DNA from: Cyanobacterium sp. HL-69
GTDB taxonomy: Bacteria; Cyanobacteriota; Cyanobacteriia; Cyanobacteriales; Cyanobacteriaceae
Direction of reading: 5' to 3'
Assembly (NCBI GenBank): GCA_002813895.1
Contig: CP024912.1
Span: 806,001 to 870,000, forward strand
DNA length: 64,000 bases
The notes under the pieces are model-generated. The model worked only from the letters and a program-made list of their open reading frames with translations, searched no databases and was not told where the DNA came from. The position numbers and the translations under genes were made by a program. Below are positions 1 through 64,000 of the stretch, piece by piece (positions within the stretch are counted from its first letter, which is position 1; each line of letters begins with the position of its first letter).

Positions 1-1
1 T

Positions 2-3000
2 GTTAGTCAGTATCGTTTAGAAAACAATTATCAACAATTAACGGAAAATTTTACTCATAATCTGCAGATTAATAATTATATTAATTTGGTTAGAAATACG
101 GCTTATGGTTTAGGTTTAATTTCTGAAAATAGTTATAGACGATCGCATTTAATTGACTATAATAAATTTAGGGAATTGTTTGTTGGTGATTGGGATTTAC
201 CAGAAATTGAAATCCTTTATTTGTGGGAAGAAATTCAGTATATTATCAAGGGAAGTTATAGTTATTCTTATAAGGAAAAAGGAATCATCTGCCTCCATGA
301 TTATGACCAAGAAAATGAGAAGAAAGATAAAATAGTATCGAACCTAGAAGCAGATAACATCTATCGTATTGCAGAAAAATATCAAGACTGGTTAGAAGAA
401 AATCAATACTGGGATATAGGGGATTTAACCCAAATAGTATTAAATAAATTACCTTCTTATTTTAGAGGGGAATATGACACCATTTTTGTGGATGATATTA
501 ATAATTTAAGCGACTTATCTTTACAACTACTTTTGCGATTGGTAAAAATAAATCCAGGGCAAAAAAAACCTAGGGTGGTATTTACCTATGATGAAGCCCT
601 ATTACATCAAAACGAAGGCGCTGTTAACGAAAAACTAGAGCAAATTTTTGCAACTATTTTAAGAGACTTAAATTTAGATGGGGAAACACCTTATTTTCAA
701 CCAGCCTTAAATCTAAAGGTTGCCCAAACCGATAACCATGAATTAATCGAATTAGAAAAAATTGTTGTTAATTTAGCTCAGAAGATAGAATATCAACCTA
801 ATATTAACCATGTTATTAACACCATTGAAAATTGCCATTGGTTAGTATCATCCCATGATAATATCATTTCTGCCCTAGAGGAATTACAACCAGATACCGT
901 CATCATTGTACCTAGTTTAGAAGAAAAACAAACCCTTTTAAAAGACGTAGCAACCTTAGAGAAAAAAACAGCCCAAATCTTAACAATTCACCAAATAAAT
1001 AACTATGAATTTAGCCAAGTTATAATTTGGAATTTCTTTAGTTATTTTAATCAAGTTAATCCTCATTCTCTTAGTCAACTCATTCAACGATACCTATACC
1101 CTTGTCTTAACGCTGTTAAAGATAAAGTCTTTTTCTATGAAAGCAACTATGATATTTTTGAACATTATCCCATTCTAAATAATTATATTCATAAATCAGG
1201 GCTAAAGGCGATCGCCCCTATACTCAATCAAAAAAATAGAGAAGAAATCGAAAAATTAGCCCATAGCTATAGTCAACAAGGTGCATGGAAGATAGCCCAA
1301 CAATGTTATACAACCCTAGGTAATCATCAACAAATCAAATATCTTGATACCCCCATCGCCCAACTAGAGGGAAACTGGGATGTAGCAGGGGAATTATGGA
1401 ATCAATGGGAAGAATGGGATAAAGCCATATTAGCTTGGCAAGAAATACATCCCCATCTATGGCTAGAAAAATGGGCAGAATTAACCCCCAACCAATGGCA
1501 AGAAAAAGCCAACTACCTTGCCCAAAAACATCAATATACCCTAGCAGGAATCTGCTACCAAAAATGTCAAGACATAGAAGGATATATCCGTTGTCTCCAA
1601 GAAAATAGACAATGGGAAACCATCGCCGACATTTATAAAGAAAAAAACCTTTTAGAAAAAGCCCAACAAAACTATCTCCTCGCCGAAAAACACTACCTGC
1701 AACAAAAAAACCTTGCCCCCGCAGGAAGAATGTGGGAAAAACTGGGTATGTGGAAAAAAGCAGCCCTCATCTGGGAAAAACTAGGCGCATGGGAAACCGC
1801 CGCCGAAAATTGGCTAAAAGAAAACAACCCAGAAAAAACAGCCCAATGTTATGAAAAAAGTAACCATTGGGATAAAGCAGAAATCCATTGGCGAGAATTA
1901 AACAACCAAAGCGCCATCGCTATTGCCTGTGAGAAACAAGAAAAATGGGCAACCGCTGCCCAAATTTGGAAAGAATTACAAGAATGGCAAAAAGCCGCCC
2001 ACTGTTTTACCCAAGCCCAAGAAATAGAATCCGCTGCCCATTGTTATCAAAACGCCATGGAGTGGGCAAAAGCAGAAATCTGTTGGTGCCAACTAAACCA
2101 ACTTCCCCAAATCGCCATCGCCTGTGAATGTCAAAACAAATGGCAAAACGCCGCCAAAATTTGGGAAGAATTAGGAGAATGGTTAAGGGCTGGATTTGCT
2201 TGGGAAATGGAAACAGAAACTTACAAAGCTGCCCTTGCTTATGAAAAGTGTCAACAGTGGCAAAAAGCCGAAGTTTGTTGGCGACAATTAAACCAAGGGG
2301 AAAAAGTTGCCCTTGCCTGTGAAAATCAAGATAAGTGGTTAGAAGCAGGAAAAATTTGGGCAAAAGTGGGAGAAAAAGAAAAAGCCGCCCTTGCCTATGA
2401 AAAAATAGAAGCATGGCAACAAGCCTTGGAATTGTGGCAACAACTTCACAATCCCCAAAAAGTAGCTTTCACCTGTTATCAATTAGGAAAATATGAAACA
2501 GCCGCTCAAATTTGGCAAACCCTAGGGCAATGGCAACTAGCAGGGGAAGCATGGGAAAAATTAAAGGAGATAGATAAAGCTATTTTTGCCTATGAAAAAG
2601 GAAATTACTGGCAGGAAATTGAAAGAATTTATCGTCATCTACAAAAATGGGCAAAAGTAGCCGTCGCCTGTGAAAAACAAGGAAAATGGCTAGATGCAGG
2701 AGATATTTGGCAAAAATTAGCACAAATTCCCAATGCTTCCCGTTGTTATGAGTTAGCTAGAGATTGGGCAAAAGCTGAAAAAGGATGGCGACAATTAAAA
2801 CAATGGGCTTGTGTAGCAGTGTGTTGTGAAAGACAGAGTAAATGGTTGGAAGCTGCCAAGGCGTGGGAGGAGGTAAATCCTTTCATAAAATCTGCCCTTT
2901 GTTATGAGAAGGTGGAAGATTGGGAAAAAGCAGAAGCCCTTTGGAGAAAGGAATCTAATTGGGTTAAGGTTGCTAAGGCTTGTGAAGCCCAAGAAAAATG

Positions 3001-4657
3001 GGCAGAAGCTGCTCAAATTTGGCAAGATTTGGAAGTATGGGAAAGATCTGCAAAAGTTTGGGCTAAAATTAATCAGCTAGAATTGGCTGCCCCCTGTTAT
3101 GAAAAAGCGCAGTTGTGGCAGGAGGCAGAATATTGTTGGCAAGAGGTGGGCAATATCGAAAACCTAGCCCGTATGGCAGAGTCTCAGCAAGATTGGCAAA
3201 AAGCGGCCGAAATTTGGCAACAGGAAAATAGTTGGTTTAATGCGGGAGTGGCTTGGGAAAAAGCTGGGGAAATAAAAAAAGCGGCTTTTTGTTATCAGGA
3301 GGATAGTAGTTGGCAAGAGGCGAGGAATTGTTGGCAAACATTAAAGGATTTTCGTCAGGTAGCAATTTGTTGTGAAAAACAAAAGGCTTGGCAAAATGCT
3401 GGGGAGGCTTGGTTAAAAGTGGGGGAAGTAGAAAAAGCGGCTTTATGTTTTCAGCAGGGGGAATTTTGGCAGGATGCCCAAGGTTGTTGGTTAAGGTTAC
3501 AAAGTTATAATAATGTGGCAATTTGTTGTGAAAAACAAAAGGCTTGGCAAAATGCTGGGGAGGCTTGGTTAAAAGCTGAGGAAATAGAAAAGGCTGCTTT
3601 ATGTTTTCAACGGGGAAACCATTGGCAAGATGCCCAAGATTGTTGGTTAAGGTTACAAAGTTATCGTAATGTGGCAATTTGTTGTGAGAAGCAAAAGGCT
3701 TGGCAAAATGCCGGGGAGGCTTGGTTAAAAGCTGAGGAAATAGAAAAGGCTGCTTTATGTTTTCAGCAAGGAAGAAGTTGGCAAGATGCCCAAGATTGTT
3801 GGCAAAAGTTGGGTAATTATCATAAGGTAGCTATCTGTCTACAAAAGTTGGATATGTGGGTGCAAGGGGCGCAAACTTGGGAGTCTTTGCAAAATTGGCA
3901 AAATGCGGCTAAGGCTTGGTTACAGGCAGGGGAGATGGAAAAGGCGGCTATTTGTTACGAAAATGGCGGTTTTTGGGAAAGGGCGGAAAGTCTCTGGGAA
4001 AAGTTGGAAAAATGGGACAAATTAGCATACACCTGTGAAAAGCAGCAAAAATGGCAAAAAGTAGGGTTTGCTTATCAACAAACCCAAGAATGGATGAAAG
4101 CAGGGCAAATCTATGAACAAATTTCAGCTTATGCAGAGGCCGAAAAATGCTGGCGGGAGTTGAAGGATTGGCAACGGGTTGCTTATACTTGTGAGCAACA
4201 GTCGCAATGGATAAGGGCTGGAGAGGCTTGGAGTCTGGCTAAAAATTGGCAGTCTTCTGCTCAGGCTTATGAGAGGGGAAGCCATTGGCTAAAGGCTTTT
4301 GAGGCTTGGAAAAATGCGGGAAATTGGGTAAAAGGTGCGATCGCCCTTGAACAAGGTCAAATGTACTATGAGGCTGCGGAAATATGGTTAAAAACTGACA
4401 TCAAAGAAAAAGAGGAAAAAGCAGGGCTTAATTATGAGTTAGCCCAAAAATGGGAGTTGGCAGAAGAATGTTGGCGGAGAATACCCCGTTGGGATAAAAT
4501 CGCTCTTTGTTGTGAAAAACAGGGTGATCAAAAAGTAGATTTAGCCATTGAGGCATGGTTGAATGCGGGGAATAAACTCAAGGCGGCTAATTTACTACGT
4601 CGCACTGGTAGATGGAAACAAGCCGCAGGAGTCTTGACAGGAATTAAAGATAAATAG
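2..4657 (+). CDS. Giant UvrD/TRANK1-like protein with Trp-rich TPR-like repeats (5' end outside window)
   Basis: The frame is open from base 2 with no stop, so the real start lies upstream; a TTG at 86 is only an internal candidate. About the first 400 visible residues resemble the later part of a superfamily I helicase of the UvrD/TRANK1 kind: YDTIFVDDINNLS (about 160-172) sits where motif II (DEaQd) is expected, and TIHQINNYEFSQVIIWNFF (about 327-345) where the TIHxxKGLEF motif belongs. Both are degenerate, so helicase activity is doubtful; the Walker A part is not in the window. From about residue 415 to the end runs a long array of short helical units with W..A...W and YE/CE..W..A patterns; Trp is about one residue in twelve in the stretch I counted. 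This is probably a large alpha-solenoid scaffold. No function is known to me; family assignment is by motif only. Confidence 0.75.
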   Translation, partial: VSQYRLENNYQQLTENFTHNLQINNYINLVRNTAYGLGLISENSYRRSHLIDYNKFRELFVGDWDLPEIEILYLWEEIQYIIKGSYSYSYKEKGIICLHDYDQENEKKDKIVSNLEADNIYRIAEKYQDWLEENQYWDIGDLTQIVLNKLPSYFRGEYDTIFVDDINNLSDLSLQLLLRLVKINPGQKKPRVVFTYDEALLHQNEGAVNEKLEQIFATILRDLNLDGETPYFQPALNLKVAQTDNHELIELEKIVVNLAQKIEYQPNINHVINTIENCHWLVSSHDNIISALEELQPDTVIIVPSLEEKQTLLKDVATLEKKTAQILTIHQINNYEFSQVIIWNFFSYFNQVNPHSLSQLIQRYLYPCLNAVKDKVFFYESNYDIFEHYPILNNYIHKSGLKAIAPILNQKNREEIEKLAHSYSQQGAWKIAQQCYTTLGNHQQIKYLDTPIAQLEGNWDVAGELWNQWEEWDKAILAWQEIHPHLWLEKWAELTPNQWQEKANYLAQKHQYTLAGICYQKCQDIEGYIRCLQENRQWETIADIYKEKNLLEKAQQNYLLAEKHYLQQKNLAPAGRMWEKLGMWKKAALIWEKLGAWETAAENWLKENNPEKTAQCYEKSNHWDKAEIHWRELNNQSAIAIACEKQEKWATAAQIWKELQEWQKAAHCFTQAQEIESAAHCYQNAMEWAKAEICWCQLNQLPQIAIACECQNKWQNAAKIWEELGEWLRAGFAWEMETETYKAALAYEKCQQWQKAEVCWRQLNQGEKVALACENQDKWLEAGKIWAKVGEKEKAALAYEKIEAWQQALELWQQLHNPQKVAFTCYQLGKYETAAQIWQTLGQWQLAGEAWEKLKEIDKAIFAYEKGNYWQEIERIYRHLQKWAKVAVACEKQGKWLDAGDIWQKLAQIPNASRCYELARDWAKAEKGWRQLKQWACVAVCCERQSKWLEAAKAWEEVNPFIKSALCYEKVEDWEKAEALWRKESNWVKVAKACEAQEKWAEAAQIWQDLEVWERSAKVWAKINQLELAAPCYEKAQLWQEAEYCWQEVGNIENLARMAESQQDWQKAAEIWQQENSWFNAGVAWEKAGEIKKAAFCYQEDSSWQEARNCWQTLKDFRQVAICCEKQKAWQNAGEAWLKVGEVEKAALCFQQGEFWQDAQGCWLRLQSYNNVAICCEKQKAWQNAGEAWLKAEEIEKAALCFQRGNHWQDAQDCWLRLQSYRNVAICCEKQKAWQNAGEAWLKAEEIEKAALCFQQGRSWQDAQDCWQKLGNYHKVAICLQKLDMWVQGAQTWESLQNWQNAAKAWLQAGEMEKAAICYENGGFWERAESLWEKLEKWDKLAYTCEKQQKWQKVGFAYQQTQEWMKAGQIYEQISAYAEAEKCWRELKDWQRVAYTCEQQSQWIRAGEAWSLAKNWQSSAQAYERGSHWLKAFEAWKNAGNWVKGAIALEQGQMYYEAAEIWLKTDIKEKEEKAGLNYELAQKWELAEECWRRIPRWDKIALCCEKQGDQKVDLAIEAWLNAGNKLKAANLLRRTGRWKQAAGVLTGIKDK
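3362..3829 (+). repeat. Three tandem 156-bp units inside the Trp-repeat gene
   Basis: Units begin at 3362, 3518 and 3674, each opening with GCAATTTGTTGTGA and continuing through AAGGCTTGGCAAAATGC. The period is exactly 156 bp (52 codons), so the frame is kept. The DNA is nearly identical over the first half of each unit, whereas other protein repeats in this gene are diverged, pointing to recent in-frame expansion by recombination or slippage. Confidence 0.93.
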
Positions 4658-4724
4658 GGTAAGAGGCAGGAGGTTGTCGCTTAGTATTTACAGCTTTTGA
4701 GTTAGAAATGTTGTAACCTAGTGC

Positions 4725-5501
4725 TTAATTAGGAAAATTGTGCGATCGCACATCATCAGCAAATTGAGTGACTGAGTCAGAAATAATGCTTTTTAAATCG
4801 GCATAAGCCTTGGCAAAGGGAGGAGATTTTGCCGATAAACCCAACAAATCTGCCGTCACCAATACCTGCCCATCACAACCCTTTCCAGCCCCAATGCCAA
4901 TGGTAGGAATAGAAAGACTATCGGTAATTTTTTGGGCTAATTCCATGGTCATATGTTCCAATACAATAGCAAAAGCCCCTGCTTTTTCAAGGGCTATCGC
5001 CTGATTAAAAATAGTCTCCTGTGCGATCGTACTTTTCCCCTGCTGCTTATAGCCTAGAACCCTTACAGACTGGGGAGTTAAGCCCACATGACCCATTACA
5101 GGAATACCAATTTCCGTTAATCTACTAACCGTTTCTACCATGGCAGGATAACCCCCCTCCAGTTTCACCGCATCTGCATTAGTTTCCTTAATAATTTTAC
5201 CCGCCGACTCAATGGCATGAGTCACACTGGTTTGATAAGTAAGAAAAGGTAAATCGCACACCACAAATGAACGTTTTACCCCCCGACACACCGCTTTGGT
5301 ATGGTGTATCATCTCCTCAAGGGTAATGGGCAATGTATTGTTATGCCCTAGTGCCACCATGGCAAGGGAATCCCCCACCAAAATTAAGTCAATCTCCGCA
5401 TCATCAAGCAAAGATGCAATGGCATAATCCCAAGCGGTAAGACATACAATGGGTTTTTTTTCCTGTTTCCACTGACACAATTTTTGAATAGTAACTTTCA
5501 T
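4725..5501 (-). CDS. panB: 3-methyl-2-oxobutanoate hydroxymethyltransferase
   Basis: Ketopantoate hydroxymethyltransferase, the first committed step of pantothenate/CoA synthesis: it transfers a hydroxymethyl group from methylene-THF to 2-oxoisovalerate in the cytoplasm. The protein has the family hallmarks: [18 protein letters not shown] near the N-terminus, the Mg-binding region [32 protein letters not shown], the segment [13 protein letters not shown] and the late [15 protein letters not shown] place the start at the ATG giving MKVTIQKL; a longer frame to 5543 adds 14 residues that do not look conserved. The gene stands alone, convergent with the Trp-repeat gene. Length (258 aa) is normal. 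Confidence 0.95.
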
Positions 5502-6024
5502 TCGTGAAATAATTAATAATTTATCATTACATAAAATGCCCAAATTTTTCTTTCAATTTGACTTATTGCTTCATATACTATGAGTTACATTCATAAGAAA
5601 TAAAATAATATTAGTTGAATAGTAAAAAGTCTAATCTGAGTAAAATAATTAAGTTTAAAGTAAAGCAAAGAAAAAGGCAATGAGTAAGTGAGTAGGCATA
5701 ATTAAACTAATTTAACCAAGGAATAAAAAAGCACTTAAGCACTTTAGTTGATAATAGTCTTAGTAAAATAATATCTCTAACTAATTTTAAAAACTTACCT
5801 TTTGAAAAATAAGAATATTCTGCAAATAAAAATATAATCAAATCCACTTTACAAGGTCTAAATAAGTATATTTAAGCATCTAATAATAGTATTTTTCTTG
5901 ATAGATATATATTTGAAGTTACAAAAATATTACAGATACAACCCTAAAATATTAAAAAAACCTTATTACTGATTTTAAAATTCTCAAATTTTTCCCATTA
6001 ACTCACTTTTTGATTCCGACAAAA
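5502..6024. other. AT-rich intergenic region with a degenerate repeat copy
   Basis: I see no convincing gene in this very AT-rich stretch. Positions about 5683-5775 (GTAAGTGAGTAGGCATAATTAAA and following) resemble the left end and body of the MITE-like element at 62159-62266, including AGTCTTAG..AAATAATA near 5756, but the right inverted repeat is weak. It should hold the panB promoter. Confidence 0.5.
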
Positions 6025-6567
6025 TTAGTGTTTGATAGTTCCCTCTAACTTTTTATTCATAAAAACATAATTAATTTCTGGTTCAATAATCTCATAAATT
6101 CTTGGTATTCTCACGATAGTTTTATAAGGAGAAATAGAATTATCCTCTATGGATGTAGAACAATTGATTATGCCGTGAATATCTTGATTTTCAAGGGCGT
6201 AATTTAACTGTTTCTCAGTGTCGTAGGTTAACAATTCCAACCTCAAATAATGTTGGGAAATAATCCCTTTTAACTTATCACTAATTTCCGTTAGTTCCGT
6301 AGAAGTTTCATTTTCTGTCAAAACACCTATTTTTACTATCATGGATGAACGAATAGCAATCACATAAAGAGCTATGGTTAATAAAGTACCCACCAACGCT
6401 TCTGTAAGAGCAACATCTGCACCGCCCAAGATAACATAAACCAATACAGCAACTGCCCCCAAAATTCCCCTAATCACAAGGGCATAATAAGGATTTGGTT
6501 GTAATATTAACAACAATGCGGAAATAGGCATTAAGGCGGTAATAATATATATGTATAAATTTTCCAT
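6025..6567 (-). CDS. DUF4040 / MbhD-like membrane protein (Mrp/Mbh antiporter-type subunit)
   Basis: The first about 95 residues form three hydrophobic helices with the DUF4040/MbhD pattern: YALVIRGILGAVAVLVYVILGGADVALTEALVGTLLTIALYVIAIRSS. In Mrp Na+/H+ antiporters this module is the MrpA C-terminal part or a separate MbhD-like subunit. The last about 85 residues are a soluble extension (from about ENETSTELTEI) that I cannot assign. No other Mrp genes (mrpA-G, ndhD-like) lie in the window, so either it works with a complex encoded elsewhere or it has a separate role. The DUF4040 call is good; the physiological role is inferred. Confidence 0.75.
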   Translation of the reverse strand: MENLYIYIITALMPISALLLILQPNPYYALVIRGILGAVAVLVYVILGGADVALTEALVGTLLTIALYVIAIRSSMIVKIGVLTENETSTELTEISDKLKGIISQHYLRLELLTYDTEKQLNYALENQDIHGIINCSTSIEDNSISPYKTIVRIPRIYEIIEPEINYVFMNKKLEGTIKH

Positions 6568-6721
6568 AGTAGATAATTAATTTATGACTAAAAATTAACA
6601 AAAAATAGCATAAGATAATAGACATCTCCAATAACTTTTAGACAAGAGAAAAAGTAATTCCTCAGAGCATATATTAATATTTTTTTGAAGATGTCTAATG
6701 ATTACAAAAAATCAACTTTAA

Positions 6722-7837
6722 TTATCCCAATAATGCTTGGGCCGTGTCAGGGGAAGCTGCCATTTCCTCTAACCTTTCTTGTTGATCTTGGGCAATACAA
6801 GCCTGAATCACATCAACAATTTTACCTTCTAAAACAGAATTAAGATCAAAATTACGATTTAAACGGTGATCCGTTGCCCGATTATCTTTATAATTATAGG
6901 TGCGAATTTTCTCAGATCTTGCCCCTGTACCCACTTGGGATTTACGCATAGAACTTACAGAATCCTGCTGCTCCTTGAGTTTTATTTCGTAGAGTTTTGC
7001 CCGTAAAATCTGCATCGCCCTTTCACGGTTTTTAAGTTGCGATCGCTCTTCGGTACAGAAAATACGAATTCCCGTGGGTTTGTGCATTAAATCCACCGCC
7101 GTTTCTACCTTGTTGACGTTTTGTCCCCCAGCACCTCCAGAACGAGCTGTACTCATCTCAATATCTTTAGGGTCAATTTGCACTTCCACATCATCAACTT
7201 CGGGCATAATGGCGACAGTAGCGGTGGATGTGTGAACTCTTCCCCCCGCCTCGGTCAAAGGTACTCTTTGTACCCGATGTACCCCCGCCTCAAACTTGAG
7301 TTGACTATACACATTATCCCCAGTAATTTCCAAGATAGCTTCCTTAAACCCTCCCATTTCCGCAGGAGATTCGCTCAACAACTTCACATTCCAGTTAACC
7401 AATTCCGCATAGCGGGAATACATCCGTACCAAATCTCCCGCCCAAATACTAGCCTCATCGCCCCCTGTACCAGCCCTAATTTCTAACATAATATTTTTAT
7501 CGTCGTTAGGATCTCGGGGCAATAACAATACCTTTAGCTTTCCTTCTAACCGCTCAATTTGTTCTTGTAATTCCTCAATTTCCATCCCTGCCATTTCCTT
7601 CATTTCAGGATCTGCATTTGATTCTTTATAAATCTCTTTTGCTCCCTTCAATTCGTCCTGGGCTTGTTTCCATTCCGTGTAAGTAATTACCGTTTCTTCT
7701 AAGGAAGAACGCATTTTGGCAATCTTCTGTAGTTCACTGGGATTCGTTGCTATATCTGGATCTCCTAGTCGTCTGGTCAACTCGTGAAAGGTTGTTTCAA
7801 CGGAATTTAATTTATCTATTAAATACGATTCTGCCAT
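6722..7837 (-). CDS. prfA: Peptide chain release factor 1
   Basis: RF1 recognises UAA/UAG stop codons and triggers peptidyl-tRNA hydrolysis. The universal GGQ motif is present as [16 protein letters not shown] (about residue 237), preceded by the class-I region [29 protein letters not shown]. In that region PLT occupies the RF1-type tripeptide position (PxT), which separates it from RF2 (SPF). The end has the usual [25 protein letters not shown] segment. The 371-aa length is typical. The start [10 protein letters not shown] is clear. Monocistronic on the minus strand, with about 150 bp to the DUF4040 gene. Confidence 0.97.
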
Positions 7838-8340
7838 CTTTTCTCTATAATAATTTAACTAACTATAATCTCGAAACCTACTAACACCAAGCAATTTTCT
7901 TTAGGTTGTAGAAATTAAGAATAACTTTTATATATCTTTAGTTTATCAGTTCCGAAGATATTGGTTTAGGCTTTTTCTTGCCACTCCCCATTATAAAATA
8001 ACCTACCAAGGAAGCTAGTTACCAATTTAGAACACTTTAACAGGCATATTAACGGAGAATTTAACTCGAAGAAAGAACTGTTAATTTTTGATAGGATAAA
8101 ATGAATAGCAATGAATGACTTTTGTTGTTTACTAAATCTAAAAAGCATTTATTACATTAAGTTTTTCTGTTTCATTGATACTTTGTAAAAAAGACTTTTA
8201 TGACAATGTTTTGCTTGATAATTTTTGTTTAACTGCCAAAACAAAATCCCTGTGATAGAATAAAGCCGTCTTTAAATTTACAAAACTTAAGACTTTGTCA
8301 ACGGTAATAATTTTGATTATCTAACTAGCTCAGAAATCCC
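7838..8340. other. Intergenic region between divergent prfA and efflux adaptor genes
   Basis: About 500 bp, AT-rich, between divergent genes, so it must carry both promoters. Short open frames here have no protein-like features. No terminator hairpin, tRNA or clear operator was seen. Confidence 0.5.
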
Positions 8341-9600
8341 ATGGTAGTAAATAGATTTGGTAAACTGTGTACGATCGCCCTTTGTTGTGCATTTTTAGGG
8401 GGTTGTATCGCAGAGGAAACCATCCAAGCCCAAGAGGAAAGGGGGGGACAAGAAAGACCATCAGCCCCTTCCGTAGATGCGGTAAGGGTCAATAGAGAGA
8501 ACCTTGAAGAAGCCCAAGAATATATTGGCACCACCCAGCCCGTAAGGGAAGTTATCGTGCGATCGCAAGTAGAAGGACAATTACTGAGTTTAGCGGTAGA
8601 TGTTGGAGATACCCTCAGCACAGGACAAACCATTGCCAGATTGGATGACACCATTTTAAGTTCAGCCCTCACCAGAGCGCAAGGAGAACTATCAAGCCTC
8701 CGTGCCGAGAGATTAAGAGCCGTAGCCGAAATCAATGACGCTCAATCTCAGGTAGAATCAGCCCGTATCAGACTACAACAAGCCCAAGCCGACGTTAACC
8801 GATTTGAAGAATTAAATAGAGAAGGTGCGATCGCCCGTAGAGAATTAGAAGTCGCCCAAACCGAAGAAAGAACAGCCCTCCAAGAAGTATCATCCGCCCA
8901 ATCCCAAGTCAGAGTAAGAGAATCCGCCGTAAGTGCGATCGACGGCAGAATCCAGAGCCAACAGGCCATCATTGCCGAAGCCAGACAAAGACTAAACTAC
9001 ACCCAAATCAGTGCCAGTAATGCAGGACGAGTCCTCGAAAGACTTACCCAACCAGGCAACCTCGTGCAACCGGGGGGCGAAATATTGCGTATTGGCGACT
9101 TTAGCCAAGTAAAAGTACAAATCTCCGTCTCCGAATTAGACTTAAGCGACTTTTCCATTGGTAGCCCCGTCAATGTCCGCCTAGACGCATATCCCAATCA
9201 AACCTTTAGTGGCGTAGTTTCCACCATTTCCCCCGCTGCCGATGCCAACGTTAGACAAATTCCCCTCGAAATAACCCTCGACACCAACAACCAATCCATT
9301 AACGGTGGTTTACTAGCCCGAGTCACCCTTGCCGATAATAGAACCCCCCCCATTATCATTCCCCAAAACGCCCTCACCGTTGGTAATAACGACAACTCCA
9401 ACAATCAAACCGTTTTTGTTCTCAACGAAAATAATGATGAACCCTCCGTGATAGCTCGTTCTATAGTTGTAGGTAGCAACCGTAATGGTAGAATCGAAGT
9501 CACTCAAGGTTTAACAGAATCCGATCGCCTAGTGGTAAGAAGTAGTCAACCCCTCCAAGATGGGCAAAATGTCAGCTTGAGCATAATTTCTGATGACTAA
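8341..9600 (+). CDS. RND/HlyD-type efflux adaptor lipoprotein (membrane fusion protein)
   Basis: Periplasmic adaptor of tripartite efflux pumps. The N-terminus MVVNRFGKLCTIALCC.. leads into a lipobox LGGC (Cys about residue 22), so the mature protein is predicted to be a lipid-anchored periplasmic protein. A biotinyl-lipoyl-like half motif (VRSQVEGQLLSLAVDVGDTLSTGQTIARLDD) is followed by a long coiled-coil hairpin rich in Gln/Ala/Arg (about 105-215), the second lipoyl half (ISASNAGRVLERLTQPGNLVQPGGEILRIGD) and beta-barrel domains ending in DRLVVRSSQPLQDGQNV. No RND pump or outer-membrane factor is adjacent; an ABC ATPase follows 15 bp downstream but belongs to a different transporter class. 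The substrate is unknown. Confidence 0.88.
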   Translation: MVVNRFGKLCTIALCCAFLGGCIAEETIQAQEERGGQERPSAPSVDAVRVNRENLEEAQEYIGTTQPVREVIVRSQVEGQLLSLAVDVGDTLSTGQTIARLDDTILSSALTRAQGELSSLRAERLRAVAEINDAQSQVESARIRLQQAQADVNRFEELNREGAIARRELEVAQTEERTALQEVSSAQSQVRVRESAVSAIDGRIQSQQAIIAEARQRLNYTQISASNAGRVLERLTQPGNLVQPGGEILRIGDFSQVKVQISVSELDLSDFSIGSPVNVRLDAYPNQTFSGVVSTISPAADANVRQIPLEITLDTNNQSINGGLLARVTLADNRTPPIIIPQNALTVGNNDNSNNQTVFVLNENNDEPSVIARSIVVGSNRNGRIEVTQGLTESDRLVVRSSQPLQDGQNVSLSIISDD

Positions 9601-9615
9601 TCACCCTATAACGCC

Positions 9616-11412
9616 ATGAAAATATTAAACGTACAAGATTTAGAAGTAACATTTTTTGACGATAACCATAACCCCTCCACCGCCGTCAACGGAATAAACT
9701 TTGAACTAGACGCAGGAAAAACCCTTGGCATAGTAGGGGAGTCAGGCTCAGGAAAATCCGTTACCTCCCTGGCTATCATGGGCTTAATGGCAGGTAACGG
9801 TAAAACCCAAGGACAAATCTGGTATCAAGATAATATCGAATCATCCCCCATCGACTTACAAAGCCTCAACGAAGAAGCCAGAAGAGAATATCGAGGGGGT
9901 AAAATAGCCATGATTTTCCAAGAACCCATGAGTTCTCTAAATCCCTTATATAACATTGGTTTTCAGATTACCGAAGCCATACTACAACATCAGAAAATAT
10001 CAGAAAGTGAAGCCCGAAGACAAGCCATCAGCGTTTTACAAGAAGTAAAATTATTGCCTAATGATGACATCCTTACCCAAGATTTTTATAAAGAAACAAA
10101 AAGCCCTAATCCCAATGAGAAAGAAGTAACTAAATACATCAACGAGCGAAAAAGAGAAATTCTCAAACGCTACCCCCACGAAATGAGCGGAGGACAACTG
10201 CAAAGGGTAATGATTGCCATGGCAATTTCCTGTAATCCTCGTCTCCTCATTGCCGATGAGCCTACCACAGCCCTTGATGTCACCGTACAGGCCACCATTT
10301 TAGAACTTTTGAAAGAATTAGCGCGAAGCCGTCAGATGTCAGTCATTTTCATCACCCATGACTTATCAGTGGTGGCAAACATAGCTGATTTTTTGGCGGT
10401 GATGTACCATGGTAAGGTTTTGGAATATGGCGAAACCCAAGAGGTGTTATTAAATCCCCAAAGCTCCTACACAAAAGGTTTACTGGCCTGTCGCCCTCGA
10501 TTGGATGACCATAGGGAGTATTTACCCACGGTGGCTTCTTTGATGGTCAATGATGGTCATATTTCCGAAGTCGATTTACCTCCAAAAAAGGTGAAATTGG
10601 ATCAACCTTTGATTGCGGTGGAAAATTTAATAGTTGGTTTTCGTAAACCTGGTATTTTTTCTTGGGGCATTAAACCTGCGGATTATTTTTGGGCGGTGGA
10701 TGATGTGAGTTTTCAAGTTTTTGCAGGAGAAACATTGGGTTTAGTCGGGGAATCTGGTTGTGGGAAGTCCACCTTGGCAAGAACTTTGTTACGGTTAATT
10801 AATCCTATTTCGGGCAAAATTGACTTTTTGGGGCAGGATTTAGCCAAATACAAGAAAAATGATCCTCTTTTACGCAAGTTACGCCGAGAATTACAAATTG
10901 TCTTCCAAAATCCCTATAATTCCCTTAACCCTCGCATGAGTATTGGTAAAACCATTATTGAACCCATGGAAATCCATAAAATGGGGGGCAATAGTCGTAA
11001 ACGCAAGGAAAGGGTTTCTTATTTACTCGAAAGGGTTGGTTTATCCCCTGATTGGTTTAATCGTTATCCCCATGAGTTGTCGGGGGGGCAAAGGCAAAGG
11101 GTATGTATTGCTAAGGCGTTGGCGCTTAATCCTCAGTTAATTATCTGTGATGAGTCGGTGTCGGCTTTGGATGTTTCTATTCAGGCACAGGTGTTAAATT
11201 TGCTTAAGGAGTTGCAACGGGATTTTGGTCTAACCTATATTTTTATTTCCCATGATTTGAGTGTGGTTAAGTTTATGAGCGATCGCATCATGGTCATGAA
11301 TAGGGGTAAGATTGAGGAAATTGCCACCACAGAACAAATTATTAATCATCCTCAACGGGATTACACTAAAAAGTTGATTGCCTCTATCCCTAAGTTTCCT
11401 ACCTTAGCTTAA
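9616..11412 (+). CDS. Duplicated-NBD ABC transporter ATPase, dipeptide/oligopeptide (Dpp/Opp/YejF) type
   Basis: Two complete nucleotide-binding domains in one chain, as in YejF and GsiA. NBD1 has Walker A GESGSGKS (about 41-48), signature MSGGQLQRV and Walker B LLIADEPTTALD. NBD2 has Walker A GESGCGKS (about 378-385), signature LSGGQRQRV and LIICDESVSALD. Each is followed by the Opp/Dpp-type C-terminal linker (NPQSSYTKGLLACRP; HPQRDYTKKLIASIP). It should power uptake of peptides or similar solutes with permeases and a binding protein encoded elsewhere; none are in this window. It starts 15 bp after the efflux adaptor, so co-transcription is likely, but functional coupling is not established. 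In NBD2 the usual Pro after Walker B Glu is Ser. Confidence 0.93.
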   Translation: MKILNVQDLEVTFFDDNHNPSTAVNGINFELDAGKTLGIVGESGSGKSVTSLAIMGLMAGNGKTQGQIWYQDNIESSPIDLQSLNEEARREYRGGKIAMIFQEPMSSLNPLYNIGFQITEAILQHQKISESEARRQAISVLQEVKLLPNDDILTQDFYKETKSPNPNEKEVTKYINERKREILKRYPHEMSGGQLQRVMIAMAISCNPRLLIADEPTTALDVTVQATILELLKELARSRQMSVIFITHDLSVVANIADFLAVMYHGKVLEYGETQEVLLNPQSSYTKGLLACRPRLDDHREYLPTVASLMVNDGHISEVDLPPKKVKLDQPLIAVENLIVGFRKPGIFSWGIKPADYFWAVDDVSFQVFAGETLGLVGESGCGKSTLARTLLRLINPISGKIDFLGQDLAKYKKNDPLLRKLRRELQIVFQNPYNSLNPRMSIGKTIIEPMEIHKMGGNSRKRKERVSYLLERVGLSPDWFNRYPHELSGGQRQRVCIAKALALNPQLIICDESVSALDVSIQAQVLNLLKELQRDFGLTYIFISHDLSVVKFMSDRIMVMNRGKIEEIATTEQIINHPQRDYTKKLIASIPKFPTLA

Positions 11413-11440
11413 TTAATGATGTTAGTATTATTAATTGTAA

Positions 11441-11468
11441 ATTGCCCATTGCCCATTGCCCATTGCCC
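11441..11468. repeat. Heptamer tandem repeat (ATTGCCC)x4
   Basis: Four perfect copies of ATTGCCC between the ABC ATPase and the uracil-DNA-glycosylase gene. Short tandem heptamers of this sort are common in cyanobacterial intergenic DNA. The array ends 16 bp before the next start codon. Confidence 0.95.
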
Positions 11469-11484
11469 ATTAATATAATATCCC

Positions 11485-12165
11485 ATGTCAAATTTGGAAG
11501 AACTAATCAACGCCATTCAGACAGAAGCCCAAAGTGCTGATTTTCCCTTGGATGTACCCGTATATGAATCCGCAAAAAAAGACCCCACAAAACCCATTCT
11601 CTATTACGGAAATCTTAAAAGTAATGTTTGCTTTTTTGGACGGGATTTAGGGCGTGATGAAGTCATGGCAGGACAACCATTAATCGGGGCTTCTGGTACA
11701 TTAGTTCGCCAAGGCTTTTATCGAGCCATATACAAAGAAAATACCAGTGATAGGGATAAATTAATGGCTGTGTGCGATCGCCTCTTATTGACTAATACAG
11801 TACCCTACAAACCCCCTGAAAACAAAGCCTACGGAGTGAGAGTCAAAAAAAGATTTCGTCCCTTTGTAGAACAACTACTAACTATCCATTGGCAAGGAAA
11901 TCATATTATCACCCTCGGCACAGAAGCATTTAAATGGTTTGAACCCTACACCGATAAAGAAACATTTAATCAATTTTGGGCAGACAAAGACAATCGTTAT
12001 CACCAGAGCATCGAAGTTAATTTAACATCCATAGATAACCAAGGAAATACTGTTCATAAAAAAACTCTCATTTCCCCTCTGCCCCATCCCTCCCCTCTTA
12101 ATCAACGTTACTATCGATTATTTCCCGGAATGTTACAAGCAAGATTAGCCAGCCTAGAATTTTAA
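11485..12165 (+). CDS. Uracil-DNA glycosylase superfamily protein
   Basis: The protein has the UDG-superfamily layout: a water-activating loop region FFGRDLGRDEVMAGQPLIGASG (about 50-72), VCDRLLLTNTVPYKPPENKAYG in the middle, HIITLGTEAFKWF, and a C-terminal base-flipping/leucine-loop motif LPHPSPLNQRYYRLFPGML. The canonical family-1 GQDPYH is absent, so it belongs to one of the divergent (family 4/5 or single-domain) groups. Uracil excision and base-excision repair are the expected role but the substrate is not proven. It is a single gene after the heptamer repeat, with a 293-bp gap before the first photoreceptor. Confidence 0.82.
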   Translation: MSNLEELINAIQTEAQSADFPLDVPVYESAKKDPTKPILYYGNLKSNVCFFGRDLGRDEVMAGQPLIGASGTLVRQGFYRAIYKENTSDRDKLMAVCDRLLLTNTVPYKPPENKAYGVRVKKRFRPFVEQLLTIHWQGNHIITLGTEAFKWFEPYTDKETFNQFWADKDNRYHQSIEVNLTSIDNQGNTVHKKTLISPLPHPSPLNQRYYRLFPGMLQARLASLEF

Positions 12166-12458
12166 TAAAATTATTGTAAATGTTTATTAATTTCCTAGAG
12201 ACCACATAAATATTGTCACAATGTGAAAATAATAGCTCATAATAGTAACTGTAACAGTATTTATAAAAATGATTTAGTTAATGAATCAGAATTTATGTGA
12301 AATGAAAATCTCACCTATAATTTCTGAAAATAGTCAAAGTCATAACACTGTGACCTAATTCATTAACAATAACATTCCCCATTCTTATTAATCATCACAG
12401 AATTAATAAGCAAATATATCTATAAAAAATTCCAAGAGCAGAACAAGAGGCAGATTAA

Positions 12459-15400
12459 ATGACTCAGATTACCCCTAAACCAACTCATACCCCCACAGAT
12501 GACAACGTCCCCAACAGTCTAAGCAACGGTAATAACTCCCCAGAGACGAACCCATCGAAAACAGTAATCACCAAATCAGAGAATGGTTTAGCAAACTGGT
12601 GGTACAAGCAAAATCTCAAAAATAAAGCCACCATTACCGCAATTTTGATGGGAGTAATACCATCCATCGTAGTAGGTGCAGTGGGATATGTTTCTACCAA
12701 CACTCAATTTAGAAATGAAATTGACACCCAAATCCAACAAAGCGCCCAAAGTGTCAGCAGAGAGATTCAAACATACTTAACCAATCGCTACGACAACATC
12801 AGAAGTATCAGTGAATCAGATGTACTTACCGTCGAAGAATTAAGAGGTGTACCCGTCACCGAAGCAGACAAACAAGCATTTTTAAATCGTTATCTGGAAA
12901 TCTATCCTGACTACAGTTTTGTAAATGTAGTGGAAGTAAACGGCACATCCAGTTTGGGTGGTGGACAAGTGAACCTGCCCAACCAGTTTACAGAATCCTA
13001 TTTTGAGCAAATAATTACAACCCAACAAGGGAATATTAGTCGTGTCAAAGAAATTGACGGTCAGAATTACATCTTAATAGGTTCCCCAATTTTTGACCAA
13101 ACCAATGAAATGGTAGGGGTGGTAGTAGGGGGTATTTCTGTTGAAAATATCAAAGAAAAATTTAGCTATATCGCCGAAAGTGGACAAGAATTTTTTATCG
13201 TTGACGAAGAAAATAATATCGTATTTTCTGAAGACTCCACCACCCTAGGGCAATCCATTGGGGATGTGATACCCCAAGCCCAAACCGTCCTTACACAAAC
13301 AGAAAACCCTGAGAATATTCCCGTCACAGACGGTGTGAGAAACGGGGAAGAAGTTTTGGTAGGTTTTCAAACTTGGCAACAACAAGATCAGATCTGGAAA
13401 ACCCTTGTCACCCTCGATAGTAGAACAGCTTTCGCCCATAAAAGTGCCTTACTAGGTTGGTTATTCGCAGGGGTAGTAATCACAGGGGCAGGGGTAAGTA
13501 TAGCCGCCCTATACCTAGCTAAAAAAGCCACAAGCCCCATCAAAGAAATTTCCGATGCAGTGAAACAAATTGGGGAAGGAGACTTAAATCAAGAAATACC
13601 CATACGTAGTGAAGATGAAATTGGTTTGTTAGCAGGAAATTTCAACGTAATGACCTCCCAATTGAGAGAATTAGTTCAAGATCAACAAATTTTTGCCAAT
13701 CAATCTAACCTCCTCAAAAACATTACCTTTGAAATGACCAAAGCCTTCGAGGTTAATGAAGTATTCTCCATTGCCGTTAGTGAAATTCGTAAAGCCCTCT
13801 CTGCCGACAGGGTAATTGTTTATAGTTTTGATGAAACTTGGGCGGGAACCATTGTATCAGAATCCGTTGATCCTCAATATCCCACCGCCTTTGGAGCAAG
13901 AATCCATGACCCTTGTTTTGAAGAAAAATATATCGATAAATATCTTAATGGCAGGGTTCAAGCCACCAATGATATTTATAAAGCAGGACTTACCGATTGT
14001 CACCTTAAACAGTTAGAACCCTTTTCGGTTAAAGCCAACCTTGTGGCTCCCATTGTGGTTCAAGGAAAACTATTAGGACTACTCATTGCCCACCAATGTT
14101 CTGCCCCCAGAAATTGGCGCTCCTACGAAATTGACTTCCTTACCCAAACAGCAACCCAAGTCGGTCCTGCCCTTGAGAGGGTAATGCTACTGGAAAATCA
14201 ACAGTTAGATAGTTACCTTTCCATGCAGCTAAAAGATATTAGTTTCAAAATTGCTGAGTCTTTGACCAAAGATAAAGTATTTGATGTAGCTACCACTGAA
14301 ACTCGTGCGGCGTTGAGGGCGGACCGAGTTATCATTTATACTTTTGACCAAGACTGGAAGGGTACTATTATCGCTGAATCCGTTAATGCTGAATTTCCCA
14401 AGGCTCTCGGGGCGATGATCAAAGACCCTTGTTTTGCGGATAAATACGTTGATAAATATAAACAGGGCAGGGTTCAAGCGACCCCCAATATTTATACCGC
14501 AGGGTTAACAAAATGTCACATCGAACAGTTAGAACCCTTTGAGGTGAAAGCCAATCTTGTTACTCCCATCGTTGTGGAAGGGGAATTGTTAGGACTATTA
14601 ATTGCTCACCAATGTTCTGCCCCTAGAAATTGGACAGAGTCAGAATCTAGCTTTATTTCTCAGTTAGCTACTCAAATTGGTCCTGCCCTTGAAAGGGTAC
14701 AACTTTTAGATCGTCAGAAATTGGCAGAAAGTACCCAAAGACAGCAAAAAGAAACTATCCAACAACGGGCTTTAGAATTGTTGATGCAGGTAGATCCCGT
14801 TTCTCAGGGGGATTTGACTATTCGAGCTACGGTGACAGAGGATGAAATTGGCACCATTGCCGACTCGTACAACGCCACCATCGAAAGTTTGAGAAAACTG
14901 GTAACTCAGGTACAAGGAGGCTCCCATGCGGTAACGGAAATTGTAACCGAACAAGAAGAATTTATTGGTAACCTCGCCACGGAAATTGTCCGTCAGTCTG
15001 ATGATATTAATACGGCCCTTGAGCGTATTCAGTCTTTCTCCATGTCTGCCCGTCTGGTACTAGATAGTGCAGAACAAGCAGAACAAGCGGTGCAACAGTC
15101 TAACCGTAGTGTGGAAGAAGGGGAAATGGCAATGAATCGTACGGTAGATGGTATCCTCGCCATCCGAGAAACCGTGGCGGAAACCGCTAAGAAGGTAAAA
15201 CGATTAGGGGAATCAACTCAGAAAATTTCTAAGGTTGTTAACTTAATTAGTAGTTTTGCGGATCAAACTAACCTACTGGCCCTTAATGCTTCCATTGAGG
15301 CAGCCCATGCGGGGGAAGAAGGACGAGGTTTTGCGGTGGTAGCCGAAGAGGTACGTTCTTTGGCCCGTCAGTCGGCAGAAGCAACGGCGGACATTGAGAA

Positions 15401-15743
15401 GGTGGTGGCTGAAATTCAACAGGAAACCAATGAGGTGGTAAAAGCCATGGAAACTGGTACAGAGCAGGTGGTAGAGGGTACAAGGTTGGTGGAGGAAACT
15501 CGTTCTTCTTTGACTCAGATTACGGCGGCTTCTGCCCAGATTAACCAGTTGGTAACGGCTATTTCAGCGGCAGCGGCGGAACAGTCTCAGACTTCGGAGG
15601 AAATTACAGAAACCATGGCGGATGTGGCTTCCATTGCTTCGGAAACCTCCATGGCGGTGGATGATGTATCCCGTAAGTTCCGTAAACTTCTTAAGGTATC
15701 CGAAAACTTACAGATGAGTGTCAGTAAGTTCAAAGTTGACTAA
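12459..15743 (+). CDS. Phototaxis-type chemoreceptor with two DXCF cyanobacteriochrome GAF domains (PixJ/TaxD-like)
   Basis: Membrane chemoreceptor of 1094 aa. Order: TM1 (about 58-80), an extracytoplasmic Cache-like sensor (about 85-325), TM2 (about 330-352), HAMP, GAF1, GAF2, a second HAMP-like module ([18 protein letters not shown]), and an MCP signalling domain. Both GAFs carry a DXCF motif plus the canonical bilin Cys-His: Cys486 with Cys514-His515, and Cys658 with Cys686-His687. That is the signature of DXCF cyanobacteriochromes, which typically sense blue/green or similar light through phycocyanobilin/phycoviolobilin. The signalling tip reads [19 protein letters not shown], with His950 where most receptors have Arg. 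The light colour is unknown. No cheA/cheW lies nearby; output must go to che/pix proteins encoded elsewhere. Confidence 0.93.
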
Positions 15744-15822
15744 TGGCTTCCTGGGGGAAAGTTTTTCTCTTTCCCTTCCCTAATTCTCTTTTATTGATTT
15801 ATCCCCTACTTTCTTATTAACC

Positions 15823-18800
15823 ATGACTCAAACACCCCAAAGACCACAAATCAACATTGATAATTTTGCACCGAACCATAAAACTCGTTTGGTAATGAAT
15901 GTTCCTCCTGAACCCCGTCAAGAGGCAAAAACCGTTAAAAAAGAATCTTCCCCTTTGGTGCAGTGGTTTTATGATCTTCCTTTGCGTCGCAAACAATTAT
16001 TAGTATTGTTGAGCGCCCAAACCGTGGCGATCGCCTCTTTGGTGGGGGTTAGTGTAACCCAAGTTATTACGGGGGGACGGGCGCAATTAGTTAACCAATC
16101 CATCTCGGAGCTAGAAGCATCGAAAATTAACTACAACATTAAAGTTAATCAAATGGGTTTTGGTTTTCGGGGACAATCGGATAATACGGCGGTTATTCAA
16201 GGGGCGATCGCAGGGAGCAATATTAGCCCAGAAAATAAAGCCATCGTTCGACAAATTCTTGCCAACGAAATTACCGCCCGTAACATTGAGTATGCAACCC
16301 TAGTAGGGGTAGATCGGCGTATCATCGTCAATGCTAATAGCGATCGCACAGGGGAAATATTCGATCCCAATGGATTGGTCAGTAGAGTTATCGAAAACCC
16401 AGAACAAATTAAAATCAGTGAATTAGTATCATGGGAAGACCTTGAAAGGGAAAATCCTCCCAACCTAGGACTATTCGAGCCTAACAGCCCTGCGCTGATT
16501 CGTTATACCTTCACCCCCGTATTTGCCCTCAACAGCGATCAAGTGGTTGGTGTACTGGTGTCAGGGGATGTTATCAATGGTAAATATACCGTGGTAGAAG
16601 ACACTGTAAACTTATTCAGTGGCGGTTATGCCAGTATTTATAAACTCCTTGGGGAAGGGGAATTTCGTGTGGCCAGTTCTCTATTGGGTAGAGAAGACAC
16701 TAGGGAACAAGACGTTTCCATGGAGGATAATGCCGTTCTCCAACAAGCCCTCAGAGATCCAGATCAAATCGCATCCGGTCGTACTTCCATTGATGGGGAA
16801 ATTCATACGGTTACCGCCGAAGTTCTCCGTAACAGTTTAGGAGATTCCATCGCTATTATCGTTCGTGGTACCCCAGAAAGAGAGCTAAACTCCATTTTAA
16901 GGAACAGCGTTACTTTCCAAATTCAGGTGGCCATTGGGGTAATTTTATTTAGTCTCTTATTAATCATCATTCTCGGCAAGACCATTGCCCAGAGAGTAGA
17001 AGCATTACAAGGCACCACCGAAAAATTTATGGCGGGGGATTACAACATCCAAGCCCAAATATTAGGGGATGATGAAATTGGCAAACTAGCCAGAACCTTT
17101 AACGAACTAGCCACCAACATTGTCCAAAACGAAGGGATGCTACTACTCGACAACGAAAAAGGCGGACTACTCCAAGAAATTACGGGTTCTCGTACCCTTG
17201 ACGAAGATGATGTAAACCAAGTATTTGATAAAGCCCTCAGAAGAGCAAAAAGAATTCTTCGGGTAGATCGCCTCGTTATCTATCGCTTTAAATCCGATTG
17301 GAGTGGTTATATTTCCAACGAAGCAGGAGATCCGAGATTTCCTAGCGCCCTAGAAGAAGATATTAATGATCCCTGTATTCCCCTGGAACTAAGACAAGCC
17401 TATATAAATGGTCGAATAGTTCCCACCACTGATGTTTATAATGCAGGGTTTGCTCCTGAACATGAAGCCCTCATGTACCGCCTACAAATTAAATCTAACT
17501 TAGTAGTGCCCATTATCAGTCAAGGAAAATTATTTGCCCTTTTTATTGCCCACCATTGTGAAAATCAACATACTTGGGGAGAAAAAGAAATTAGCTTTAT
17601 GGGTCAAATTGCCCTCCGTTTTGGGGTAATTTTGGACAGGGTAGGTTTGCTCAAAACCCAGATGATTGCTGCCCGTAGTGCAGAACAACTTAAGGAAATT
17701 ACCCTCGCCATTGCTTCAAAAACTAGCCGACAAGAACTTTTAAATCAAGTGGTTTCTGATGTTCGTTATGCCCTACAGTGCGATCGCACCATCGTCTATG
17801 AATTTGATGAAAACTGGCAGGGAACCATCATCGCCGAATCCGTGGGGGAAGAATATCCCAAAGCCATAGGAGCGGTCATTGCTGACCCTTGTTTTGCAGA
17901 TCGCTATGTGGAAAAATATCAACAGGGTAGAGTTCAAGCCACCCCCAATATTTATAAAGCGGGTTTAACAGACTGTCATCTGCAACAACTAAAACCCTTT
18001 GGAGTCATTGCCAACCTCGTCTCCCCCATCATCGTAGATCAAAAATTATTAGGACTATTAATCTGTCACCAGTGTTCTGGCCCCCGTGACTGGGAAGCAG
18101 GGGAAATTGAACTATTTAGCCAACTTTCCACCCAAGTGGGCTTAGGTTTAGAAAGAGTAAACCTTTTACAAGCTCAACAAATATCGGAACAAGAGCAAAG
18201 AGAGGCAAAAGAGTTATTACAAAAACGAGCCTTAGACCTCTTGATGCAGGTAGATCCAGTATCCGAAGGAGACTTGACCATTCGAGCCACGGTGACAGAA
18301 GACGAAATTGGTACCATTGCTGACTCTTACAATGCCACCATCGAAAGTTTACGGAAAATTGTATCTCAGGTACAAACCGCAGCCACCTCCGTAACCAAAA
18401 CCACCACCGTGAACGAAAATGATGTTAACGTTTTACAAGCGGAAATCAAAGAGCAGGTATTGAACATCACTCAGGCTTTGCAAACCGTTCAGGCCATGAG
18501 TAATTCTAGTACTCTTGTGGCTGAAAATGCGGAACAAGCAGAAGAAGTGCTACAAAGGGCGCAAGAAAGCGTGGAAATGGGAGAAGTCGCCATGAACCGT
18601 ACTGTTAAATCTATTATGGAAATTCGGACTACAGTACAACAAGCCACAAAACAGATGAAAAAATTAGGGGATACCACCCAAAATATTTCTACAGTGGTCG
18701 GTCTGATCGGTCGTTTTGCTGCTCAAACTCACCTTTTGGCTCTCAAAGCATCCATCGAGGCCGCCCGTGCAGGGGAACAAGGAACAGGGTTTGCGGTAAT

Positions 18801-19203
18801 TGCTGAGGAGGTCAGAACTTTAGCTAGTCAATCGGCTTCGGCAACGGCGGACATTGATAAACTGGTTACAGAGATTCTTTCGGAAACGAAGGTGGTAGTA
18901 ACGGCTATGGAACAGGGTAACGAGCAGGTGGTAGAGGGAAGTAAACTGGTGGAGGAAACCCGTCAAAGTTTAAACCAAATTACCGCAGCTACTTCTCAGA
19001 TTAATGAGCTGGTAGAGGCGATCGCCGAAGCCGCCTTTGAACAGTCGGAAAACTCTGAAGATGTAGGGATAAAAATGACTGATGTGGCAAGGGTTGCTCA
19101 GAAAACCACGGTATCTGTAACTAAGCTCTCTGACTCTTTCCGTCAATTGCTACAGGTTGCCCAAGAGTTGGAGTCTAACGTGGCTCAGTTTAAGGTAGGG
19201 TAG
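15823..19203 (+). CDS. Second phototaxis-type chemoreceptor, one intact and one degenerate cyanobacteriochrome GAF (PixJ-like)
   Basis: 1126 aa, same plan as its upstream neighbour: TM1 (about 65-85), extracytoplasmic sensor, TM2 (about 365-385), HAMP, GAF1, GAF2, a second HAMP-like module, MCP domain. GAF2 has DPCF (Cys690) and Cys718-His719, so it should bind bilin. GAF1 keeps DPC (Cys518) but has Glu546-His547 where the Cys-His pair should be, so it probably does not bind a canonical chromophore. A degenerate first GAF plus DXCF second GAF is the PixJ1/TaxD1 arrangement of Synechocystis. The second HAMP is almost identical to that of the neighbour, so the pair arose by duplication. The signalling tip deviates: [23 protein letters not shown] (His970, Lys975, Thr988). 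Gap to the previous gene is 79 bp, so co-transcription is likely. Confidence 0.92.
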
Positions 19204-19263
19204 TTAATTGATAATGGAGAATTGATAGTTGATGATGGACATAAATTTTTTATGAGTTCTTAA

Positions 19264-19283
19264 CAAGGGGTTTAAACCCCTTG
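19264..19283. repeat. Dispersed palindrome, copy 1
   Basis: Perfect 20-bp palindrome CAAGGGGTTTAAACCCCTTG, one of four in the window. It lies between the convergent second receptor and cyclophilin genes and could also act as a transcript-end hairpin. Confidence 0.9.
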
Positions 19284-19325
19284 CCCCTCTGATAGCTGAC
19301 ATCAGTTACCCTAAATCTTTGGGAA

Positions 19326-19339
19326 CGCACCATGGTGCG
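19326..19339. repeat. Perfect 14-bp palindrome CGCACCATGGTGCG
   Basis: Followed by CCCCTA, this resembles the GGGGCGCACCATGGTGCGCCCC-like palindromes scattered in cyanobacterial genomes. It lies just downstream of the cyclophilin stop codon and might form its transcript-end hairpin, though there is no T-run. Confidence 0.6.
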
Positions 19340-19349
19340 CCCCTATCAT

Positions 19350-20453
19350 CTATGCTTGGGGTTGAACTAAATTTTCAGCGCCCTCTATCACTTCAGCAGA
19401 AATAATCTTATCTTCTGGGGTAAGTTTTTCCAACACTTCGGCGCCATCGGTGACGTAAGCAAACACGGCAAATCTGCCGTCCATAAGGTTATAACCGGGG
19501 GGGGTGACTTCCGTGTCAAACTTGAAGAAGAAAAATTGAGATGAACCACCGTTGGGATCACTACTAGGACGGGCTAAAGCCACGGCACCGTAAGCATTAA
19601 ACGGCAGTACGGGTTCCGCTAGGTACATTCCCACATCCTCGGTGGTGAAGCCGTAAATAGGCTCAGATTCGCCCTTAACCAAAATTTCTAAGGGAATAGA
19701 GCGATATTTGTTGGTTTTAGGATCGATAAAGCCCACTTCTTCTCCTTCAGGATCTCCTGTTTGTATGACGTAGAAGTCTTCGGCACGAATAAAGGGAAGG
19801 TTATCGTAAAATTTTCTTTGTACCAAATCCACAAAGTTACCCCCCGTAACGGGAGCGCTATAGCCATCTACTTCCACCATTAAGTCTCCTTGGGTGCTGG
19901 TGATTTTTACTTTCGCTCTACCTTTGAGTTGGGGCAGGTTGGCATATTCTTGGGGTACTTCAAAGGGATATGCTCTCACCATGGCTTCTTCTATTTCGGT
20001 GACGTTTTCAAGGATTTTTTCCCTTGTGGCGAGAATATCATCTCTTTTTTGTCCTGCCACTAATTCTTGTAGGGCTTCTACATCTTCGATGATACTATCT
20101 ACTAATTCTCTGCTTCTTGCAGAAAACCCAGCAGGTACGTCCTTGGCAATGTCATCTCCATGGAGTCGGAGGGCAAAAGCAGCGTTTCTAACTTCTTTTT
20201 CTACTCTTTTCCAACGTTTTGATCTTAAATCTCTTTCTATTTTTTCGATGTTACTTTGAACTTCTCTGATTTCTTTGTTATCAATGGGTAGGGCATATCT
20301 TAAAATCGCCTCTGGATCTGTAATTGCATCCCCTTGGGCTAAAAATGCGTGGGCATTTTGCATCTTTGTGGGGGTAAAGGCGATCGCCATGGTAAATATT
20401 AATATCGTTGCAACGATTAGCTTACTTGTACGTTGCCACCAATTAAGTTTCAT
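19350..20453 (-). CDS. Cyclophilin-type peptidyl-prolyl isomerase, CYP38/TLP40-like
   Basis: Secreted or lumenal cyclophilin of 367 aa. An N-terminal signal sequence (WWQRTSKLIVATILIFTMAIAF..AHA) precedes a helical domain (about 45-175) with the CYP38 features DPEAILRYALPIDNKEIREVQ and SKRWKRVEKEV. A divergent cyclophilin domain follows (about 180-360: TSTQGDLMVEVDGYSAPVTGGNFVDLVQRKFYD, GGSSQFFFFKFD). Plant CYP38/TLP40 and cyanobacterial homologues act in the thylakoid lumen in photosystem II assembly and have little isomerase activity. The neighbouring divergent HLIP gene fits a photoprotection context. Confidence 0.92.
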   Translation of the reverse strand: MKLNWWQRTSKLIVATILIFTMAIAFTPTKMQNAHAFLAQGDAITDPEAILRYALPIDNKEIREVQSNIEKIERDLRSKRWKRVEKEVRNAAFALRLHGDDIAKDVPAGFSARSRELVDSIIEDVEALQELVAGQKRDDILATREKILENVTEIEEAMVRAYPFEVPQEYANLPQLKGRAKVKITSTQGDLMVEVDGYSAPVTGGNFVDLVQRKFYDNLPFIRAEDFYVIQTGDPEGEEVGFIDPKTNKYRSIPLEILVKGESEPIYGFTTEDVGMYLAEPVLPFNAYGAVALARPSSDPNGGSSQFFFFKFDTEVTPPGYNLMDGRFAVFAYVTDGAEVLEKLTPEDKIISAEVIEGAENLVQPQA

Positions 20454-20704
20454 AATTACTAATTTTTTTTAAAACTGTTTAATGCCATTATTTCATAAAC
20501 AGTGAAGCTCAAACATTAACAATTGAAAATGAATCAGTTAGGGAACAAACACTTAAAATAGTTTTCTTGGTGGCTCAATGACTTACCTTACGGTCTTTTT
20601 TAAAAAAGAATGTAACAAAATGTTGCCAAGTTTGAAAATGTATGTTAAATTAATTATCAAGTAGTTGACTAAGACTGCAATTATAGATATATAGGAGATA
20701 CATC

Positions 20705-20845
20705 ATGGAAGATAAAGGAAAATTAGGTTTCACCGCATTTGCTGAAAACTGGAATGGTCGTTTAGCAATGTTAGGTTTCGTAATCGGTATTTTAACCGAG
20801 TTATTGACTGGTCAAGGTATTCTCTCTCAGTTAGGCTTAATGTAG
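20705..20845 (+). CDS. hli: High-light-inducible protein (HLIP/SCP), 46 aa
   Basis: Short gene reading MEDKGKLGFTAFAENWNGRL.. through one membrane helix to GILSQLGLM. It carries the chlorophyll-binding motif ExxNGRxAM (ENWNGRLAMLGFVIGILTE), the signature of one-helix LHC-superfamily proteins that bind chlorophyll/carotenoid and protect photosystem II assembly under excess light. A good ribosome-binding site (AGGAGA, 20693-20698) lies 6 nt before the ATG, and an intrinsic terminator follows, so it is monocistronic. TGTAACAAAATGTTGC at 20611-20626 weakly resembles an inverted HLR1/RpaB element; I regard this as unproven. Length matches the HliA/B/C class. Confidence 0.95.
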   Translation: MEDKGKLGFTAFAENWNGRLAMLGFVIGILTELLTGQGILSQLGLM

Positions 20846-20895
20846 TTCTAACTTTCGTTTCATTAATCGTTTAAACAAATTGCCCATAAGATTAG

Positions 20896-20923
20896 AAGGA
20901 GAGTGTGTACTCTCCTTTTTTTT
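20896..20923 (+). terminator. Intrinsic terminator of the HLIP gene
   Basis: Nine-bp perfect stem AAGGAGAGT / ACTCTCCTT with a GTGT loop, followed at once by six T. About 50 bp after the stop codon. Confidence 0.92.
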
Positions 20924-21067
20924 ATCTTAACTTTTTTGACGTTGTATAGTGGGGAATCGGCAATGGTGGTTATATCTTGAAGATTAAATGTCTTTCATGG
21001 TTCAATAATACTTCATTGGATCATTAAGTAATGGTCTTATGGAAATACCATGGTAAGGAAAAATTAA

Positions 21068-21095
21068 TTATCAATTATCAATTATCAATTCTCAA
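21068..21095. repeat. Heptamer tandem repeat (TTATCAA)x4
   Basis: Three perfect and one imperfect (TTCTCAA) copies about 100 bp upstream of the olefin synthase. Confidence 0.85.
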
Positions 21096-21116
21096 TTGTT
21101 ATTATGGTATGATCTG

Positions 21117-21138
21117 ACAATTCATAATTGTGAATTGT
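21117..21138 (+). promoter_or_regulatory. Inverted repeat upstream of olefin synthase
   Basis: ACAATTCA-taattg-TGAATTGT: perfect 8-bp arms, 6-bp spacer, ending 55 bp before the ols ATG. It could be an operator or an RNA hairpin in the leader, or just repeat-derived DNA. No T-run follows, so it is not a terminator. Confidence 0.4.
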
Positions 21139-21193
21139 TAAAGATTGTTTCATAATTATAAAAACACTTAATAATCAGGTTGATTCGATATAC

Positions 21194-24100
21194 ATGGGAT
21201 ACGTTAGATACTCTAGTTTCGTCAGTCTTCTTCAAGAGCGTGCAGTCTTGCACCCAAATCAAGTTATCTTCACCTTCTTAGGGGATGGTGAGAACGAGTC
21301 TGATTATCTAACCTATCATCAATTAGATCAACAAGCAAGGGCGATCGCCCATAAACTCCAAAGCAGAAAAGCAAAAGGAGAAAGAGCATTATTACTATAT
21401 CAACCGGGGCTAGAATTCGTCACCGCCTTCCTCGGTTGTCTCTATGCAGGAGTCATCGCTACCCCCGCCTATCCTCCCCGTGCCAATCGTTCCTATACCC
21501 GCTTATCCGCTATTATCAAAGATGCTGGCGCATTATTTGCCCTGACAACTCAAGCACTCAAAGAAAAAATTGAGCAAAAATTAACCAAAAACGATGATAT
21601 AACTTGTATTACCACCGATGACATCCCCCTAAGTGTAGCCCAAAACTGGCAACCACACCCCATCAAACCAGAAGAAACCGCTTTTTTGCAATATACCAGC
21701 GGCTCTACAGGCACACCCAAAGGAGTTATCGTAAGTCATGGTAACCTAGTCCACAACTCTCAGCTAATCAAAGATTATTTTCATAACGACGAACATTGTG
21801 TAGGCTCATTTTGGCTTCCCCCTTACCACGATATGGGCTTAATTGGAGGTATTTTACAACCAATTTACTCTCGTTTTCACTCCATCATGTTGCCCCCCGT
21901 TACCTTCCTACAGCGCCCCATTCGCTGGTTACGGGCTATTAGTAAGTATAAAGCAACCACCGCAGGAGGCCCAAATTTTGCTTATGAAATGTGTGTCAAC
22001 TCCGTCACACCACAGCAGAAACAGGATTTAGATTTGAGCCATTGGAAACTGGCGTTTAGTGGTGCTGAGCCTGTGAGGGCAGAAACTATTGCCAAATTTA
22101 GCCAATATTTCGGTGATTGTGGCTTTCAAAAAGAAAGTTTCTACCCCTGTTATGGTATGGCAGAAACCACTCTCATTGTGTCGGGGGCAAATCCCTATGA
22201 GTCTCCCACTGTCAAAAATATCTCTGCTACTAAACTACAAGAAAATCAAATTGTTTTTAATCCTGAAGATGAAGGCGATATACAAAAAGTTGTCAGCAGT
22301 GGCACCATATCTCCCCAATTAGAGGTAAATATTGTCAATCCTGATACCCTCGTACAATGCCCTGATAATAACGTAGGGGAAATATGGGTAAAAGGGGAAA
22401 GTGTAACTCAGGGTTATTGGTTGAAAGAAGAATTAACCGAGAAAACCTTTAATGGCACTACTAAAAACGGAAAAAAAAAGGGTTTTCTACGCACTGGGGA
22501 TTTAGGTTTTCTCAGTGATGGAGAGTTATTTGTTACAGGAAGATTAAAGGATTTAATTATTATTAGGGGTAGAAATCATTACCCCCAAGATATAGAAGAA
22601 AGTGTGGGGAATATTCACGAGGCAATTAACTCTGAAAGTGGTGCTGCTTTTGCCATTGAGAAGGATAATGATGAGCAACTGATCATAGTTTTTGAACTGA
22701 AAAGAACTTTTTTACAGAAGGTAAGGCAAAGTGAGAATTTAAAGCAAGAAATATTTGATGCAATTCGTAAAGTAGTTGCTGAAAATCACGAATTACAAGC
22801 TCATTCTATAGTTTTAATTCGCACCGGTAGTATTCCTAAAACCTCTAGTGGTAAGATTGCTCGTTATGCCTCTCGGAAAGAATTTTTAGAGGGAAATTTA
22901 CCTATAGTCGCCCAGTGGGATTTACACTCTACTACATCTTTGAAAAGTAATGATATAACAACTATAAATAGATTAAAAAACAATAATATTTTTGATAATA
23001 AAAATATTAATAAAAAAAATTTAAAGATACGACAATGGCTAGCAAATAACGTTGCTAATCGCTTACAAGTAAATCCTAATTCCATCGATATAGAACAACC
23101 TTTTATCAATTATGGACTAGATTCCGTCCAAGCTGTGCAACTCACCGCCGATCTTGAAGATTATTTAGGTTGTAAATTGTCTCCCACTTTGGCTTATGAT
23201 TATCCTAATATAAGAAGTTTATCTTTTTATTTGTCTGAATTAAAAAATGATAATATTCTAGGCTTAGAAGTTGAAGAAAAAAACGAGCAAAAAGTAGAAC
23301 AAATTGCCATTGTCGCCATGGCTTGTCGTTTTCCAGAGGCGGATAGCCCTAAGCATTATTGGGAATTGTTATCGAATAACAAGAATAGCATTAGCAAAAC
23401 TTATCTGCGGCCGAACATCGATAGTTTTGGGGGTTATATAAAAGATTATGACCAATTTGACCCACAATTTTTTGGAATTTCCACCCGTGAGGCGATAAAT
23501 ATTGACCCACAACAGCGTATTTTATTAGAGGTAACCTATGAAGCGCTGGAAAATGCCCATTTGACGACAGAAAAAATTTCGGGTAGTGCCACGGGAGTGT
23601 TTATGGGTATTAGTAGCCAAGATTATGCCCAGTTACAGATGAAACATGGGTGGGATGTTAATGTTTATTCTGGTACGGGAAATTCCAGTGCGATCGCCTC
23701 TAACCGTATATCCTATAATTTTAATTTAACTGGCCCTTCCTTGAGTGTGGATACCGCCTGTTCATCTTCTTTGGTTGCGGTACACTTAGCAGTAAATAGC
23801 CTTAAAAATGGTGAGTGTGACTGTGCCATTGTAGGGGGAGTAAACTTGATTCTTGCCCCCGAATTGACAGAAACTTTCCAAAAAGCAGGGATGATGGCAG
23901 AGGATGGCAAGTGTAAAACTTTCTCTGAAGATGCCGATGGTTATGGGCGCGGGGAAGGTTGCGGGGTAATTATCCTCAAACCTTTAACTAAAGCCTTAGC
24001 TGATCGTGACAAGGTGTTGGCGGTAATTCATGGTAGCGCCATTAATCAGGATGGGCGTAGTAACGGGTTAACGGCGCCTTCAGGTAAAGCGCAACAGAGG

Positions 24101-27100
24101 GTAATTCAATCGGCGTGGAAAAATGCGTCTATTACTCCTGATAAAATTAATTATATCGAAGCTCATGGAACTGGAACACCTTTAGGAGATCCTATCGAGG
24201 TTAATTCGTTGGCTGGTTTATTACCTTTGGTGGATGGGCAACGGACTGTTAATTCTTCTTCTGTTATGGATGACAATGAGGGAAAGACTTCCTTTGACAG
24301 TGTAGTTAATAGCAAAGAGGAAAAGACTTCCCCTCAGAGTGTAGCTAATGGAAAAGGAAAAGAGTCTTCTGTTACTGTCGATGATTCCTCTGCACAGAAG
24401 ATAAAAGAAACAAGAGAAAAAGACTACCCTATTTGTTGGTTAGGTAGTGCGAAAACAAACATCGGGCATTTAGAAGCTGCCGCAGGTATTGCAGGGTTAA
24501 TAAAAACTGTGTTGATGTTAAATCATGAAGAGATACCCTCCATCGTTAACTTTACAAAATTAAATCCCTATATCAATTTAGAAAAAAGTCGCTTACAAAT
24601 TGCCACTAAATCAGTGGAGTGGAAAAAATCTAATCAACCTCGTTTTGCCGGGGTAAGTTCCTTTGGTTTTGGAGGAACAAATGCCCATGTTATAGTGGGA
24701 GATATGATTGATTCTCCTGTAACTATAGAAGAAAAAGAAGTTAAGACAGAAAAAGTCAAACGTCCTTATCATCTTTTAACCCTTAGTGCGACAACAGAAA
24801 AAGCCCTTCAAGAGTTAGTTAATCGTTATCAAGGTTATCTTACCAAGACACAGGGAGATGATATTAGTCATATTTGTTATAGCACAAACCAAGGGCGATC
24901 GCACTTTAACCATCGTTTAGCCATTAGTGCAAAAAACAAGACAGAATTAACAGAAAAACTGTCTTCGGTGACAATTTTCCCAGAAAACCAGATTAACAAT
25001 AATCAAATAGCCTTCTTATTTACAGGGCAAGGCTCACAGTATAATAATATGGGCAAAGAGTTATATCAAACTGCCCCCCTTTTCAAAGACACCATTGATT
25101 ACTGTGGTGAGATTCTTCGTCAATATTTAGAGAAACCCCTTACCGAGATAATCTTTAACCCCGAAGAAAAAGAAACCCTTAACCAAACCATCTATACCCA
25201 ACCCGCCATCTTCGTAGTAGAATATGCCCTTGCGCAACTGTGGCTATCATGGGGAGTAAAACCATCTATGATGATGGGGCATAGTGTGGGCGAATACGTT
25301 GCCGCTACCCTTGCAGGAGTTTTTAGTTTAGAAGATGCCCTCAAATTAGTCGCCCACCGTGGTAAACTCATGCAACAACTTCCCCTCGATGGGGGCATGG
25401 TGTGTCTATTTACCAACCTTGACACCGTCAAAAAGTTAATTACAAAAACAGGATTACCCCTCGACATTGCCGCCATCAACGGTAATAGTAATATTGTTGT
25501 CTCAGGGAAAAAAGAAGACTTACTGCAATTACAAACTACCGCCAAAGAAAGTAAAGTAAAATGTCGTCCACTAAGAGTTTCCCACGGCTTTCATTCCCGA
25601 TTGATGCAACCTATCTTAGTAGATTTTGAAAAAATTGCCCAAGAAATTACCTATAATTCACCTCAAGGGGAAATAGTCTCTAATCTCACAGGAAAAACCA
25701 TCGGCGAAGAAATTGCCTCCCCAGACTATTGGGTAAAACATATTATCAATCCCGTTAACTTTGCCCAAAGTGTGGAGTATTTACAACAACAAAACTATCA
25801 AATTTTTTTGGAAATTGGCAGTAAACCAACCCTCCTTGGCATGGCAAGGATGATAGTAGAAAACAAAACTAATCCCGATGATTGTCTTTGGTTGCCTAGT
25901 TTACGCAAAGAAGAATCCGACTGGCAAAATTTACTTTCTAGTCTAGGTATTCTTTACCAGCAAGGATTAAAAATTGACTGGTATGGTTTTAATCAAGATT
26001 ATCCCTATTTAGAAAGGGTTTCTTTACCTAACTATCCTTGGCAACATCAAAGATACTGGCATGGAGATAGTGTAAGTAATAGCGTTGATGATAGTCAACA
26101 GTGGTTATATGAAGTGGTATGGGAAAAAGACTCTTCTATTTCTGTGGTAAATCTTGCCTCTAATGTTATGGAGGAAAAAACTACGACAGTTATTACCTCC
26201 AATGAGTTAGTTATTGAAGGGGTATCGGTAAAAAATCATCCCTTAACTAAGGTATCTACAGAAAATAATCCCCATGGTATCTCTATCCATATCGAGAGTG
26301 AGGAAGACTCTTTTCCTACAAATCTCCCTAGTAGTTATTTAATCTTTGTGGATGATGAAAAATTAGGGGAGACATGGGCAGAGGAATTAACCTCCCAAGG
26401 TAGTCGAGTTTATTTAGTCTATCAAGGAGAAAGTTATCGTCAGGAAGAAAACACCTATTATATTAATCCTCAACAGAAAAAAGACTACCAATTATTGTTA
26501 GATAGTCTTGGTGATAAGGTAGAAAAAATTATCTATGGTTGGGCAATCACTCAAGATGATGATTTAGAGAATATTAATCAATTGACTGCTAATAATTATT
26601 TAGACTGTTTACCCGTTATCTATCTAATTCAAAATTTAGTTAACAGTAAGCATCAAGTAAAAATATGGTTAATTAGCCAAAACAGTCAATCTATTACCCA
26701 ACAAGAAAAAATTAATCCCTACGGTGGCAGTATCTGGGGATTAGGAAAAGTGATTGCCCTCGAACATAGTGAATACTGGGGGGGTATGATTGATATAGAT
26801 AATAGTAACCTTGCCCTTCCTCTTCTTGGTTACCTCGTTAACCATAAGCCAGAAGAAACTATGACGGCAATCAGGGATAATGCTGTTTTCTATTGTCGTT
26901 TACAAAATAAAACTCTTGATACCCCCAAGGAAGCCAAAAAAGTTAGTGTCAAATCCTCTGGTAGTTATCTCATTACAGGGGGATTAGGGGCATTAGGTTT
27001 AGAAACTGCTAATTATTTAATTAGTCAGGGGGCAAAAAATCTTATTCTTGTTTCCCGTAGTCAACCTTCTTCTTCGGCTTCTCAAAAAATTAGTCAATGG

Positions 27101-29824
27101 CAAGAAGAGGGTATTAATGTAGTTGTCAAACAAGGGGATGTAACTAAAAAAGAATCCTTGAGAAAAATTATTGATGATATTAATAAGTCTTTTCCTCCCC
27201 TCAAAGGGATTATTCATACCGCAGGGGTATTGGATGATGCTATCTTGGCAACTCTTTCCCCTGAAAAATTGGCTAAGGTAATGGAAGCTAAGGTGGTGGG
27301 AGTAAATAATTTACATCTACTCACCCTCGATAACAGTCTTGACTTTTTTATCTTGTATTCTTCTGTGGCTTCTATGTTAGGCTCTATAGGACAGGGTAAT
27401 TATGCCATGGCGAATAGTTACCTCGATACTTTTGCGGCTTATCGTCAATCCCTTAGTTTACCCTGTTTGAGTATTAACTGGGGTGCTTTTTCTGTGGGTA
27501 TGGCGAAGGCAACCCAAGAGGGTTTAAAGGCGGTGGGTATTGAAACCATCTCTCCTGATAAGGGTATCTCCATGGTAGGGGATTTGATGAATTATCCTAA
27601 CTCTGGGCTAGGGGTAATCAAGTTTAACTGGGATAATGTTGCCCGTAAGTTTCCTCAATTGTCTCAATCTCCTTATCTACAAAATATAATTTCTTCTTCT
27701 GACAAGGAAGAGAATAAAAAAGATGATAGTCAAACTCAATTATTTAACCAATTACTAAAAGCCGATGATACTGCCAGAATAAAGCTATTAATAGATTATC
27801 TCATAAGTGCGATCGCCCTTATCCTTCATATAGACAAGGAAAAAATTACCCCCGAAGATAGCCTCATAGATTTAGGTATGGATTCATTAATGGTGATGGA
27901 AGCCATTAATCACCTGAAAAACGACCTACAATTAATGTTATACCCTAGGGAAATTTATGAGCGCCCCCAAATTTCCACCCTAGCGCAGTATTTAGCCCAA
28001 GAATTTACCACCAGCCATGATAGTAATAGTAGTAAAATCACCTCCTCCAGCCAAAAAGGGATGATAGTTTCTCCATCCCCCGAAGAAGAGGAAGAAAAGC
28101 CCACCTTTAATCCCACCAATCACCAACCTATTGCCTTTATCTTATCAAGTCCGCGCTCAGGTTCAACCCTCCTGCGGGTAATGTTGGCTGGGCATCCCGC
28201 CTTGGTTTCTCCCCCCGAATTGCACCTATTACCCTTTGCCACCATGGAGGAAAGACAACGGGAATTGGAATCTTCTCACCTTGGGGAAGGGTTGATTCGC
28301 ACCGTCATGGATTTAAAACAAATTAGTGCCGAAGAAAGTGAAGCATTAATTAATCAATGGGTTGAGGAAAACTTAACCATCGCCCAAGTGTATGAAATCT
28401 TGCAGTCTTTCGGCAAAAATCGTCTTTTAATCGACAAATCGCCCACTTATGCAAGTAGTAAACAAACTCTCTATAATGCAGAAAATATCTTTTCTCAAGC
28501 AAAATATATTCATTTAGTTCGTCACCCTTATTCTGTCATAGAATCATTTGCACGGATGAGAATGGATAAATTATTAGATATAAAAGAGGCAAACCCTTAT
28601 GAAATTGGGGAAAACATCTGGTATCAAAGTAATCAAAATGTTATTAATTTTAGTAAGCAAATAGATAGTAATAAAATTTTAACTATTTATTATGAAAATT
28701 TAGTGACATCTCCACAAAAAGAGATGGAAAAAATAAGTAATTTTCTAGGAATTGAGTTTAGTAAATCTCTACTAAATCCCTATGAAGGGGAAAGAATGAC
28801 CGCAGGGTTATATAAACAATCCATGTCCGTAGGAGATCCAAATTTTAATAGTCGTAAAAAAATCGATCCAAATTTAGCAAATCACTGGAAAAAAGTTCAA
28901 TTACCAATACTATTAAACCCTATCACTAGACAATTATCTGAAACATTTAACTATGAATTACCCCATGAATCAAACACCGTAGAAACCAAAGAAAAATATC
29001 TTGATATTAGAGGTTTAAATATATGTGTTTCTACTTGGGGAGATGAAAACAATCCTCCTCTATTTATTGTCCATGGAATATTAGATCAAGGTTTTGCCTG
29101 GGAAAAAGTAGCTCAAAACTTAGTTCAAAAAGGATACTATGTGATTGCCCCTGATATGAGAGGACATGGTAAATCTGACCATAACAGCCTAGGGTGTGCT
29201 TATAATTTACTTGATTTTGTAGCAGATTTAGACTGTTTAATTGATGAGTTAAATAATGGGCAAACAATCACTTTAGTTGGTCATTCTTTTGGCTCTATGA
29301 TTACAGGAATATATGCTGGTATGCGTCCTGAAAAAGTAGAAAAATTATATTTGATTGAACCTATTTTACCAGCAGAAAATAAAGGTAATAAGAATGTAGA
29401 AAATATTAGTAGTCAATTGAATAACCTGCTGAATGTGCCTCCTCTCCCTGTATTTGATACGGTGGAAATAGTTGCCCAACGACTACAAAAAACAGCCCCT
29501 CAATTAGAGGATGGCTTTGCCCTCACACTTGCTAAAAGGATGACAAAACCTGTAGAAGGTGGGGTAACTTTCACTTATTCTCCTTTATTAGCCACTAGGA
29601 TTGGGGTAGGTTTTAACAGTATTCCCCGTAATCAATACCTAAAGCTATTATCTGGCATTGAAGCGTCCATTACTCTAGTATATGGTGATAATAGTTCTTT
29701 TAATCGTCCTCAAGATTTGGAGGCACAAAAAACAGCCATGGCAAATACTCGAATTTTTACCATGGTTGGGGGGCATAATTTACACTTAGAAAACCCTTTG
29801 AGTTTAGCTGATGTTATTATTTAG
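21194..29824 (+). CDS. ols: Type I PKS olefin synthase (medium/long-chain 1-alkene synthase)
   Basis: A 2876-aa megasynthase that loads a fatty acid, extends it by one malonyl unit, reduces the keto group, sulfates the hydroxyl and decarboxylates to a terminal alkene. Domain order: FAAL (about 1-590, YTSGSTGTPKGV), ACP1 (Ser644), KS (Cys856, His991, His1092), AT (GHSVGE, Ser1364), KR (about 1930-2130), ACP2 (Ser2231), PAPS-dependent sulfotransferase (SSPRSGSTLLR, about 2318-2328), thioesterase (Ser2698, Glu2722, His2861). Ser-to-Glu spacing of 24 matches the CurM/Ols decarboxylating TE. The order is that of Ols in Synechococcus PCC 7002, whose protein I recall as roughly 150 aa shorter. The KS carries an unusual insertion of about 60 residues (about 1014-1076). 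All catalytic residues are present, so the enzyme should work. Confidence 0.97.
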   Translation: MGYVRYSSFVSLLQERAVLHPNQVIFTFLGDGENESDYLTYHQLDQQARAIAHKLQSRKAKGERALLLYQPGLEFVTAFLGCLYAGVIATPAYPPRANRSYTRLSAIIKDAGALFALTTQALKEKIEQKLTKNDDITCITTDDIPLSVAQNWQPHPIKPEETAFLQYTSGSTGTPKGVIVSHGNLVHNSQLIKDYFHNDEHCVGSFWLPPYHDMGLIGGILQPIYSRFHSIMLPPVTFLQRPIRWLRAISKYKATTAGGPNFAYEMCVNSVTPQQKQDLDLSHWKLAFSGAEPVRAETIAKFSQYFGDCGFQKESFYPCYGMAETTLIVSGANPYESPTVKNISATKLQENQIVFNPEDEGDIQKVVSSGTISPQLEVNIVNPDTLVQCPDNNVGEIWVKGESVTQGYWLKEELTEKTFNGTTKNGKKKGFLRTGDLGFLSDGELFVTGRLKDLIIIRGRNHYPQDIEESVGNIHEAINSESGAAFAIEKDNDEQLIIVFELKRTFLQKVRQSENLKQEIFDAIRKVVAENHELQAHSIVLIRTGSIPKTSSGKIARYASRKEFLEGNLPIVAQWDLHSTTSLKSNDITTINRLKNNNIFDNKNINKKNLKIRQWLANNVANRLQVNPNSIDIEQPFINYGLDSVQAVQLTADLEDYLGCKLSPTLAYDYPNIRSLSFYLSELKNDNILGLEVEEKNEQKVEQIAIVAMACRFPEADSPKHYWELLSNNKNSISKTYLRPNIDSFGGYIKDYDQFDPQFFGISTREAINIDPQQRILLEVTYEALENAHLTTEKISGSATGVFMGISSQDYAQLQMKHGWDVNVYSGTGNSSAIASNRISYNFNLTGPSLSVDTACSSSLVAVHLAVNSLKNGECDCAIVGGVNLILAPELTETFQKAGMMAEDGKCKTFSEDADGYGRGEGCGVIILKPLTKALADRDKVLAVIHGSAINQDGRSNGLTAPSGKAQQRVIQSAWKNASITPDKINYIEAHGTGTPLGDPIEVNSLAGLLPLVDGQRTVNSSSVMDDNEGKTSFDSVVNSKEEKTSPQSVANGKGKESSVTVDDSSAQKIKETREKDYPICWLGSAKTNIGHLEAAAGIAGLIKTVLMLNHEEIPSIVNFTKLNPYINLEKSRLQIATKSVEWKKSNQPRFAGVSSFGFGGTNAHVIVGDMIDSPVTIEEKEVKTEKVKRPYHLLTLSATTEKALQELVNRYQGYLTKTQGDDISHICYSTNQGRSHFNHRLAISAKNKTELTEKLSSVTIFPENQINNNQIAFLFTGQGSQYNNMGKELYQTAPLFKDTIDYCGEILRQYLEKPLTEIIFNPEEKETLNQTIYTQPAIFVVEYALAQLWLSWGVKPSMMMGHSVGEYVAATLAGVFSLEDALKLVAHRGKLMQQLPLDGGMVCLFTNLDTVKKLITKTGLPLDIAAINGNSNIVVSGKKEDLLQLQTTAKESKVKCRPLRVSHGFHSRLMQPILVDFEKIAQEITYNSPQGEIVSNLTGKTIGEEIASPDYWVKHIINPVNFAQSVEYLQQQNYQIFLEIGSKPTLLGMARMIVENKTNPDDCLWLPSLRKEESDWQNLLSSLGILYQQGLKIDWYGFNQDYPYLERVSLPNYPWQHQRYWHGDSVSNSVDDSQQWLYEVVWEKDSSISVVNLASNVMEEKTTTVITSNELVIEGVSVKNHPLTKVSTENNPHGISIHIESEEDSFPTNLPSSYLIFVDDEKLGETWAEELTSQGSRVYLVYQGESYRQEENTYYINPQQKKDYQLLLDSLGDKVEKIIYGWAITQDDDLENINQLTANNYLDCLPVIYLIQNLVNSKHQVKIWLISQNSQSITQQEKINPYGGSIWGLGKVIALEHSEYWGGMIDIDNSNLALPLLGYLVNHKPEETMTAIRDNAVFYCRLQNKTLDTPKEAKKVSVKSSGSYLITGGLGALGLETANYLISQGAKNLILVSRSQPSSSASQKISQWQEEGINVVVKQGDVTKKESLRKIIDDINKSFPPLKGIIHTAGVLDDAILATLSPEKLAKVMEAKVVGVNNLHLLTLDNSLDFFILYSSVASMLGSIGQGNYAMANSYLDTFAAYRQSLSLPCLSINWGAFSVGMAKATQEGLKAVGIETISPDKGISMVGDLMNYPNSGLGVIKFNWDNVARKFPQLSQSPYLQNIISSSDKEENKKDDSQTQLFNQLLKADDTARIKLLIDYLISAIALILHIDKEKITPEDSLIDLGMDSLMVMEAINHLKNDLQLMLYPREIYERPQISTLAQYLAQEFTTSHDSNSSKITSSSQKGMIVSPSPEEEEEKPTFNPTNHQPIAFILSSPRSGSTLLRVMLAGHPALVSPPELHLLPFATMEERQRELESSHLGEGLIRTVMDLKQISAEESEALINQWVEENLTIAQVYEILQSFGKNRLLIDKSPTYASSKQTLYNAENIFSQAKYIHLVRHPYSVIESFARMRMDKLLDIKEANPYEIGENIWYQSNQNVINFSKQIDSNKILTIYYENLVTSPQKEMEKISNFLGIEFSKSLLNPYEGERMTAGLYKQSMSVGDPNFNSRKKIDPNLANHWKKVQLPILLNPITRQLSETFNYELPHESNTVETKEKYLDIRGLNICVSTWGDENNPPLFIVHGILDQGFAWEKVAQNLVQKGYYVIAPDMRGHGKSDHNSLGCAYNLLDFVADLDCLIDELNNGQTITLVGHSFGSMITGIYAGMRPEKVEKLYLIEPILPAENKGNKNVENISSQLNNLLNVPPLPVFDTVEIVAQRLQKTAPQLEDGFALTLAKRMTKPVEGGVTFTYSPLLATRIGVGFNSIPRNQYLKLLSGIEASITLVYGDNSSFNRPQDLEAQKTAMANTRIFTMVGGHNLHLENPLSLADVII
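24281..24358 (+). repeat. Imperfect 39-bp tandem duplication in the KS insertion of ols
   Basis: Two 39-bp units (24281-24319 and 24320-24358), about three quarters identical, both containing AAAGACTTCC or a close variant and AGTGTAG(T/C)TAATG/A. They encode GKTSFDSVVNSKE and EKTSPQSVANGKG. In-frame period of 13 codons. Confidence 0.8.
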
Positions 29825-29899
29825 GATGTATTTTATGTGCTTAAAATCTTGGTCATGTAAAGCTCTTAAAGATTTATCACCCTGAAATAAAACCTGTAT

Positions 29900-29927
29900 G
29901 GACGTAGGATGATACGTCCTGTTTTTT
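29900..29927 (+). terminator. Intrinsic terminator of ols
   Basis: Stem GGACGTA / TACGTCC with a 6-nt loop, then TG and six T. It sits 75 bp after the ols stop and just before the convergent FHA gene. Confidence 0.85.
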
Positions 29928-29946
29928 CCTTTTTATCCAAACTGGG

Positions 29947-30375
29947 TTAAGGAGATTCAAAATCTGTTCCCATCATAGCAGGATCGATCAAAGTAATGTC
30001 AAAAGGATCATCGGGGGGAAGGGGGGGAAATACATCCCGACTAGATTGGTGATAAATGGCGAAAACTTGGGGCCCAAATACTACTTTATCTCCAGTTTTT
30101 AGCTGGGTATTGTTTATTTTTTTACCATTGATGATAATGCCATTAGCGCTCAATTCTTCTCCATTACCATCAACGATGTGGTAGTGAGCAAACCCTTCCT
30201 CATCAAAAATACGCATGATAGTGGCATGATGACGGGATACAAAGGGGGATTGGATGACAATATCGCAGTTTCTTCCTCTACCGATGGAGTATTTATTTTT
30301 TTTGAGCAATATTTCTCTTCTACCTTTATCGTCTTCTACAACTAATATATGTGCTGTATGGGGTTGGGCTGTCAT
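29947..30375 (-). CDS. FHA-domain protein
   Basis: Small phosphothreonine-binding adaptor. The forkhead-associated signature is clear: KKNKYSIGRGRNCDIVIQS (Gly-Arg strand), FVSRHHATIMR (Ser-Arg-x-His) and NGIIINGKKI (Asn loop). The rest of the protein is a short N-terminal strand and an acidic, Pro-rich tail (PPLPPDDPFD). I choose the ATG giving MTAQPHTAHILVVEDD because that matches the beginning of the conserved region; the frame extends 13 residues upstream (to 30414). The partner kinase is not in the window. Convergent with ols. Confidence 0.9.
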   Translation of the reverse strand: MTAQPHTAHILVVEDDKGRREILLKKNKYSIGRGRNCDIVIQSPFVSRHHATIMRIFDEEGFAHYHIVDGNGEELSANGIIINGKKINNTQLKTGDKVVFGPQVFAIYHQSSRDVFPPLPPDDPFDITLIDPAMMGTDFESP

Positions 30376-30533
30376 TTCTAATTTTTTAGTGATTATTGTG
30401 CTAATGATATTCAATCATTGATTTGAGTGTGATTTAACGCCAATGGGCATACAATAAAATGCTTTGTGGGAAGGATAAACATTAACCTATTGAGAAAAAG
30501 TGTTGTGTAATTCATGACCACTTATATTATCCT

Positions 30534-32870
30534 TTATTTGCTATCAACTGTCCATTTTTTGAGCTGTAGGGAGTTGGTGACGACAATAATGGAACTTAAG
30601 GCCATAAATGCCCCTGCGGTGGCTGGATTGAGTAATACTTTATAGGTTGGTAAAAGTACCCCCGCGGCAATGGGTATGGTAATTAAATTATAACTTAATG
30701 CCCAAAAAAGATTTTGTTTGATTTTACTGAGGGTTTTTTTACTCAGTTTGATGGCGGTGATAATATCGGTGAGTTTGTTTCTGGTTAAGACTACGGAGGC
30801 TGTTTTGATGGCTATTTCTGAGCCTTGGGGCATGGCGATCGCAAAATCGGCTTCTGTCATGGCGGGGGCATCGTTAACCCCATCTCCTACCATGGCGATG
30901 GTTTTGTGGGGATATTTTTCTTTTAATTCCCTAATTAATTGTCCTTTTTCTTGGGGACGTACTCCACCATAATAAGTATTTATGCTTAGGCTAGAGGCGA
31001 TCGCCCTGACCACATTTTTTTGGTCGCCACTGAGTAAAATTACATCTAAACCCATGGCTTGAATTTGAGCGATGGTTTGTTGGGCGAGGGGGCGTAGGGC
31101 ATCCGCAAGGGCAAAAAGGGCAAGGGGGGCGTTTTCCTGTGCCAAGTAAATGACGGTTTTACCCTCATCTTGTAGTTGGATAGACTGCTGTTTGACGGTG
31201 TCATCTAAATAAATACCTTCCTCCTCTAACCATGATTCACTGCCACAATAAAATTCTTTTTGTCCATCAACCCTTCCCCGAATGCCCCGACTGGGATAAT
31301 TATGAATGTTGTTAGTGGTCAAAAATTCTAAATCTTGTTTTTTTGCTTCCCGTAAAAGTGCTTGGGCGAGGGGGTGATTGGAGGCAATTTCTAAACTAGA
31401 AGCCATTTGTAACAGTTGGGATTCAGAAAATTTTCCTTCACTAAAATTGATGATGTCCGTAAGCTGTAGATGCCCTTCAGTGAGGGTGCCTGTTTTGTCA
31501 AAGACAATCATATCAAGGTTTTGGGCTTGTTCTAGCACATCTCCTCCCTTAATCAATAACCCCTGCTGGGCCCCTACCCCAGTACCCACCAAAATCGCCG
31601 TGGGGGTGGCTAAACCAAGGGCGCAAGGACAGGCTATCACCAGCACATCAATGGCTAATTTGAGGCTGAGAATGAGGGCGGAGGTGTCTAAATCTTCTAG
31701 GAGATAAGACCAATTTTTTGTACCCCAGCCATACCAAAAACTAAAAGTTATAAGGGCGATCGCCATGATACCATAGGCAAAGTACCCTGACACCGTATCC
31801 GCCAATTTTTGTACAGGGGCTTTTCTGGTTTGGGCTTCCTCCACCATAGAAATAATTTGGCTAAGAATGGTTTTCGAGCCTGATTGGGTAGTTTCCACCA
31901 CCACCATACCCCCCAAATTAATTGTCCCTGCACAGATACCATCTCCCTGAGACTTATACACAGGCATGGATTCTCCCGTTAACATAGACTCATCCACGGT
32001 GGTTTCACCCCTTACCATGTAACCATCCACAGGAAATTGTTCCCCTTCCAATACCCTTACCCACTCTTGGCGCTTCACCTGACTCGAGGGAATCTTTAAC
32101 CCCTCATCTTGACTATCCTTTGTTTTACCGATAATCCTTGCCCATAGAGGACGTAAACTGAGTAATCCCGAAAGGGCTTCCGAGGCTTTATTTCTGGCCC
32201 TACTTTCCAACACCCGCCCCAAGAATATAAAACCGAGTAACATCACAGGCTCATCAAAAAAGCACTCCCAGCCTAGATTGGGAAAAACCAAAGCCACACA
32301 ACTAGCCAAATAAGCCGACACCGTGCCGATACCGATTAAACTATTCATGTTGGGTTGACGATGCCACAACCCTTGCCAACCGTTTAAAATAATTTCCCTG
32401 CCTGGAATCATTAATGCGAGGGTGGCTAAACCCCAGTGAAACCAAATATTAGTCAGGGGGTGTAGATAACTGATACCAAAATGGTGTAAATGTCCGATGG
32501 TAGAAAAAATTAACAGAATTACCGCACTAGCCAACTGAAATATCTGTAATCTTTCTTCTGTTTGCTGTTGTTTTTCCTTTATCTGTTGCCAATCTTGCTC
32601 ATCAATGGATGTCCTCACCTCACTGGGAAAACCCCCTAAAGTAAGTTTTTGGGCCAGATTATTTGGCTCAATTTGCCCTTGGTTATACTCCACGAGGGCA
32701 ACGGCAGTAATTAAATTTACCGTGGCAGAAATTACTCCTGGATATTGGTTAATTTGTCTTTCCACTGCCTTGACACAACCAGCGCACTTCATACCTTGTA
32801 CATCAAGGGTAAGGGTATCCCTAGGGGTTTTATATTCTTCGGTGGTTTGGGGAGAGGCAACGGTTATCAT
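30534..32870 (-). CDS. ctaA: Copper-translocating P1B-type ATPase (CtaA/PacS family)
   Basis: Membrane copper pump, 778 aa. An N-terminal heavy-metal domain has GMKCAGC (about 26-32). Membrane helices follow, with the CPC metal channel motif in VIACPCALGLATPTAIL, phosphorylation motif DKTGTLTEG, the P1B HP motif (SNHPLAQALL) and the hinge GDGVNDAPAM. The CPC motif marks Cu+ (or Ag+) transport. Cyanobacteria usually have two: CtaA (import side) and PacS (thylakoid, supplying plastocyanin and oxidase). The single HMA starting GMKCAGCVKAVERQ looks more CtaA-like to me, but this is tentative. It starts 3 bp after the stop of the comFB gene, so the two form an operon. Confidence 0.9.
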   Translation of the reverse strand: MITVASPQTTEEYKTPRDTLTLDVQGMKCAGCVKAVERQINQYPGVISATVNLITAVALVEYNQGQIEPNNLAQKLTLGGFPSEVRTSIDEQDWQQIKEKQQQTEERLQIFQLASAVILLIFSTIGHLHHFGISYLHPLTNIWFHWGLATLALMIPGREIILNGWQGLWHRQPNMNSLIGIGTVSAYLASCVALVFPNLGWECFFDEPVMLLGFIFLGRVLESRARNKASEALSGLLSLRPLWARIIGKTKDSQDEGLKIPSSQVKRQEWVRVLEGEQFPVDGYMVRGETTVDESMLTGESMPVYKSQGDGICAGTINLGGMVVVETTQSGSKTILSQIISMVEEAQTRKAPVQKLADTVSGYFAYGIMAIALITFSFWYGWGTKNWSYLLEDLDTSALILSLKLAIDVLVIACPCALGLATPTAILVGTGVGAQQGLLIKGGDVLEQAQNLDMIVFDKTGTLTEGHLQLTDIINFSEGKFSESQLLQMASSLEIASNHPLAQALLREAKKQDLEFLTTNNIHNYPSRGIRGRVDGQKEFYCGSESWLEEEGIYLDDTVKQQSIQLQDEGKTVIYLAQENAPLALFALADALRPLAQQTIAQIQAMGLDVILLSGDQKNVVRAIASSLSINTYYGGVRPQEKGQLIRELKEKYPHKTIAMVGDGVNDAPAMTEADFAIAMPQGSEIAIKTASVVLTRNKLTDIITAIKLSKKTLSKIKQNLFWALSYNLITIPIAAGVLLPTYKVLLNPATAGAFMALSSIIVVTNSLQLKKWTVDSK

Positions 32871-32873
32871 TAA

Positions 32874-33410
32874 TTATGATTCGTAATTGGGTGCTTGGGA
32901 TTGTAATAATTTTGTAACTTGCTCAAATACATTATTAGATTGAGAGCCTTTGTTGAGGGCTTGTCTTTCGGGATGGAAGTTGGGCCGCTCTAGGTATAAT
33001 GAGATTGCTTGTTCTACTTGATTATTGATAATAGCTGTTAGTTCTGTTTTTGCTCTGTCCCGTTGAAAACTGGCGCCCTCTTCGGTGGTGGCATAAAGGG
33101 GAGGAAGACGGTTGAGGGCATAGGCGGCAATGTCTCCCACATCTAGGAGGCGGTTACTGGTGGTTTCTATTTCGGCTACCCTCGAAATTACCTCACTTAC
33201 TACCAACTCTTCCATGACGTTAATAAATTGTTTTCTAGGCATTGCTACTACTTCCCCTGTCAATAATGCCCCCATGAGTTTATCTAGGGCTAAATATTCA
33301 TCGTTGGATAATTCCGCAGAGGTTTCGCACAATCTTCCGACTTCTGCTTCCATGGTGGGGGTTAGATAGCCGCTTTCGAGGGCTTGTTCAACAATTTTAT
33401 TAATATTCAT
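32874..33410 (-). CDS. ComFB-family (late competence / c-di-nucleotide receptor-type) protein
   Basis: 178 aa. The ComFB core is visible at about 65-140: INVMEELVVSEVISRVAEIE, DVGDIAAYALNRLPPLYATTEEG and RAKTELTAIINNQVEQAI. ComFB proteins were named from the Bacillus competence operon; recent work on cyanobacterial homologues describes them as cyclic di-nucleotide receptors (I recall CdgR of Nostoc for c-di-GMP). The N-terminal 60 residues are a helical extension. The next gene, a copper ATPase, starts 3 bp downstream, so they are co-transcribed; why is unclear. Family call solid, function by family only. Confidence 0.85.
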   Translation of the reverse strand: MNINKIVEQALESGYLTPTMEAEVGRLCETSAELSNDEYLALDKLMGALLTGEVVAMPRKQFINVMEELVVSEVISRVAEIETTSNRLLDVGDIAAYALNRLPPLYATTEEGASFQRDRAKTELTAIINNQVEQAISLYLERPNFHPERQALNKGSQSNNVFEQVTKLLQSQAPNYES

Positions 33411-33837
33411 CGAGATTTTAATTTTATGAAAGCAAATATTTTAACAATTCCCTTGGCACCGATGCTAAGGATTTTTTTTCACGGAGGGAAAACTTTTCCA
33501 AAGTAAACTTTTTACTAGGTTTAATTTCTCTGTGACACTGTGGAGGAAATACCCTACCACCTAACACCATAGACTTATCTTTGAATTTGGCTTAGTTTTC
33601 GCCATTTTTTGCCTAGGGTTACATTGCTTAAGAGCTATACTAAAATTTTAACTTAAACTCGTCTTCATGGGGCAAAATATTTGATTGTCACGGGTTATCT
33701 TCTTTTCCTTTATGGCTCTTTAGTTGGTATTGCTTTGGGGTAACGAATTGATAATTTTTTGTGATAGGAAATTGTTGCTTATTGAGGACACCATGTAGAA
33801 TAGAGAGTATAACAAAGAGCTAAGGGATCAAGAGTTT
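33411..33837. other. Intergenic region between divergent comFB and A-type Fe-S carrier
   Basis: About 430 bp with the promoters of two divergent units. A 20-residue hydrophobic frame from a TTG (33681-33743) has no good start signal and is not called. No riboswitch or operator recognised. Confidence 0.5.
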
Positions 33838-34194
33838 ATGGCAACATCAACTATTTCTAATCAAGGTATCCAATTGAGCCACAAGGCTCTCGAACACGTC
33901 TTAAAACTGAAACAGCAACAGGGTAATGAGGATTTATGTTTGAGGGTAGGAGTTAGACAGGGTGGCTGTTCTGGGATGTCCTACATGATGGATTTTGAAA
34001 ATATTAATAATGTTACTGAACATGATGATATGTTTGATTATGAAGGTTTTAAAATAGTGTGCGATCGCAAAAGTCTTTTATACCTTTATGGAATGATGTT
34101 AGATTATAGCGATGCGATGATTGGAGGCGGTTTCCAATTTACCAACCCCAATGCTAACCAAACTTGTGGTTGTGGTAAGTCTTTTTCTACCTAA
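33838..34194 (+). CDS. sufA: A-type iron-sulfur cluster carrier (IscA/SufA family)
   Basis: 118-aa A-type carrier that accepts and transfers [2Fe-2S]/[4Fe-4S] clusters or iron. The three conserved cysteines are present: RQGGCSGMSY and the C-terminal CGCGKSF. The stretch GGFQFTNPNANQTCGCG is diagnostic. Cyanobacteria have two or three paralogues, so the sufA/iscA symbol is by family. A GATC-rich leader (AAGGGATCAAG) precedes the ATG. Followed by an intrinsic terminator, so monocistronic. Confidence 0.93.
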   Translation: MATSTISNQGIQLSHKALEHVLKLKQQQGNEDLCLRVGVRQGGCSGMSYMMDFENINNVTEHDDMFDYEGFKIVCDRKSLLYLYGMMLDYSDAMIGGGFQFTNPNANQTCGCGKSFST

Positions 34195-34311
34195 TTTCTG
34201 TTATTGCTAAGGGATAAATAAATTAAATAATCAGTTAAATTTCCCTTGGCATACTCAAAAGATTTGATCTGTTTTATAAGTTGAGTTCTTATACTGAATC
34301 ATAATCTAAAA

Positions 34312-34349
34312 ATCCCCTGCTCTCTATGCTGAGCAAGGGATCTTTTTTT
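34312..34349 (+). terminator. Intrinsic terminator after the Fe-S carrier gene
   Basis: Stem ATCCCCTGCTC / GAGCAAGGGAT (one G-T pair), 8-nt loop, then C and seven T. It also lies at the 3' end of the convergent DNA-binding gene. Confidence 0.9.
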
Positions 34350-34379
34350 GTGACATTTTTCTATTTTTACTAATAAATT

Positions 34380-35354
34380 TTATTGGCCTAATAGGGGTTG
34401 TAAAAAAGCTCTAACAAAGCATTGCTTAATTACGGATTTAAAGTCTTTTGCGGTGTTGTCAATTTCTTCTGCTAAGTCTTCTGCAAAATGATCAATTTTA
34501 TCTTCTTTGAGGGATATATTCTCTAAATCTTCTTCCCATTTTTCCATAATTTGGGGGTGAATTTTTTCTATTTTTTCTTCTTCTTTGAGGGGGCTATAGA
34601 TACTTCCATCGTTATTAATGGTTACTTCTCCTCTAATTACTTTGGTTAATAACTCTCCTACGGACATTCCATTTTCTAGGGCTTTACCTTCAATTTCTTC
34701 TAATATTGATAATGGTAATTTTAAAGTTCCTTTTTCAGGATTATTATCTCCATAAATTATTTTTTTGATTTTGTTTGCAGTAATATTATGGAATGGGTAA
34801 GTGTCTAAAACTTCCTGCCATTTTTCGTATAATTCTTCCTCTGTTAATTTTACTAAAGGACGTGCTTGGGCTTCATTTTGTGGTATGATTCTGAATCCAT
34901 ATTTAATTAGCTGAATGGCAACTTTGGAGGCTTTGATAATTTTATTAGCTCTCCACACAGGATAATGAATTTCTTGCTCACAGTATTGTTTGAAGGATTG
35001 ATAGGCTTCTTTATATAGGTGATAATATTTGACCTGATATAGTTGAACTCCTAATTTAATATAGTTTAATTTGTCATATTTAATATTGTTAGTAATTTGA
35101 TTCAATTTTGTGAATTTTCTATCTTCTGCTACCAAGTAACAATCTTCTAAAATTGATCGATAAGGCTCTGATATATTTTCCCAAAATAATTCATTTTTAT
35201 CTTCTTCTCCACAACTATAAAGCAGGGCGATCGCAGATTCTTGTATATAATTTAGATTGTTTTTTTTGCATAAGTAATTTGGACGACTTCCTTTAGGTTT
35301 GCTCACTATGGCAGAACCTATCGGGATCGCCTTTTGGTCGGTGATCTGATTCAT
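34380..35354 (-). CDS. Plasmid/phage-type DNA-binding protein, function unknown
   Basis: 324 aa, no confident family name. Residues about 105-190 (QSFKQYCEQEI..VWRANKIIKASKVAIQLIKYGFRIIPQNEAQARPLVKLTEEELYEKWQEVL) match the pattern of ParB-like and phage-associated regulators in which a helix-turn-helix is followed by P.NE.QARPL..L. A second possible DNA-binding element is LKLPLSILEEIEGKALENGMSVGELL (about 215-240), which looks like a ribbon-helix-helix. The C-terminus is acidic and helical. The composition is more AT-rich and Ile/Lys/Glu-rich than its neighbours, and it sits alone between the Fe-S carrier and the MscS genes. I infer a remnant or passenger of a mobile element; no parA, integrase or att repeat was found beside it. 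Confidence 0.6.
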   Translation of the reverse strand: MNQITDQKAIPIGSAIVSKPKGSRPNYLCKKNNLNYIQESAIALLYSCGEEDKNELFWENISEPYRSILEDCYLVAEDRKFTKLNQITNNIKYDKLNYIKLGVQLYQVKYYHLYKEAYQSFKQYCEQEIHYPVWRANKIIKASKVAIQLIKYGFRIIPQNEAQARPLVKLTEEELYEKWQEVLDTYPFHNITANKIKKIIYGDNNPEKGTLKLPLSILEEIEGKALENGMSVGELLTKVIRGEVTINNDGSIYSPLKEEEKIEKIHPQIMEKWEEDLENISLKEDKIDHFAEDLAEEIDNTAKDFKSVIKQCFVRAFLQPLLGQ

Positions 35355-35724
35355 TGGTGAATTGATTAGTGAATTTGTATTAACGGTAAGCCCCTAATAC
35401 ATTTTAGAGCTGGGCATTACATTATACATCTTTTTTAATCCTTGACAATCTAGTACAAAAATATCTAATTTAATTTTTTATAGGCTAATTTATATTAGTA
35501 AATAGCTATTTTATTTTAGTTATTTAATTGCAAAATATCTAGCCAAAAATACATCATGTATATATATTTTGTATTTTCTATCTTACAATTTAGGATTACA
35601 TATTACAGTAAGATTGATTAACGAATCATTAATGGTAACATAAAATTTTTTAAGGTTTATTTTTGAAAAAGAGATCTTTTTCCATAGTCTGTAATTGATA
35701 AAACAAGGTGAAAAAATAGCAAGT
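35355..35724. other. AT-rich intergenic region, no gene seen
   Basis: About 370 bp of strongly AT-rich DNA upstream of the DNA-binding protein gene. It includes TA-rich runs near 35550 (ATGTATATATATTTTG). It should carry the promoter for that gene; nothing else recognised. Confidence 0.4.
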
Positions 35725-36843
35725 TTAGAGAGTAACAGGGGAATCGACATAAATGGTAGGCTCTTGCATGGCGAAATTTATACCATGGGTAGTAAGTTGT
35801 TGAGAGATATTATCGTTGGCTAATTCTAATAATCTTTTTCTGAGTTTAATGGAACTTTCATTGGAACCGAGAATAAAAAATGTTACCCTAGCTCTAGTTT
35901 GTTGTTGATTTTCTGGAATAAATAACGATACTCTGGTACTATCAGGATCGATTCCAAATAAAGCATTAGTACATTTTTTGACCACATCTTGTACTAGGGC
36001 TTCTTCACTATCTTCGAGGGTTTTTACAAAGTCGAGATAGAGTAACACCATTACTTTTTTACCCCTTGTGACATTTTCAATTTCAATATTCGCCATCATA
36101 GAATTGGGTAGTATCATTAGGGTACCTTTACCCGGTAGCCTAATTTTTGTTGACCTTAAACCAATGGATTCTACTCTGCCATATAATCCACTATTAAGCC
36201 TGATATACTCTCCGACGATAAAGGGACGGTCTAAATATATTACACAAGTACCCAAAAGTTGTTCAAGGGTTTTTTGGGCGGCAAATGCGATCGCAACACC
36301 CCCCAAACCCACACTGGCTAACAAACCCACAAGATTAATGTCCAATCTTCGGGCAAAGGCAAGGGCGGCGATAAAACCGATTAAGACGTTAACAATGGTT
36401 TCCATTACTAACAATAACTCATCAACTTCTTTACCCAATTTTTGAATTAGGTTGATGCCATAGATAATGATTATTTGCCGAAATAAACGGGATGCTAACC
36501 AAGCGATAATTATAATTAAACTTAAATCAATGATAAATTCTAGTAAATTATATAATCCTTCGTAATTACGAATAAAATTGAGAGATAATGACCATAAAAT
36601 TAATGTTCCTGCTAAGCGAAAAATATTTTGCAGAGGATCGATGATACCCTGATAAAATTCGTTTAATGGTTTTTGAGAAAATTTAGAAATAATTAGCTTT
36701 ACATAAAATGGGGTGTATCTACCCACAAAAAAGGATATTAATAAGAAAAAAAGAAAAAAACCAAATTCGTAAATAAAGTTTGCAAAAATTTGATAACCTT
36801 CTTGTTGTTGTAAAAATTCGATAGTGTTAATAATATTTTCCAT
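35725..36843 (-). CDS. MscS-family mechanosensitive channel, paralogue 1
   Basis: 372-aa membrane channel of the small-conductance mechanosensitive family, which releases solutes on hypo-osmotic shock. Several N-terminal helices (about 20-160) precede the pore-lining TM3 motif LLASVGLGGVAIAFAAQKTLEQLLG. The beta domain has RPFIVGEYIRL, GRVESIGLRSTKIR and LPNSMMANIEIENVTRG. The C-terminal alpha/beta domain is complete. It follows its paralogue with a 14-bp gap, so both are co-transcribed. Confidence 0.93.
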   Translation of the reverse strand: MENIINTIEFLQQQEGYQIFANFIYEFGFFLFFLLISFFVGRYTPFYVKLIISKFSQKPLNEFYQGIIDPLQNIFRLAGTLILWSLSLNFIRNYEGLYNLLEFIIDLSLIIIIAWLASRLFRQIIIIYGINLIQKLGKEVDELLLVMETIVNVLIGFIAALAFARRLDINLVGLLASVGLGGVAIAFAAQKTLEQLLGTCVIYLDRPFIVGEYIRLNSGLYGRVESIGLRSTKIRLPGKGTLMILPNSMMANIEIENVTRGKKVMVLLYLDFVKTLEDSEEALVQDVVKKCTNALFGIDPDSTRVSLFIPENQQQTRARVTFFILGSNESSIKLRKRLLELANDNISQQLTTHGINFAMQEPTIYVDSPVTL

Positions 36844-36857
36844 TCTTAAAATTATGA

Positions 36858-37946
36858 CTAAATAGTAATGGGAGAATCTACATTGATGGTTTCGTCTTCG
36901 ATGGTAAAGTCAATACCATAATTTTTTAGTTGTATGGTAATATTTTCTTTGGCAATATCTAATAATTGACTGCGTAAATCCATAGAAACTCTTTCTGAGC
37001 CAAGCAGGAAAAAACTCACCTGGGCTTGGGTCAAAAATTTATTTTTGCTTTGATTTACTTCTTCAAATTTAACTCCTGTATTTCTAGGATCGATGCCGAA
37101 AACATCCTTTGTACTCTCAATAATTATCTGTCTAATTAATGCCCTTTCATCTTCGTCTAAAGATGTATTAAATGTGAAATAAACTAGAGAAATAATTTTC
37201 TTTGCCCCTGTATAATTTTCTATATTTGCTTGGGTTAATGAACTATTGGGAATAATCATTAATGTTCCTTTTCCTGATAGTCTTATTTTAGTAGATCTTA
37301 GTCCTATGGACTCTACTTTACCAAATACCCCGTCAGGTAATCCGATATAATCGTCGATGCTAAATGGTCTATCTAAGTAGATTACGATGCCTCCTAATAC
37401 TTGCTCTAGGGTTTTTTGTGCCGCAAAGGCGATCGCCAATCCCCCAATACCTAAACTAGCTAAAAGACCAAATAAATTAATACTATGAACTTGAGAAAAA
37501 ATAAAAATAATTAGTAAAATAATGACAGCATTAGCAACAAATTTACCAACTATTAAAAATTCACTATTAATTTTTTTGTCACTTTTAAGGGCAGCAGTAA
37601 GGAGATATTTATCAAATAAAATTCTAAACCATCTAGTGATTAAGCCAATGGTTAAAAAAGATATTGCTAAACTAAGGAAAATTTCACTAACTTCAATTAT
37701 TTTAGGATCTTCATTTACCAATATATATATATCTAATAATCCTAAAAACCATAGCAGTATAACTAAATTTAAATCTGGTTTAATGACATCTGCGTAAAAA
37801 CTATGACCATCAGAACTAATAAATTTGCTACTAATGAAGTTGCCTAATTTTTGTAAATAAATAGTAATAGCAAATATTGCTACGATAACTGTAACTATTA
37901 CTCCTATTTGTAGGGCTGGATCTGCTTTTAAAAAAGTTTCTACCAT
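36858..37946 (-). CDS. MscS-family mechanosensitive channel, paralogue 2
   Basis: 362 aa, first gene of the MscS pair. TM3 reads LLASLGIGGLAIAFAAQKTLEQVLGG; the beta domain has RPFSIDDYIGL, GKVESIGLRSTKIRLSGKGTLMIIPNSSLTQANIENY. The two proteins are alike in layout and end in nearly the same way (DSPVTL / DSPITI), so they arose by duplication. They may form separate homoheptamers or a mixed channel. Confidence 0.93.
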   Translation of the reverse strand: MVETFLKADPALQIGVIVTVIVAIFAITIYLQKLGNFISSKFISSDGHSFYADVIKPDLNLVILLWFLGLLDIYILVNEDPKIIEVSEIFLSLAISFLTIGLITRWFRILFDKYLLTAALKSDKKINSEFLIVGKFVANAVIILLIIFIFSQVHSINLFGLLASLGIGGLAIAFAAQKTLEQVLGGIVIYLDRPFSIDDYIGLPDGVFGKVESIGLRSTKIRLSGKGTLMIIPNSSLTQANIENYTGAKKIISLVYFTFNTSLDEDERALIRQIIIESTKDVFGIDPRNTGVKFEEVNQSKNKFLTQAQVSFFLLGSERVSMDLRSQLLDIAKENITIQLKNYGIDFTIEDETINVDSPITI

Positions 37947-38185
37947 GTTATTTTAAGTTGTCCTTCAATCAAAGGTAAGATTAATATTAACTATTATCAC
38001 AATTCACAATAACAGTCTATCTAGGATATGAGTAGATTGAAAAATAACTAACATATATTTGACAATAAATAAATTAAGAAAAGATTAACAAAAAAATGTA
38101 TTGCGTTTGAAGTAAAAAAGACAGTTAGTCAAAGGAAAATAATGATTAGAATGAAAAGGAATTTAATTCCTCCTTATTTTTTATC

Positions 38186-39622
38186 ATGGATTTTCTTTCA
38201 GACACCCTAGTTTTATCAAGAATGCAATTTGCATTTACGGCAATATTTCATATGTTATGGCCTGTATTAACCACGGGCATGGCTATTTATCTGGTAATTG
38301 TAGAAGGATTATGGCTCAAAACCAAAAATCCCGACTACTACTATCACGCTCGTTTTTGGGCAAAGTTATATGTGCTAAACTTCGGTATTGGCGTAGCTTC
38401 TGGCTCACCCATGGCTTTTCAATTTGGCACTAACTGGGCGCCTTTTTCGGAGTCGGTGGGAGATTTTTTTGGCAGTATTCTCGGTTTTGAAGCCACCATG
38501 GCATTTATGTTGGAGGCTGGTTTCTTGGGCATTATGTTATTCGGCTGGGAAAGGGTAAATCCTGTTATCCACTATATGGCTACTATTTTGGTGGCTTTTG
38601 GGGCAAACCTTTCTACCTTTTGGATTTTGATTGCCAATTCTTGGATGCAAACCCCCGCAGGAGGGGAATTTGTGGAGGGGAAATTTGTGGTAAGCAATTA
38701 TTTTGAGGGGATGTTGAATCCTTTTATGGTAAAAAGTGTCTCCCATATGTTTTTGGCTACTCTCGAAACTTCTTTGTTTGTCATTGGCGGTATTAGTGCT
38801 TGGTATTTACTCAAAAAACGTCATCAGGCTTTTTTTACTCGCTCCCTTAAAATTGTGCTAATAATGGCGATCGCCATTACCCCTTTACAAGTCTATGTAG
38901 GACATCTAAGCGCCGAGCAAGTGTATCACTACCAACCCACCAAATTAGCCGCCATGGAGGCGTTGTGGGATACCGTACCCGCAGGGGAAAAAGCGGATTG
39001 GAGTCTATTGGCTTCCCCAAATAATAAAATGGAGAGCAATAACTGGGAAATCAAAGTGCCTAACGCCCTGAGTTATATCCTTGAATTTAAACCCCGTCTC
39101 AGTGAGCCTGTATTGGGCTTAAAAGAATGGAAACCAGAAGATCGTCCCTCCATGATAGGTTTAGTATATTATGCCTTTCGTCTCATGAGCGGTATTGCCT
39201 TTGTGTTTGTGGGCATCATGGGAATATCCGTTATTCAATGGCTGAGGGGCAAATTTACCCCCGAAAATTTGGCAAACCAAAAACTACTCCTGTGGGCATG
39301 GATATTCAGCGCCCCTACGGGTTATCTGGCGGTAGAGTCAGGGTGGATAGTGCGCTGTGTGGGTAGGCAACCTTGGGTTGTTTATGGACAAATTCGCACG
39401 GCGGATGCGGTTTCTAATATACCATCGAGTAATGTTTTAACTTCCCTAAGCATTTTCCTCGTTATCTATACCTTACTTTTCTTTTCTGCCCTCTATTTCG
39501 GCAGTCGCATCATTAGAAAAGGACCTAATTTTGATTTACCATTACCCGGGAAAAAAGAAGAAAAAACTCCTTTGGAAGTTAATCCTGCTACCCATATTCC
39601 CAACAGTCGCCCCATTAACTAA
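38186..39622 (+). CDS. cydA: Cytochrome bd-type quinol oxidase subunit I
   Basis: Haem-bearing subunit of cytochrome bd oxidase, a terminal oxidase that takes electrons from quinol. Its 478 aa include the conserved RMQFAFTAIFHMLWPVLTTG (haem b595 His region), FGIGVASGSPMAFQFGTNW, GFLGIMLFGW, a His/Met ligand region around VKSVSHMFLATLETS, and GRQPWVVYGQIRTADAVS near the end. The periplasmic Q-loop is short, as in CIO-type enzymes of cyanobacteria. Paired with cydB, 91 bp downstream. There is no cydDC or cydX in sight. Confidence 0.96.
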   Translation: MDFLSDTLVLSRMQFAFTAIFHMLWPVLTTGMAIYLVIVEGLWLKTKNPDYYYHARFWAKLYVLNFGIGVASGSPMAFQFGTNWAPFSESVGDFFGSILGFEATMAFMLEAGFLGIMLFGWERVNPVIHYMATILVAFGANLSTFWILIANSWMQTPAGGEFVEGKFVVSNYFEGMLNPFMVKSVSHMFLATLETSLFVIGGISAWYLLKKRHQAFFTRSLKIVLIMAIAITPLQVYVGHLSAEQVYHYQPTKLAAMEALWDTVPAGEKADWSLLASPNNKMESNNWEIKVPNALSYILEFKPRLSEPVLGLKEWKPEDRPSMIGLVYYAFRLMSGIAFVFVGIMGISVIQWLRGKFTPENLANQKLLLWAWIFSAPTGYLAVESGWIVRCVGRQPWVVYGQIRTADAVSNIPSSNVLTSLSIFLVIYTLLFFSALYFGSRIIRKGPNFDLPLPGKKEEKTPLEVNPATHIPNSRPIN

Positions 39623-39658
39623 GTGGTAGAGAGGTACTATATTACGTCCGTAAAGGTT

Positions 39659-39672
39659 TTAGGTGTTAGGTA
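39659..39672. repeat. Short repeat TTAGGTGTTAGGTA, copy 1
   Basis: Two-unit heptamer (TTAGGTG TTAGGTA) in the cydA-cydB gap; identical copies at 40728-40741 and 57929-57942. Confidence 0.8.
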
Positions 39673-39713
39673 ATTAATTATTCATTGTCAATTGATTAAG
39701 AGGAAGTTTTGTA

Positions 39714-40715
39714 ATGGAATCATTAGATTATTTATTGCCCCTAGTGTGGTTTGCTATTTTGGCGTTATTTCTATTCATGTATGTGATGTTAGATGGCTTT
39801 GATTTAGGGGTGGGTATCCTTTCCCTGACTTCTTCTACGGAGGAAAGGAGGGGTATATTAATGACGAGTTTAAGTAACGTATGGGATGCTAATGCCACTT
39901 GGTTGATTTTGATGGGGGGTAGTTTATTTGGAGCTTTTCCCCTTGCCTATGCGACAATTTTAAGCTCTCTTTATATCCCGATTATGATTATGGTAATCGG
40001 GTTAGTTTTTCGCACGGTGGCGTTTGAATTTAGGGAAAATTCAGAGCAAAAGTTATTCTGGAATTTAGCTTTTGGTATTGGTAGTTTGATGGCGACAGTG
40101 GGCCAAGGTTTTGCCCTTGCAGGGGTAATTGAAGGGATTCATGTGGACGAAACGGGGCATTTTATTGGCTCAACTTGGGATTGGTTTAATTGGCGTAGTA
40201 TTATAATTGCCTTAACTTTGATTCAGGGTTATGTTTTAATTGGCTCTTGTTATCTTATTATGAAAACTTCTGATACTCTACAAGAAACCCATTATAAAAC
40301 CGCTAAACTTGCTTCTATTACTACGTTACTCGGTGCGATCGCCATTACCACAGTCACTCCCATTTTCTCTATTTTTGCACGAAATAGACTATTTGAAGAA
40401 CCATTTATTTACATCTTTAGTGCTATCCCTATTATCGGATTAGGTTTAGTAATTCTCTTGTTTATCAGCCTGAATAAAAAACAGGAAAGAACACCTTTTA
40501 TTCTCACTATTTTAATCTTTTTATTAACTTTTGTAGGTTTAGCATTAGTAGTGTTTCCCTATATTATCCCTCCAAGTATTACCATATATCAAGCAGCGGC
40601 TTCCCCTAGCTCATTGGTATTTATGCTAATATTTATCGGCTTTTTAATACCAATTATGTTGTTTTATAATGTTTATAATTACTTTGTTTTCCGTGGCAAA
40701 GTTACCGCAGAATAA
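39714..40715 (+). CDS. cydB: Cytochrome bd-type quinol oxidase subunit II
   Basis: Second subunit of the bd oxidase, 333 aa, about nine membrane helices. The N-terminal LLPLVWFAILALFLFMYVMLDGFDLGVGIL and the NVWDANATWLILMGGSLFGAFPLAYA segment are diagnostic of CydB. It starts after a good RBS (AAGAGGAAG) and is translated with cydA from one transcript. A copy of the TTAGGTGTTAGGTA repeat follows its stop codon. Confidence 0.96.
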   Translation: MESLDYLLPLVWFAILALFLFMYVMLDGFDLGVGILSLTSSTEERRGILMTSLSNVWDANATWLILMGGSLFGAFPLAYATILSSLYIPIMIMVIGLVFRTVAFEFRENSEQKLFWNLAFGIGSLMATVGQGFALAGVIEGIHVDETGHFIGSTWDWFNWRSIIIALTLIQGYVLIGSCYLIMKTSDTLQETHYKTAKLASITTLLGAIAITTVTPIFSIFARNRLFEEPFIYIFSAIPIIGLGLVILLFISLNKKQERTPFILTILIFLLTFVGLALVVFPYIIPPSITIYQAAASPSSLVFMLIFIGFLIPIMLFYNVYNYFVFRGKVTAE

Positions 40716-41074
40716 ATATTTGAGGTATTAGGTGTTAGGTAGGTAACTGGCTGTGGAAGATAATCGAGTTGGTTACAAAACCCAACAATAACCACAACTA
40801 TTGCCTATTCACCATTTTCGATTCCCCGCCCTAACCAGAAAATTGAATAATGAATCAACTCTGCCATTGACAGAGGGTAAACAATCGATATATTGTACTA
40901 CGATACAGTTGGTTAATGTTTTTGTGTGCAAAACTATAATTAACCGTTGTTATTTATCTTGTCTCATATAACCAGAGGTTTTTTAACCCATGGATTATCA
41001 AAAATTTTCGCCAAAAAAAGATTAATAATTTTAATTAACTAACTGAATTAAAGTATAAAAGTATAGGAGAAAAA
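40716..41074. other. Intergenic region cydB-tpiA
   Basis: About 360 bp. The TTAGGTGTTAGGTA repeat lies at 40728-40741. No open frame of note. The tpiA promoter should be here; AGGAGA just before the GTG start is its RBS. Confidence 0.5.
40728..40741. repeat. Short repeat TTAGGTGTTAGGTA, copy 2
   Basis: Identical to the copies at 39659 and 57929. Confidence 0.8.
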
Positions 41075-41800
41075 GTGCGTAGAATTATTATTGCTGGTAA
41101 CTGGAAAATGCACAAAACTCAGAGAGAATCTTTAGAGTTTTTACAAGGTTTTTTACCTCACTTAGAAGATACCCCCGAAAAAAGAGAGGTAGTTTTATGT
41201 GTACCTTTCACCAGTTTAAATTTTATGTCAAAAAATTTACATGGTAGCCGAGTTAAACTAGGGGCGCAAAATATCCACTGGGCAGAAGAAGGGGCTTTCA
41301 CAGGGGAAATTTCCGGAGCTATGTTAACAGAAATTGGTCTAAATTACGTTATTGTAGGTCATAGTGAGCGTCGCCAATATTTTGGAGAAACTGATGACAC
41401 TGTCAATAAAAGATTGTTGGCGGCACAAAGTCACGGTTTAACTCCCATTTTGTGTGTGGGTGAAAGTAAAGCCCAGAGAGATGCGGGGGAAACTGAGCAA
41501 GTAATTTTTGACCAACTTAAAAAAGGTTTGGTAGATGTTGATCAGGATAACTTAGTTATAGCATATGAACCCATATGGGCGATTGGTACTGGAGATACTT
41601 GCGAGGCAACGGAAGCCAATCGGGTTATCAGTTTGATTCGTGGGCAGTTAACCAATAAGGATGTCACTATTCAGTATGGTGGCTCCGTAAATCCTGGAAA
41701 TGTTGATGAAATTATGGCACAATCTGACATTGATGGGGCTTTAGTAGGTGGCGCTAGTCTTCAGGCGGATAGTTTTGCAAGATTGGTAAATTATCAATAA
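41075..41800 (+). CDS. tpiA: Triose-phosphate isomerase
   Basis: Glycolytic and Calvin-cycle enzyme interconverting DHAP and G3P in the cytoplasm. [12 protein letters not shown] carries the catalytic Asn/Lys, [16 protein letters not shown] the catalytic His, and [13 protein letters not shown] the catalytic Glu; the phosphate loop is [23 protein letters not shown]. The start is GTG (41075) with AGGAGA 7 nt upstream; no ATG fits better. 241 aa is normal. Confidence 0.98.
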
Positions 41801-41910
41801 GTCGTTGCTGATTTTAGGTATGATTTGTCATTAGGGTGGGCAATAGGCAGTGGTTTAATTTGATTAACGATCATTTTAAACAATTGTCCATTGTCTATAT
41901 CTATTTTTTA

Positions 41911-43116
41911 CTAATCATCCTTGGGGTGTTTAGCGATGCCTAGTTTGACAAGGTTTTTTTCTAAAATTTGAATAAAGTTAGCGTCTTTGAGGTATATTTG
42001 GCGATCGCCACTAGGATATAATAAATAAGGGTTAGTGCTATCTTTATCAATAAAAGTAAAAGCCTTTTTAAACTCAAGAGAATTAGACTTTATGGGCGCG
42101 TCAAAGTGCGCTGGAATAATCTGCTCAAAATTCCATAAAGATACCAAATTTGCCCAATTTAAAACCTTTTTCGAGGCTTGGGGTAAGATTAAACTTTCAA
42201 GGATAGGGGCAACAAGGAGACGATTCCGAATGGCAAGGAAAGAAATTTGCCACCCCGATAACCAACGGAAAGGAAATATACCAAAATAATTGCGACGACT
42301 ACGATTAGGCGCATTTATAGCATTGATAATTAACTCCTTTAAACCCACCGTATCAATCATGCTAGGGCGAAAATAAAGGGCAAATAAACATACCCTTTGC
42401 CACCCCTTAAGACGGTTAAATTCATTGTCAGGCAAATCATCAAGGGCTGTTTCACGGGCATGAAAAAGTAAAGGGAAGGGGTTTAATTGGACAATTTCGG
42501 GAGGTTTTTCGGGAATAGATATAACCGTATCCGTCACCAATAAAGTGCGGGATGATTTATGATACATGGCAACCTCAGAAAAAGAGCCTTGGGTTAAATC
42601 AATATCGAGGATATGATATTCAAACTCCTTTGCAAAGGGAGATTCTCGCCAATCAAGGGGTAAAAATTTGGTTCTATTGATAGGGAAACCCACCCAAGAT
42701 AATGGTAAACGAAAAGGGAAAGTCCATTGACTTGGCACACAATAAATATCGGCGTAGAGGAAGCGACGGGCAAAGGGTGGTACAAATACTTTATGCTCTA
42801 ATCCTGAACTCGTAGAGTGGATAATATATTTAATATTGCCATGGATAGATTCTAATTCTTTGATCAATTTTACACATTCTTGGGTAGGGGCGATGGGGCA
42901 ATATACTAATAATCCTCCCTCCTCCAACTTAACTACTGTCATGCGAATAGGCACCACCGCATACAATAACCCATGGGGTTGCTCAAATATCCAAATTTTA
43001 TCCTTTAATACTTCCTTTCTGATGGTTGCCCTGCGATTATAAGGATAGAGAGGCAAAAGAAACCACCAGCCCCATTTTTGCTCTTTATTACTATTAATAC
43101 TCACGTTAATGGACAA
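41911..43116 (-). CDS. DUF4336-family protein
   Basis: 401 aa. The pattern WGWWFLLPLYPYNRRATIRKEV..WIFEQPHGLLYAVVPIRMTVVKLEEGGLLVYCPIAPT and IKYIIHSTSSGLEHKVFVPPFARRF is typical of the DUF4336 family of cyanobacteria and algae. These proteins look like remnants of a metallo-beta-lactamase fold (ADIYCVP..WTFPF, LDIDLTQGSFSEVAMYHKSSRTLLVTDTVI) without the full HxHxDH metal site. Function unknown. It lies downstream of the FKBP gene on the same strand, with an 88-bp gap that holds a palindrome. Confidence 0.8.
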   Translation of the reverse strand: MSINVSINSNKEQKWGWWFLLPLYPYNRRATIRKEVLKDKIWIFEQPHGLLYAVVPIRMTVVKLEEGGLLVYCPIAPTQECVKLIKELESIHGNIKYIIHSTSSGLEHKVFVPPFARRFLYADIYCVPSQWTFPFRLPLSWVGFPINRTKFLPLDWRESPFAKEFEYHILDIDLTQGSFSEVAMYHKSSRTLLVTDTVISIPEKPPEIVQLNPFPLLFHARETALDDLPDNEFNRLKGWQRVCLFALYFRPSMIDTVGLKELIINAINAPNRSRRNYFGIFPFRWLSGWQISFLAIRNRLLVAPILESLILPQASKKVLNWANLVSLWNFEQIIPAHFDAPIKSNSLEFKKAFTFIDKDSTNPYLLYPSGDRQIYLKDANFIQILEKNLVKLGIAKHPKDD

Positions 43117-43162
43117 TTAAATATTTATTTTTTATTTGTCTATGGTATTCGTACTTTCGAGA

Positions 43163-43182
43163 CAAGGGGTTTAAACCCCTTG
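43163..43182. repeat. Dispersed palindrome, copy 2
   Basis: Perfect CAAGGGGTTTAAACCCCTTG between the FKBP and DUF4336 genes, identical to the copy at 19264. Confidence 0.9.
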
Positions 43183-43204
43183 TTAAATAAATAAGTATAG
43201 TTAC

Positions 43205-43753
43205 TTAATTAATTCCTAATAATTCCACATCAAAAATAAGAGTAGCATTAGGGGGAATGACACCACCAGCGCCCCTAGCACCATAACCTAAATCTGGGGG
43301 AATAATGAGAGTAGTTTTGTCACCAATTTTCATATTAGCAACTCCTTCATCCCATCCTTTAATTACTTGCCCTACTCCTATGGTAAAGGTAAAAGGTTGG
43401 TTTCTATCTTTTGAGCTATCAAATTTTTTGCCTCTTGTGTATCCTTCCTCTGATAGATAACCAGTGTAATGGACGGTTACTTTTTGCCCCCTAGTGGGAG
43501 ATTCTCCTTCCCCTGCCTCGGTTTGTACGGAGATTAAACCCGTAGAAGAAGTTTGTGCGTTAGATAAATCGATTTCCATATTTCCTGTTTTCATAAGTTT
43601 ACTTGCATCGGCCACCAAAGTGGGTGACTCTGCCTGAATTTCTTGGGTGGTAGTTGATGCCACTGCACTGGGGTTATTGTTAAAAATCACGGAGAAAATT
43701 AACATTCCAGCACATACGAAAATAATGCCTAAGCTAATGACAATCGGTTTCAT
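43205..43753 (-). CDS. FKBP-type peptidyl-prolyl cis-trans isomerase
   Basis: 182 aa. One N-terminal hydrophobic helix ([21 protein letters not shown], about 4-24) anchors or exports the protein; a linker leads to one FKBP domain (about 80-182) with [61 protein letters not shown] and the final [11 protein letters not shown]. Most active-site aromatic residues are retained, so catalytic activity is likely. It probably acts at the thylakoid or periplasmic face. Confidence 0.94.
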
Positions 43754-43823
43754 TTTTTATTAAATGTCTTTGAAGTCATTTTCAATTGTCTATGATTAAC
43801 GAGCAAATGTCTATGGAATAACT

Positions 43824-45272
43824 TTAATTGCGGCGATAAAAGTGCAATCGTCCGATGCCCAAACTTAACCCTATGGCATCATTACCCACAGGGAAGGCAT
43901 GGGTTCTAAATTGGAATATTCCCGTAAAACTAGGATTTCGGTAGGGTTTTAGGGCGATAGTTACTTGATTGTTTGCTCTTATGGGAGATTCAAACTGAAT
44001 TTCGATTAAATTGGAATTTTCTTCTTTGAACACTTTAACGGGTACAAACTCTTGGCGATCGCCCCTACTACCTAAGAATACCTCAGTTTTTGCTAAATCA
44101 AAATTAATATTTTCCACTCCCTGCTGTTGCTCGATGGTTACTTTACCCAAAGGAGGGGAAGACTGCTCAGGAATATCCAAAGTGACATAGTAGGTGGGAC
44201 TAGGATGGCGGATAGTGTTATGGGGGGTACTAAAATCTATTAAACTAGGGGGAGATTGTGTAAAACGATTACTTGTCGCCCTTAAAGTCTGAATCTGAGT
44301 AGAAAAATCATTTTCTGGGGGTAAACTTCCATCTCGACTTTGGCTATTTTGACTTTCTACCCGATTATTGACTGTCGAAAGGTTATTGGTTGTTGCCACA
44401 GTAGAAACATTACCATTATTATCATTCAAGTAAAAATCACCCACCACAGAGGAAGTAGTCCAAGGTATTTGACGGCTATTTGTTTCTTGAGAAACTTCCA
44501 ATCTTACCTGACTAAACATGGTGTCTAAATTTTGATTCTCATTATCCAAGTTATTGAGAACTGCGGCGGTAAAAGTGCCATTACGCCCAACGCCATCCTC
44601 CGCTACATTTCCAGGGCCTGTGGCAAAAGCAATAAAAAGTCCAGCGGGGCTGATTTGGATGGGTGCCAAACCACGGGGAATAATAGAGCGAAAATTACGG
44701 GCAAAAGGGTTATCACGACAAGCATCTAAAATTACTATATTTACATCACTACCCGCCTCTTGCATCGTTCCTAAAACCCTTCCTAGGGCAAGGGTTTCAT
44801 AGTCAATTTCACTGGTTCTAGTCAGCTGGGCATTTACAGGAATGAGGTAATTTTCCCCATTATATTGGATGCCATGACCTGCAAAATAAAATAATGCTGT
44901 GGCGCCTTCACTTAGCTGATTATAAAACCTTTCCAGAGCTTCATTCATAGCCCTAAGACTACTATCAGTTACTAAAATCACCTCAAAACCTAAATCTTCC
45001 AACTTCTGTGCCATGTCATGGGCATCATTAAGAGGGTTACGCAATACTGCAGCGTGTTCATATTGCGCATTGCCAATGATTAAGGCTACTTTTTTTTGTC
45101 TCTCTTGTCTTTGAGCTATTAAATTATCGTTAGATTTTCCTACTTCTAAATATTCCTGACTAACTACTTGAGCTTCATGTTCTACATTTGCTTTTACAGG
45201 AAAAAAAGGGAGTAAAAAGGCGATCGTTAATAATGTTCTTATGGGATGGGGGTGATACTTAGATTTAACCAT
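43824..45272 (-). CDS. Secreted orthocaspase (C14 family) fused to a DUF2808 domain
   Basis: 482 aa. A signal peptide (RTLLTIAFLLPFFPVKA) is followed by a p20-type caspase domain (about 60-250). It has KVALIIGNAQYEH, catalytic His133 in YFAGHG and Cys185 in DACRDNP, so the His-Cys dyad is intact. An about 90-residue Asn/Ser/Gln-rich linker leads to a C-terminal domain (about 345-475: YYVTLDIPEQSSPPLGKVTIEQ..GSRGDRQEFVPVKVF..QVTIALKPYRNPS..FRTHAFPVG) that matches DUF2808, usually a stand-alone secreted cyanobacterial protein. The Arg/Lys-specific protease function is by family. The fusion suggests extracellular or cell-surface activity. Confidence 0.9.
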   Translation of the reverse strand: MVKSKYHPHPIRTLLTIAFLLPFFPVKANVEHEAQVVSQEYLEVGKSNDNLIAQRQERQKKVALIIGNAQYEHAAVLRNPLNDAHDMAQKLEDLGFEVILVTDSSLRAMNEALERFYNQLSEGATALFYFAGHGIQYNGENYLIPVNAQLTRTSEIDYETLALGRVLGTMQEAGSDVNIVILDACRDNPFARNFRSIIPRGLAPIQISPAGLFIAFATGPGNVAEDGVGRNGTFTAAVLNNLDNENQNLDTMFSQVRLEVSQETNSRQIPWTTSSVVGDFYLNDNNGNVSTVATTNNLSTVNNRVESQNSQSRDGSLPPENDFSTQIQTLRATSNRFTQSPPSLIDFSTPHNTIRHPSPTYYVTLDIPEQSSPPLGKVTIEQQQGVENINFDLAKTEVFLGSRGDRQEFVPVKVFKEENSNLIEIQFESPIRANNQVTIALKPYRNPSFTGIFQFRTHAFPVGNDAIGLSLGIGRLHFYRRN

Positions 45273-45697
45273 AACTTTTATCCCACTTCATTTGTGGCGA
45301 TAAGTTTATATAAACTAGCTCACTTTTCATAATAATAGCTAATAAATAAAAATAACAATTTATTTCTTAATTATGTAGTATAAATTAACATTCCAAAAAA
45401 TAGAAAATATCTCTATACTTCTAAATTCTCTGACACAAAGGACTTAAATGAGTTTAAGTAGGAGCAAATTGATTCAGAAATAACATCAGGAGCAAAATCT
45501 CCTGAATAAATCCAAACCTCTCTATAACTAAACAATTACAGACAAAGACGTCAAATTAATAATTTTTTATTACTCAACAAGGGGTTTCCACCCCTTGCCT
45601 CTAAAATTTTAGAAGTTAAAAATGGGATGTTCCTACAAAATGATAAAGAAAATATCAATTCAAATTTTATTATCACTCTTCCATTACTTAATGTTAT
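45273..45697. other. Intergenic region upstream of the orthocaspase gene
   Basis: About 425 bp, AT-rich. It contains the palindrome at 45578-45597 and the promoter of the orthocaspase. No gene seen; a frame beginning near 45623 runs antisense into the next gene and is spurious. Confidence 0.5.
45578..45597. repeat. Dispersed palindrome, copy 3
   Basis: CAAGGGGTTTCCACCCCTTG: same arms as copies 1 and 2 with a changed centre. Confidence 0.88.
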
Positions 45698-46021
45698 TTA
45701 GCGCCAAGATTTATTTTCTAAATCTCGAATTTGACGCTCAAGACGATCAATTCTTCCCCTTAACTCATCCATTTCAGACTGTCTAGGTACTCCTAAATCT
45801 TGTAACATATTACGCAATTGACGCTCCATTTGAGCTTGAAAATTACCAGATTCGGACTGCATTTGTTGCATCATATCATCCACAATGCCCTTAGCCTGAT
45901 CTGGGTTTATCTTACCATCCTTGACCCATTGATCGCTTACTTCCTTAATTTTTTCTGCAGCCAGAGAAGTGGTGCCGACACCAATCATTAATAATTGTTT
46001 TAGCCAATCGTTATTATCCAT
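45698..46021 (-). CDS. Phasin-like helical coiled-coil protein
   Basis: 107 aa. A short hydrophobic N-terminal segment (WLKQLLMIGVGTTSLAAEKI) precedes a charged amphipathic helix (EVSDQWVKDGKINPDQAKGIVDDMM) and a C-terminal coiled coil (MDELRGRIDRLERQIRDLENK). This pattern is shared with small phasin-family/PHA-granule-type proteins found throughout cyanobacteria. The role is not known here; no phaC or phaE in the window. Confidence 0.7.
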   Translation of the reverse strand: MDNNDWLKQLLMIGVGTTSLAAEKIKEVSDQWVKDGKINPDQAKGIVDDMMQQMQSESGNFQAQMERQLRNMLQDLGVPRQSEMDELRGRIDRLERQIRDLENKSWR

Positions 46022-46210
46022 AATTTATTTACAGTAAAATTTAATTTTGTTATCCTTCAATTATTACATTTAGCCACAGGAGAATTAAAACTTTAATTAA
46101 TTCATCTAAATTTCTCCATGGAAAATCGAAAATAATCTCTAAAAATAGCAGTTTGTCATTTGCGGTGGAAATTTTATTTTCCCTTGCTCATTCACCAAAC
46201 TTTAAATAGA

Positions 46211-46639
46211 TTATTTGTTAACACTACAAAATGCGTTATCTTTTTCTCTGATTACTTTTGCGAGGTTAGGGCGCCCAGATAACTGCAAACGATATTTTGC
46301 CCAAATGCCGTAAATTTGATCAGCTAACCAACCGATAACTGGTATTTTGGTAATGGCGTATATCCACCCCATGCCCAATATTTCATAAACTCTGCGAAAT
46401 ACTTCTACATTGGTGATAATGGTGCCATCGGCTAGGATGGCGTGAATTTTGCCCATGGCGGTAGCGTAGTCAATATTTTGATTTGCTTCGGGGGAATAGT
46501 CAGGGGAGGAAATATCGACAAAAGCAACTTTTCCTCTACCGTTATCTTTTTTCTTGAGAAAGTTTACTTCTTTGACGCAAAAAGGGCATTCTCCATCGTA
46601 GAGGAGTTTGATTTCGTAGGAAGGATTATTATTTGACAT
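46211..46639 (-). CDS. DCC-family (DUF393) thiol-disulfide oxidoreductase-like protein
   Basis: 142 aa. The eponymous motif is YDGECPFCVKEVNFLKKKD near the N-terminus (Asp plus CPFC). Later signatures are GTIITNVEVFRRVYEILGMGWIYAITKIPVIGWLADQIYGIWAKYR, with one hydrophobic helix. CxxC suggests thioredoxin-like chemistry, but family substrates are unknown. Divergent from the GDSL hydrolase gene with a 72-bp shared promoter region. Confidence 0.9.
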   Translation of the reverse strand: MSNNNPSYEIKLLYDGECPFCVKEVNFLKKKDNGRGKVAFVDISSPDYSPEANQNIDYATAMGKIHAILADGTIITNVEVFRRVYEILGMGWIYAITKIPVIGWLADQIYGIWAKYRLQLSGRPNLAKVIREKDNAFCSVNK

Positions 46640-46711
46640 GGCTAGATAATCTTATTAAGATTTGTAAATTGGTAGTAAAATCATGGTAACTAAAAAAAAT
46701 TCAGATTATCA

Positions 46712-47404
46712 ATGCAAACATTCGGTACTCGTCAAACTATTCAATTTAAACCCCAACCTCTAAAAGTCATTGCCATTGGTGATAGTTTGATTTATGGTTA
46801 TGGTGATAGGGAAGGGGGAGGATGGGTTGAGCGTTTAAAGCGTCGTTGGATGTATGGTGAAAAGGAACACGTATTGTATAATTTAGGTATTAGGGGCGAT
46901 CGCACTTCCCAAGTAAAAGAAAGATTAGCCCTAGAATATAAATATCGTGGAGAATTAAGAAACCGTTATCCCGATAGAATAATCATCTCCGTAGGTGTCA
47001 ACGACTCACCAAGACTAGGACGCAAAGCAGGAAGAAACCTCACCGATTACGATAAATTCTGCCAAGACATCGAAGAATTGTTAAACCAAGCCCAACAACT
47101 TTGCCCAGTTTTTTTCATTGGCATGATACCCGTTAACGAAGAAAAAATGCCCTTCCTAGACTGCTTTTATTATAATCGTCGAGATCAATATCGCTACAAA
47201 GAAGCCACCAAACAAGCCTGTGAAGCCCTTAATATTCCATATCTCGATACCTTTGATTTATGGACAAGTAGAGGAGAAAACTGGATAAAAAATCATCTTT
47301 GTGAAGACGGATTACATCCCAATGTACAAGGCTATCAATCAATATATCAAGACATCATCCAATGGCAACCCTTACAATTAATGATAGAAAAATACCCGAG
47401 TTAA
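46712..47404 (+). CDS. SGNH/GDSL-type hydrolase
   Basis: 230-aa lipase/esterase-like protein. Block I is VIAIGDSLIYGYG (Ser nucleophile), block III GVNDSPRLG (oxyanion Asn), and block V DGLHPNVQGYQ with the catalytic Asp and His. No signal peptide, so it acts in the cytoplasm; the substrate is unknown. Confidence 0.92.
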   Translation: MQTFGTRQTIQFKPQPLKVIAIGDSLIYGYGDREGGGWVERLKRRWMYGEKEHVLYNLGIRGDRTSQVKERLALEYKYRGELRNRYPDRIIISVGVNDSPRLGRKAGRNLTDYDKFCQDIEELLNQAQQLCPVFFIGMIPVNEEKMPFLDCFYYNRRDQYRYKEATKQACEALNIPYLDTFDLWTSRGENWIKNHLCEDGLHPNVQGYQSIYQDIIQWQPLQLMIEKYPS

Positions 47405-47524
47405 AAGCCTACACTTTAGCCTTCATCAAAAAAATATTCCGAAAAACAAAGGTAACTGTGATAGTATCTGAGGTAAATTTAAAAAGAAATAAAGTAAAAA
47501 AATCTGGTGTTGAGGAGTAACAAA

Positions 47525-48601
47525 ATGAAATATCAAAGACTAGAAAATATTCCTAGCCCTCGCCAACATAACAATCCCTTAAGAATTGGCGTAATTGGGG
47601 TAGGTAATATGGGGCAACATCATACCCGTGTCTTAAGTCTCCTCAAAGATGTAGAATTAGTCGGCATTGCTGATGTCAACGTAGAAAGAGGTTTAGATAT
47701 TGCCAGTAAATATCGAGCCCGTTTTTTTGACAACTACCTCGAAATGTTACCCCATGTAGATGCAGTATGTATCGCTGCCCCCACCAGATTACATCACCAA
47801 GTAGGTTTAGACTGCTTTAGGGCAGGAGTTCATGTATTGATGGAAAAACCCATCGCTGCTAGTATCGAAGAAGCAGAATCCCTTGTTAATGCCGCCGCTG
47901 AAGCTAACTGTATCCTCCAAGTAGGACACATTGAACGTTTTAATCCCGCTTTTCAGGAATTGAGTAAAATTCTTAAAACAGAAAATCTCCTCGCCCTCGA
48001 AGCCCACCGCATGAGTCCTTATTCCGATAGGGCAAATGATGTTTCTGTAGTACTTGACTTGATGATTCATGACTTAGATTTATTTCTCGAATTAGCAGGG
48101 GCGCCAGTCACCAAATTAAGCGCCACAGGTAGCCGCGCCGCCGAATCCCAATATTTAGACTATGTCACCGCTACCCTAAACTTTGCTAATGGCATTGTTG
48201 CCACCGTCACCGCTAGTAAAGTAACCCACCGTAAAATTCGCCGTATCACCGCCCACTGTCGTAAAAGTTTAACGGAGGCTGATTTTCTTAATAATGAAAT
48301 TTTGATTCATCGTCAAACCACCGCCAACTACACCACCGATTATGGACAAATTCTTTATCGCCAAGATGGTTTAATCGAAAAAGTTTATACTAGCAATATT
48401 GAGCCTCTCCATGCCGAATTAGAACATTTTGCCAGTTGTGTTAGGGGGGGTAATCAACCCTCTGTCGGAGGGGAACAAGCCCTAAAGGCGTTGCGTTTAG
48501 CTAGTTATATTGAGCAGTTAGCCCTCGATGGCAAAGTTTGGCAAGATTTCTCTGTTAACTTAGAAGATATTAATGGGGGAGTTGTAGTTAGCCCCCACTA
48601 A
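47525..48601 (+). CDS. Gfo/Idh/MocA-family NAD(P)-dependent oxidoreductase
   Basis: 358 aa. An N-terminal Rossmann fold has GVIGVGNMGQHHTRVL, followed by AAPTRLHHQV and the catalytic-region EKPIAA. The C-terminal substrate domain has VGHIERFNPAFQEL, VVLDLMIHDLDLFLELAG and GGEQALKALRLA. Substrates are usually sugars or sugar nucleotides; MiaB/VirB-like UDP-sugar types are possible. I use the ATG (MKYQRLENIP) because GAGGAG lies 7 nt before it; a GTG six codons upstream is also in frame. Convergent with chlM. Confidence 0.9.
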   Translation: MKYQRLENIPSPRQHNNPLRIGVIGVGNMGQHHTRVLSLLKDVELVGIADVNVERGLDIASKYRARFFDNYLEMLPHVDAVCIAAPTRLHHQVGLDCFRAGVHVLMEKPIAASIEEAESLVNAAAEANCILQVGHIERFNPAFQELSKILKTENLLALEAHRMSPYSDRANDVSVVLDLMIHDLDLFLELAGAPVTKLSATGSRAAESQYLDYVTATLNFANGIVATVTASKVTHRKIRRITAHCRKSLTEADFLNNEILIHRQTTANYTTDYGQILYRQDGLIEKVYTSNIEPLHAELEHFASCVRGGNQPSVGGEQALKALRLASYIEQLALDGKVWQDFSVNLEDINGGVVVSPH

Positions 48602-48617
48602 TTATGGTGCGCTTTTA

Positions 48618-49316
48618 TTATCTAACGGCTTCTAACAGACGAGAATAATAAAAACTGGTGCTAGTCATTTCTTGGCGTTTGATGTTAAAACCATTATCAT
48701 TAAGAATTTTAATAATATCTTCCTCTTTATGTTGATAAGCCCTAGTGGTTTTACTTGGCCCCGGAAAAAACTCACCAATTTTCTTTAAAATAGTTAAAAA
48801 GGGAGTTTTGGGTGCAAAACTTAAAATCAATCGAGACTTTGCCAAGGAAGCAAGATGGCTAATCATTGCGGCGGCATCTTCGGTGGGATAGTGAATAAGT
48901 ACATCTAAACAAATAACGGTGTCATACTCTCCCCGAATAGACTCTAAGTCTTGCACCGCTAACCTAACGTTACGGGGATTTGTCATTACCTGTTTAATTT
49001 TTTCGGCGGCTTCTCCTACCATTTTGGCAGATATATCACTGGCGAAAACCGTTGCCTCATCTTGGGCGAGGGGAATGGTTAAACTACCAACTCCACAACC
49101 TGCATCGCAGATAGATAGTTGGGAAAGATTACCGTCATCTTGTAACCACTTTACTACTTTATCGATGGTTTGTTGATGTCCTTGCCTAATATCTAGCTGT
49201 ACTTTGTTTACTGTACCATTGCCATAAATATTACGCCAACGTTCAAACCCTGTGGCATTAAAATATTCTTTGACGACTTTTTTATCATCAACTTTGTTTT
49301 TTAGTGTAGTTGTCAT
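48618..49316 (-). CDS. chlM: Magnesium protoporphyrin IX O-methyltransferase
   Basis: SAM-dependent methylation of Mg-protoporphyrin IX in chlorophyll synthesis; cytoplasmic/membrane-associated. KEYFNATGFERWRNIYG at the N-terminus is specific to ChlM/BchM. Motif I ICDAGCGVGSLTIPLA, motif II-like VQDLESIRGEYDTVICLDVLIHYP and the end KRQEMTSTSFYYSRLLEAVR complete the family. 232 aa, normal length. Confidence 0.96.
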   Translation of the reverse strand: MTTTLKNKVDDKKVVKEYFNATGFERWRNIYGNGTVNKVQLDIRQGHQQTIDKVVKWLQDDGNLSQLSICDAGCGVGSLTIPLAQDEATVFASDISAKMVGEAAEKIKQVMTNPRNVRLAVQDLESIRGEYDTVICLDVLIHYPTEDAAAMISHLASLAKSRLILSFAPKTPFLTILKKIGEFFPGPSKTTRAYQHKEEDIIKILNDNGFNIKRQEMTSTSFYYSRLLEAVR

Positions 49317-49381
49317 GGTAATTTTTGCGGTTTTTAATTATTTCTCTGGGGATGTGATAATTGCGGATACAATCCTTTAAT

Positions 49382-51472
49382 TTACCAGAATTTCTCTGGG
49401 ATTGTCACGGGTTGTGATACTTCTATTATTTCAGTATATTCAAACTGGTTATCACTTTTTTTGACGAGGGGATATTGCTTTCCATACAAAGTGATATAGT
49501 CTTCTTGACAGTCTTGTTTTGGTGAGCGATAAACTAAGACATATTGACGATGAATATAGTTATCCATTTCTTTTTCTACTTCCATCCTCCATTGGGTTTT
49601 GGTAACTAACACTACCAGTTGATTAGCTAATTGAGGAATGGCTTTGGCTACTTGGGTGCGGTAAATTTCGTCGAGACTGCCGAAGGGGGAATCCATGATG
49701 ATGGGGAATTGATGGGCGGAGGGTTTGACAATACTATCTTCTGTTGACCATTGTTTTACCATGTCGATGATAGCACCGATAAAGGAAAGGCTAAGAATTT
49801 GATTTTCTCCTGTGGAGGCGGCAACGTCGAGGGGGATTCCAGAGGTGTTTTCAATGAGGTTTAATTCATAGTTTTCGTTGAGTTGTGGTTGATAGGGGGT
49901 GAAGGAAATTGTGCTAAATATTTCTTGTAGTCTTTTTTCGAGGGCGAGACGAAATTGGTTTTCTAGTCTTATTTTTACTTCTTGGAGACATTTTATTGAT
50001 TCTTCGGTGGCGTTTATTCTTTTTTGGGTTAGTTGATATTTTTCGGCTTTTATTTCTTGTTTTTTGATGGTTTTTTCAAGGGTTTTTATATTTTCAGTAA
50101 TGGTTTCTATTTGTAGGTTTGTTTCTCCTTGATTGAGGGTTAATTTGCGGATATGTTGTTCAATATTATCTAATTCTTTTTGAGCAGATTGAATATTTTT
50201 GTCGGGATATACTCTAAGTTGATCATTTATTTTATCGATTTCATTTTCTATTTGGCTTAGTTTTTCTCGATATTCACCAATTTGGTATTGATATTGGTCA
50301 ATTTCTTGATATATATTTTCAGGATAGGATTCAATAGTTTTTACTTGCACATCCAAACGTATAGCTTCTTCTTCCATTTTGGCAACCCCTGCTTTATTCA
50401 TCCACTGTTTTACTTCTTCGTAGGGTTGATTTCCTTCTCTTAATTCTGTACCACAAATACAGCGATTTTGTTCTAGTAAATGGTTAACAAATTCTTTTTT
50501 TATACCGCTGGGAAGTTGTCCTTTTTCTCTCAGTTTATCTACTATAATATGGAACTGGGCGATCGCCCCTACAAGATAAATTAAATAACCTTGACGGGAG
50601 ACTATTTGCTTAATTTTTTGACGATGATTACCTAATTGAATCCGATAATGTTTAGCATCTTGTAATAACTTATTTCGTAAAGTTTCTAAATTTTTAACTC
50701 CACTCATTTCTAATAGTTGACTGGAAATGTTTTGTTTATCTTCTGCCAATTTATGTAACCGAGAAATAATTAATTTGTTTTGCTCTTCTTTCTCTTCTTT
50801 TTCTTGCTCTAAATCTCTTTTTTGTCTAATAGTTTGTTTAACCTCTATATCGCCTAATACTGACAACTCATCTTGTAACGTTTTTTTAGCATTTTTTAGA
50901 TGAATTACAGCTCTTTCAATAAATTTCACTCCTATTAACTCTTTAGTATCTTCCGCTATTTTTTTCCTTTCTCCAGAACGAAAAATCTGCTCAATTTGTT
51001 CTCCATCAAAAAAGAAGTATTGGTGTAAACTACTAGGTAAAATTCTCTCAATAATGTCCTCTGGTTTTTCATGGGGATATTTGGTAGTGCCATCATCGGC
51101 CGTCACCATCATAGTTAAAGTAGATTGACTATTTTCTAGTTTATTCTGAGCATTTCGACTGACAAAAAACCTTCTTTTTACCTGATAACGAAAGTAATTA
51201 TGATCAAATACTACCATTACTGAACATTCAATATTTACCCCTATTTCAGCTTCATTAATCGCCTTTTTATTGATTAACAAATGGGGAGACGAAAAAGCAG
51301 GAGTAAACTTTTCATACAATACCCAAGTAAAAGCATTTAATAAAGTAGTTTTTCCCGCACCATTATTACCATGAATAATAGTAGTGTGTTTTTCCCCTCC
51401 ACTAAAAGAAATAACAGGAGTCTCCCCATAAAACTGCCTAAAATTATTAGCTTGTAAAGAGATTAGTTTCAT
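49382..51472 (-). CDS. SMC/Rad50/DndD-like ATPase
   Basis: 696 aa. Walker A GNNGAGKTT at 35-43, following LQANNFRQFYG..ISF as in DndD/Rad50. Two coiled-coil arms (about 190-290 and 370-510) flank a short hinge with Cys338-Ile-Cys340 (RCICGTEL), not the CxxC of Rad50. The C-terminal half has a signature-like ASTGENQILSLSF and Walker B FPIIMDSPFGSLDE, then QLVVLVTKTQW. Closest in style to DndD, the ATPase of DNA phosphorothioation, and to ATPases in several anti-phage systems, but no dndBCE or restriction genes are beside it. The ATG overlaps the stop of the 59-aa ORF (ATGA), so the two are coupled. Role unknown; DNA-end or structure sensing is an inference. Confidence 0.87.
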   Translation of the reverse strand: MKLISLQANNFRQFYGETPVISFSGGEKHTTIIHGNNGAGKTTLLNAFTWVLYEKFTPAFSSPHLLINKKAINEAEIGVNIECSVMVVFDHNYFRYQVKRRFFVSRNAQNKLENSQSTLTMMVTADDGTTKYPHEKPEDIIERILPSSLHQYFFFDGEQIEQIFRSGERKKIAEDTKELIGVKFIERAVIHLKNAKKTLQDELSVLGDIEVKQTIRQKRDLEQEKEEKEEQNKLIISRLHKLAEDKQNISSQLLEMSGVKNLETLRNKLLQDAKHYRIQLGNHRQKIKQIVSRQGYLIYLVGAIAQFHIIVDKLREKGQLPSGIKKEFVNHLLEQNRCICGTELREGNQPYEEVKQWMNKAGVAKMEEEAIRLDVQVKTIESYPENIYQEIDQYQYQIGEYREKLSQIENEIDKINDQLRVYPDKNIQSAQKELDNIEQHIRKLTLNQGETNLQIETITENIKTLEKTIKKQEIKAEKYQLTQKRINATEESIKCLQEVKIRLENQFRLALEKRLQEIFSTISFTPYQPQLNENYELNLIENTSGIPLDVAASTGENQILSLSFIGAIIDMVKQWSTEDSIVKPSAHQFPIIMDSPFGSLDEIYRTQVAKAIPQLANQLVVLVTKTQWRMEVEKEMDNYIHRQYVLVYRSPKQDCQEDYITLYGKQYPLVKKSDNQFEYTEIIEVSQPVTIPEKFW

Positions 51473-51648
51473 TGAATATTTTGTTTAATTATTTTTAAGA
51501 CATCATCATTAATATGACGAAGGTTATTATTGTATAGTCGTTCTTTTTCTAATGTTAAAACCTGTTCAATAATGCTTTTAACTTCTGGTTTTACATTTTG
51601 AATTGGTTCATTGATTTCATCTAAGTTGATAAGGCTAGTATTGACCAT
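51469..51648 (-). CDS. 59-aa protein coupled to the SMC/DndD-like ATPase
   Basis: Reads MVNTSLINLDEINEPIQNVK.., then two helix-rich stretches with Lys/Glu/Ile/Leu (SIIEQVLTLEKERLYN, DDVLKIIKQNIQ). The TGA stop shares the ATGA with the ATPase start, so it is translated first and probably sets its dose. I do not recognise a family. The length, charge pattern and position are like small accessory subunits of SMC-type defence ATPases. Preceding DNA is A/T-rich, consistent with a promoter near 51660-51720. Confidence 0.75.
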   Translation of the reverse strand: MVNTSLINLDEINEPIQNVKPEVKSIIEQVLTLEKERLYNNNLRHINDDVLKIIKQNIQ

Positions 51649-51806
51649 CTTATTAGGTTTATAATACTTTTTTTTACATTATATAGCAGTCTTAAATAGT
51701 TGATAAAAAAGTTTTTGCTTAACTAATAATAGTTAGTTTCTTGATGATTCGTTAGAATAATACAGATTTTTTATCTTTCGATGTCCGCTAAACTTTAGTA
51801 ATTTTT

Positions 51807-53327
51807 ATGAAAAAATATCTGCCTTTTTTTATTTTAGGACTAAGTGCGATCGCCTTTCCCCTGTTATTATATGGATTATCAGGAATAAAAGGTTTTATTT
51901 TAGGAATACTATTGGTAATAGCAGGGGCATACCTGTATAAATATCCCCAAACTAGCTTGTATATGTTACTCATATATCTATGTTTTGGTGGTACGATTAC
52001 TTATCTAATTCCCGGTACTTATACTATTAATGGACCATACATCAGCTTTACTTCTCAATACGCTATCCTGCAAATCATCATAGATGTATTTTATATTCCC
52101 CCAGTAATTGCCATCATCCTAAGCTACAAAAAACAAGACTATCAAGAAAATTATCAAAAATATCGAGCAATAATTTGGAGTACAATAGCTTTTTTTGTCA
52201 TTGCATTACTACACTTCCTGTTTGTTAACATACCCAATTATTTTGACGGTGAGCAAGGAAATCAAATATTGGTAGGTATTATAGGTCTAAAAATATGGTT
52301 AGGATATATCCCGTTAATTTTATGTGGATATTATCTTACTAAAAGCAAAAAACATCTTAATAGAATAATCCAACTACAAATAGTCCTCATCCTAATCTGT
52401 TGTGTGTTAACCCTATTCCAATATTATGCCCTCAAAGCAGGACTATGTATCGGTAGTGTTGACTTACCAGCCCCTGCCTTTAATCGTACAACTCTACAAG
52501 CTAGATGTTTAATCGGAGGCTCATTACTATACTATCCTGACTGGGATTTAATTCGTTTACCAGGAACATTTGTTGCCCCTTGGCAGTGGGGATGGTTCTT
52601 GATTTCTAGCATCTTTTTCGCAGTTATTGGGACTATTCTTTTAGAAGAAAAAATATGGAACTATCTTAGTTGGTTATCTTGTTTTTTATTGGTAATTTGT
52701 AGTATTATTTCAGGTCAAAGAATAGCACTATTATTAGTACCACTATTTTTGATAATTCTTGAATTAATTACTGAGAATAAAATCAAAAAGATAGCCTTTA
52801 AAATAGGTGGAATAGTTTTCATTACAATAATTAGTCTAAATCTTGGTTTCGTACAAAGTGCCATTAACAATTTTTTAGGGCGTTGGAATGTGTCACCCCC
52901 TACGGAATTTTTTATTAATACCCTTTCCACAGTGTTAGATAATCAAAGCAGTATTTTTGGTAATGGAATAGGAGTAACCCTTAGTGCCGCCAGAAGATTT
53001 GGGAATGTTCGTTTAATCGAAATTTTTCCTGCTCAATTAATTTATGAAATGGGATTCATTGGGCTAATTTCTTTTTATACCTTTGCCACAATTTTAGTGA
53101 TATTCGGTTACAAGGCTTATAAAAAAGTAAAAGATAAAGCCATCAAAAAAGTTGCTCTATGTTTATGGATTTTTGTTGTTTTTATTAGTTATAATCCATA
53201 CTATTATCCCCTGATAGTAGATCCTGTAAATGTTTATTATTGGTTGACTTTCGGTATTTTACTCAAACTACCAAGTGTGGAAAAAAACCAAGAATCAGCT
53301 ATGATTATTAATGAAGATCCTAATTGA
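51807..53327 (+). CDS. O-antigen ligase/polymerase-like polytopic membrane protein
   Basis: 506 aa, about eleven or twelve hydrophobic helices. A large periplasmic loop (about 345-400, GRWNVSPPTEFFINTLSTVLDNQSSIFGNGIGVTL..) carries the G-x-G pattern that follows a long loop in Wzy/WaaL proteins. Such proteins polymerise or ligate polysaccharide repeat units. No glycosyltransferase or Wzx lies near, so its polysaccharide is unknown. Hormogonium/extracellular polysaccharide proteins have similar architecture. It is 18 bp upstream of the Hpt protein gene. Confidence 0.7.
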   Translation: MKKYLPFFILGLSAIAFPLLLYGLSGIKGFILGILLVIAGAYLYKYPQTSLYMLLIYLCFGGTITYLIPGTYTINGPYISFTSQYAILQIIIDVFYIPPVIAIILSYKKQDYQENYQKYRAIIWSTIAFFVIALLHFLFVNIPNYFDGEQGNQILVGIIGLKIWLGYIPLILCGYYLTKSKKHLNRIIQLQIVLILICCVLTLFQYYALKAGLCIGSVDLPAPAFNRTTLQARCLIGGSLLYYPDWDLIRLPGTFVAPWQWGWFLISSIFFAVIGTILLEEKIWNYLSWLSCFLLVICSIISGQRIALLLVPLFLIILELITENKIKKIAFKIGGIVFITIISLNLGFVQSAINNFLGRWNVSPPTEFFINTLSTVLDNQSSIFGNGIGVTLSAARRFGNVRLIEIFPAQLIYEMGFIGLISFYTFATILVIFGYKAYKKVKDKAIKKVALCLWIFVVFISYNPYYYPLIVDPVNVYYWLTFGILLKLPSVEKNQESAMIINEDPN

Positions 53328-53345
53328 TGTGTGAGGTGGAAAATC

Positions 53346-54269
53346 ATGGATGGTGGTAACAACGACAAAATTGTAGGCTACTTCATTGAAGAAGCTAAAG
53401 AGCATTTAGAAACCATTGAAAAAGGGATTTTAGACTTATCCTCTGTTATCGAAGATGAGGAAAGTGTTAACGAATTATTTAGGGCAGCCCACTCCATCAA
53501 AGGAGGCGCTGCTATGCTAGGTTTTACCAGCATTCAAACCACAGCACACCGTCTTGAGGATGCTTTTAAGGTAATAAAAGATCAGACCATCGAACCTGAT
53601 CAAACCCTAGAAAGTCTTTTCCTTAAAGCCTACGACATTTTACAAGATTTATTGGAACGTTTACAAGGTCCTTTTGGTTTAAAAGAAGAAGAGGGGGAAG
53701 GAATACTTCAAGCGGCTGAGCCTCATTTTACGGAATTACAAAACTATTTGTTGCAATTGGTGGATGGAGATATTCCCAAAGCACCAAAAGTTACTTCCGA
53801 ATCTGTCAGGGCTTCTTCTCCTTCACTAATAGCAGTGCCGAAAGATGATGTGGTGGCAGAAGTTAGACAGTTGTTACAAAGAATGTTGGTTATTTTTAAG
53901 CAGGATTCAACCCCTGAGAATCGTCAACAGTTAGAGGGAATTTGTGATAAGTTAATTCAACTTGCCCCCGATGAAAATGGTTGGAAAAACCTGTTGAAGT
54001 CTGCTCAAAAAGCCGTTGCGAATCCAAAACATTCCTATCGTTTACTGGCCCCTGTAGTCATTAAGGAAATCAAGTTGGCGGGAGATTGTCTGGAAGTAGG
54101 TAAGGGTTCAGAAATTGCTCCTTCTCAAGGTTTAGAGCAGTTAGCACAATCAAAAATGCCTCAAATTTTGTTAACATTAGATCCTGAAACCGCTGCTGAT
54201 ACTCTATCTCAAGTATTTAATAGGGAACAAATTTCCCGTCTGGTTAATTTATTACAAACAACTACCTAG
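53346..54269 (+). CDS. Stand-alone Hpt-domain phosphotransfer protein (CheA P1-like)
   Basis: 307 aa. The N-terminal Hpt domain has phospho-acceptor His49 in RAAHSIKGGAAMLGF and the usual EAKEHLETIEKGILDL entry helix. The remainder, about 200 residues, has no kinase or CheW domain and ends in a helical segment (LSQVFNREQISRLVNLL). It is therefore a phosphorelay intermediate, not a kinase. I start at the ATG (MDGGNNDK) with AGGTGG just upstream; a GTG at 53331 is in frame. The phototaxis receptors at 12-19 kb would be plausible clients only by general analogy. Confidence 0.85.
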   Translation: MDGGNNDKIVGYFIEEAKEHLETIEKGILDLSSVIEDEESVNELFRAAHSIKGGAAMLGFTSIQTTAHRLEDAFKVIKDQTIEPDQTLESLFLKAYDILQDLLERLQGPFGLKEEEGEGILQAAEPHFTELQNYLLQLVDGDIPKAPKVTSESVRASSPSLIAVPKDDVVAEVRQLLQRMLVIFKQDSTPENRQQLEGICDKLIQLAPDENGWKNLLKSAQKAVANPKHSYRLLAPVVIKEIKLAGDCLEVGKGSEIAPSQGLEQLAQSKMPQILLTLDPETAADTLSQVFNREQISRLVNLLQTTT

Positions 54270-54389
54270 AGTTTGATAAAAAAGTGTTTTCCATTACAAA
54301 CAGTAATTTAAATAATTAGAGTAAGCTAGAAAAACAATTAAAAATAATATTTATTTGATTGTTAATCTTTTTCATTCCTAGTTGAGCTT

Positions 54390-54668
54390 ATGTTACCAAT
54401 TATTACTCGTTTCTTGGAAGATTATTATGTTTATCTAAAGCCCCTTTATTTTGTAGGGGCTTGGTTACTGTTATTTTTATTGGTAGCTAGTATTTTGCGA
54501 GGTGTTAGGGATGCGGTGAAGCGTAGTCAGGCCATGCACGAAATTCCCTGTACTAATTGCCAATATTTTACTAATGATTATCGTCTCAAGTGTACTATCC
54601 AACCCAATATTGCGAATACAGAATTGGCAAAGGATTGTCCTGATTTTATGGTCGAAGAAAGCTGGTAA
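54390..54668 (+). CDS. Small membrane protein with a four-cysteine tail (conserved cyanobacterial type)
   Basis: 92 aa. One membrane helix (LYFVGAWLLLFLLVASILRG, about 17-36), then a hydrophilic domain with Cys-x2-Cys (CTNCQYFTNDYRLKC) and a last Cys in AKDCPDF. The C..C..C..C spacing suggests a small metal or Fe-S site or a disulfide pair. Cyanobacteria-restricted as far as I know; function unknown. It ends 44 bp before devB. Confidence 0.7.
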   Translation: MLPIITRFLEDYYVYLKPLYFVGAWLLLFLLVASILRGVRDAVKRSQAMHEIPCTNCQYFTNDYRLKCTIQPNIANTELAKDCPDFMVEESW

Positions 54669-54712
54669 GATTAGAATATGTTACATAAATTAATCATCAC
54701 TGACTAAAAATA

Positions 54713-56014
54713 ATGAGCGATCGCACCTCAGTCTTCGCCGATAATGGTAAGAAGTGGATAATCATCTCTGCCATCCTGGGGCTAATCACCCTTATCGGTA
54801 GTGCCATCTATGTCATCCAAAGGACAAATACCCAGAGTCAAACCGAGGAATCTAACACCCCTAGTGTAGCCACCATTGAGGCCGTAAGTGCATTAGGACG
54901 CATCGAACCTGAAGGGGATGTGGTGGTGGTGGCAGCCTCTCCTGCCATGGCTGGGGCAAAGGTTAGAAGCCTATTGGTATCCCAAGGAGATTTTGTGGCA
55001 AGGGGAGAAATTATCGCCATCACCACCGACTATGAAACCAAACAAGCAGAATTGGAAAGGGCAAGAAGAGATTTAGAAGTAGCCCAAGCTAATCTCGCCA
55101 TCGTTAGGGCAGGGGCAAAAGAAGGACAAATCGACGCCCAACAGGCTACCGTAGAGAGGTTACAAGCTCAAATTGCTACCCAAAGGGAAGTTGATAACGC
55201 CCGACTCAGTCGTTTGAGGGCGCAAATTACCTCCGAGACAATAGAAAGACAAGCCACCGTAGACAGATTACAGGCAGAATTAGACAACGCCCAAAATGAA
55301 TTACGCCGTTATCAAGACTTGGTTAGGGATGGGGTAGTATCTCAATCGGAATTTGAAACGAGGGAGTTAACTTTTCAAGCCGCCCAAAAACGTTTTCAAG
55401 AATCAGAAGCTACCTACCAAAAAACCATTAATACCCTCAATGCCGAAATCGCTGAAGTAGAAGCCATTACCCAACAAAATGTCCGCACCCTCACTCAACA
55501 AATAAATGAAGCCCAAGGAAGGTTAGAGGAAATAAGAGAGGTTAGGGGGGTAGATGTCGATGCCTCCGAAGCAGAAGTAAGTCGTGCCATGGCAGGGGTA
55601 AATCAAGCCCAAGTGGAGTTGGAGTTAACCCAAATAAAAGCCCCCATCAATGGACAGATTATTGAGGTAATAGCCCGTGAGGGGGAAAATATTGATAATG
55701 CCCAAGGGGTGGTAGAAATGGCCAATATTGACCAAATGTTGGTGGTGGCAGAAGTTTATGAAACTGACATTGGTAGGGTACAAATAGGACAAGAAGCTAC
55801 CATTGAAAGTGAGAATAATACTTTTAGTGAGCAAATTCGGGGAAATGTTATTCAAATTAGTAGTAAAATTGGCAAAAAAGATGTCTTAGAAACTGACCCC
55901 GCCGCCAGTATTGATGCTAGGGTTGTAGAAGTAAAAATTGCCGTTAATCCTGAATATAATGATGTCATAAATAGCCTTATTTATTCACAAGTATTTGTAC
56001 AAATTTTATTATGA
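54713..56014 (+). CDS. devB: DevB-family membrane fusion protein of an ABC exporter
   Basis: 433-aa periplasmic adaptor. One N-terminal helix (WIIISAILGLITLIGSAIYVIQ), a lipoyl half-motif (ALGRIEPEGDVVVVAAS..VRSLLVSQGDFVARGEIIA), a long coiled-coil hairpin (about 110-290), then the second half motif (IKAPINGQIIEVIAREGENI) and the ending VEVKIAVNPEYNDVINSLIYSQVFVQILL. DevB with DevC, DevA and TolC form tripartite exporters; in Anabaena DevBCA exports heterocyst glycolipids. This unicellular-type cyanobacterium must export something else. The stop overlaps the devC start (ATGA). Confidence 0.94.
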   Translation: MSDRTSVFADNGKKWIIISAILGLITLIGSAIYVIQRTNTQSQTEESNTPSVATIEAVSALGRIEPEGDVVVVAASPAMAGAKVRSLLVSQGDFVARGEIIAITTDYETKQAELERARRDLEVAQANLAIVRAGAKEGQIDAQQATVERLQAQIATQREVDNARLSRLRAQITSETIERQATVDRLQAELDNAQNELRRYQDLVRDGVVSQSEFETRELTFQAAQKRFQESEATYQKTINTLNAEIAEVEAITQQNVRTLTQQINEAQGRLEEIREVRGVDVDASEAEVSRAMAGVNQAQVELELTQIKAPINGQIIEVIAREGENIDNAQGVVEMANIDQMLVVAEVYETDIGRVQIGQEATIESENNTFSEQIRGNVIQISSKIGKKDVLETDPAASIDARVVEVKIAVNPEYNDVINSLIYSQVFVQILL

Positions 56015-57162
56015 AAATACCTCTAGCCTGGTTACAATTAAGTAGAGAAAAAATTAAATTATTAGTGGCGATCGCAGGTATTGGTTTTGCTGATCTTTTG
56101 ATGTTTATGCAACTAGGATTTAAAAGTGCATTACTCCAAAGTGCCGTTACAGTCCACGAACAAATAGAAGGGGATGTGTTCTTATTAAGCCCTCAATCAG
56201 ATGCTCTTATTTCTATGAAAAGTTTTTCCTCCCGTAGGCTACAACAGAGTTTAGGAGTAAAAGGAGTTGAATCTATTAACTATATAAATATTGGTTTTGC
56301 TATCTGGAAAAATCCCGAAAATCAATCTACTAGACAAATAATGGTCATTGGTTTCAATCCTAAAGAACAACTTTTTAAACTACCAGAAGTACAAGAAAAT
56401 TTAGCCCAACTAAGATTATCTGATGTGGTATTATTTGATGATAAATCAAGACCAGAATTCGGACCGATTCCTGAGTGGTTTAATAGTGGTAAAACTGTTC
56501 AGGCAGAAATAAATGAAAGGGAAGTTTCTGTAAGGGGATTATTTTCCATTGGCTCTAGTTTTGGGGCGGATGGTAACTTAATAACCAGTGACTTAAACTT
56601 TCTGAGAATTTTTCCTAATCGGGATAGCAATTTGATTGATATGGGGATAATTCGCCTAGAAGAAGGGGTAAATTATCAGGCAGTTATTAATGCCCTAAGA
56701 CAAAGATTTGACCAAGGAGATGTGGTAGTTTTATCCCGTGAAGAATTTGTTGCCTATGAAAGGGAATATTGGGAAAATAGCACCGCCATTGGCTTTATTT
56801 TTAACCTAGGGGCGCTCATGGGTTTGATTGTGGGGGTGGTCATTGTCTATCAAATTTTATATACTGATGTGGCAGATCACCTTCCTGAATATGCTACCCT
56901 CAAAGCCATGGGTTATACCAATAATTATTTATTGCGTTTAGTGTTTCAACAGGCTTTTATCCTTGCCTGTGTAGGTTTTATTCCTGGAATGGGCGTTTCT
57001 ATGCTTCTCTATGATGCGGCCGCCGGGGCTACAGGATTACCCATTCAGATGACGATTTCCCTTGCTTCCCAAGTGTATATTTTAACATTGGGAATGTGTT
57101 TTGTTTCAGGGGCGATCGCTGTTAATAAGTTAAAATCAGCAGATCCTGCGGATATATTTTAA
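56011..57162 (+). CDS. devC: DevC-family ABC exporter permease (FtsX-like)
   Basis: 383 aa, MacB/FtsX fold: first helix VAIAGIGFADLLMFMQLGF, large extracytoplasmic domain (about 45-255: GVESINYINIGFAIWKNPEN..), then three helices near the end (TAIGFIFNLGALMGLIVGVVIVYQILYTDV, LVFQQAFILACVGFIPGMGV and the last AGAIAVNKL). KSADPADIF is the typical DevC end. The start overlaps devB by 4 bp. Confidence 0.95.
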   Translation: MKIPLAWLQLSREKIKLLVAIAGIGFADLLMFMQLGFKSALLQSAVTVHEQIEGDVFLLSPQSDALISMKSFSSRRLQQSLGVKGVESINYINIGFAIWKNPENQSTRQIMVIGFNPKEQLFKLPEVQENLAQLRLSDVVLFDDKSRPEFGPIPEWFNSGKTVQAEINEREVSVRGLFSIGSSFGADGNLITSDLNFLRIFPNRDSNLIDMGIIRLEEGVNYQAVINALRQRFDQGDVVVLSREEFVAYEREYWENSTAIGFIFNLGALMGLIVGVVIVYQILYTDVADHLPEYATLKAMGYTNNYLLRLVFQQAFILACVGFIPGMGVSMLLYDAAAGATGLPIQMTISLASQVYILTLGMCFVSGAIAVNKLKSADPADIF

Positions 57163-57190
57163 GATAAAAAAGGGTAAAGATTTATTTTTA

Positions 57191-57943
57191 ATGGTGAGTA
57201 AAAGGGAAAATATGTTAACTTCCAAGACAGAATTAGACATACAAAAAAAAGAAAATAACCAAGAAGATAATAAAGTTGTTGAGATAGAAAATTTAGACTT
57301 TTATTATACCAACAATAAACTAACAAAACAGATTCTCTTTGACATTAATTTAACCCTAGAAAAAGGAGAAGTTGTCATCATGAAAGGGCCTTCTGGCTCA
57401 GGAAAAACAACCCTTCTAACCTTAATGGGGGCTTTACGTAGTGCAACCCATGGCAGTCTAAAAGTATTTGGAAAACAATTAGTAAATGCAGATAATAATC
57501 TCTTAATTCAAACAAGAACAAATATTGGTTATATTTTCCAAGCTCATAATCTACTCAAATCCTTAACGGCTAGGCAAAATGTTCAAATGTCTATGGATTT
57601 GCACCCACAATTTTCCTCAGAAGAAGGCAAGAAAAAATCTATCGAAATGTTAGAGGCTGTAGGTTTAGGTACTCACATCGATTATTATCCAGAAAACCTA
57701 TCTGGGGGACAAAAACAAAGGGTTGCCATCGCTAGGGCATTGGTATCTCACCCGAAAATGGTATTAGCCGACGAACCTACCGCAGCCCTTGACAGTAAAT
57801 CAGGCCGTGATGTAGTGGAAATAATGCAAAAATTAGCCAAAGAACAGGGTTGTACTATTCTTATTGTAACCCATGACGATCGCATCTTAGACGTAGCCGA
57901 AAGAATTATCGAACTAGAAGACGGAGTGTTAGGTGTTAGGTAG
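57191..57943 (+). CDS. devA: DevA-family ABC exporter ATPase
   Basis: 250 aa. Walker A KGPSGSGKTTLL, signature LSGGQKQRVAIARAL, Walker B MVLADEPTAALDSKSG, H-loop VTHDDRI. An N-terminal extension of about 30 residues is Lys/Glu-rich. The last codons (GVLGVR-stop) are formed by a copy of the TTAGGTGTTAGGTA heptamer repeat. It completes the devBCA operon and energises the exporter. Confidence 0.95.
   Translation: MVSKRENMLTSKTELDIQKKENNQEDNKVVEIENLDFYYTNNKLTKQILFDINLTLEKGEVVIMKGPSGSGKTTLLTLMGALRSATHGSLKVFGKQLVNADNNLLIQTRTNIGYIFQAHNLLKSLTARQNVQMSMDLHPQFSSEEGKKKSIEMLEAVGLGTHIDYYPENLSGGQKQRVAIARALVSHPKMVLADEPTAALDSKSGRDVVEIMQKLAKEQGCTILIVTHDDRILDVAERIIELEDGVLGVR
57929..57942. repeat. Short repeat TTAGGTGTTAGGTA, copy 3, at the end of devA
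   Basis: Identical to the copies at 39659 and 40728. Here it supplies the last codons of devA and the first two bases of its TAG stop. Confidence 0.8.
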
Positions 57944-57966
57944 TATAAGACATTGTGACTAAATCC

Positions 57967-57986
57967 ATTGCCTTTTGCTAGGCAAT
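57967..57986. terminator. Weak hairpin between devA and the next, convergent gene
   Basis: ATTGCC / GGCAAT stem of 6 bp with an 8-nt loop, followed by TAAATCTT. May be a weak bidirectional terminator. Confidence 0.3.
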
Positions 57987-58049
57987 TAAATCTTGATAAC
58001 TTTTAACCTCATTCATTTCATTCTTAACCTAATCCCTAAAACCTTTTCA

Positions 58050-58415
58050 TTAACGTCTTCCTTTAATGCCCTTATGGGAAAGAAAATCAGGAACATTTTG
58101 GGGTAACAACCATGAAGGGAGGGGTTGATGTACCAGAGTTTGGTAACGATAAAAATTGAGGGCTTCAAATAAAAATCCTACTACCGCACAGGTTGCACCA
58201 ATGGTGATAATGCCCATACTACCAGAGCCGTCGCCAAAAACAGTAAAAAAGTTCCAAGTATGTTCATATCCTTTTTCTGCCAAAAATCCGAGGGCAGGTA
58301 CATAAGCCATTAAGTAAAAGGACACTAAAATTAGTACGCACACAATGATAGGGGTTGCAAAACTCACTAAACTGGTTAATATTAGGGAGAAAAAGAAAGA
58401 TAACCACATATTCAT
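58050..58415 (-). CDS. Small polytopic membrane protein, unknown function
   Basis: 121 aa with hydrophobic stretches at about 5-40 (LSFFFSLILTSLVSFATPIIVCVLILVSFYLMAYV) and about 65-90 (GIITIGATCAVVGFLFEALNFY), so two to three helices. The tail LPSWLLPQNVPDFLSHKGIKGRR is basic and probably cytoplasmic. Looks like a cyanobacteria-conserved protein, but I cannot name it. Not in an operon. Confidence 0.6.
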   Translation of the reverse strand: MNMWLSFFFSLILTSLVSFATPIIVCVLILVSFYLMAYVPALGFLAEKGYEHTWNFFTVFGDGSGSMGIITIGATCAVVGFLFEALNFYRYQTLVHQPLPSWLLPQNVPDFLSHKGIKGRR

Positions 58416-58656
58416 AATTTGTTACTCCTCATGGAGTCAGTGAATGGTTAATTGATAATTTACAATAGTAAAATTATTGCTGTTTAAATTACTATTTTTA
58501 GGTTACGTCCTTAAACTAGAAATTTCACTAATTTGACAAGAATCTTAAAATAAGATTAAATATCTTGACATAAAAATAGTTTTAGTGTAAAGACATATAA
58601 ACTTGTTTAACAATCACCATCTTAATACTTAACAAATCGATAAGAAACTATTGACT

Positions 58657-59523
58657 ATGGGGAAAACTCGGAGCAAAGAAACCGCTACCTTACTTGTATC
58701 TTGCCCAGATCAACAGGGTTTAGTGGCAAAGATAGCTAACTTTATCTATTCTAATGGAGGTAACATCATTCATGCCGATCATCATACCGACTTAGAAGCA
58801 GGTTTATTTCTTTCTCGTATTGAATGGCAGTTAGAAGGGTTTAATTTACCTAAAGATTTGATTGATGCGGCTTTCGGTGCGATCGCCCTCCCTCTCAAAG
58901 CCACATGGCAACTACACTTTTCTGACATTATTCCTCGCCTTGCCATCTGGGTAAGTAAACAAGATCATTGTCTTTATGACCTATTATGGCGTATCCGTGC
59001 CAAAGAACTAAAAGCTGAAGCAGTTTTAATTATTAGTAATCATCAAGACTTAGCCCCCGTAGCCCAACAATTTGGGATCGAATATCATTATATCCCCATC
59101 ACCAAAGAAAATAAAGCCGAACAAGAAGCCAAACAAATAGAAATACTAAAAAAAGCCCATATCGACTTAGTAATACTCGCTAAATATATGCAAGTACTAA
59201 GCCCGCAATTTATCCAGCAAATTCCCAACATAATTAATATTCACCACTCCTTCTTACCAGCCTTTGTGGGGGCAAAACCCTACCATCAAGCCTACTCTAG
59301 GGGAGTAAAAATCATTGGGGCAACAGGGCATTATGTCACCCAAGATTTAGATGCAGGGCCTATTATTGATCAGGATGTAGTCAGAATTAGTCACCGTGAT
59401 ACCGTTGCCGACTTAATCAGAAAAGGAAAAGACCTTGAAAAAATAGTCCTTTCTCGGGCTGTCAGACTACACCTCCAACAAAGGGTATTAGTATATGGCA
59501 ACAAAACCGTAGTTTTCGGATAG
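58657..59523 (+). CDS. purU: Formyltetrahydrofolate deformylase
   Basis: 288 aa. Hydrolyses 10-formyl-THF to formate and THF, balancing one-carbon pools. N-terminal ACT domain (LLVSCPDQQGLVAKIANFIYSNGGNIIHADHHTD) and a C-terminal formyltransferase-type domain with LVILAKYMQVLSPQF, INIHHSFLPAFVGAKPYHQAYSRGVKIIGATGHYVTQDLDAGPIIDQDV. I use the ATG at 58657; the frame extends two codons upstream to a TTG. Confidence 0.96.
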   Translation: MGKTRSKETATLLVSCPDQQGLVAKIANFIYSNGGNIIHADHHTDLEAGLFLSRIEWQLEGFNLPKDLIDAAFGAIALPLKATWQLHFSDIIPRLAIWVSKQDHCLYDLLWRIRAKELKAEAVLIISNHQDLAPVAQQFGIEYHYIPITKENKAEQEAKQIEILKKAHIDLVILAKYMQVLSPQFIQQIPNIINIHHSFLPAFVGAKPYHQAYSRGVKIIGATGHYVTQDLDAGPIIDQDVVRISHRDTVADLIRKGKDLEKIVLSRAVRLHLQQRVLVYGNKTVVFG

Positions 59524-59568
59524 AAGTCAAGGATATTGAGAACATTACAAACAATTATCCATTCTCAA

Positions 59569-59736
59569 TTATTTATTACATCCACAGCCAGTGTGTCCGC
59601 AACCACTACCACTAGGATGTCCGTCAGCACAAGCCTGACAACAATAATACTGCTCATTTTTTTGAATGGCATCGCTCAAGTTAACGATACATAAACAAGA
59701 AGGACAAGCACATTTCATTTGAGTAACCGTAGTCAT
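59569..59736 (-). CDS. bmtA: Bacterial metallothionein (SmtA/BmtA family), 55 aa
   Basis: Begins MTTVTQMKCACPSCLCIVNL and ends DGHPSGSGCGHTGCGCNK. The cysteines (9, 11, 14, 16, 32, 33, 36, 46, 51, 53) and His40/His48 match cyanobacterial SmtA, which binds zinc in a Cys/His cluster to buffer and detoxify it. An extra Cys33 sits beside Cys32, giving ten Cys where SmtA has nine. A good RBS (AGGAGA) precedes the ATG. The gene lies 96 bp downstream of the Zur-type regulator on the same strand, with no SmtB in view. Confidence 0.96.
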   Translation of the reverse strand: MTTVTQMKCACPSCLCIVNLSDAIQKNEQYYCCQACADGHPSGSGCGHTGCGCNK

Positions 59737-59787
59737 AATTTTTCTCCTAATAAATTTAGAAATTGATTTATGTCAATATCATAACAC

Positions 59788-59803
59788 ATGAACAGTTATT
59801 CAT
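59788..59803 (-). promoter_or_regulatory. Candidate metal-regulator operator upstream of bmtA
   Basis: Imperfect dyad ATGAATAACTGTTCAT (minus-strand reading), 5-bp arms ATGAA/TTCAT, ending about 50 bp before the bmtA ATG and next to the -10-like TATGAT. Position would suit an activator such as Zur. The match to known Zur boxes is only partial. Confidence 0.35.
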
Positions 59804-59832
59804 AAGTAAGTAACAAAAAATTAACAATGGCT

Positions 59833-60228
59833 TTATTTTTTAGAAGATTTCTGTTGACAGTAATCACAAACGCCAAAAAATTCTAAGGTGTGGTAATAGA
59901 CGGTAAAATTTTTCGACTCACACCACTGATGTAATTGTTCATCAATGGGACAATCCCTGAGAGGAATAGACTCACCACAAGAAACACAGTTGAGATGATG
60001 AGGGTGATGCTCATGTTTGATGATACTGTAAAAAGCCTCACCGCTGGGGGAAACTCGCTCTTGAATTAATCCTTCTTGGTGCAATGCCTTGAGACTACGA
60101 TAAACCGTTGCTAGTCCTGTGCTAGAACCCTGCTCACGGAGTTTAAAATGTATTTGTTGGGCGCTAATTTCTTCTTTTATTTTCTTGAGTAAAGCTAAAA
60201 TGAGTGTTTGATTTTTGGTAGTTCGCAT
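59833..60228 (-). CDS. zur: Fur-family regulator, Zur type
   Basis: 131 aa, winged-helix plus dimerisation domain. LATVYRSLKALHQEGLIQE is the DNA-binding wing. HEHHPHHLNCVSCGESIPLRDCP and YYHTLEFFGVCDYC hold two CxxC pairs (structural zinc) and the His-rich regulatory site. The SIPL..CP and YYHTLEFFG strings are typical of cyanobacterial Zur, not Fur or PerR. Zur controls zinc import and, in marine Synechococcus, activates a metallothionein; the adjacent bmtA fits that. It follows the TerB-like gene with an 85-bp gap. Confidence 0.88.
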   Translation of the reverse strand: MRTTKNQTLILALLKKIKEEISAQQIHFKLREQGSSTGLATVYRSLKALHQEGLIQERVSPSGEAFYSIIKHEHHPHHLNCVSCGESIPLRDCPIDEQLHQWCESKNFTVYYHTLEFFGVCDYCQQKSSKK

Positions 60229-60273
60229 TATTTAGTAAAAAAATTGCAATGATAATTGGTAAGATTTTGCGGA

Positions 60274-60289
60274 AAGGGCTGTAGCCCTT
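60274..60289. repeat. Palindrome AAGGGCTGTAGCCCTT
   Basis: Seven-bp arms with a 2-bp centre between the TerB-like gene and zur. AGGGCT..AGCCCT palindromes are scattered in cyanobacteria. It may also serve as a transcript-end hairpin for the rsmB-terB unit. Confidence 0.6.
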
Positions 60290-60313
60290 ATTTTACCAAT
60301 ACAATGAATAAAA

Positions 60314-60730
60314 TTAATTATTAACTGCCTGACTATACATCTTTCTCACTGAACCCAAAAGACTCTTGAAAATAGATTGAGAAGTTTGATTTTGAGGATT
60401 CAAATCTTGTAGATAGTGTAATAGTTTTGCTTCCTCCACGTCAATATCACCATCACTGTAAACTAGACCACTAATAGACTCTAATAGTTTTTGATAATCT
60501 TTTGTACCATGATTTTTCCCTAAATAAAGTTCTAACCATTCGTAACACTGATTAATAGAAATAGGCTTTACCTCTGATAATAAACTTTTAATTTCTGGAT
60601 CGTTTATTAAGTCGGTTTCTGTGGCCATTTTTTTTAAATAATCTCTTTCTTCTTGATGAATGATGCCATCAATCCAAGCGGCACCGATAACAATTTTCAT
60701 CAATAGTTTTGTTTTATTGGCTGTATTCAT
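60314..60730 (-). CDS. TerB-like (tellurite resistance family) protein
   Basis: 138 aa with two EF-like helical repeats: IVIGAAWIDGIIHQEERDYLKKMA and GLVYSDGDIDVEEAKLLHYL, both bearing the Asp/Glu ligand pattern (A-x-D-G-x-I-x-x-x-E) of TerB. TerB-like proteins are cytosolic and bind metal; their link to tellurite or phage response is indirect. It starts 5 bp after the rsmB stop, so it is co-transcribed. Confidence 0.8.
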   Translation of the reverse strand: MNTANKTKLLMKIVIGAAWIDGIIHQEERDYLKKMATETDLINDPEIKSLLSEVKPISINQCYEWLELYLGKNHGTKDYQKLLESISGLVYSDGDIDVEEAKLLHYLQDLNPQNQTSQSIFKSLLGSVRKMYSQAVNN

Positions 60731-60735
60731 TTAAT

Positions 60736-62127
60736 TTATCCCTTGGCTAGTTTGATCATAAAAAAACCATCCATATTATGACGGTGAGGGAAAATTTTTA
60801 TTGCCCCCTTTGATGTTATCGGAAAATTTGCGGTTATATTGTTTCTTTCTGTAACAATGTGCCAATCAGGGTGAGACGTAAGAAAAGCCTCGATTACTTC
60901 TTCATTTTCCATAGGGTTTAGGGTACAAGTGGCATATACCAGACAACCGTTATCTTTTACCCCCTTCGACATATTACTTAAGATGGCTAGTTGTTTTTTT
61001 GCTAACTCAACAATTTTTTCTGGTTTTTGTTGCCAGCGAATGTCGGGGCGTTTGTGTAGTGTACCTAATCCAGAACAAGGAGCATCGATTAAAATTTTAT
61101 CATAAAGTTGTACGGTGCGATCGCACTTTACCTCCTCACCATCAGCATTTATCCCTGCTAAAAACTCAAAACTACTACTATCCCCCTCTTTTATCTCAAT
61201 GGATTTTAAACCCAAACGCTCCACATTTTCCCTAATTTTTTCTAATCGAGAAGATCTATTATCACAGGCAACAATCATCCCCTTATCTCCCATCAACTCA
61301 GCTAGGTGAGTAGTTTTGCCCCCTGGGGCCGCACAAGCATCAAAAACAGTCTCACCAACCCTCGGCTCTAAAAAATGACCAACTAACTGGGCGCTACTAT
61401 CCTGCACCGAAAATAAACCCTCCGCAAAACCTTTTAAATTGCGTACATTACCCACCGATGATAACCTCAACCCTTGGGGTAAATGGGACAACAACTCACT
61501 TTCGATGCCATCGGCTTTAAAAGAATTTTTTACCTCTTCAGCGGTTGTCTTTAAACTATTTACCCTTATATCAAAAGAAGGAGATTCGTTGTACCACTGC
61601 AATAACTTTTTAGTTTCCTTAACATTTAACTGTTTCAAAAAAACTTCCACAATCCAATCAGGAAAACTATACTTTACCCCTAATTTTGGTATCAATTCCA
61701 AAGGCAAAATTAAAGGATCTTCTATTTCAGCTTTTCTAAGATAAGATCTCAAAATACCATTAACTACCCCTGACAACTTTGTTAAGCCGTTTTGTTTTGC
61801 CAATTCTACGCTAGTATTTACAGCAGCGGATGGGGGAATTTTATCAAGATACCTTAGTTGATATAAACCCAAGTGTAAAATAACTCGCAACGGCAAAGGT
61901 TGTTGAGCAGCTTTTTTTGTACCCAATTGATTTACTAAACTGTCGAGAGTCCTTTTTCTTCTGACTATTCCATACAACAACTCCGACACCAAGCCCTTAT
62001 CCATAGGATTGAGGTTTTGATTTTTGCTCAAAATTCTTTCTAAGGCAATATCAGTATAAGCCTTGTTTCCATAAACATCCTGTAGGGCAAAAAAGGCTAG
62101 TTGACGGGGAGAAATTTTTGGATTCAT
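60736..62127 (-). CDS. rsmB: 16S rRNA (cytosine-967-C5)-methyltransferase
   Basis: 463 aa. The N-terminal NusB-like RNA-binding domain (about 1-150) is followed by a Nop2/Sun-type methyltransferase with motif I VFDACAAPGGKTTHLAELM, motif IV DAPCSGLGTLHKRPDIRW and YATCTLNPMENEEV carrying the two catalytic cysteines. It methylates C967 of 16S rRNA. First gene of a two-gene unit with terB-like. Confidence 0.96.
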   Translation of the reverse strand: MNPKISPRQLAFFALQDVYGNKAYTDIALERILSKNQNLNPMDKGLVSELLYGIVRRKRTLDSLVNQLGTKKAAQQPLPLRVILHLGLYQLRYLDKIPPSAAVNTSVELAKQNGLTKLSGVVNGILRSYLRKAEIEDPLILPLELIPKLGVKYSFPDWIVEVFLKQLNVKETKKLLQWYNESPSFDIRVNSLKTTAEEVKNSFKADGIESELLSHLPQGLRLSSVGNVRNLKGFAEGLFSVQDSSAQLVGHFLEPRVGETVFDACAAPGGKTTHLAELMGDKGMIVACDNRSSRLEKIRENVERLGLKSIEIKEGDSSSFEFLAGINADGEEVKCDRTVQLYDKILIDAPCSGLGTLHKRPDIRWQQKPEKIVELAKKQLAILSNMSKGVKDNGCLVYATCTLNPMENEEVIEAFLTSHPDWHIVTERNNITANFPITSKGAIKIFPHRHNMDGFFMIKLAKG

Positions 62128-62158
62128 TTAAAACTGGGGAATAGGGAATGATGATAGT

Positions 62159-62266
62159 AAGTAAGTAGGCATAATTAAATCGATTTAGGCAAGGGGTTTC
62201 AACCCCTTGTTCATAAGAGTCTTAAGAAAATAAGAGCTATAATTAATTTCGCCAACCTACTTATTT
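62159..62266. mobile_element. MITE-like element with terminal inverted repeats, containing palindrome copy 4
   Basis: About 108 bp. The ends AAGTAAGTAGG (62159-62169) and CCTACTTATTT (62256-62266) match in 10 of 11 bp as inverted repeats, and the next AATTAA is also mirrored. No ORF inside. A related, degenerate copy is at about 5683-5775. The core carries the dispersed palindrome. It sits between rsmB and the hypothetical gene. No target-site duplication could be confirmed. Confidence 0.55.
62190..62209. repeat. Dispersed palindrome, copy 4
   Basis: CAAGGGGTTTCAACCCCTTG, one of four (19264, 43163, 45578, 62190). The arms are conserved, the central bases vary. Confidence 0.9.
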
Positions 62267-62430
62267 CTTGGCGTTTTTTTACTCTTTTAGAGGATATTAT
62301 CATCTCACAAATTTATTACTTTTCCATTAAATTCTCAAGAATGCAAACTTTTGCTACAAATAATCTTTTGACCACAAAAAACAGTGCTACCGTATAAGTA
62401 TAGATACAATCAGTTAATGGAGTTTAATCC

Positions 62431-62721
62431 ATGTATAAACCCAGCACCACCCAAGATTTCTGCGCTCAAGACTTAGAATTAGAAATCTTGGGTAGATTTC
62501 GCTCCATTGTTGCCATACTACCCTCAGATTGCAAAATATTTCGTGAACCTTGGGACTCATCAACGATACTATGTTTTGATTTTAGCCTTTGTCCTTATCA
62601 ACTAGAAATTGTTAAAGAAAAAGCAGATATTTTAATCAATGCGGCTCAACGATTGTATTTAGGAAAATCCATTGTATTCCGTTACAATAACCAACCAAAA
62701 GCATTTCGTCAAGTTTCTTAA
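62431..62721 (+). CDS. Small conserved hypothetical protein, 96 aa
   Basis: No membrane helix or signal peptide. The central segment IVAILPSDCKIFREPWDSSTILCFDFSLCPYQLEIVKEKADILINAAQRLYLGKSIVFRYN has three Cys and an aromatic core and looks like a compact folded domain. It resembles short cyanobacterial hypotheticals; I cannot assign function. It ends 6 bp before the CocE-type gene, so it may be co-transcribed with it. Confidence 0.65.
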   Translation: MYKPSTTQDFCAQDLELEILGRFRSIVAILPSDCKIFREPWDSSTILCFDFSLCPYQLEIVKEKADILINAAQRLYLGKSIVFRYNNQPKAFRQVS

Positions 62722-62727
62722 TAATTG

Positions 62728-64000
62728 ATGTACCAAGTTAGTAAAGAAGTTGCTACCACGAAAACCCGTGATGGGATAACATTGGTGGCGGATATTTATC
62801 GCCCTAAAACCGAGGAAAAGTTACCTATTCTGTTGATGCGTCAACCCTATGGACGGGAAATTGCTTCTACGGTGGTATATGCCCATTCCAAATGGTATGC
62901 CTCCCAAGGATATATTGTGGTTATCCAAGATGTGAGAGGGAGGGGTGATTCGGGAGGAGAGTTTCATTTATTTGAGTCAGAAATTGATGATGGGGAAGAT
63001 ACTCTTAACTGGCTTAGTACCCTCGAAGGTAGCACAGGGAAAGTGGGAATGTATGGTTTTTCCTATCAGGGTATGACTCAGATATATGGTGCTATTAGTA
63101 AACATCCTGCCTTGAAAACCATTTGCCCTGCCATGATTGCTTCGGATTTATATGGTGATTGGGCCTATGAAAATGGGGCTTTTTGTTATGAGTTAAATTT
63201 GGCTTGGGCGATACAGTTGGGGGCGCAAACGGCAAGATTGAAAGAGGATTTTTCTGCTTATAATTTACTTTTTTCGGCTTCTCGTAATTTACCTGTATGG
63301 GGCATTCCCTCTGGTGTGGAGGAGGCTTTGAGAAAGTATGCTCCTTTTTATTATCTTTGGTTAAATACTCCCCCTGATGATGATTATTGGCGAAAATTAT
63401 CTCCTCAAAGTTATCTTGATAGGATTGATTTACCGATGCTTCATATTGGGGGTTGGTTTGATGGTTATTTGCGGGGTACTTGGAATTTTTATCGGCAAAT
63501 GAGGGCTAAAAGTGCTTTTCAACAGTCTTTAATTATTGGGCCTTGGTGTCATATTCCTTGGGGTAATACTAAGGGCGATCGCACTTACTCTGTTACGGCA
63601 AATAATAATATTAATGAGGCTCAAATAAGTTGGTTTGATTATTATTTAAAAGGTGTTAAAAATAATAAAATTCCTAAAAAAAATATAAATTTATTTCTCA
63701 TGGGACAAAATAAGTGGATAAAAAAGAAAACTTTAGACAAAGAAAAATACACTAAATTCTATCTAAACAGTACAGGATTAGCTAATGTTAGAGACGATAA
63801 TGGTAAGTTATTAAGCAAAAATAAAAAAATATCAGAGGATATATTAGTAACTGACTTTTGGCGACCTACCCCTAGTTTAGGGGGACATAATAGCGTTAAT
63901 GCTGGAAGTTTTGAAAGAGGAGAGTTAGAGCAGCGCACTGATATTATTACTTATACTTCAGATTTTTTGACGGAAAAGCTAACTATAATTGGGGATATTT
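62728..64000 (+). CDS. CocE/NonD-family alpha/beta hydrolase (3' end outside window)
   Basis: The frame is open from ATG 62728 to the window end (424 codons). Family strings: TTKTRDGITLVADIYRP, PILLMRQPYGR, VVIQDVRGRGDSGGEF, nucleophile Ser112 in YGFSYQGMTQ, the catalytic Asp in HIGGWFDGYLRGTW, and the His in PWCHIPWG. These enzymes cleave acyl esters or amides (X-Pro dipeptidyl-peptidase/cocaine-esterase class); the substrate is unknown. No signal peptide. The jelly-roll C-terminal domain begins about residue 370 and is cut. Confidence 0.93.
   Translation, partial: MYQVSKEVATTKTRDGITLVADIYRPKTEEKLPILLMRQPYGREIASTVVYAHSKWYASQGYIVVIQDVRGRGDSGGEFHLFESEIDDGEDTLNWLSTLEGSTGKVGMYGFSYQGMTQIYGAISKHPALKTICPAMIASDLYGDWAYENGAFCYELNLAWAIQLGAQTARLKEDFSAYNLLFSASRNLPVWGIPSGVEEALRKYAPFYYLWLNTPPDDDYWRKLSPQSYLDRIDLPMLHIGGWFDGYLRGTWNFYRQMRAKSAFQQSLIIGPWCHIPWGNTKGDRTYSVTANNNINEAQISWFDYYLKGVKNNKIPKKNINLFLMGQNKWIKKKTLDKEKYTKFYLNSTGLANVRDDNGKLLSKNKKISEDILVTDFWRPTPSLGGHNSVNAGSFERGELEQRTDIITYTSDFLTEKLTIIGDI

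What the first reader, a model, noticed from the sequence alone, without database searches (positions are those of the whole stretch)
49382..51648. Two-gene module: SMC/DndD-like ATPase coupled to a 59-aa protein
The short ORF (51469-51648) ends in ATGA, which is also the start of the ATPase. The ATPase has Walker A GNNGAGKTT, two coiled-coil arms with a CxC hinge and a DndD-style Walker B (DSPFGSLDE), yet no dnd, restriction or nuclease gene is adjacent. Small-subunit plus SMC-ATPase pairs occur in anti-phage systems such as Lamassu; here no effector is seen. This could be a minimal or undescribed genome-surveillance system.
Basis: partly seen in the sequence, partly recalled or inferred. Interest (0 to 1): 0.6.

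Follow-up and report, generated by a model that had tools for sequence, protein, structure and literature searches.

The report
Scattered sulfur-DNA defence genes, PbeB–PbeC
The two genes are not a new mini-system: they are the PbeB and PbeC parts of a DNA-sulfur (phosphorothioate) marking and phage-exclusion system whose other genes all still exist in this cyanobacterium but lie at five other places on its chromosome, a scattered layout that gene-cluster searches would miss.

Summary
In detail: a 59-aa ORF overlaps by ATGA a 696-aa ATPase with Walker A, CxC hook and DndD-style Walker B. The ATPase is PbeC, the CxC-clade ABC ATPase of phosphorothioate (PT) systems (PADLOC 866 bits); it is neither DndD nor Lamassu. 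The 59-aa protein is PbeB: it occupies the PbeB slot from archaea to bacteria, a profile of it finds haloarchaeal PbeB-position proteins, and it is under purifying selection. 'No dnd gene adjacent' is true only locally. The same chromosome carries DndC, DndD, DndE, PbeA and PbeD at five further, unlinked places, each intact. In relatives the same genes form one 14-kb cluster, with every intermediate arrangement. Over 293 genomes of the order, five genes scored separately are all present in 214 and all absent in 36; DndD and PbeB follow where tested. So a scattered gene set is kept or lost as a unit. The order's PbeA lacks the PLD/HKD nuclease domain. Likely function, inferred: DndCDE marks DNA with sulfur; PbeABCD scans for unmarked DNA and blocks it without cutting. 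New variant of a known kind; it questions the published view that cyanobacteria have no PT restriction arm.

The parts
51469..51648 (-). pbeB: 59-aa small protein, predicted three helices (9-17, 21-40, 47-57)
49382..51472 (-). pbeC: 696-aa CxC-clade ABC ATPase
   Evidence: PADLOC PbeC PDLC02753 866 bits, E 2.9e-261
51469..51472 (-). ATGA stop/start overlap (translational coupling)
   Evidence: 70 of 82 loci
51344..51370 (-). Walker A GNNGAGKTT (residues 35-43)
50453..50461 (-). CxC hook, C338-I-C340, at the apex between the two coiled-coil arms
49781..49816 (-). ABC signature-like STGENQILSLSF (residues 553-564)
49667..49708 (-). Walker B / D-loop FPIIMDSPFGSLDE (residues 589-602)
51678..51706 (-). 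promoter-like site (TTATCA-17-TATAAT), 30 nt upstream of pbeB; consensus match only

Best explanation
The pair is PbeB + PbeC of a phosphorothioate (PT) DNA-marking and exclusion system whose genes have been scattered in this genome. Shown: (1) identity of the pair; (2) presence on the same 3.16-Mb chromosome of DndC (288,988), DndE (559,169), PbeBC (855,385), DndD (1,688,699), PbeD (1,892,162) and PbeA (3,022,033), six separate loci, start positions on contig C1; (3) the same genes clustered in relatives; (4) joint retention and joint loss across the order. Inferred: DndC, DndD and DndE, with a housekeeping cysteine desulfurase, put sulfur into the chromosome at specific sites. PbeC dimers, held at the CxC (probably zinc) hook and assembled with co-translated PbeB, work with the DNA-binding protein PbeD and the PbeA translocase to scan DNA. 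On DNA without the sulfur marks the complex stays engaged and blocks replication. No cutting is expected from PbeA here, because it lacks the PLD/HKD nuclease domain.
For: PbeC model 866 bits; DndD equivalog only 124 bits against a cut-off of 246. Partners in the same genome exceed curated cut-offs: DndC TIGR03183 700, DndD TIGR03185 601, DndE TIGR03184 122, PbeD TIGR04062 147, PbeA TIGR04095 626 bits. Clusters in relatives: PbeA-PbeB-PbeC-...-PbeD-HNH-DndB-DndC-DndD-DndE. Across complete genomes the set occupies 1 to 6 loci. Phyletic matrix of 293 genomes: all five scored genes in 214, none in 36, pairwise phi 0.68-0.85. DndD in 0 of 36 'none' and all 24 'all' genomes tested. PbeB in all PbeC-bearing genomes tested and in no 'none' genome apart from one marginal hit. 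Negative control: TIGR04096, another dnd-associated family, is found in many 'none' genomes. PbeB homology to archaeal PbeB-position proteins. Block without cleavage: PbeABCD in haloarchaea (PMC6459918).
Against: No PT measurement, expression or phage data for this organism. The characterised archaeal PbeA has a PLD domain and this one does not, so the exclusion activity may differ. Near-universal vertical presence and scattering are unusual for a defence system and would suit a housekeeping role. Genomes are phylogenetically related, so the association p-values are inflated. The PbeB profile hits haloarchaeal PbeB-position proteins but not the alphaproteobacterial ones.
Confidence: 0.8

Rival explanations
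1. Domesticated chromosome or epigenetic/antioxidant system: the scattered, nuclease-less Dnd-Pbe set is a vertically inherited house system in which PbeBC-D acts like a PT-guided SMC (positioning, repair or replication control) and no longer excludes foreign DNA.
For: Present in about 84% of 293 genomes of the order, single copy in nearly all; PbeC identity falls with taxonomic distance (81-84% and 62% in genus, 48-55% in order); pieces sit among housekeeping genes (chlM, glmS, rpsI/truA, mobA, acsF by inspection), partly conserved in a sister species; PbeA lacks the PLD domain; HNH and DndB absent in this genome.
Against: Complete loss of the whole set in many genomes that are otherwise complete; archaeal PbeABCD blocks virus replication without visible cleavage (PMC6459918), so a missing nuclease domain does not exclude defence.
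Confidence: 0.3
2. A stand-alone two-gene surveillance module, independent of Dnd.
For: The pair alone is conserved as a translationally coupled unit even where all other partners have moved away.
Against: PbeC is almost never found without PbeA and PbeD in near-complete genomes. Two near-complete genomes, G096 and G175, keep PbeA, PbeB, PbeC and PbeD without DndC, DndD or DndE, so even then it is more than two genes.
Confidence: 0.04
3. Decaying fragments of a once clustered island, no longer working together, as suggested for separated dnd genes in Microcoleus (PMC8546630).
For: Scattering; single genomes with damaged members, such as split PbeC in G064.
Against: All six pieces are intact in this genome; dN/dS of PbeB and PbeC well below 1; joint retention over 200 species with all-or-none distribution.
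Confidence: 0.05

Closest known systems
Dnd-PbeABCD system of haloarchaea (Xiong et al. 2019, PMC6459918)
   Same: PbeB-PbeC gene order, PbeA helicase, PbeD (152 aa there, 151 aa here) and the PT writers DndC, DndD, DndE.
   Different: There one gene cluster and PbeA with a PLD domain; here six unlinked loci and PbeA without PLD.
CxC-clade ABC-ATPase/DndE systems (PMC10853773)
   Same: CxC hook, DndD sister clade, small protein (SP = PbeB), cognate DndE-like protein (PbeD).
   Different: Described as universally gene-linked to DndE and with a rapidly evolving, mostly disordered SP. Here PbeC is not linked to PbeD/DndE, and the SP is conserved and predicted helical.
Cyanobacterial dnd genes (Jian et al. 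2021, PMC8569181; Microcoleus PMC8546630; Microcystis PMC2442094)
   Same: Varied and broken-up dnd gene order in cyanobacteria was noted.
   Different: Jian et al. state that PT restriction is absent in Cyanobacteria (only DndFGH considered; 'Pbe' does not occur in the text). Here Pbe genes accompany Dnd through most of the order.
Lamassu (LmuB) / Rad50 / SbcC
   Same: SMC-like coiled-coil ATPase.
   Different: The 25 best PADLOC matches are all PbeC or DndD; Rad50 and SbcC score 46 and 40 bits.

Membership tests
PbeABCD / CxC-clade system | PbeC ATPase of the CxC clade (CxC hook, best score to PbeC not DndD) | tested here: met
PbeABCD / CxC-clade system | PbeB small protein directly upstream of PbeC, homologous to PbeB elsewhere | tested here: met
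   profile hits to haloarchaea 34.5 and 24.6 bits, above 12,000 shuffled decoys (best 16.8); alphaproteobacterial ones not detected
PbeABCD / CxC-clade system | PbeD / DndE-clade-2 protein gene-linked to PbeC | tested here: not met
   PbeD present in the genome (TIGR04062, 147 bits) but about 1 Mb away
PbeABCD / CxC-clade system | PbeA helicase in the genome | tested here: met
   TIGR04095, 626 bits against cut-off 600; PADLOC PbeA 530 bits
PbeABCD / CxC-clade system | PLD/HKD nuclease domain in PbeA | tested here: not met
   PF13091 found in PbeA of G399 (above cut-off) and G416 (below cut-off) but not in this genome or G169; listed hits of the order are mostly frames of about 460-550 aa against 714-733 aa in G399 and G416
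Dnd PT modification | DndC, DndD and DndE in the genome | tested here: met
Dnd PT modification | PT linkages in the DNA | not testable with these tools
   needs mass spectrometry or iodine cleavage
Dnd PT modification | window ATPase is DndD itself | tested here: not met
   124 bits against cut-off 246; true DndD is at C1:1,688,699
Lamassu | LmuB-type ATPase with adjacent LmuA effector | tested here: not met
   no Lamassu model among the 25 best of 74 PADLOC matches; no effector gene adjacent

The most novel reading that the evidence does not exclude
A PT-guided, nuclease-less SMC-like machine that has become part of the core genome of one cyanobacterial order and serves chromosome maintenance or epigenetic control, its genes having left the operon and settled among housekeeping genes.
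Probability: 0.3. Interest if true: 0.78.

Novelty: new variant of a known kind. Interest (0 to 1): 0.6.

Why it matters
Defence and modification systems are found by looking for neighbouring genes. Here a seven-gene system survives intact with its parts at six places, so cluster-based surveys miss it or call it incomplete. Published reasoning that cyanobacterial PT began as an antioxidant because the phylum has no restriction arm counted only DndFGH. Pbe genes accompany Dnd in most genomes of the order examined, which reopens that question and makes it testable in culturable cyanobacteria. The graded series from one cluster to six loci is also a natural experiment in how an operon dissolves while its product stays needed.

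Tried and rejected
Lamassu, Rad50 and SbcC membership. DndD membership. PDB sequence search gave only a weak coiled-coil match to AriA, E 0.02. The AF2 model of PbeC was too poor for a fold search, so none was run. TIGR04096 methyltransferase as a further partner: not co-distributed. Phage carriage: only two weakly similar phage records. A first script that ignored strand failed to find PbeB at some loci; the corrected one is.

Full report
What is in the window. On the - strand, 51648-51469 encodes a 59-aa protein and 51472-49382 a 696-aa ATPase; the two overlap by ATGA. The ATPase has Walker A, an ABC signature-like STGENQILSL, Walker B MDSPFGSLDE, and a C338-x-C340 motif between two predicted coiled-coil arms. 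A promoter-like site lies 30 nt before the small gene (consensus match only). Downstream is chlM-like 48618-49316 and divergently upstream an O-antigen-ligase-like gene (names by inspection; no Dnd gene is next to the pair).

Identity of the ATPase. PADLOC gives PbeC at 866 bits over the full model, while the NCBIfam DndD equivalog reaches 124 bits, below its cut-off of 246. PbeC is the CxC-clade ABC ATPase, the sister of DndD (PMC10853773). In 61 distinct homologues the CxC cysteines and nucleotide-binding motifs are invariant.

Identity of the small protein. It was found next to PbeC in 78 of 82 loci, 70 with the exact 4-nt overlap. dN/dS is 0.00-0.33 for it and 0.04-0.15 for PbeC in the pairs measured. 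In plasmids of Pseudanabaena, Halorhabdus, Natrinema, Ruegeria, Pontibrevibacter and Rhizobium a 48-63-aa gene touches or overlaps the start of PbeC; a PbeA-like helicase lies upstream in all but Rhizobium, where a helicase follows PbeD, and a PbeD-like gene (annotated, or a 150-160-aa hypothetical in the haloarchaea) lies downstream, directly so in all but Pseudanabaena. A profile of the cyanobacterial proteins hits the haloarchaeal ones at 34.5 and 24.6 bits, above all 12,000 shuffled decoys (best 16.8), but not the proteobacterial ones. It is therefore PbeB. AF2 on two sequences gives three helices at mean pLDDT 78, which does not fit the 'mostly disordered' description (PMC10853773) for this branch.

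The partners are elsewhere. Searching the window's own genome found DndE (PF08870, 146 bits) at C1:559,169, a second DndD-like ATPase at 1,688,699, which is true DndD at 601 bits, DndC at 288,988, PbeD at 1,892,162 and PbeA at 3,022,033. All exceed curated cut-offs and are open frames. DndB and the HNH protein of clustered relatives were not found in this genome. Nothing dnd-like was recognised next to any of the scattered genes. The local surroundings of the DndC, DndE, PbeD and PbeBC pieces are at least partly the same in the sister genome G185, so the scattering is older than that split.

Clustered relatives. In G169 the order is PbeA, PbeB, PbeC, two other genes, PbeD, HNH, DndB, DndC, one gene, DndD, DndE, all within about 14 kb. 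Similar clusters exist in G014, G058, G033, G241, G266 and G113, and outside the order in G416 and partly G399. Because clusters occur in several families and outside the order, clustering is the likelier ancestral state (inference). Complete genomes show 1, 2, 3, 4, 5 and 6 loci (coordinates typed from search outputs). PbeB stays with PbeC through nearly all of this. The exceptions seen are genus g14, where in G009 PbeB lies beside PbeA, and single disrupted genomes such as G064.

Joint retention and loss. Five genes were searched separately in the same 293 genomes: PbeC 245, PbeA 246, PbeD 238, DndC 230, DndE 240. All five are present in 214 and none in 36. Many of the mixed patterns are in genomes under 90% complete. 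DndD is absent from all 36 'none' genomes and present in all 24 'all' genomes tested. PbeB is present in every PbeC-bearing genome tested and absent from 'none' and dnd-only genomes, apart from one marginal partial hit at E 9e-4. Whole-set absence occurs within genera that otherwise carry the set: G120 in g23, G068 in g53, and G183, G193, G230 and G253 in g90 beside G170. With genes at several loci, one deletion cannot explain this. The genomes are related, so Fisher p-values (down to 1e-40) overstate the strength. TIGR04096, a dnd-associated methyltransferase, is found in many 'none' genomes and serves as a negative control.

Nuclease. PbeA in G399 and G416 carries a PLD-like domain (PF13091; above cut-off in G399 only), as does the archaeal PbeA that was tested (PMC6459918); PbeA here and in G169 is helicase only, and the order's listed PbeA frames are mostly about 460-550 aa against 714-733 aa in G399 and G416.

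Mechanism. Established for haloarchaea: DndCDEA marks DNA and PbeABCD stops virus DNA replication without visible cleavage, all four pbe genes being needed for full protection (PMC6459918). By homology the most likely action here is the same, with PbeBC-PbeD as the scanning complex and PbeA as translocase. The division of labour, the role of PbeB as structural partner of PbeC, and action without cleavage are inferred. A domesticated housekeeping role is the main rival.

Relation to the literature. Jian et al. (PMC8569181) noted disorder of dnd operons in cyanobacteria, stated that PT restriction is absent there, and argued for an antioxidant origin; Pbe is not mentioned in their text. The Microcoleus study (PMC8546630) saw dndBC and dndDE apart and treated the dnd cluster as incomplete, though it also noted a PT-system restriction enzyme nearby. 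I found no paper in the held library describing the scattered Pbe set; most subscription papers are not covered.

Noticed in passing
L107:16405-19045 (genome G012): pbeA is split at about codon 379 by a 2.6-kb insert encoding a 609-aa protein that looks like a group II intron reverse transcriptase (by inspection); the flanking pbeA parts meet without loss of residues near the conserved helicase motif LDEGVDIPA.
   Followed up: partly
L064:7152-13414 (own genome, C1:559-565 kb): dndE lies 0.7 kb from glmS, and TnsA/TnsB-like genes lie directly on the other side of glmS, a Tn7-type attachment context (by inspection).
   Followed up: no
G064:C1:2624747-2626561 and 2671931-2672095: PbeC lacks its first 43 residues and PbeB is about 46 kb away: a rearrangement seems to have cut the pair in this genome.
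   Followed up: partly
L074 (G399): Clustered Pbe-Dnd locus outside the order with PLD-bearing PbeA, but DndC is seen only as weak or partial matches.
   Followed up: no
window 21194-29824: 2876-aa multidomain synthase whose apparent order (acyl ligase, ketosynthase, acyltransferase, ketoreductase, sulfotransferase, hydrolase) recalls cyanobacterial olefin synthases; recalled, not tested.
   Followed up: no
window 86-4657: 1523-aa protein made largely of short tryptophan- and alanine-rich repeats.
   Followed up: no
genomes G096, G175: Near-complete genomes that keep PbeA, PbeB, PbeC and PbeD but have no DndC, DndD or DndE: natural cases of Pbe without the PT writer.
   Followed up: partly
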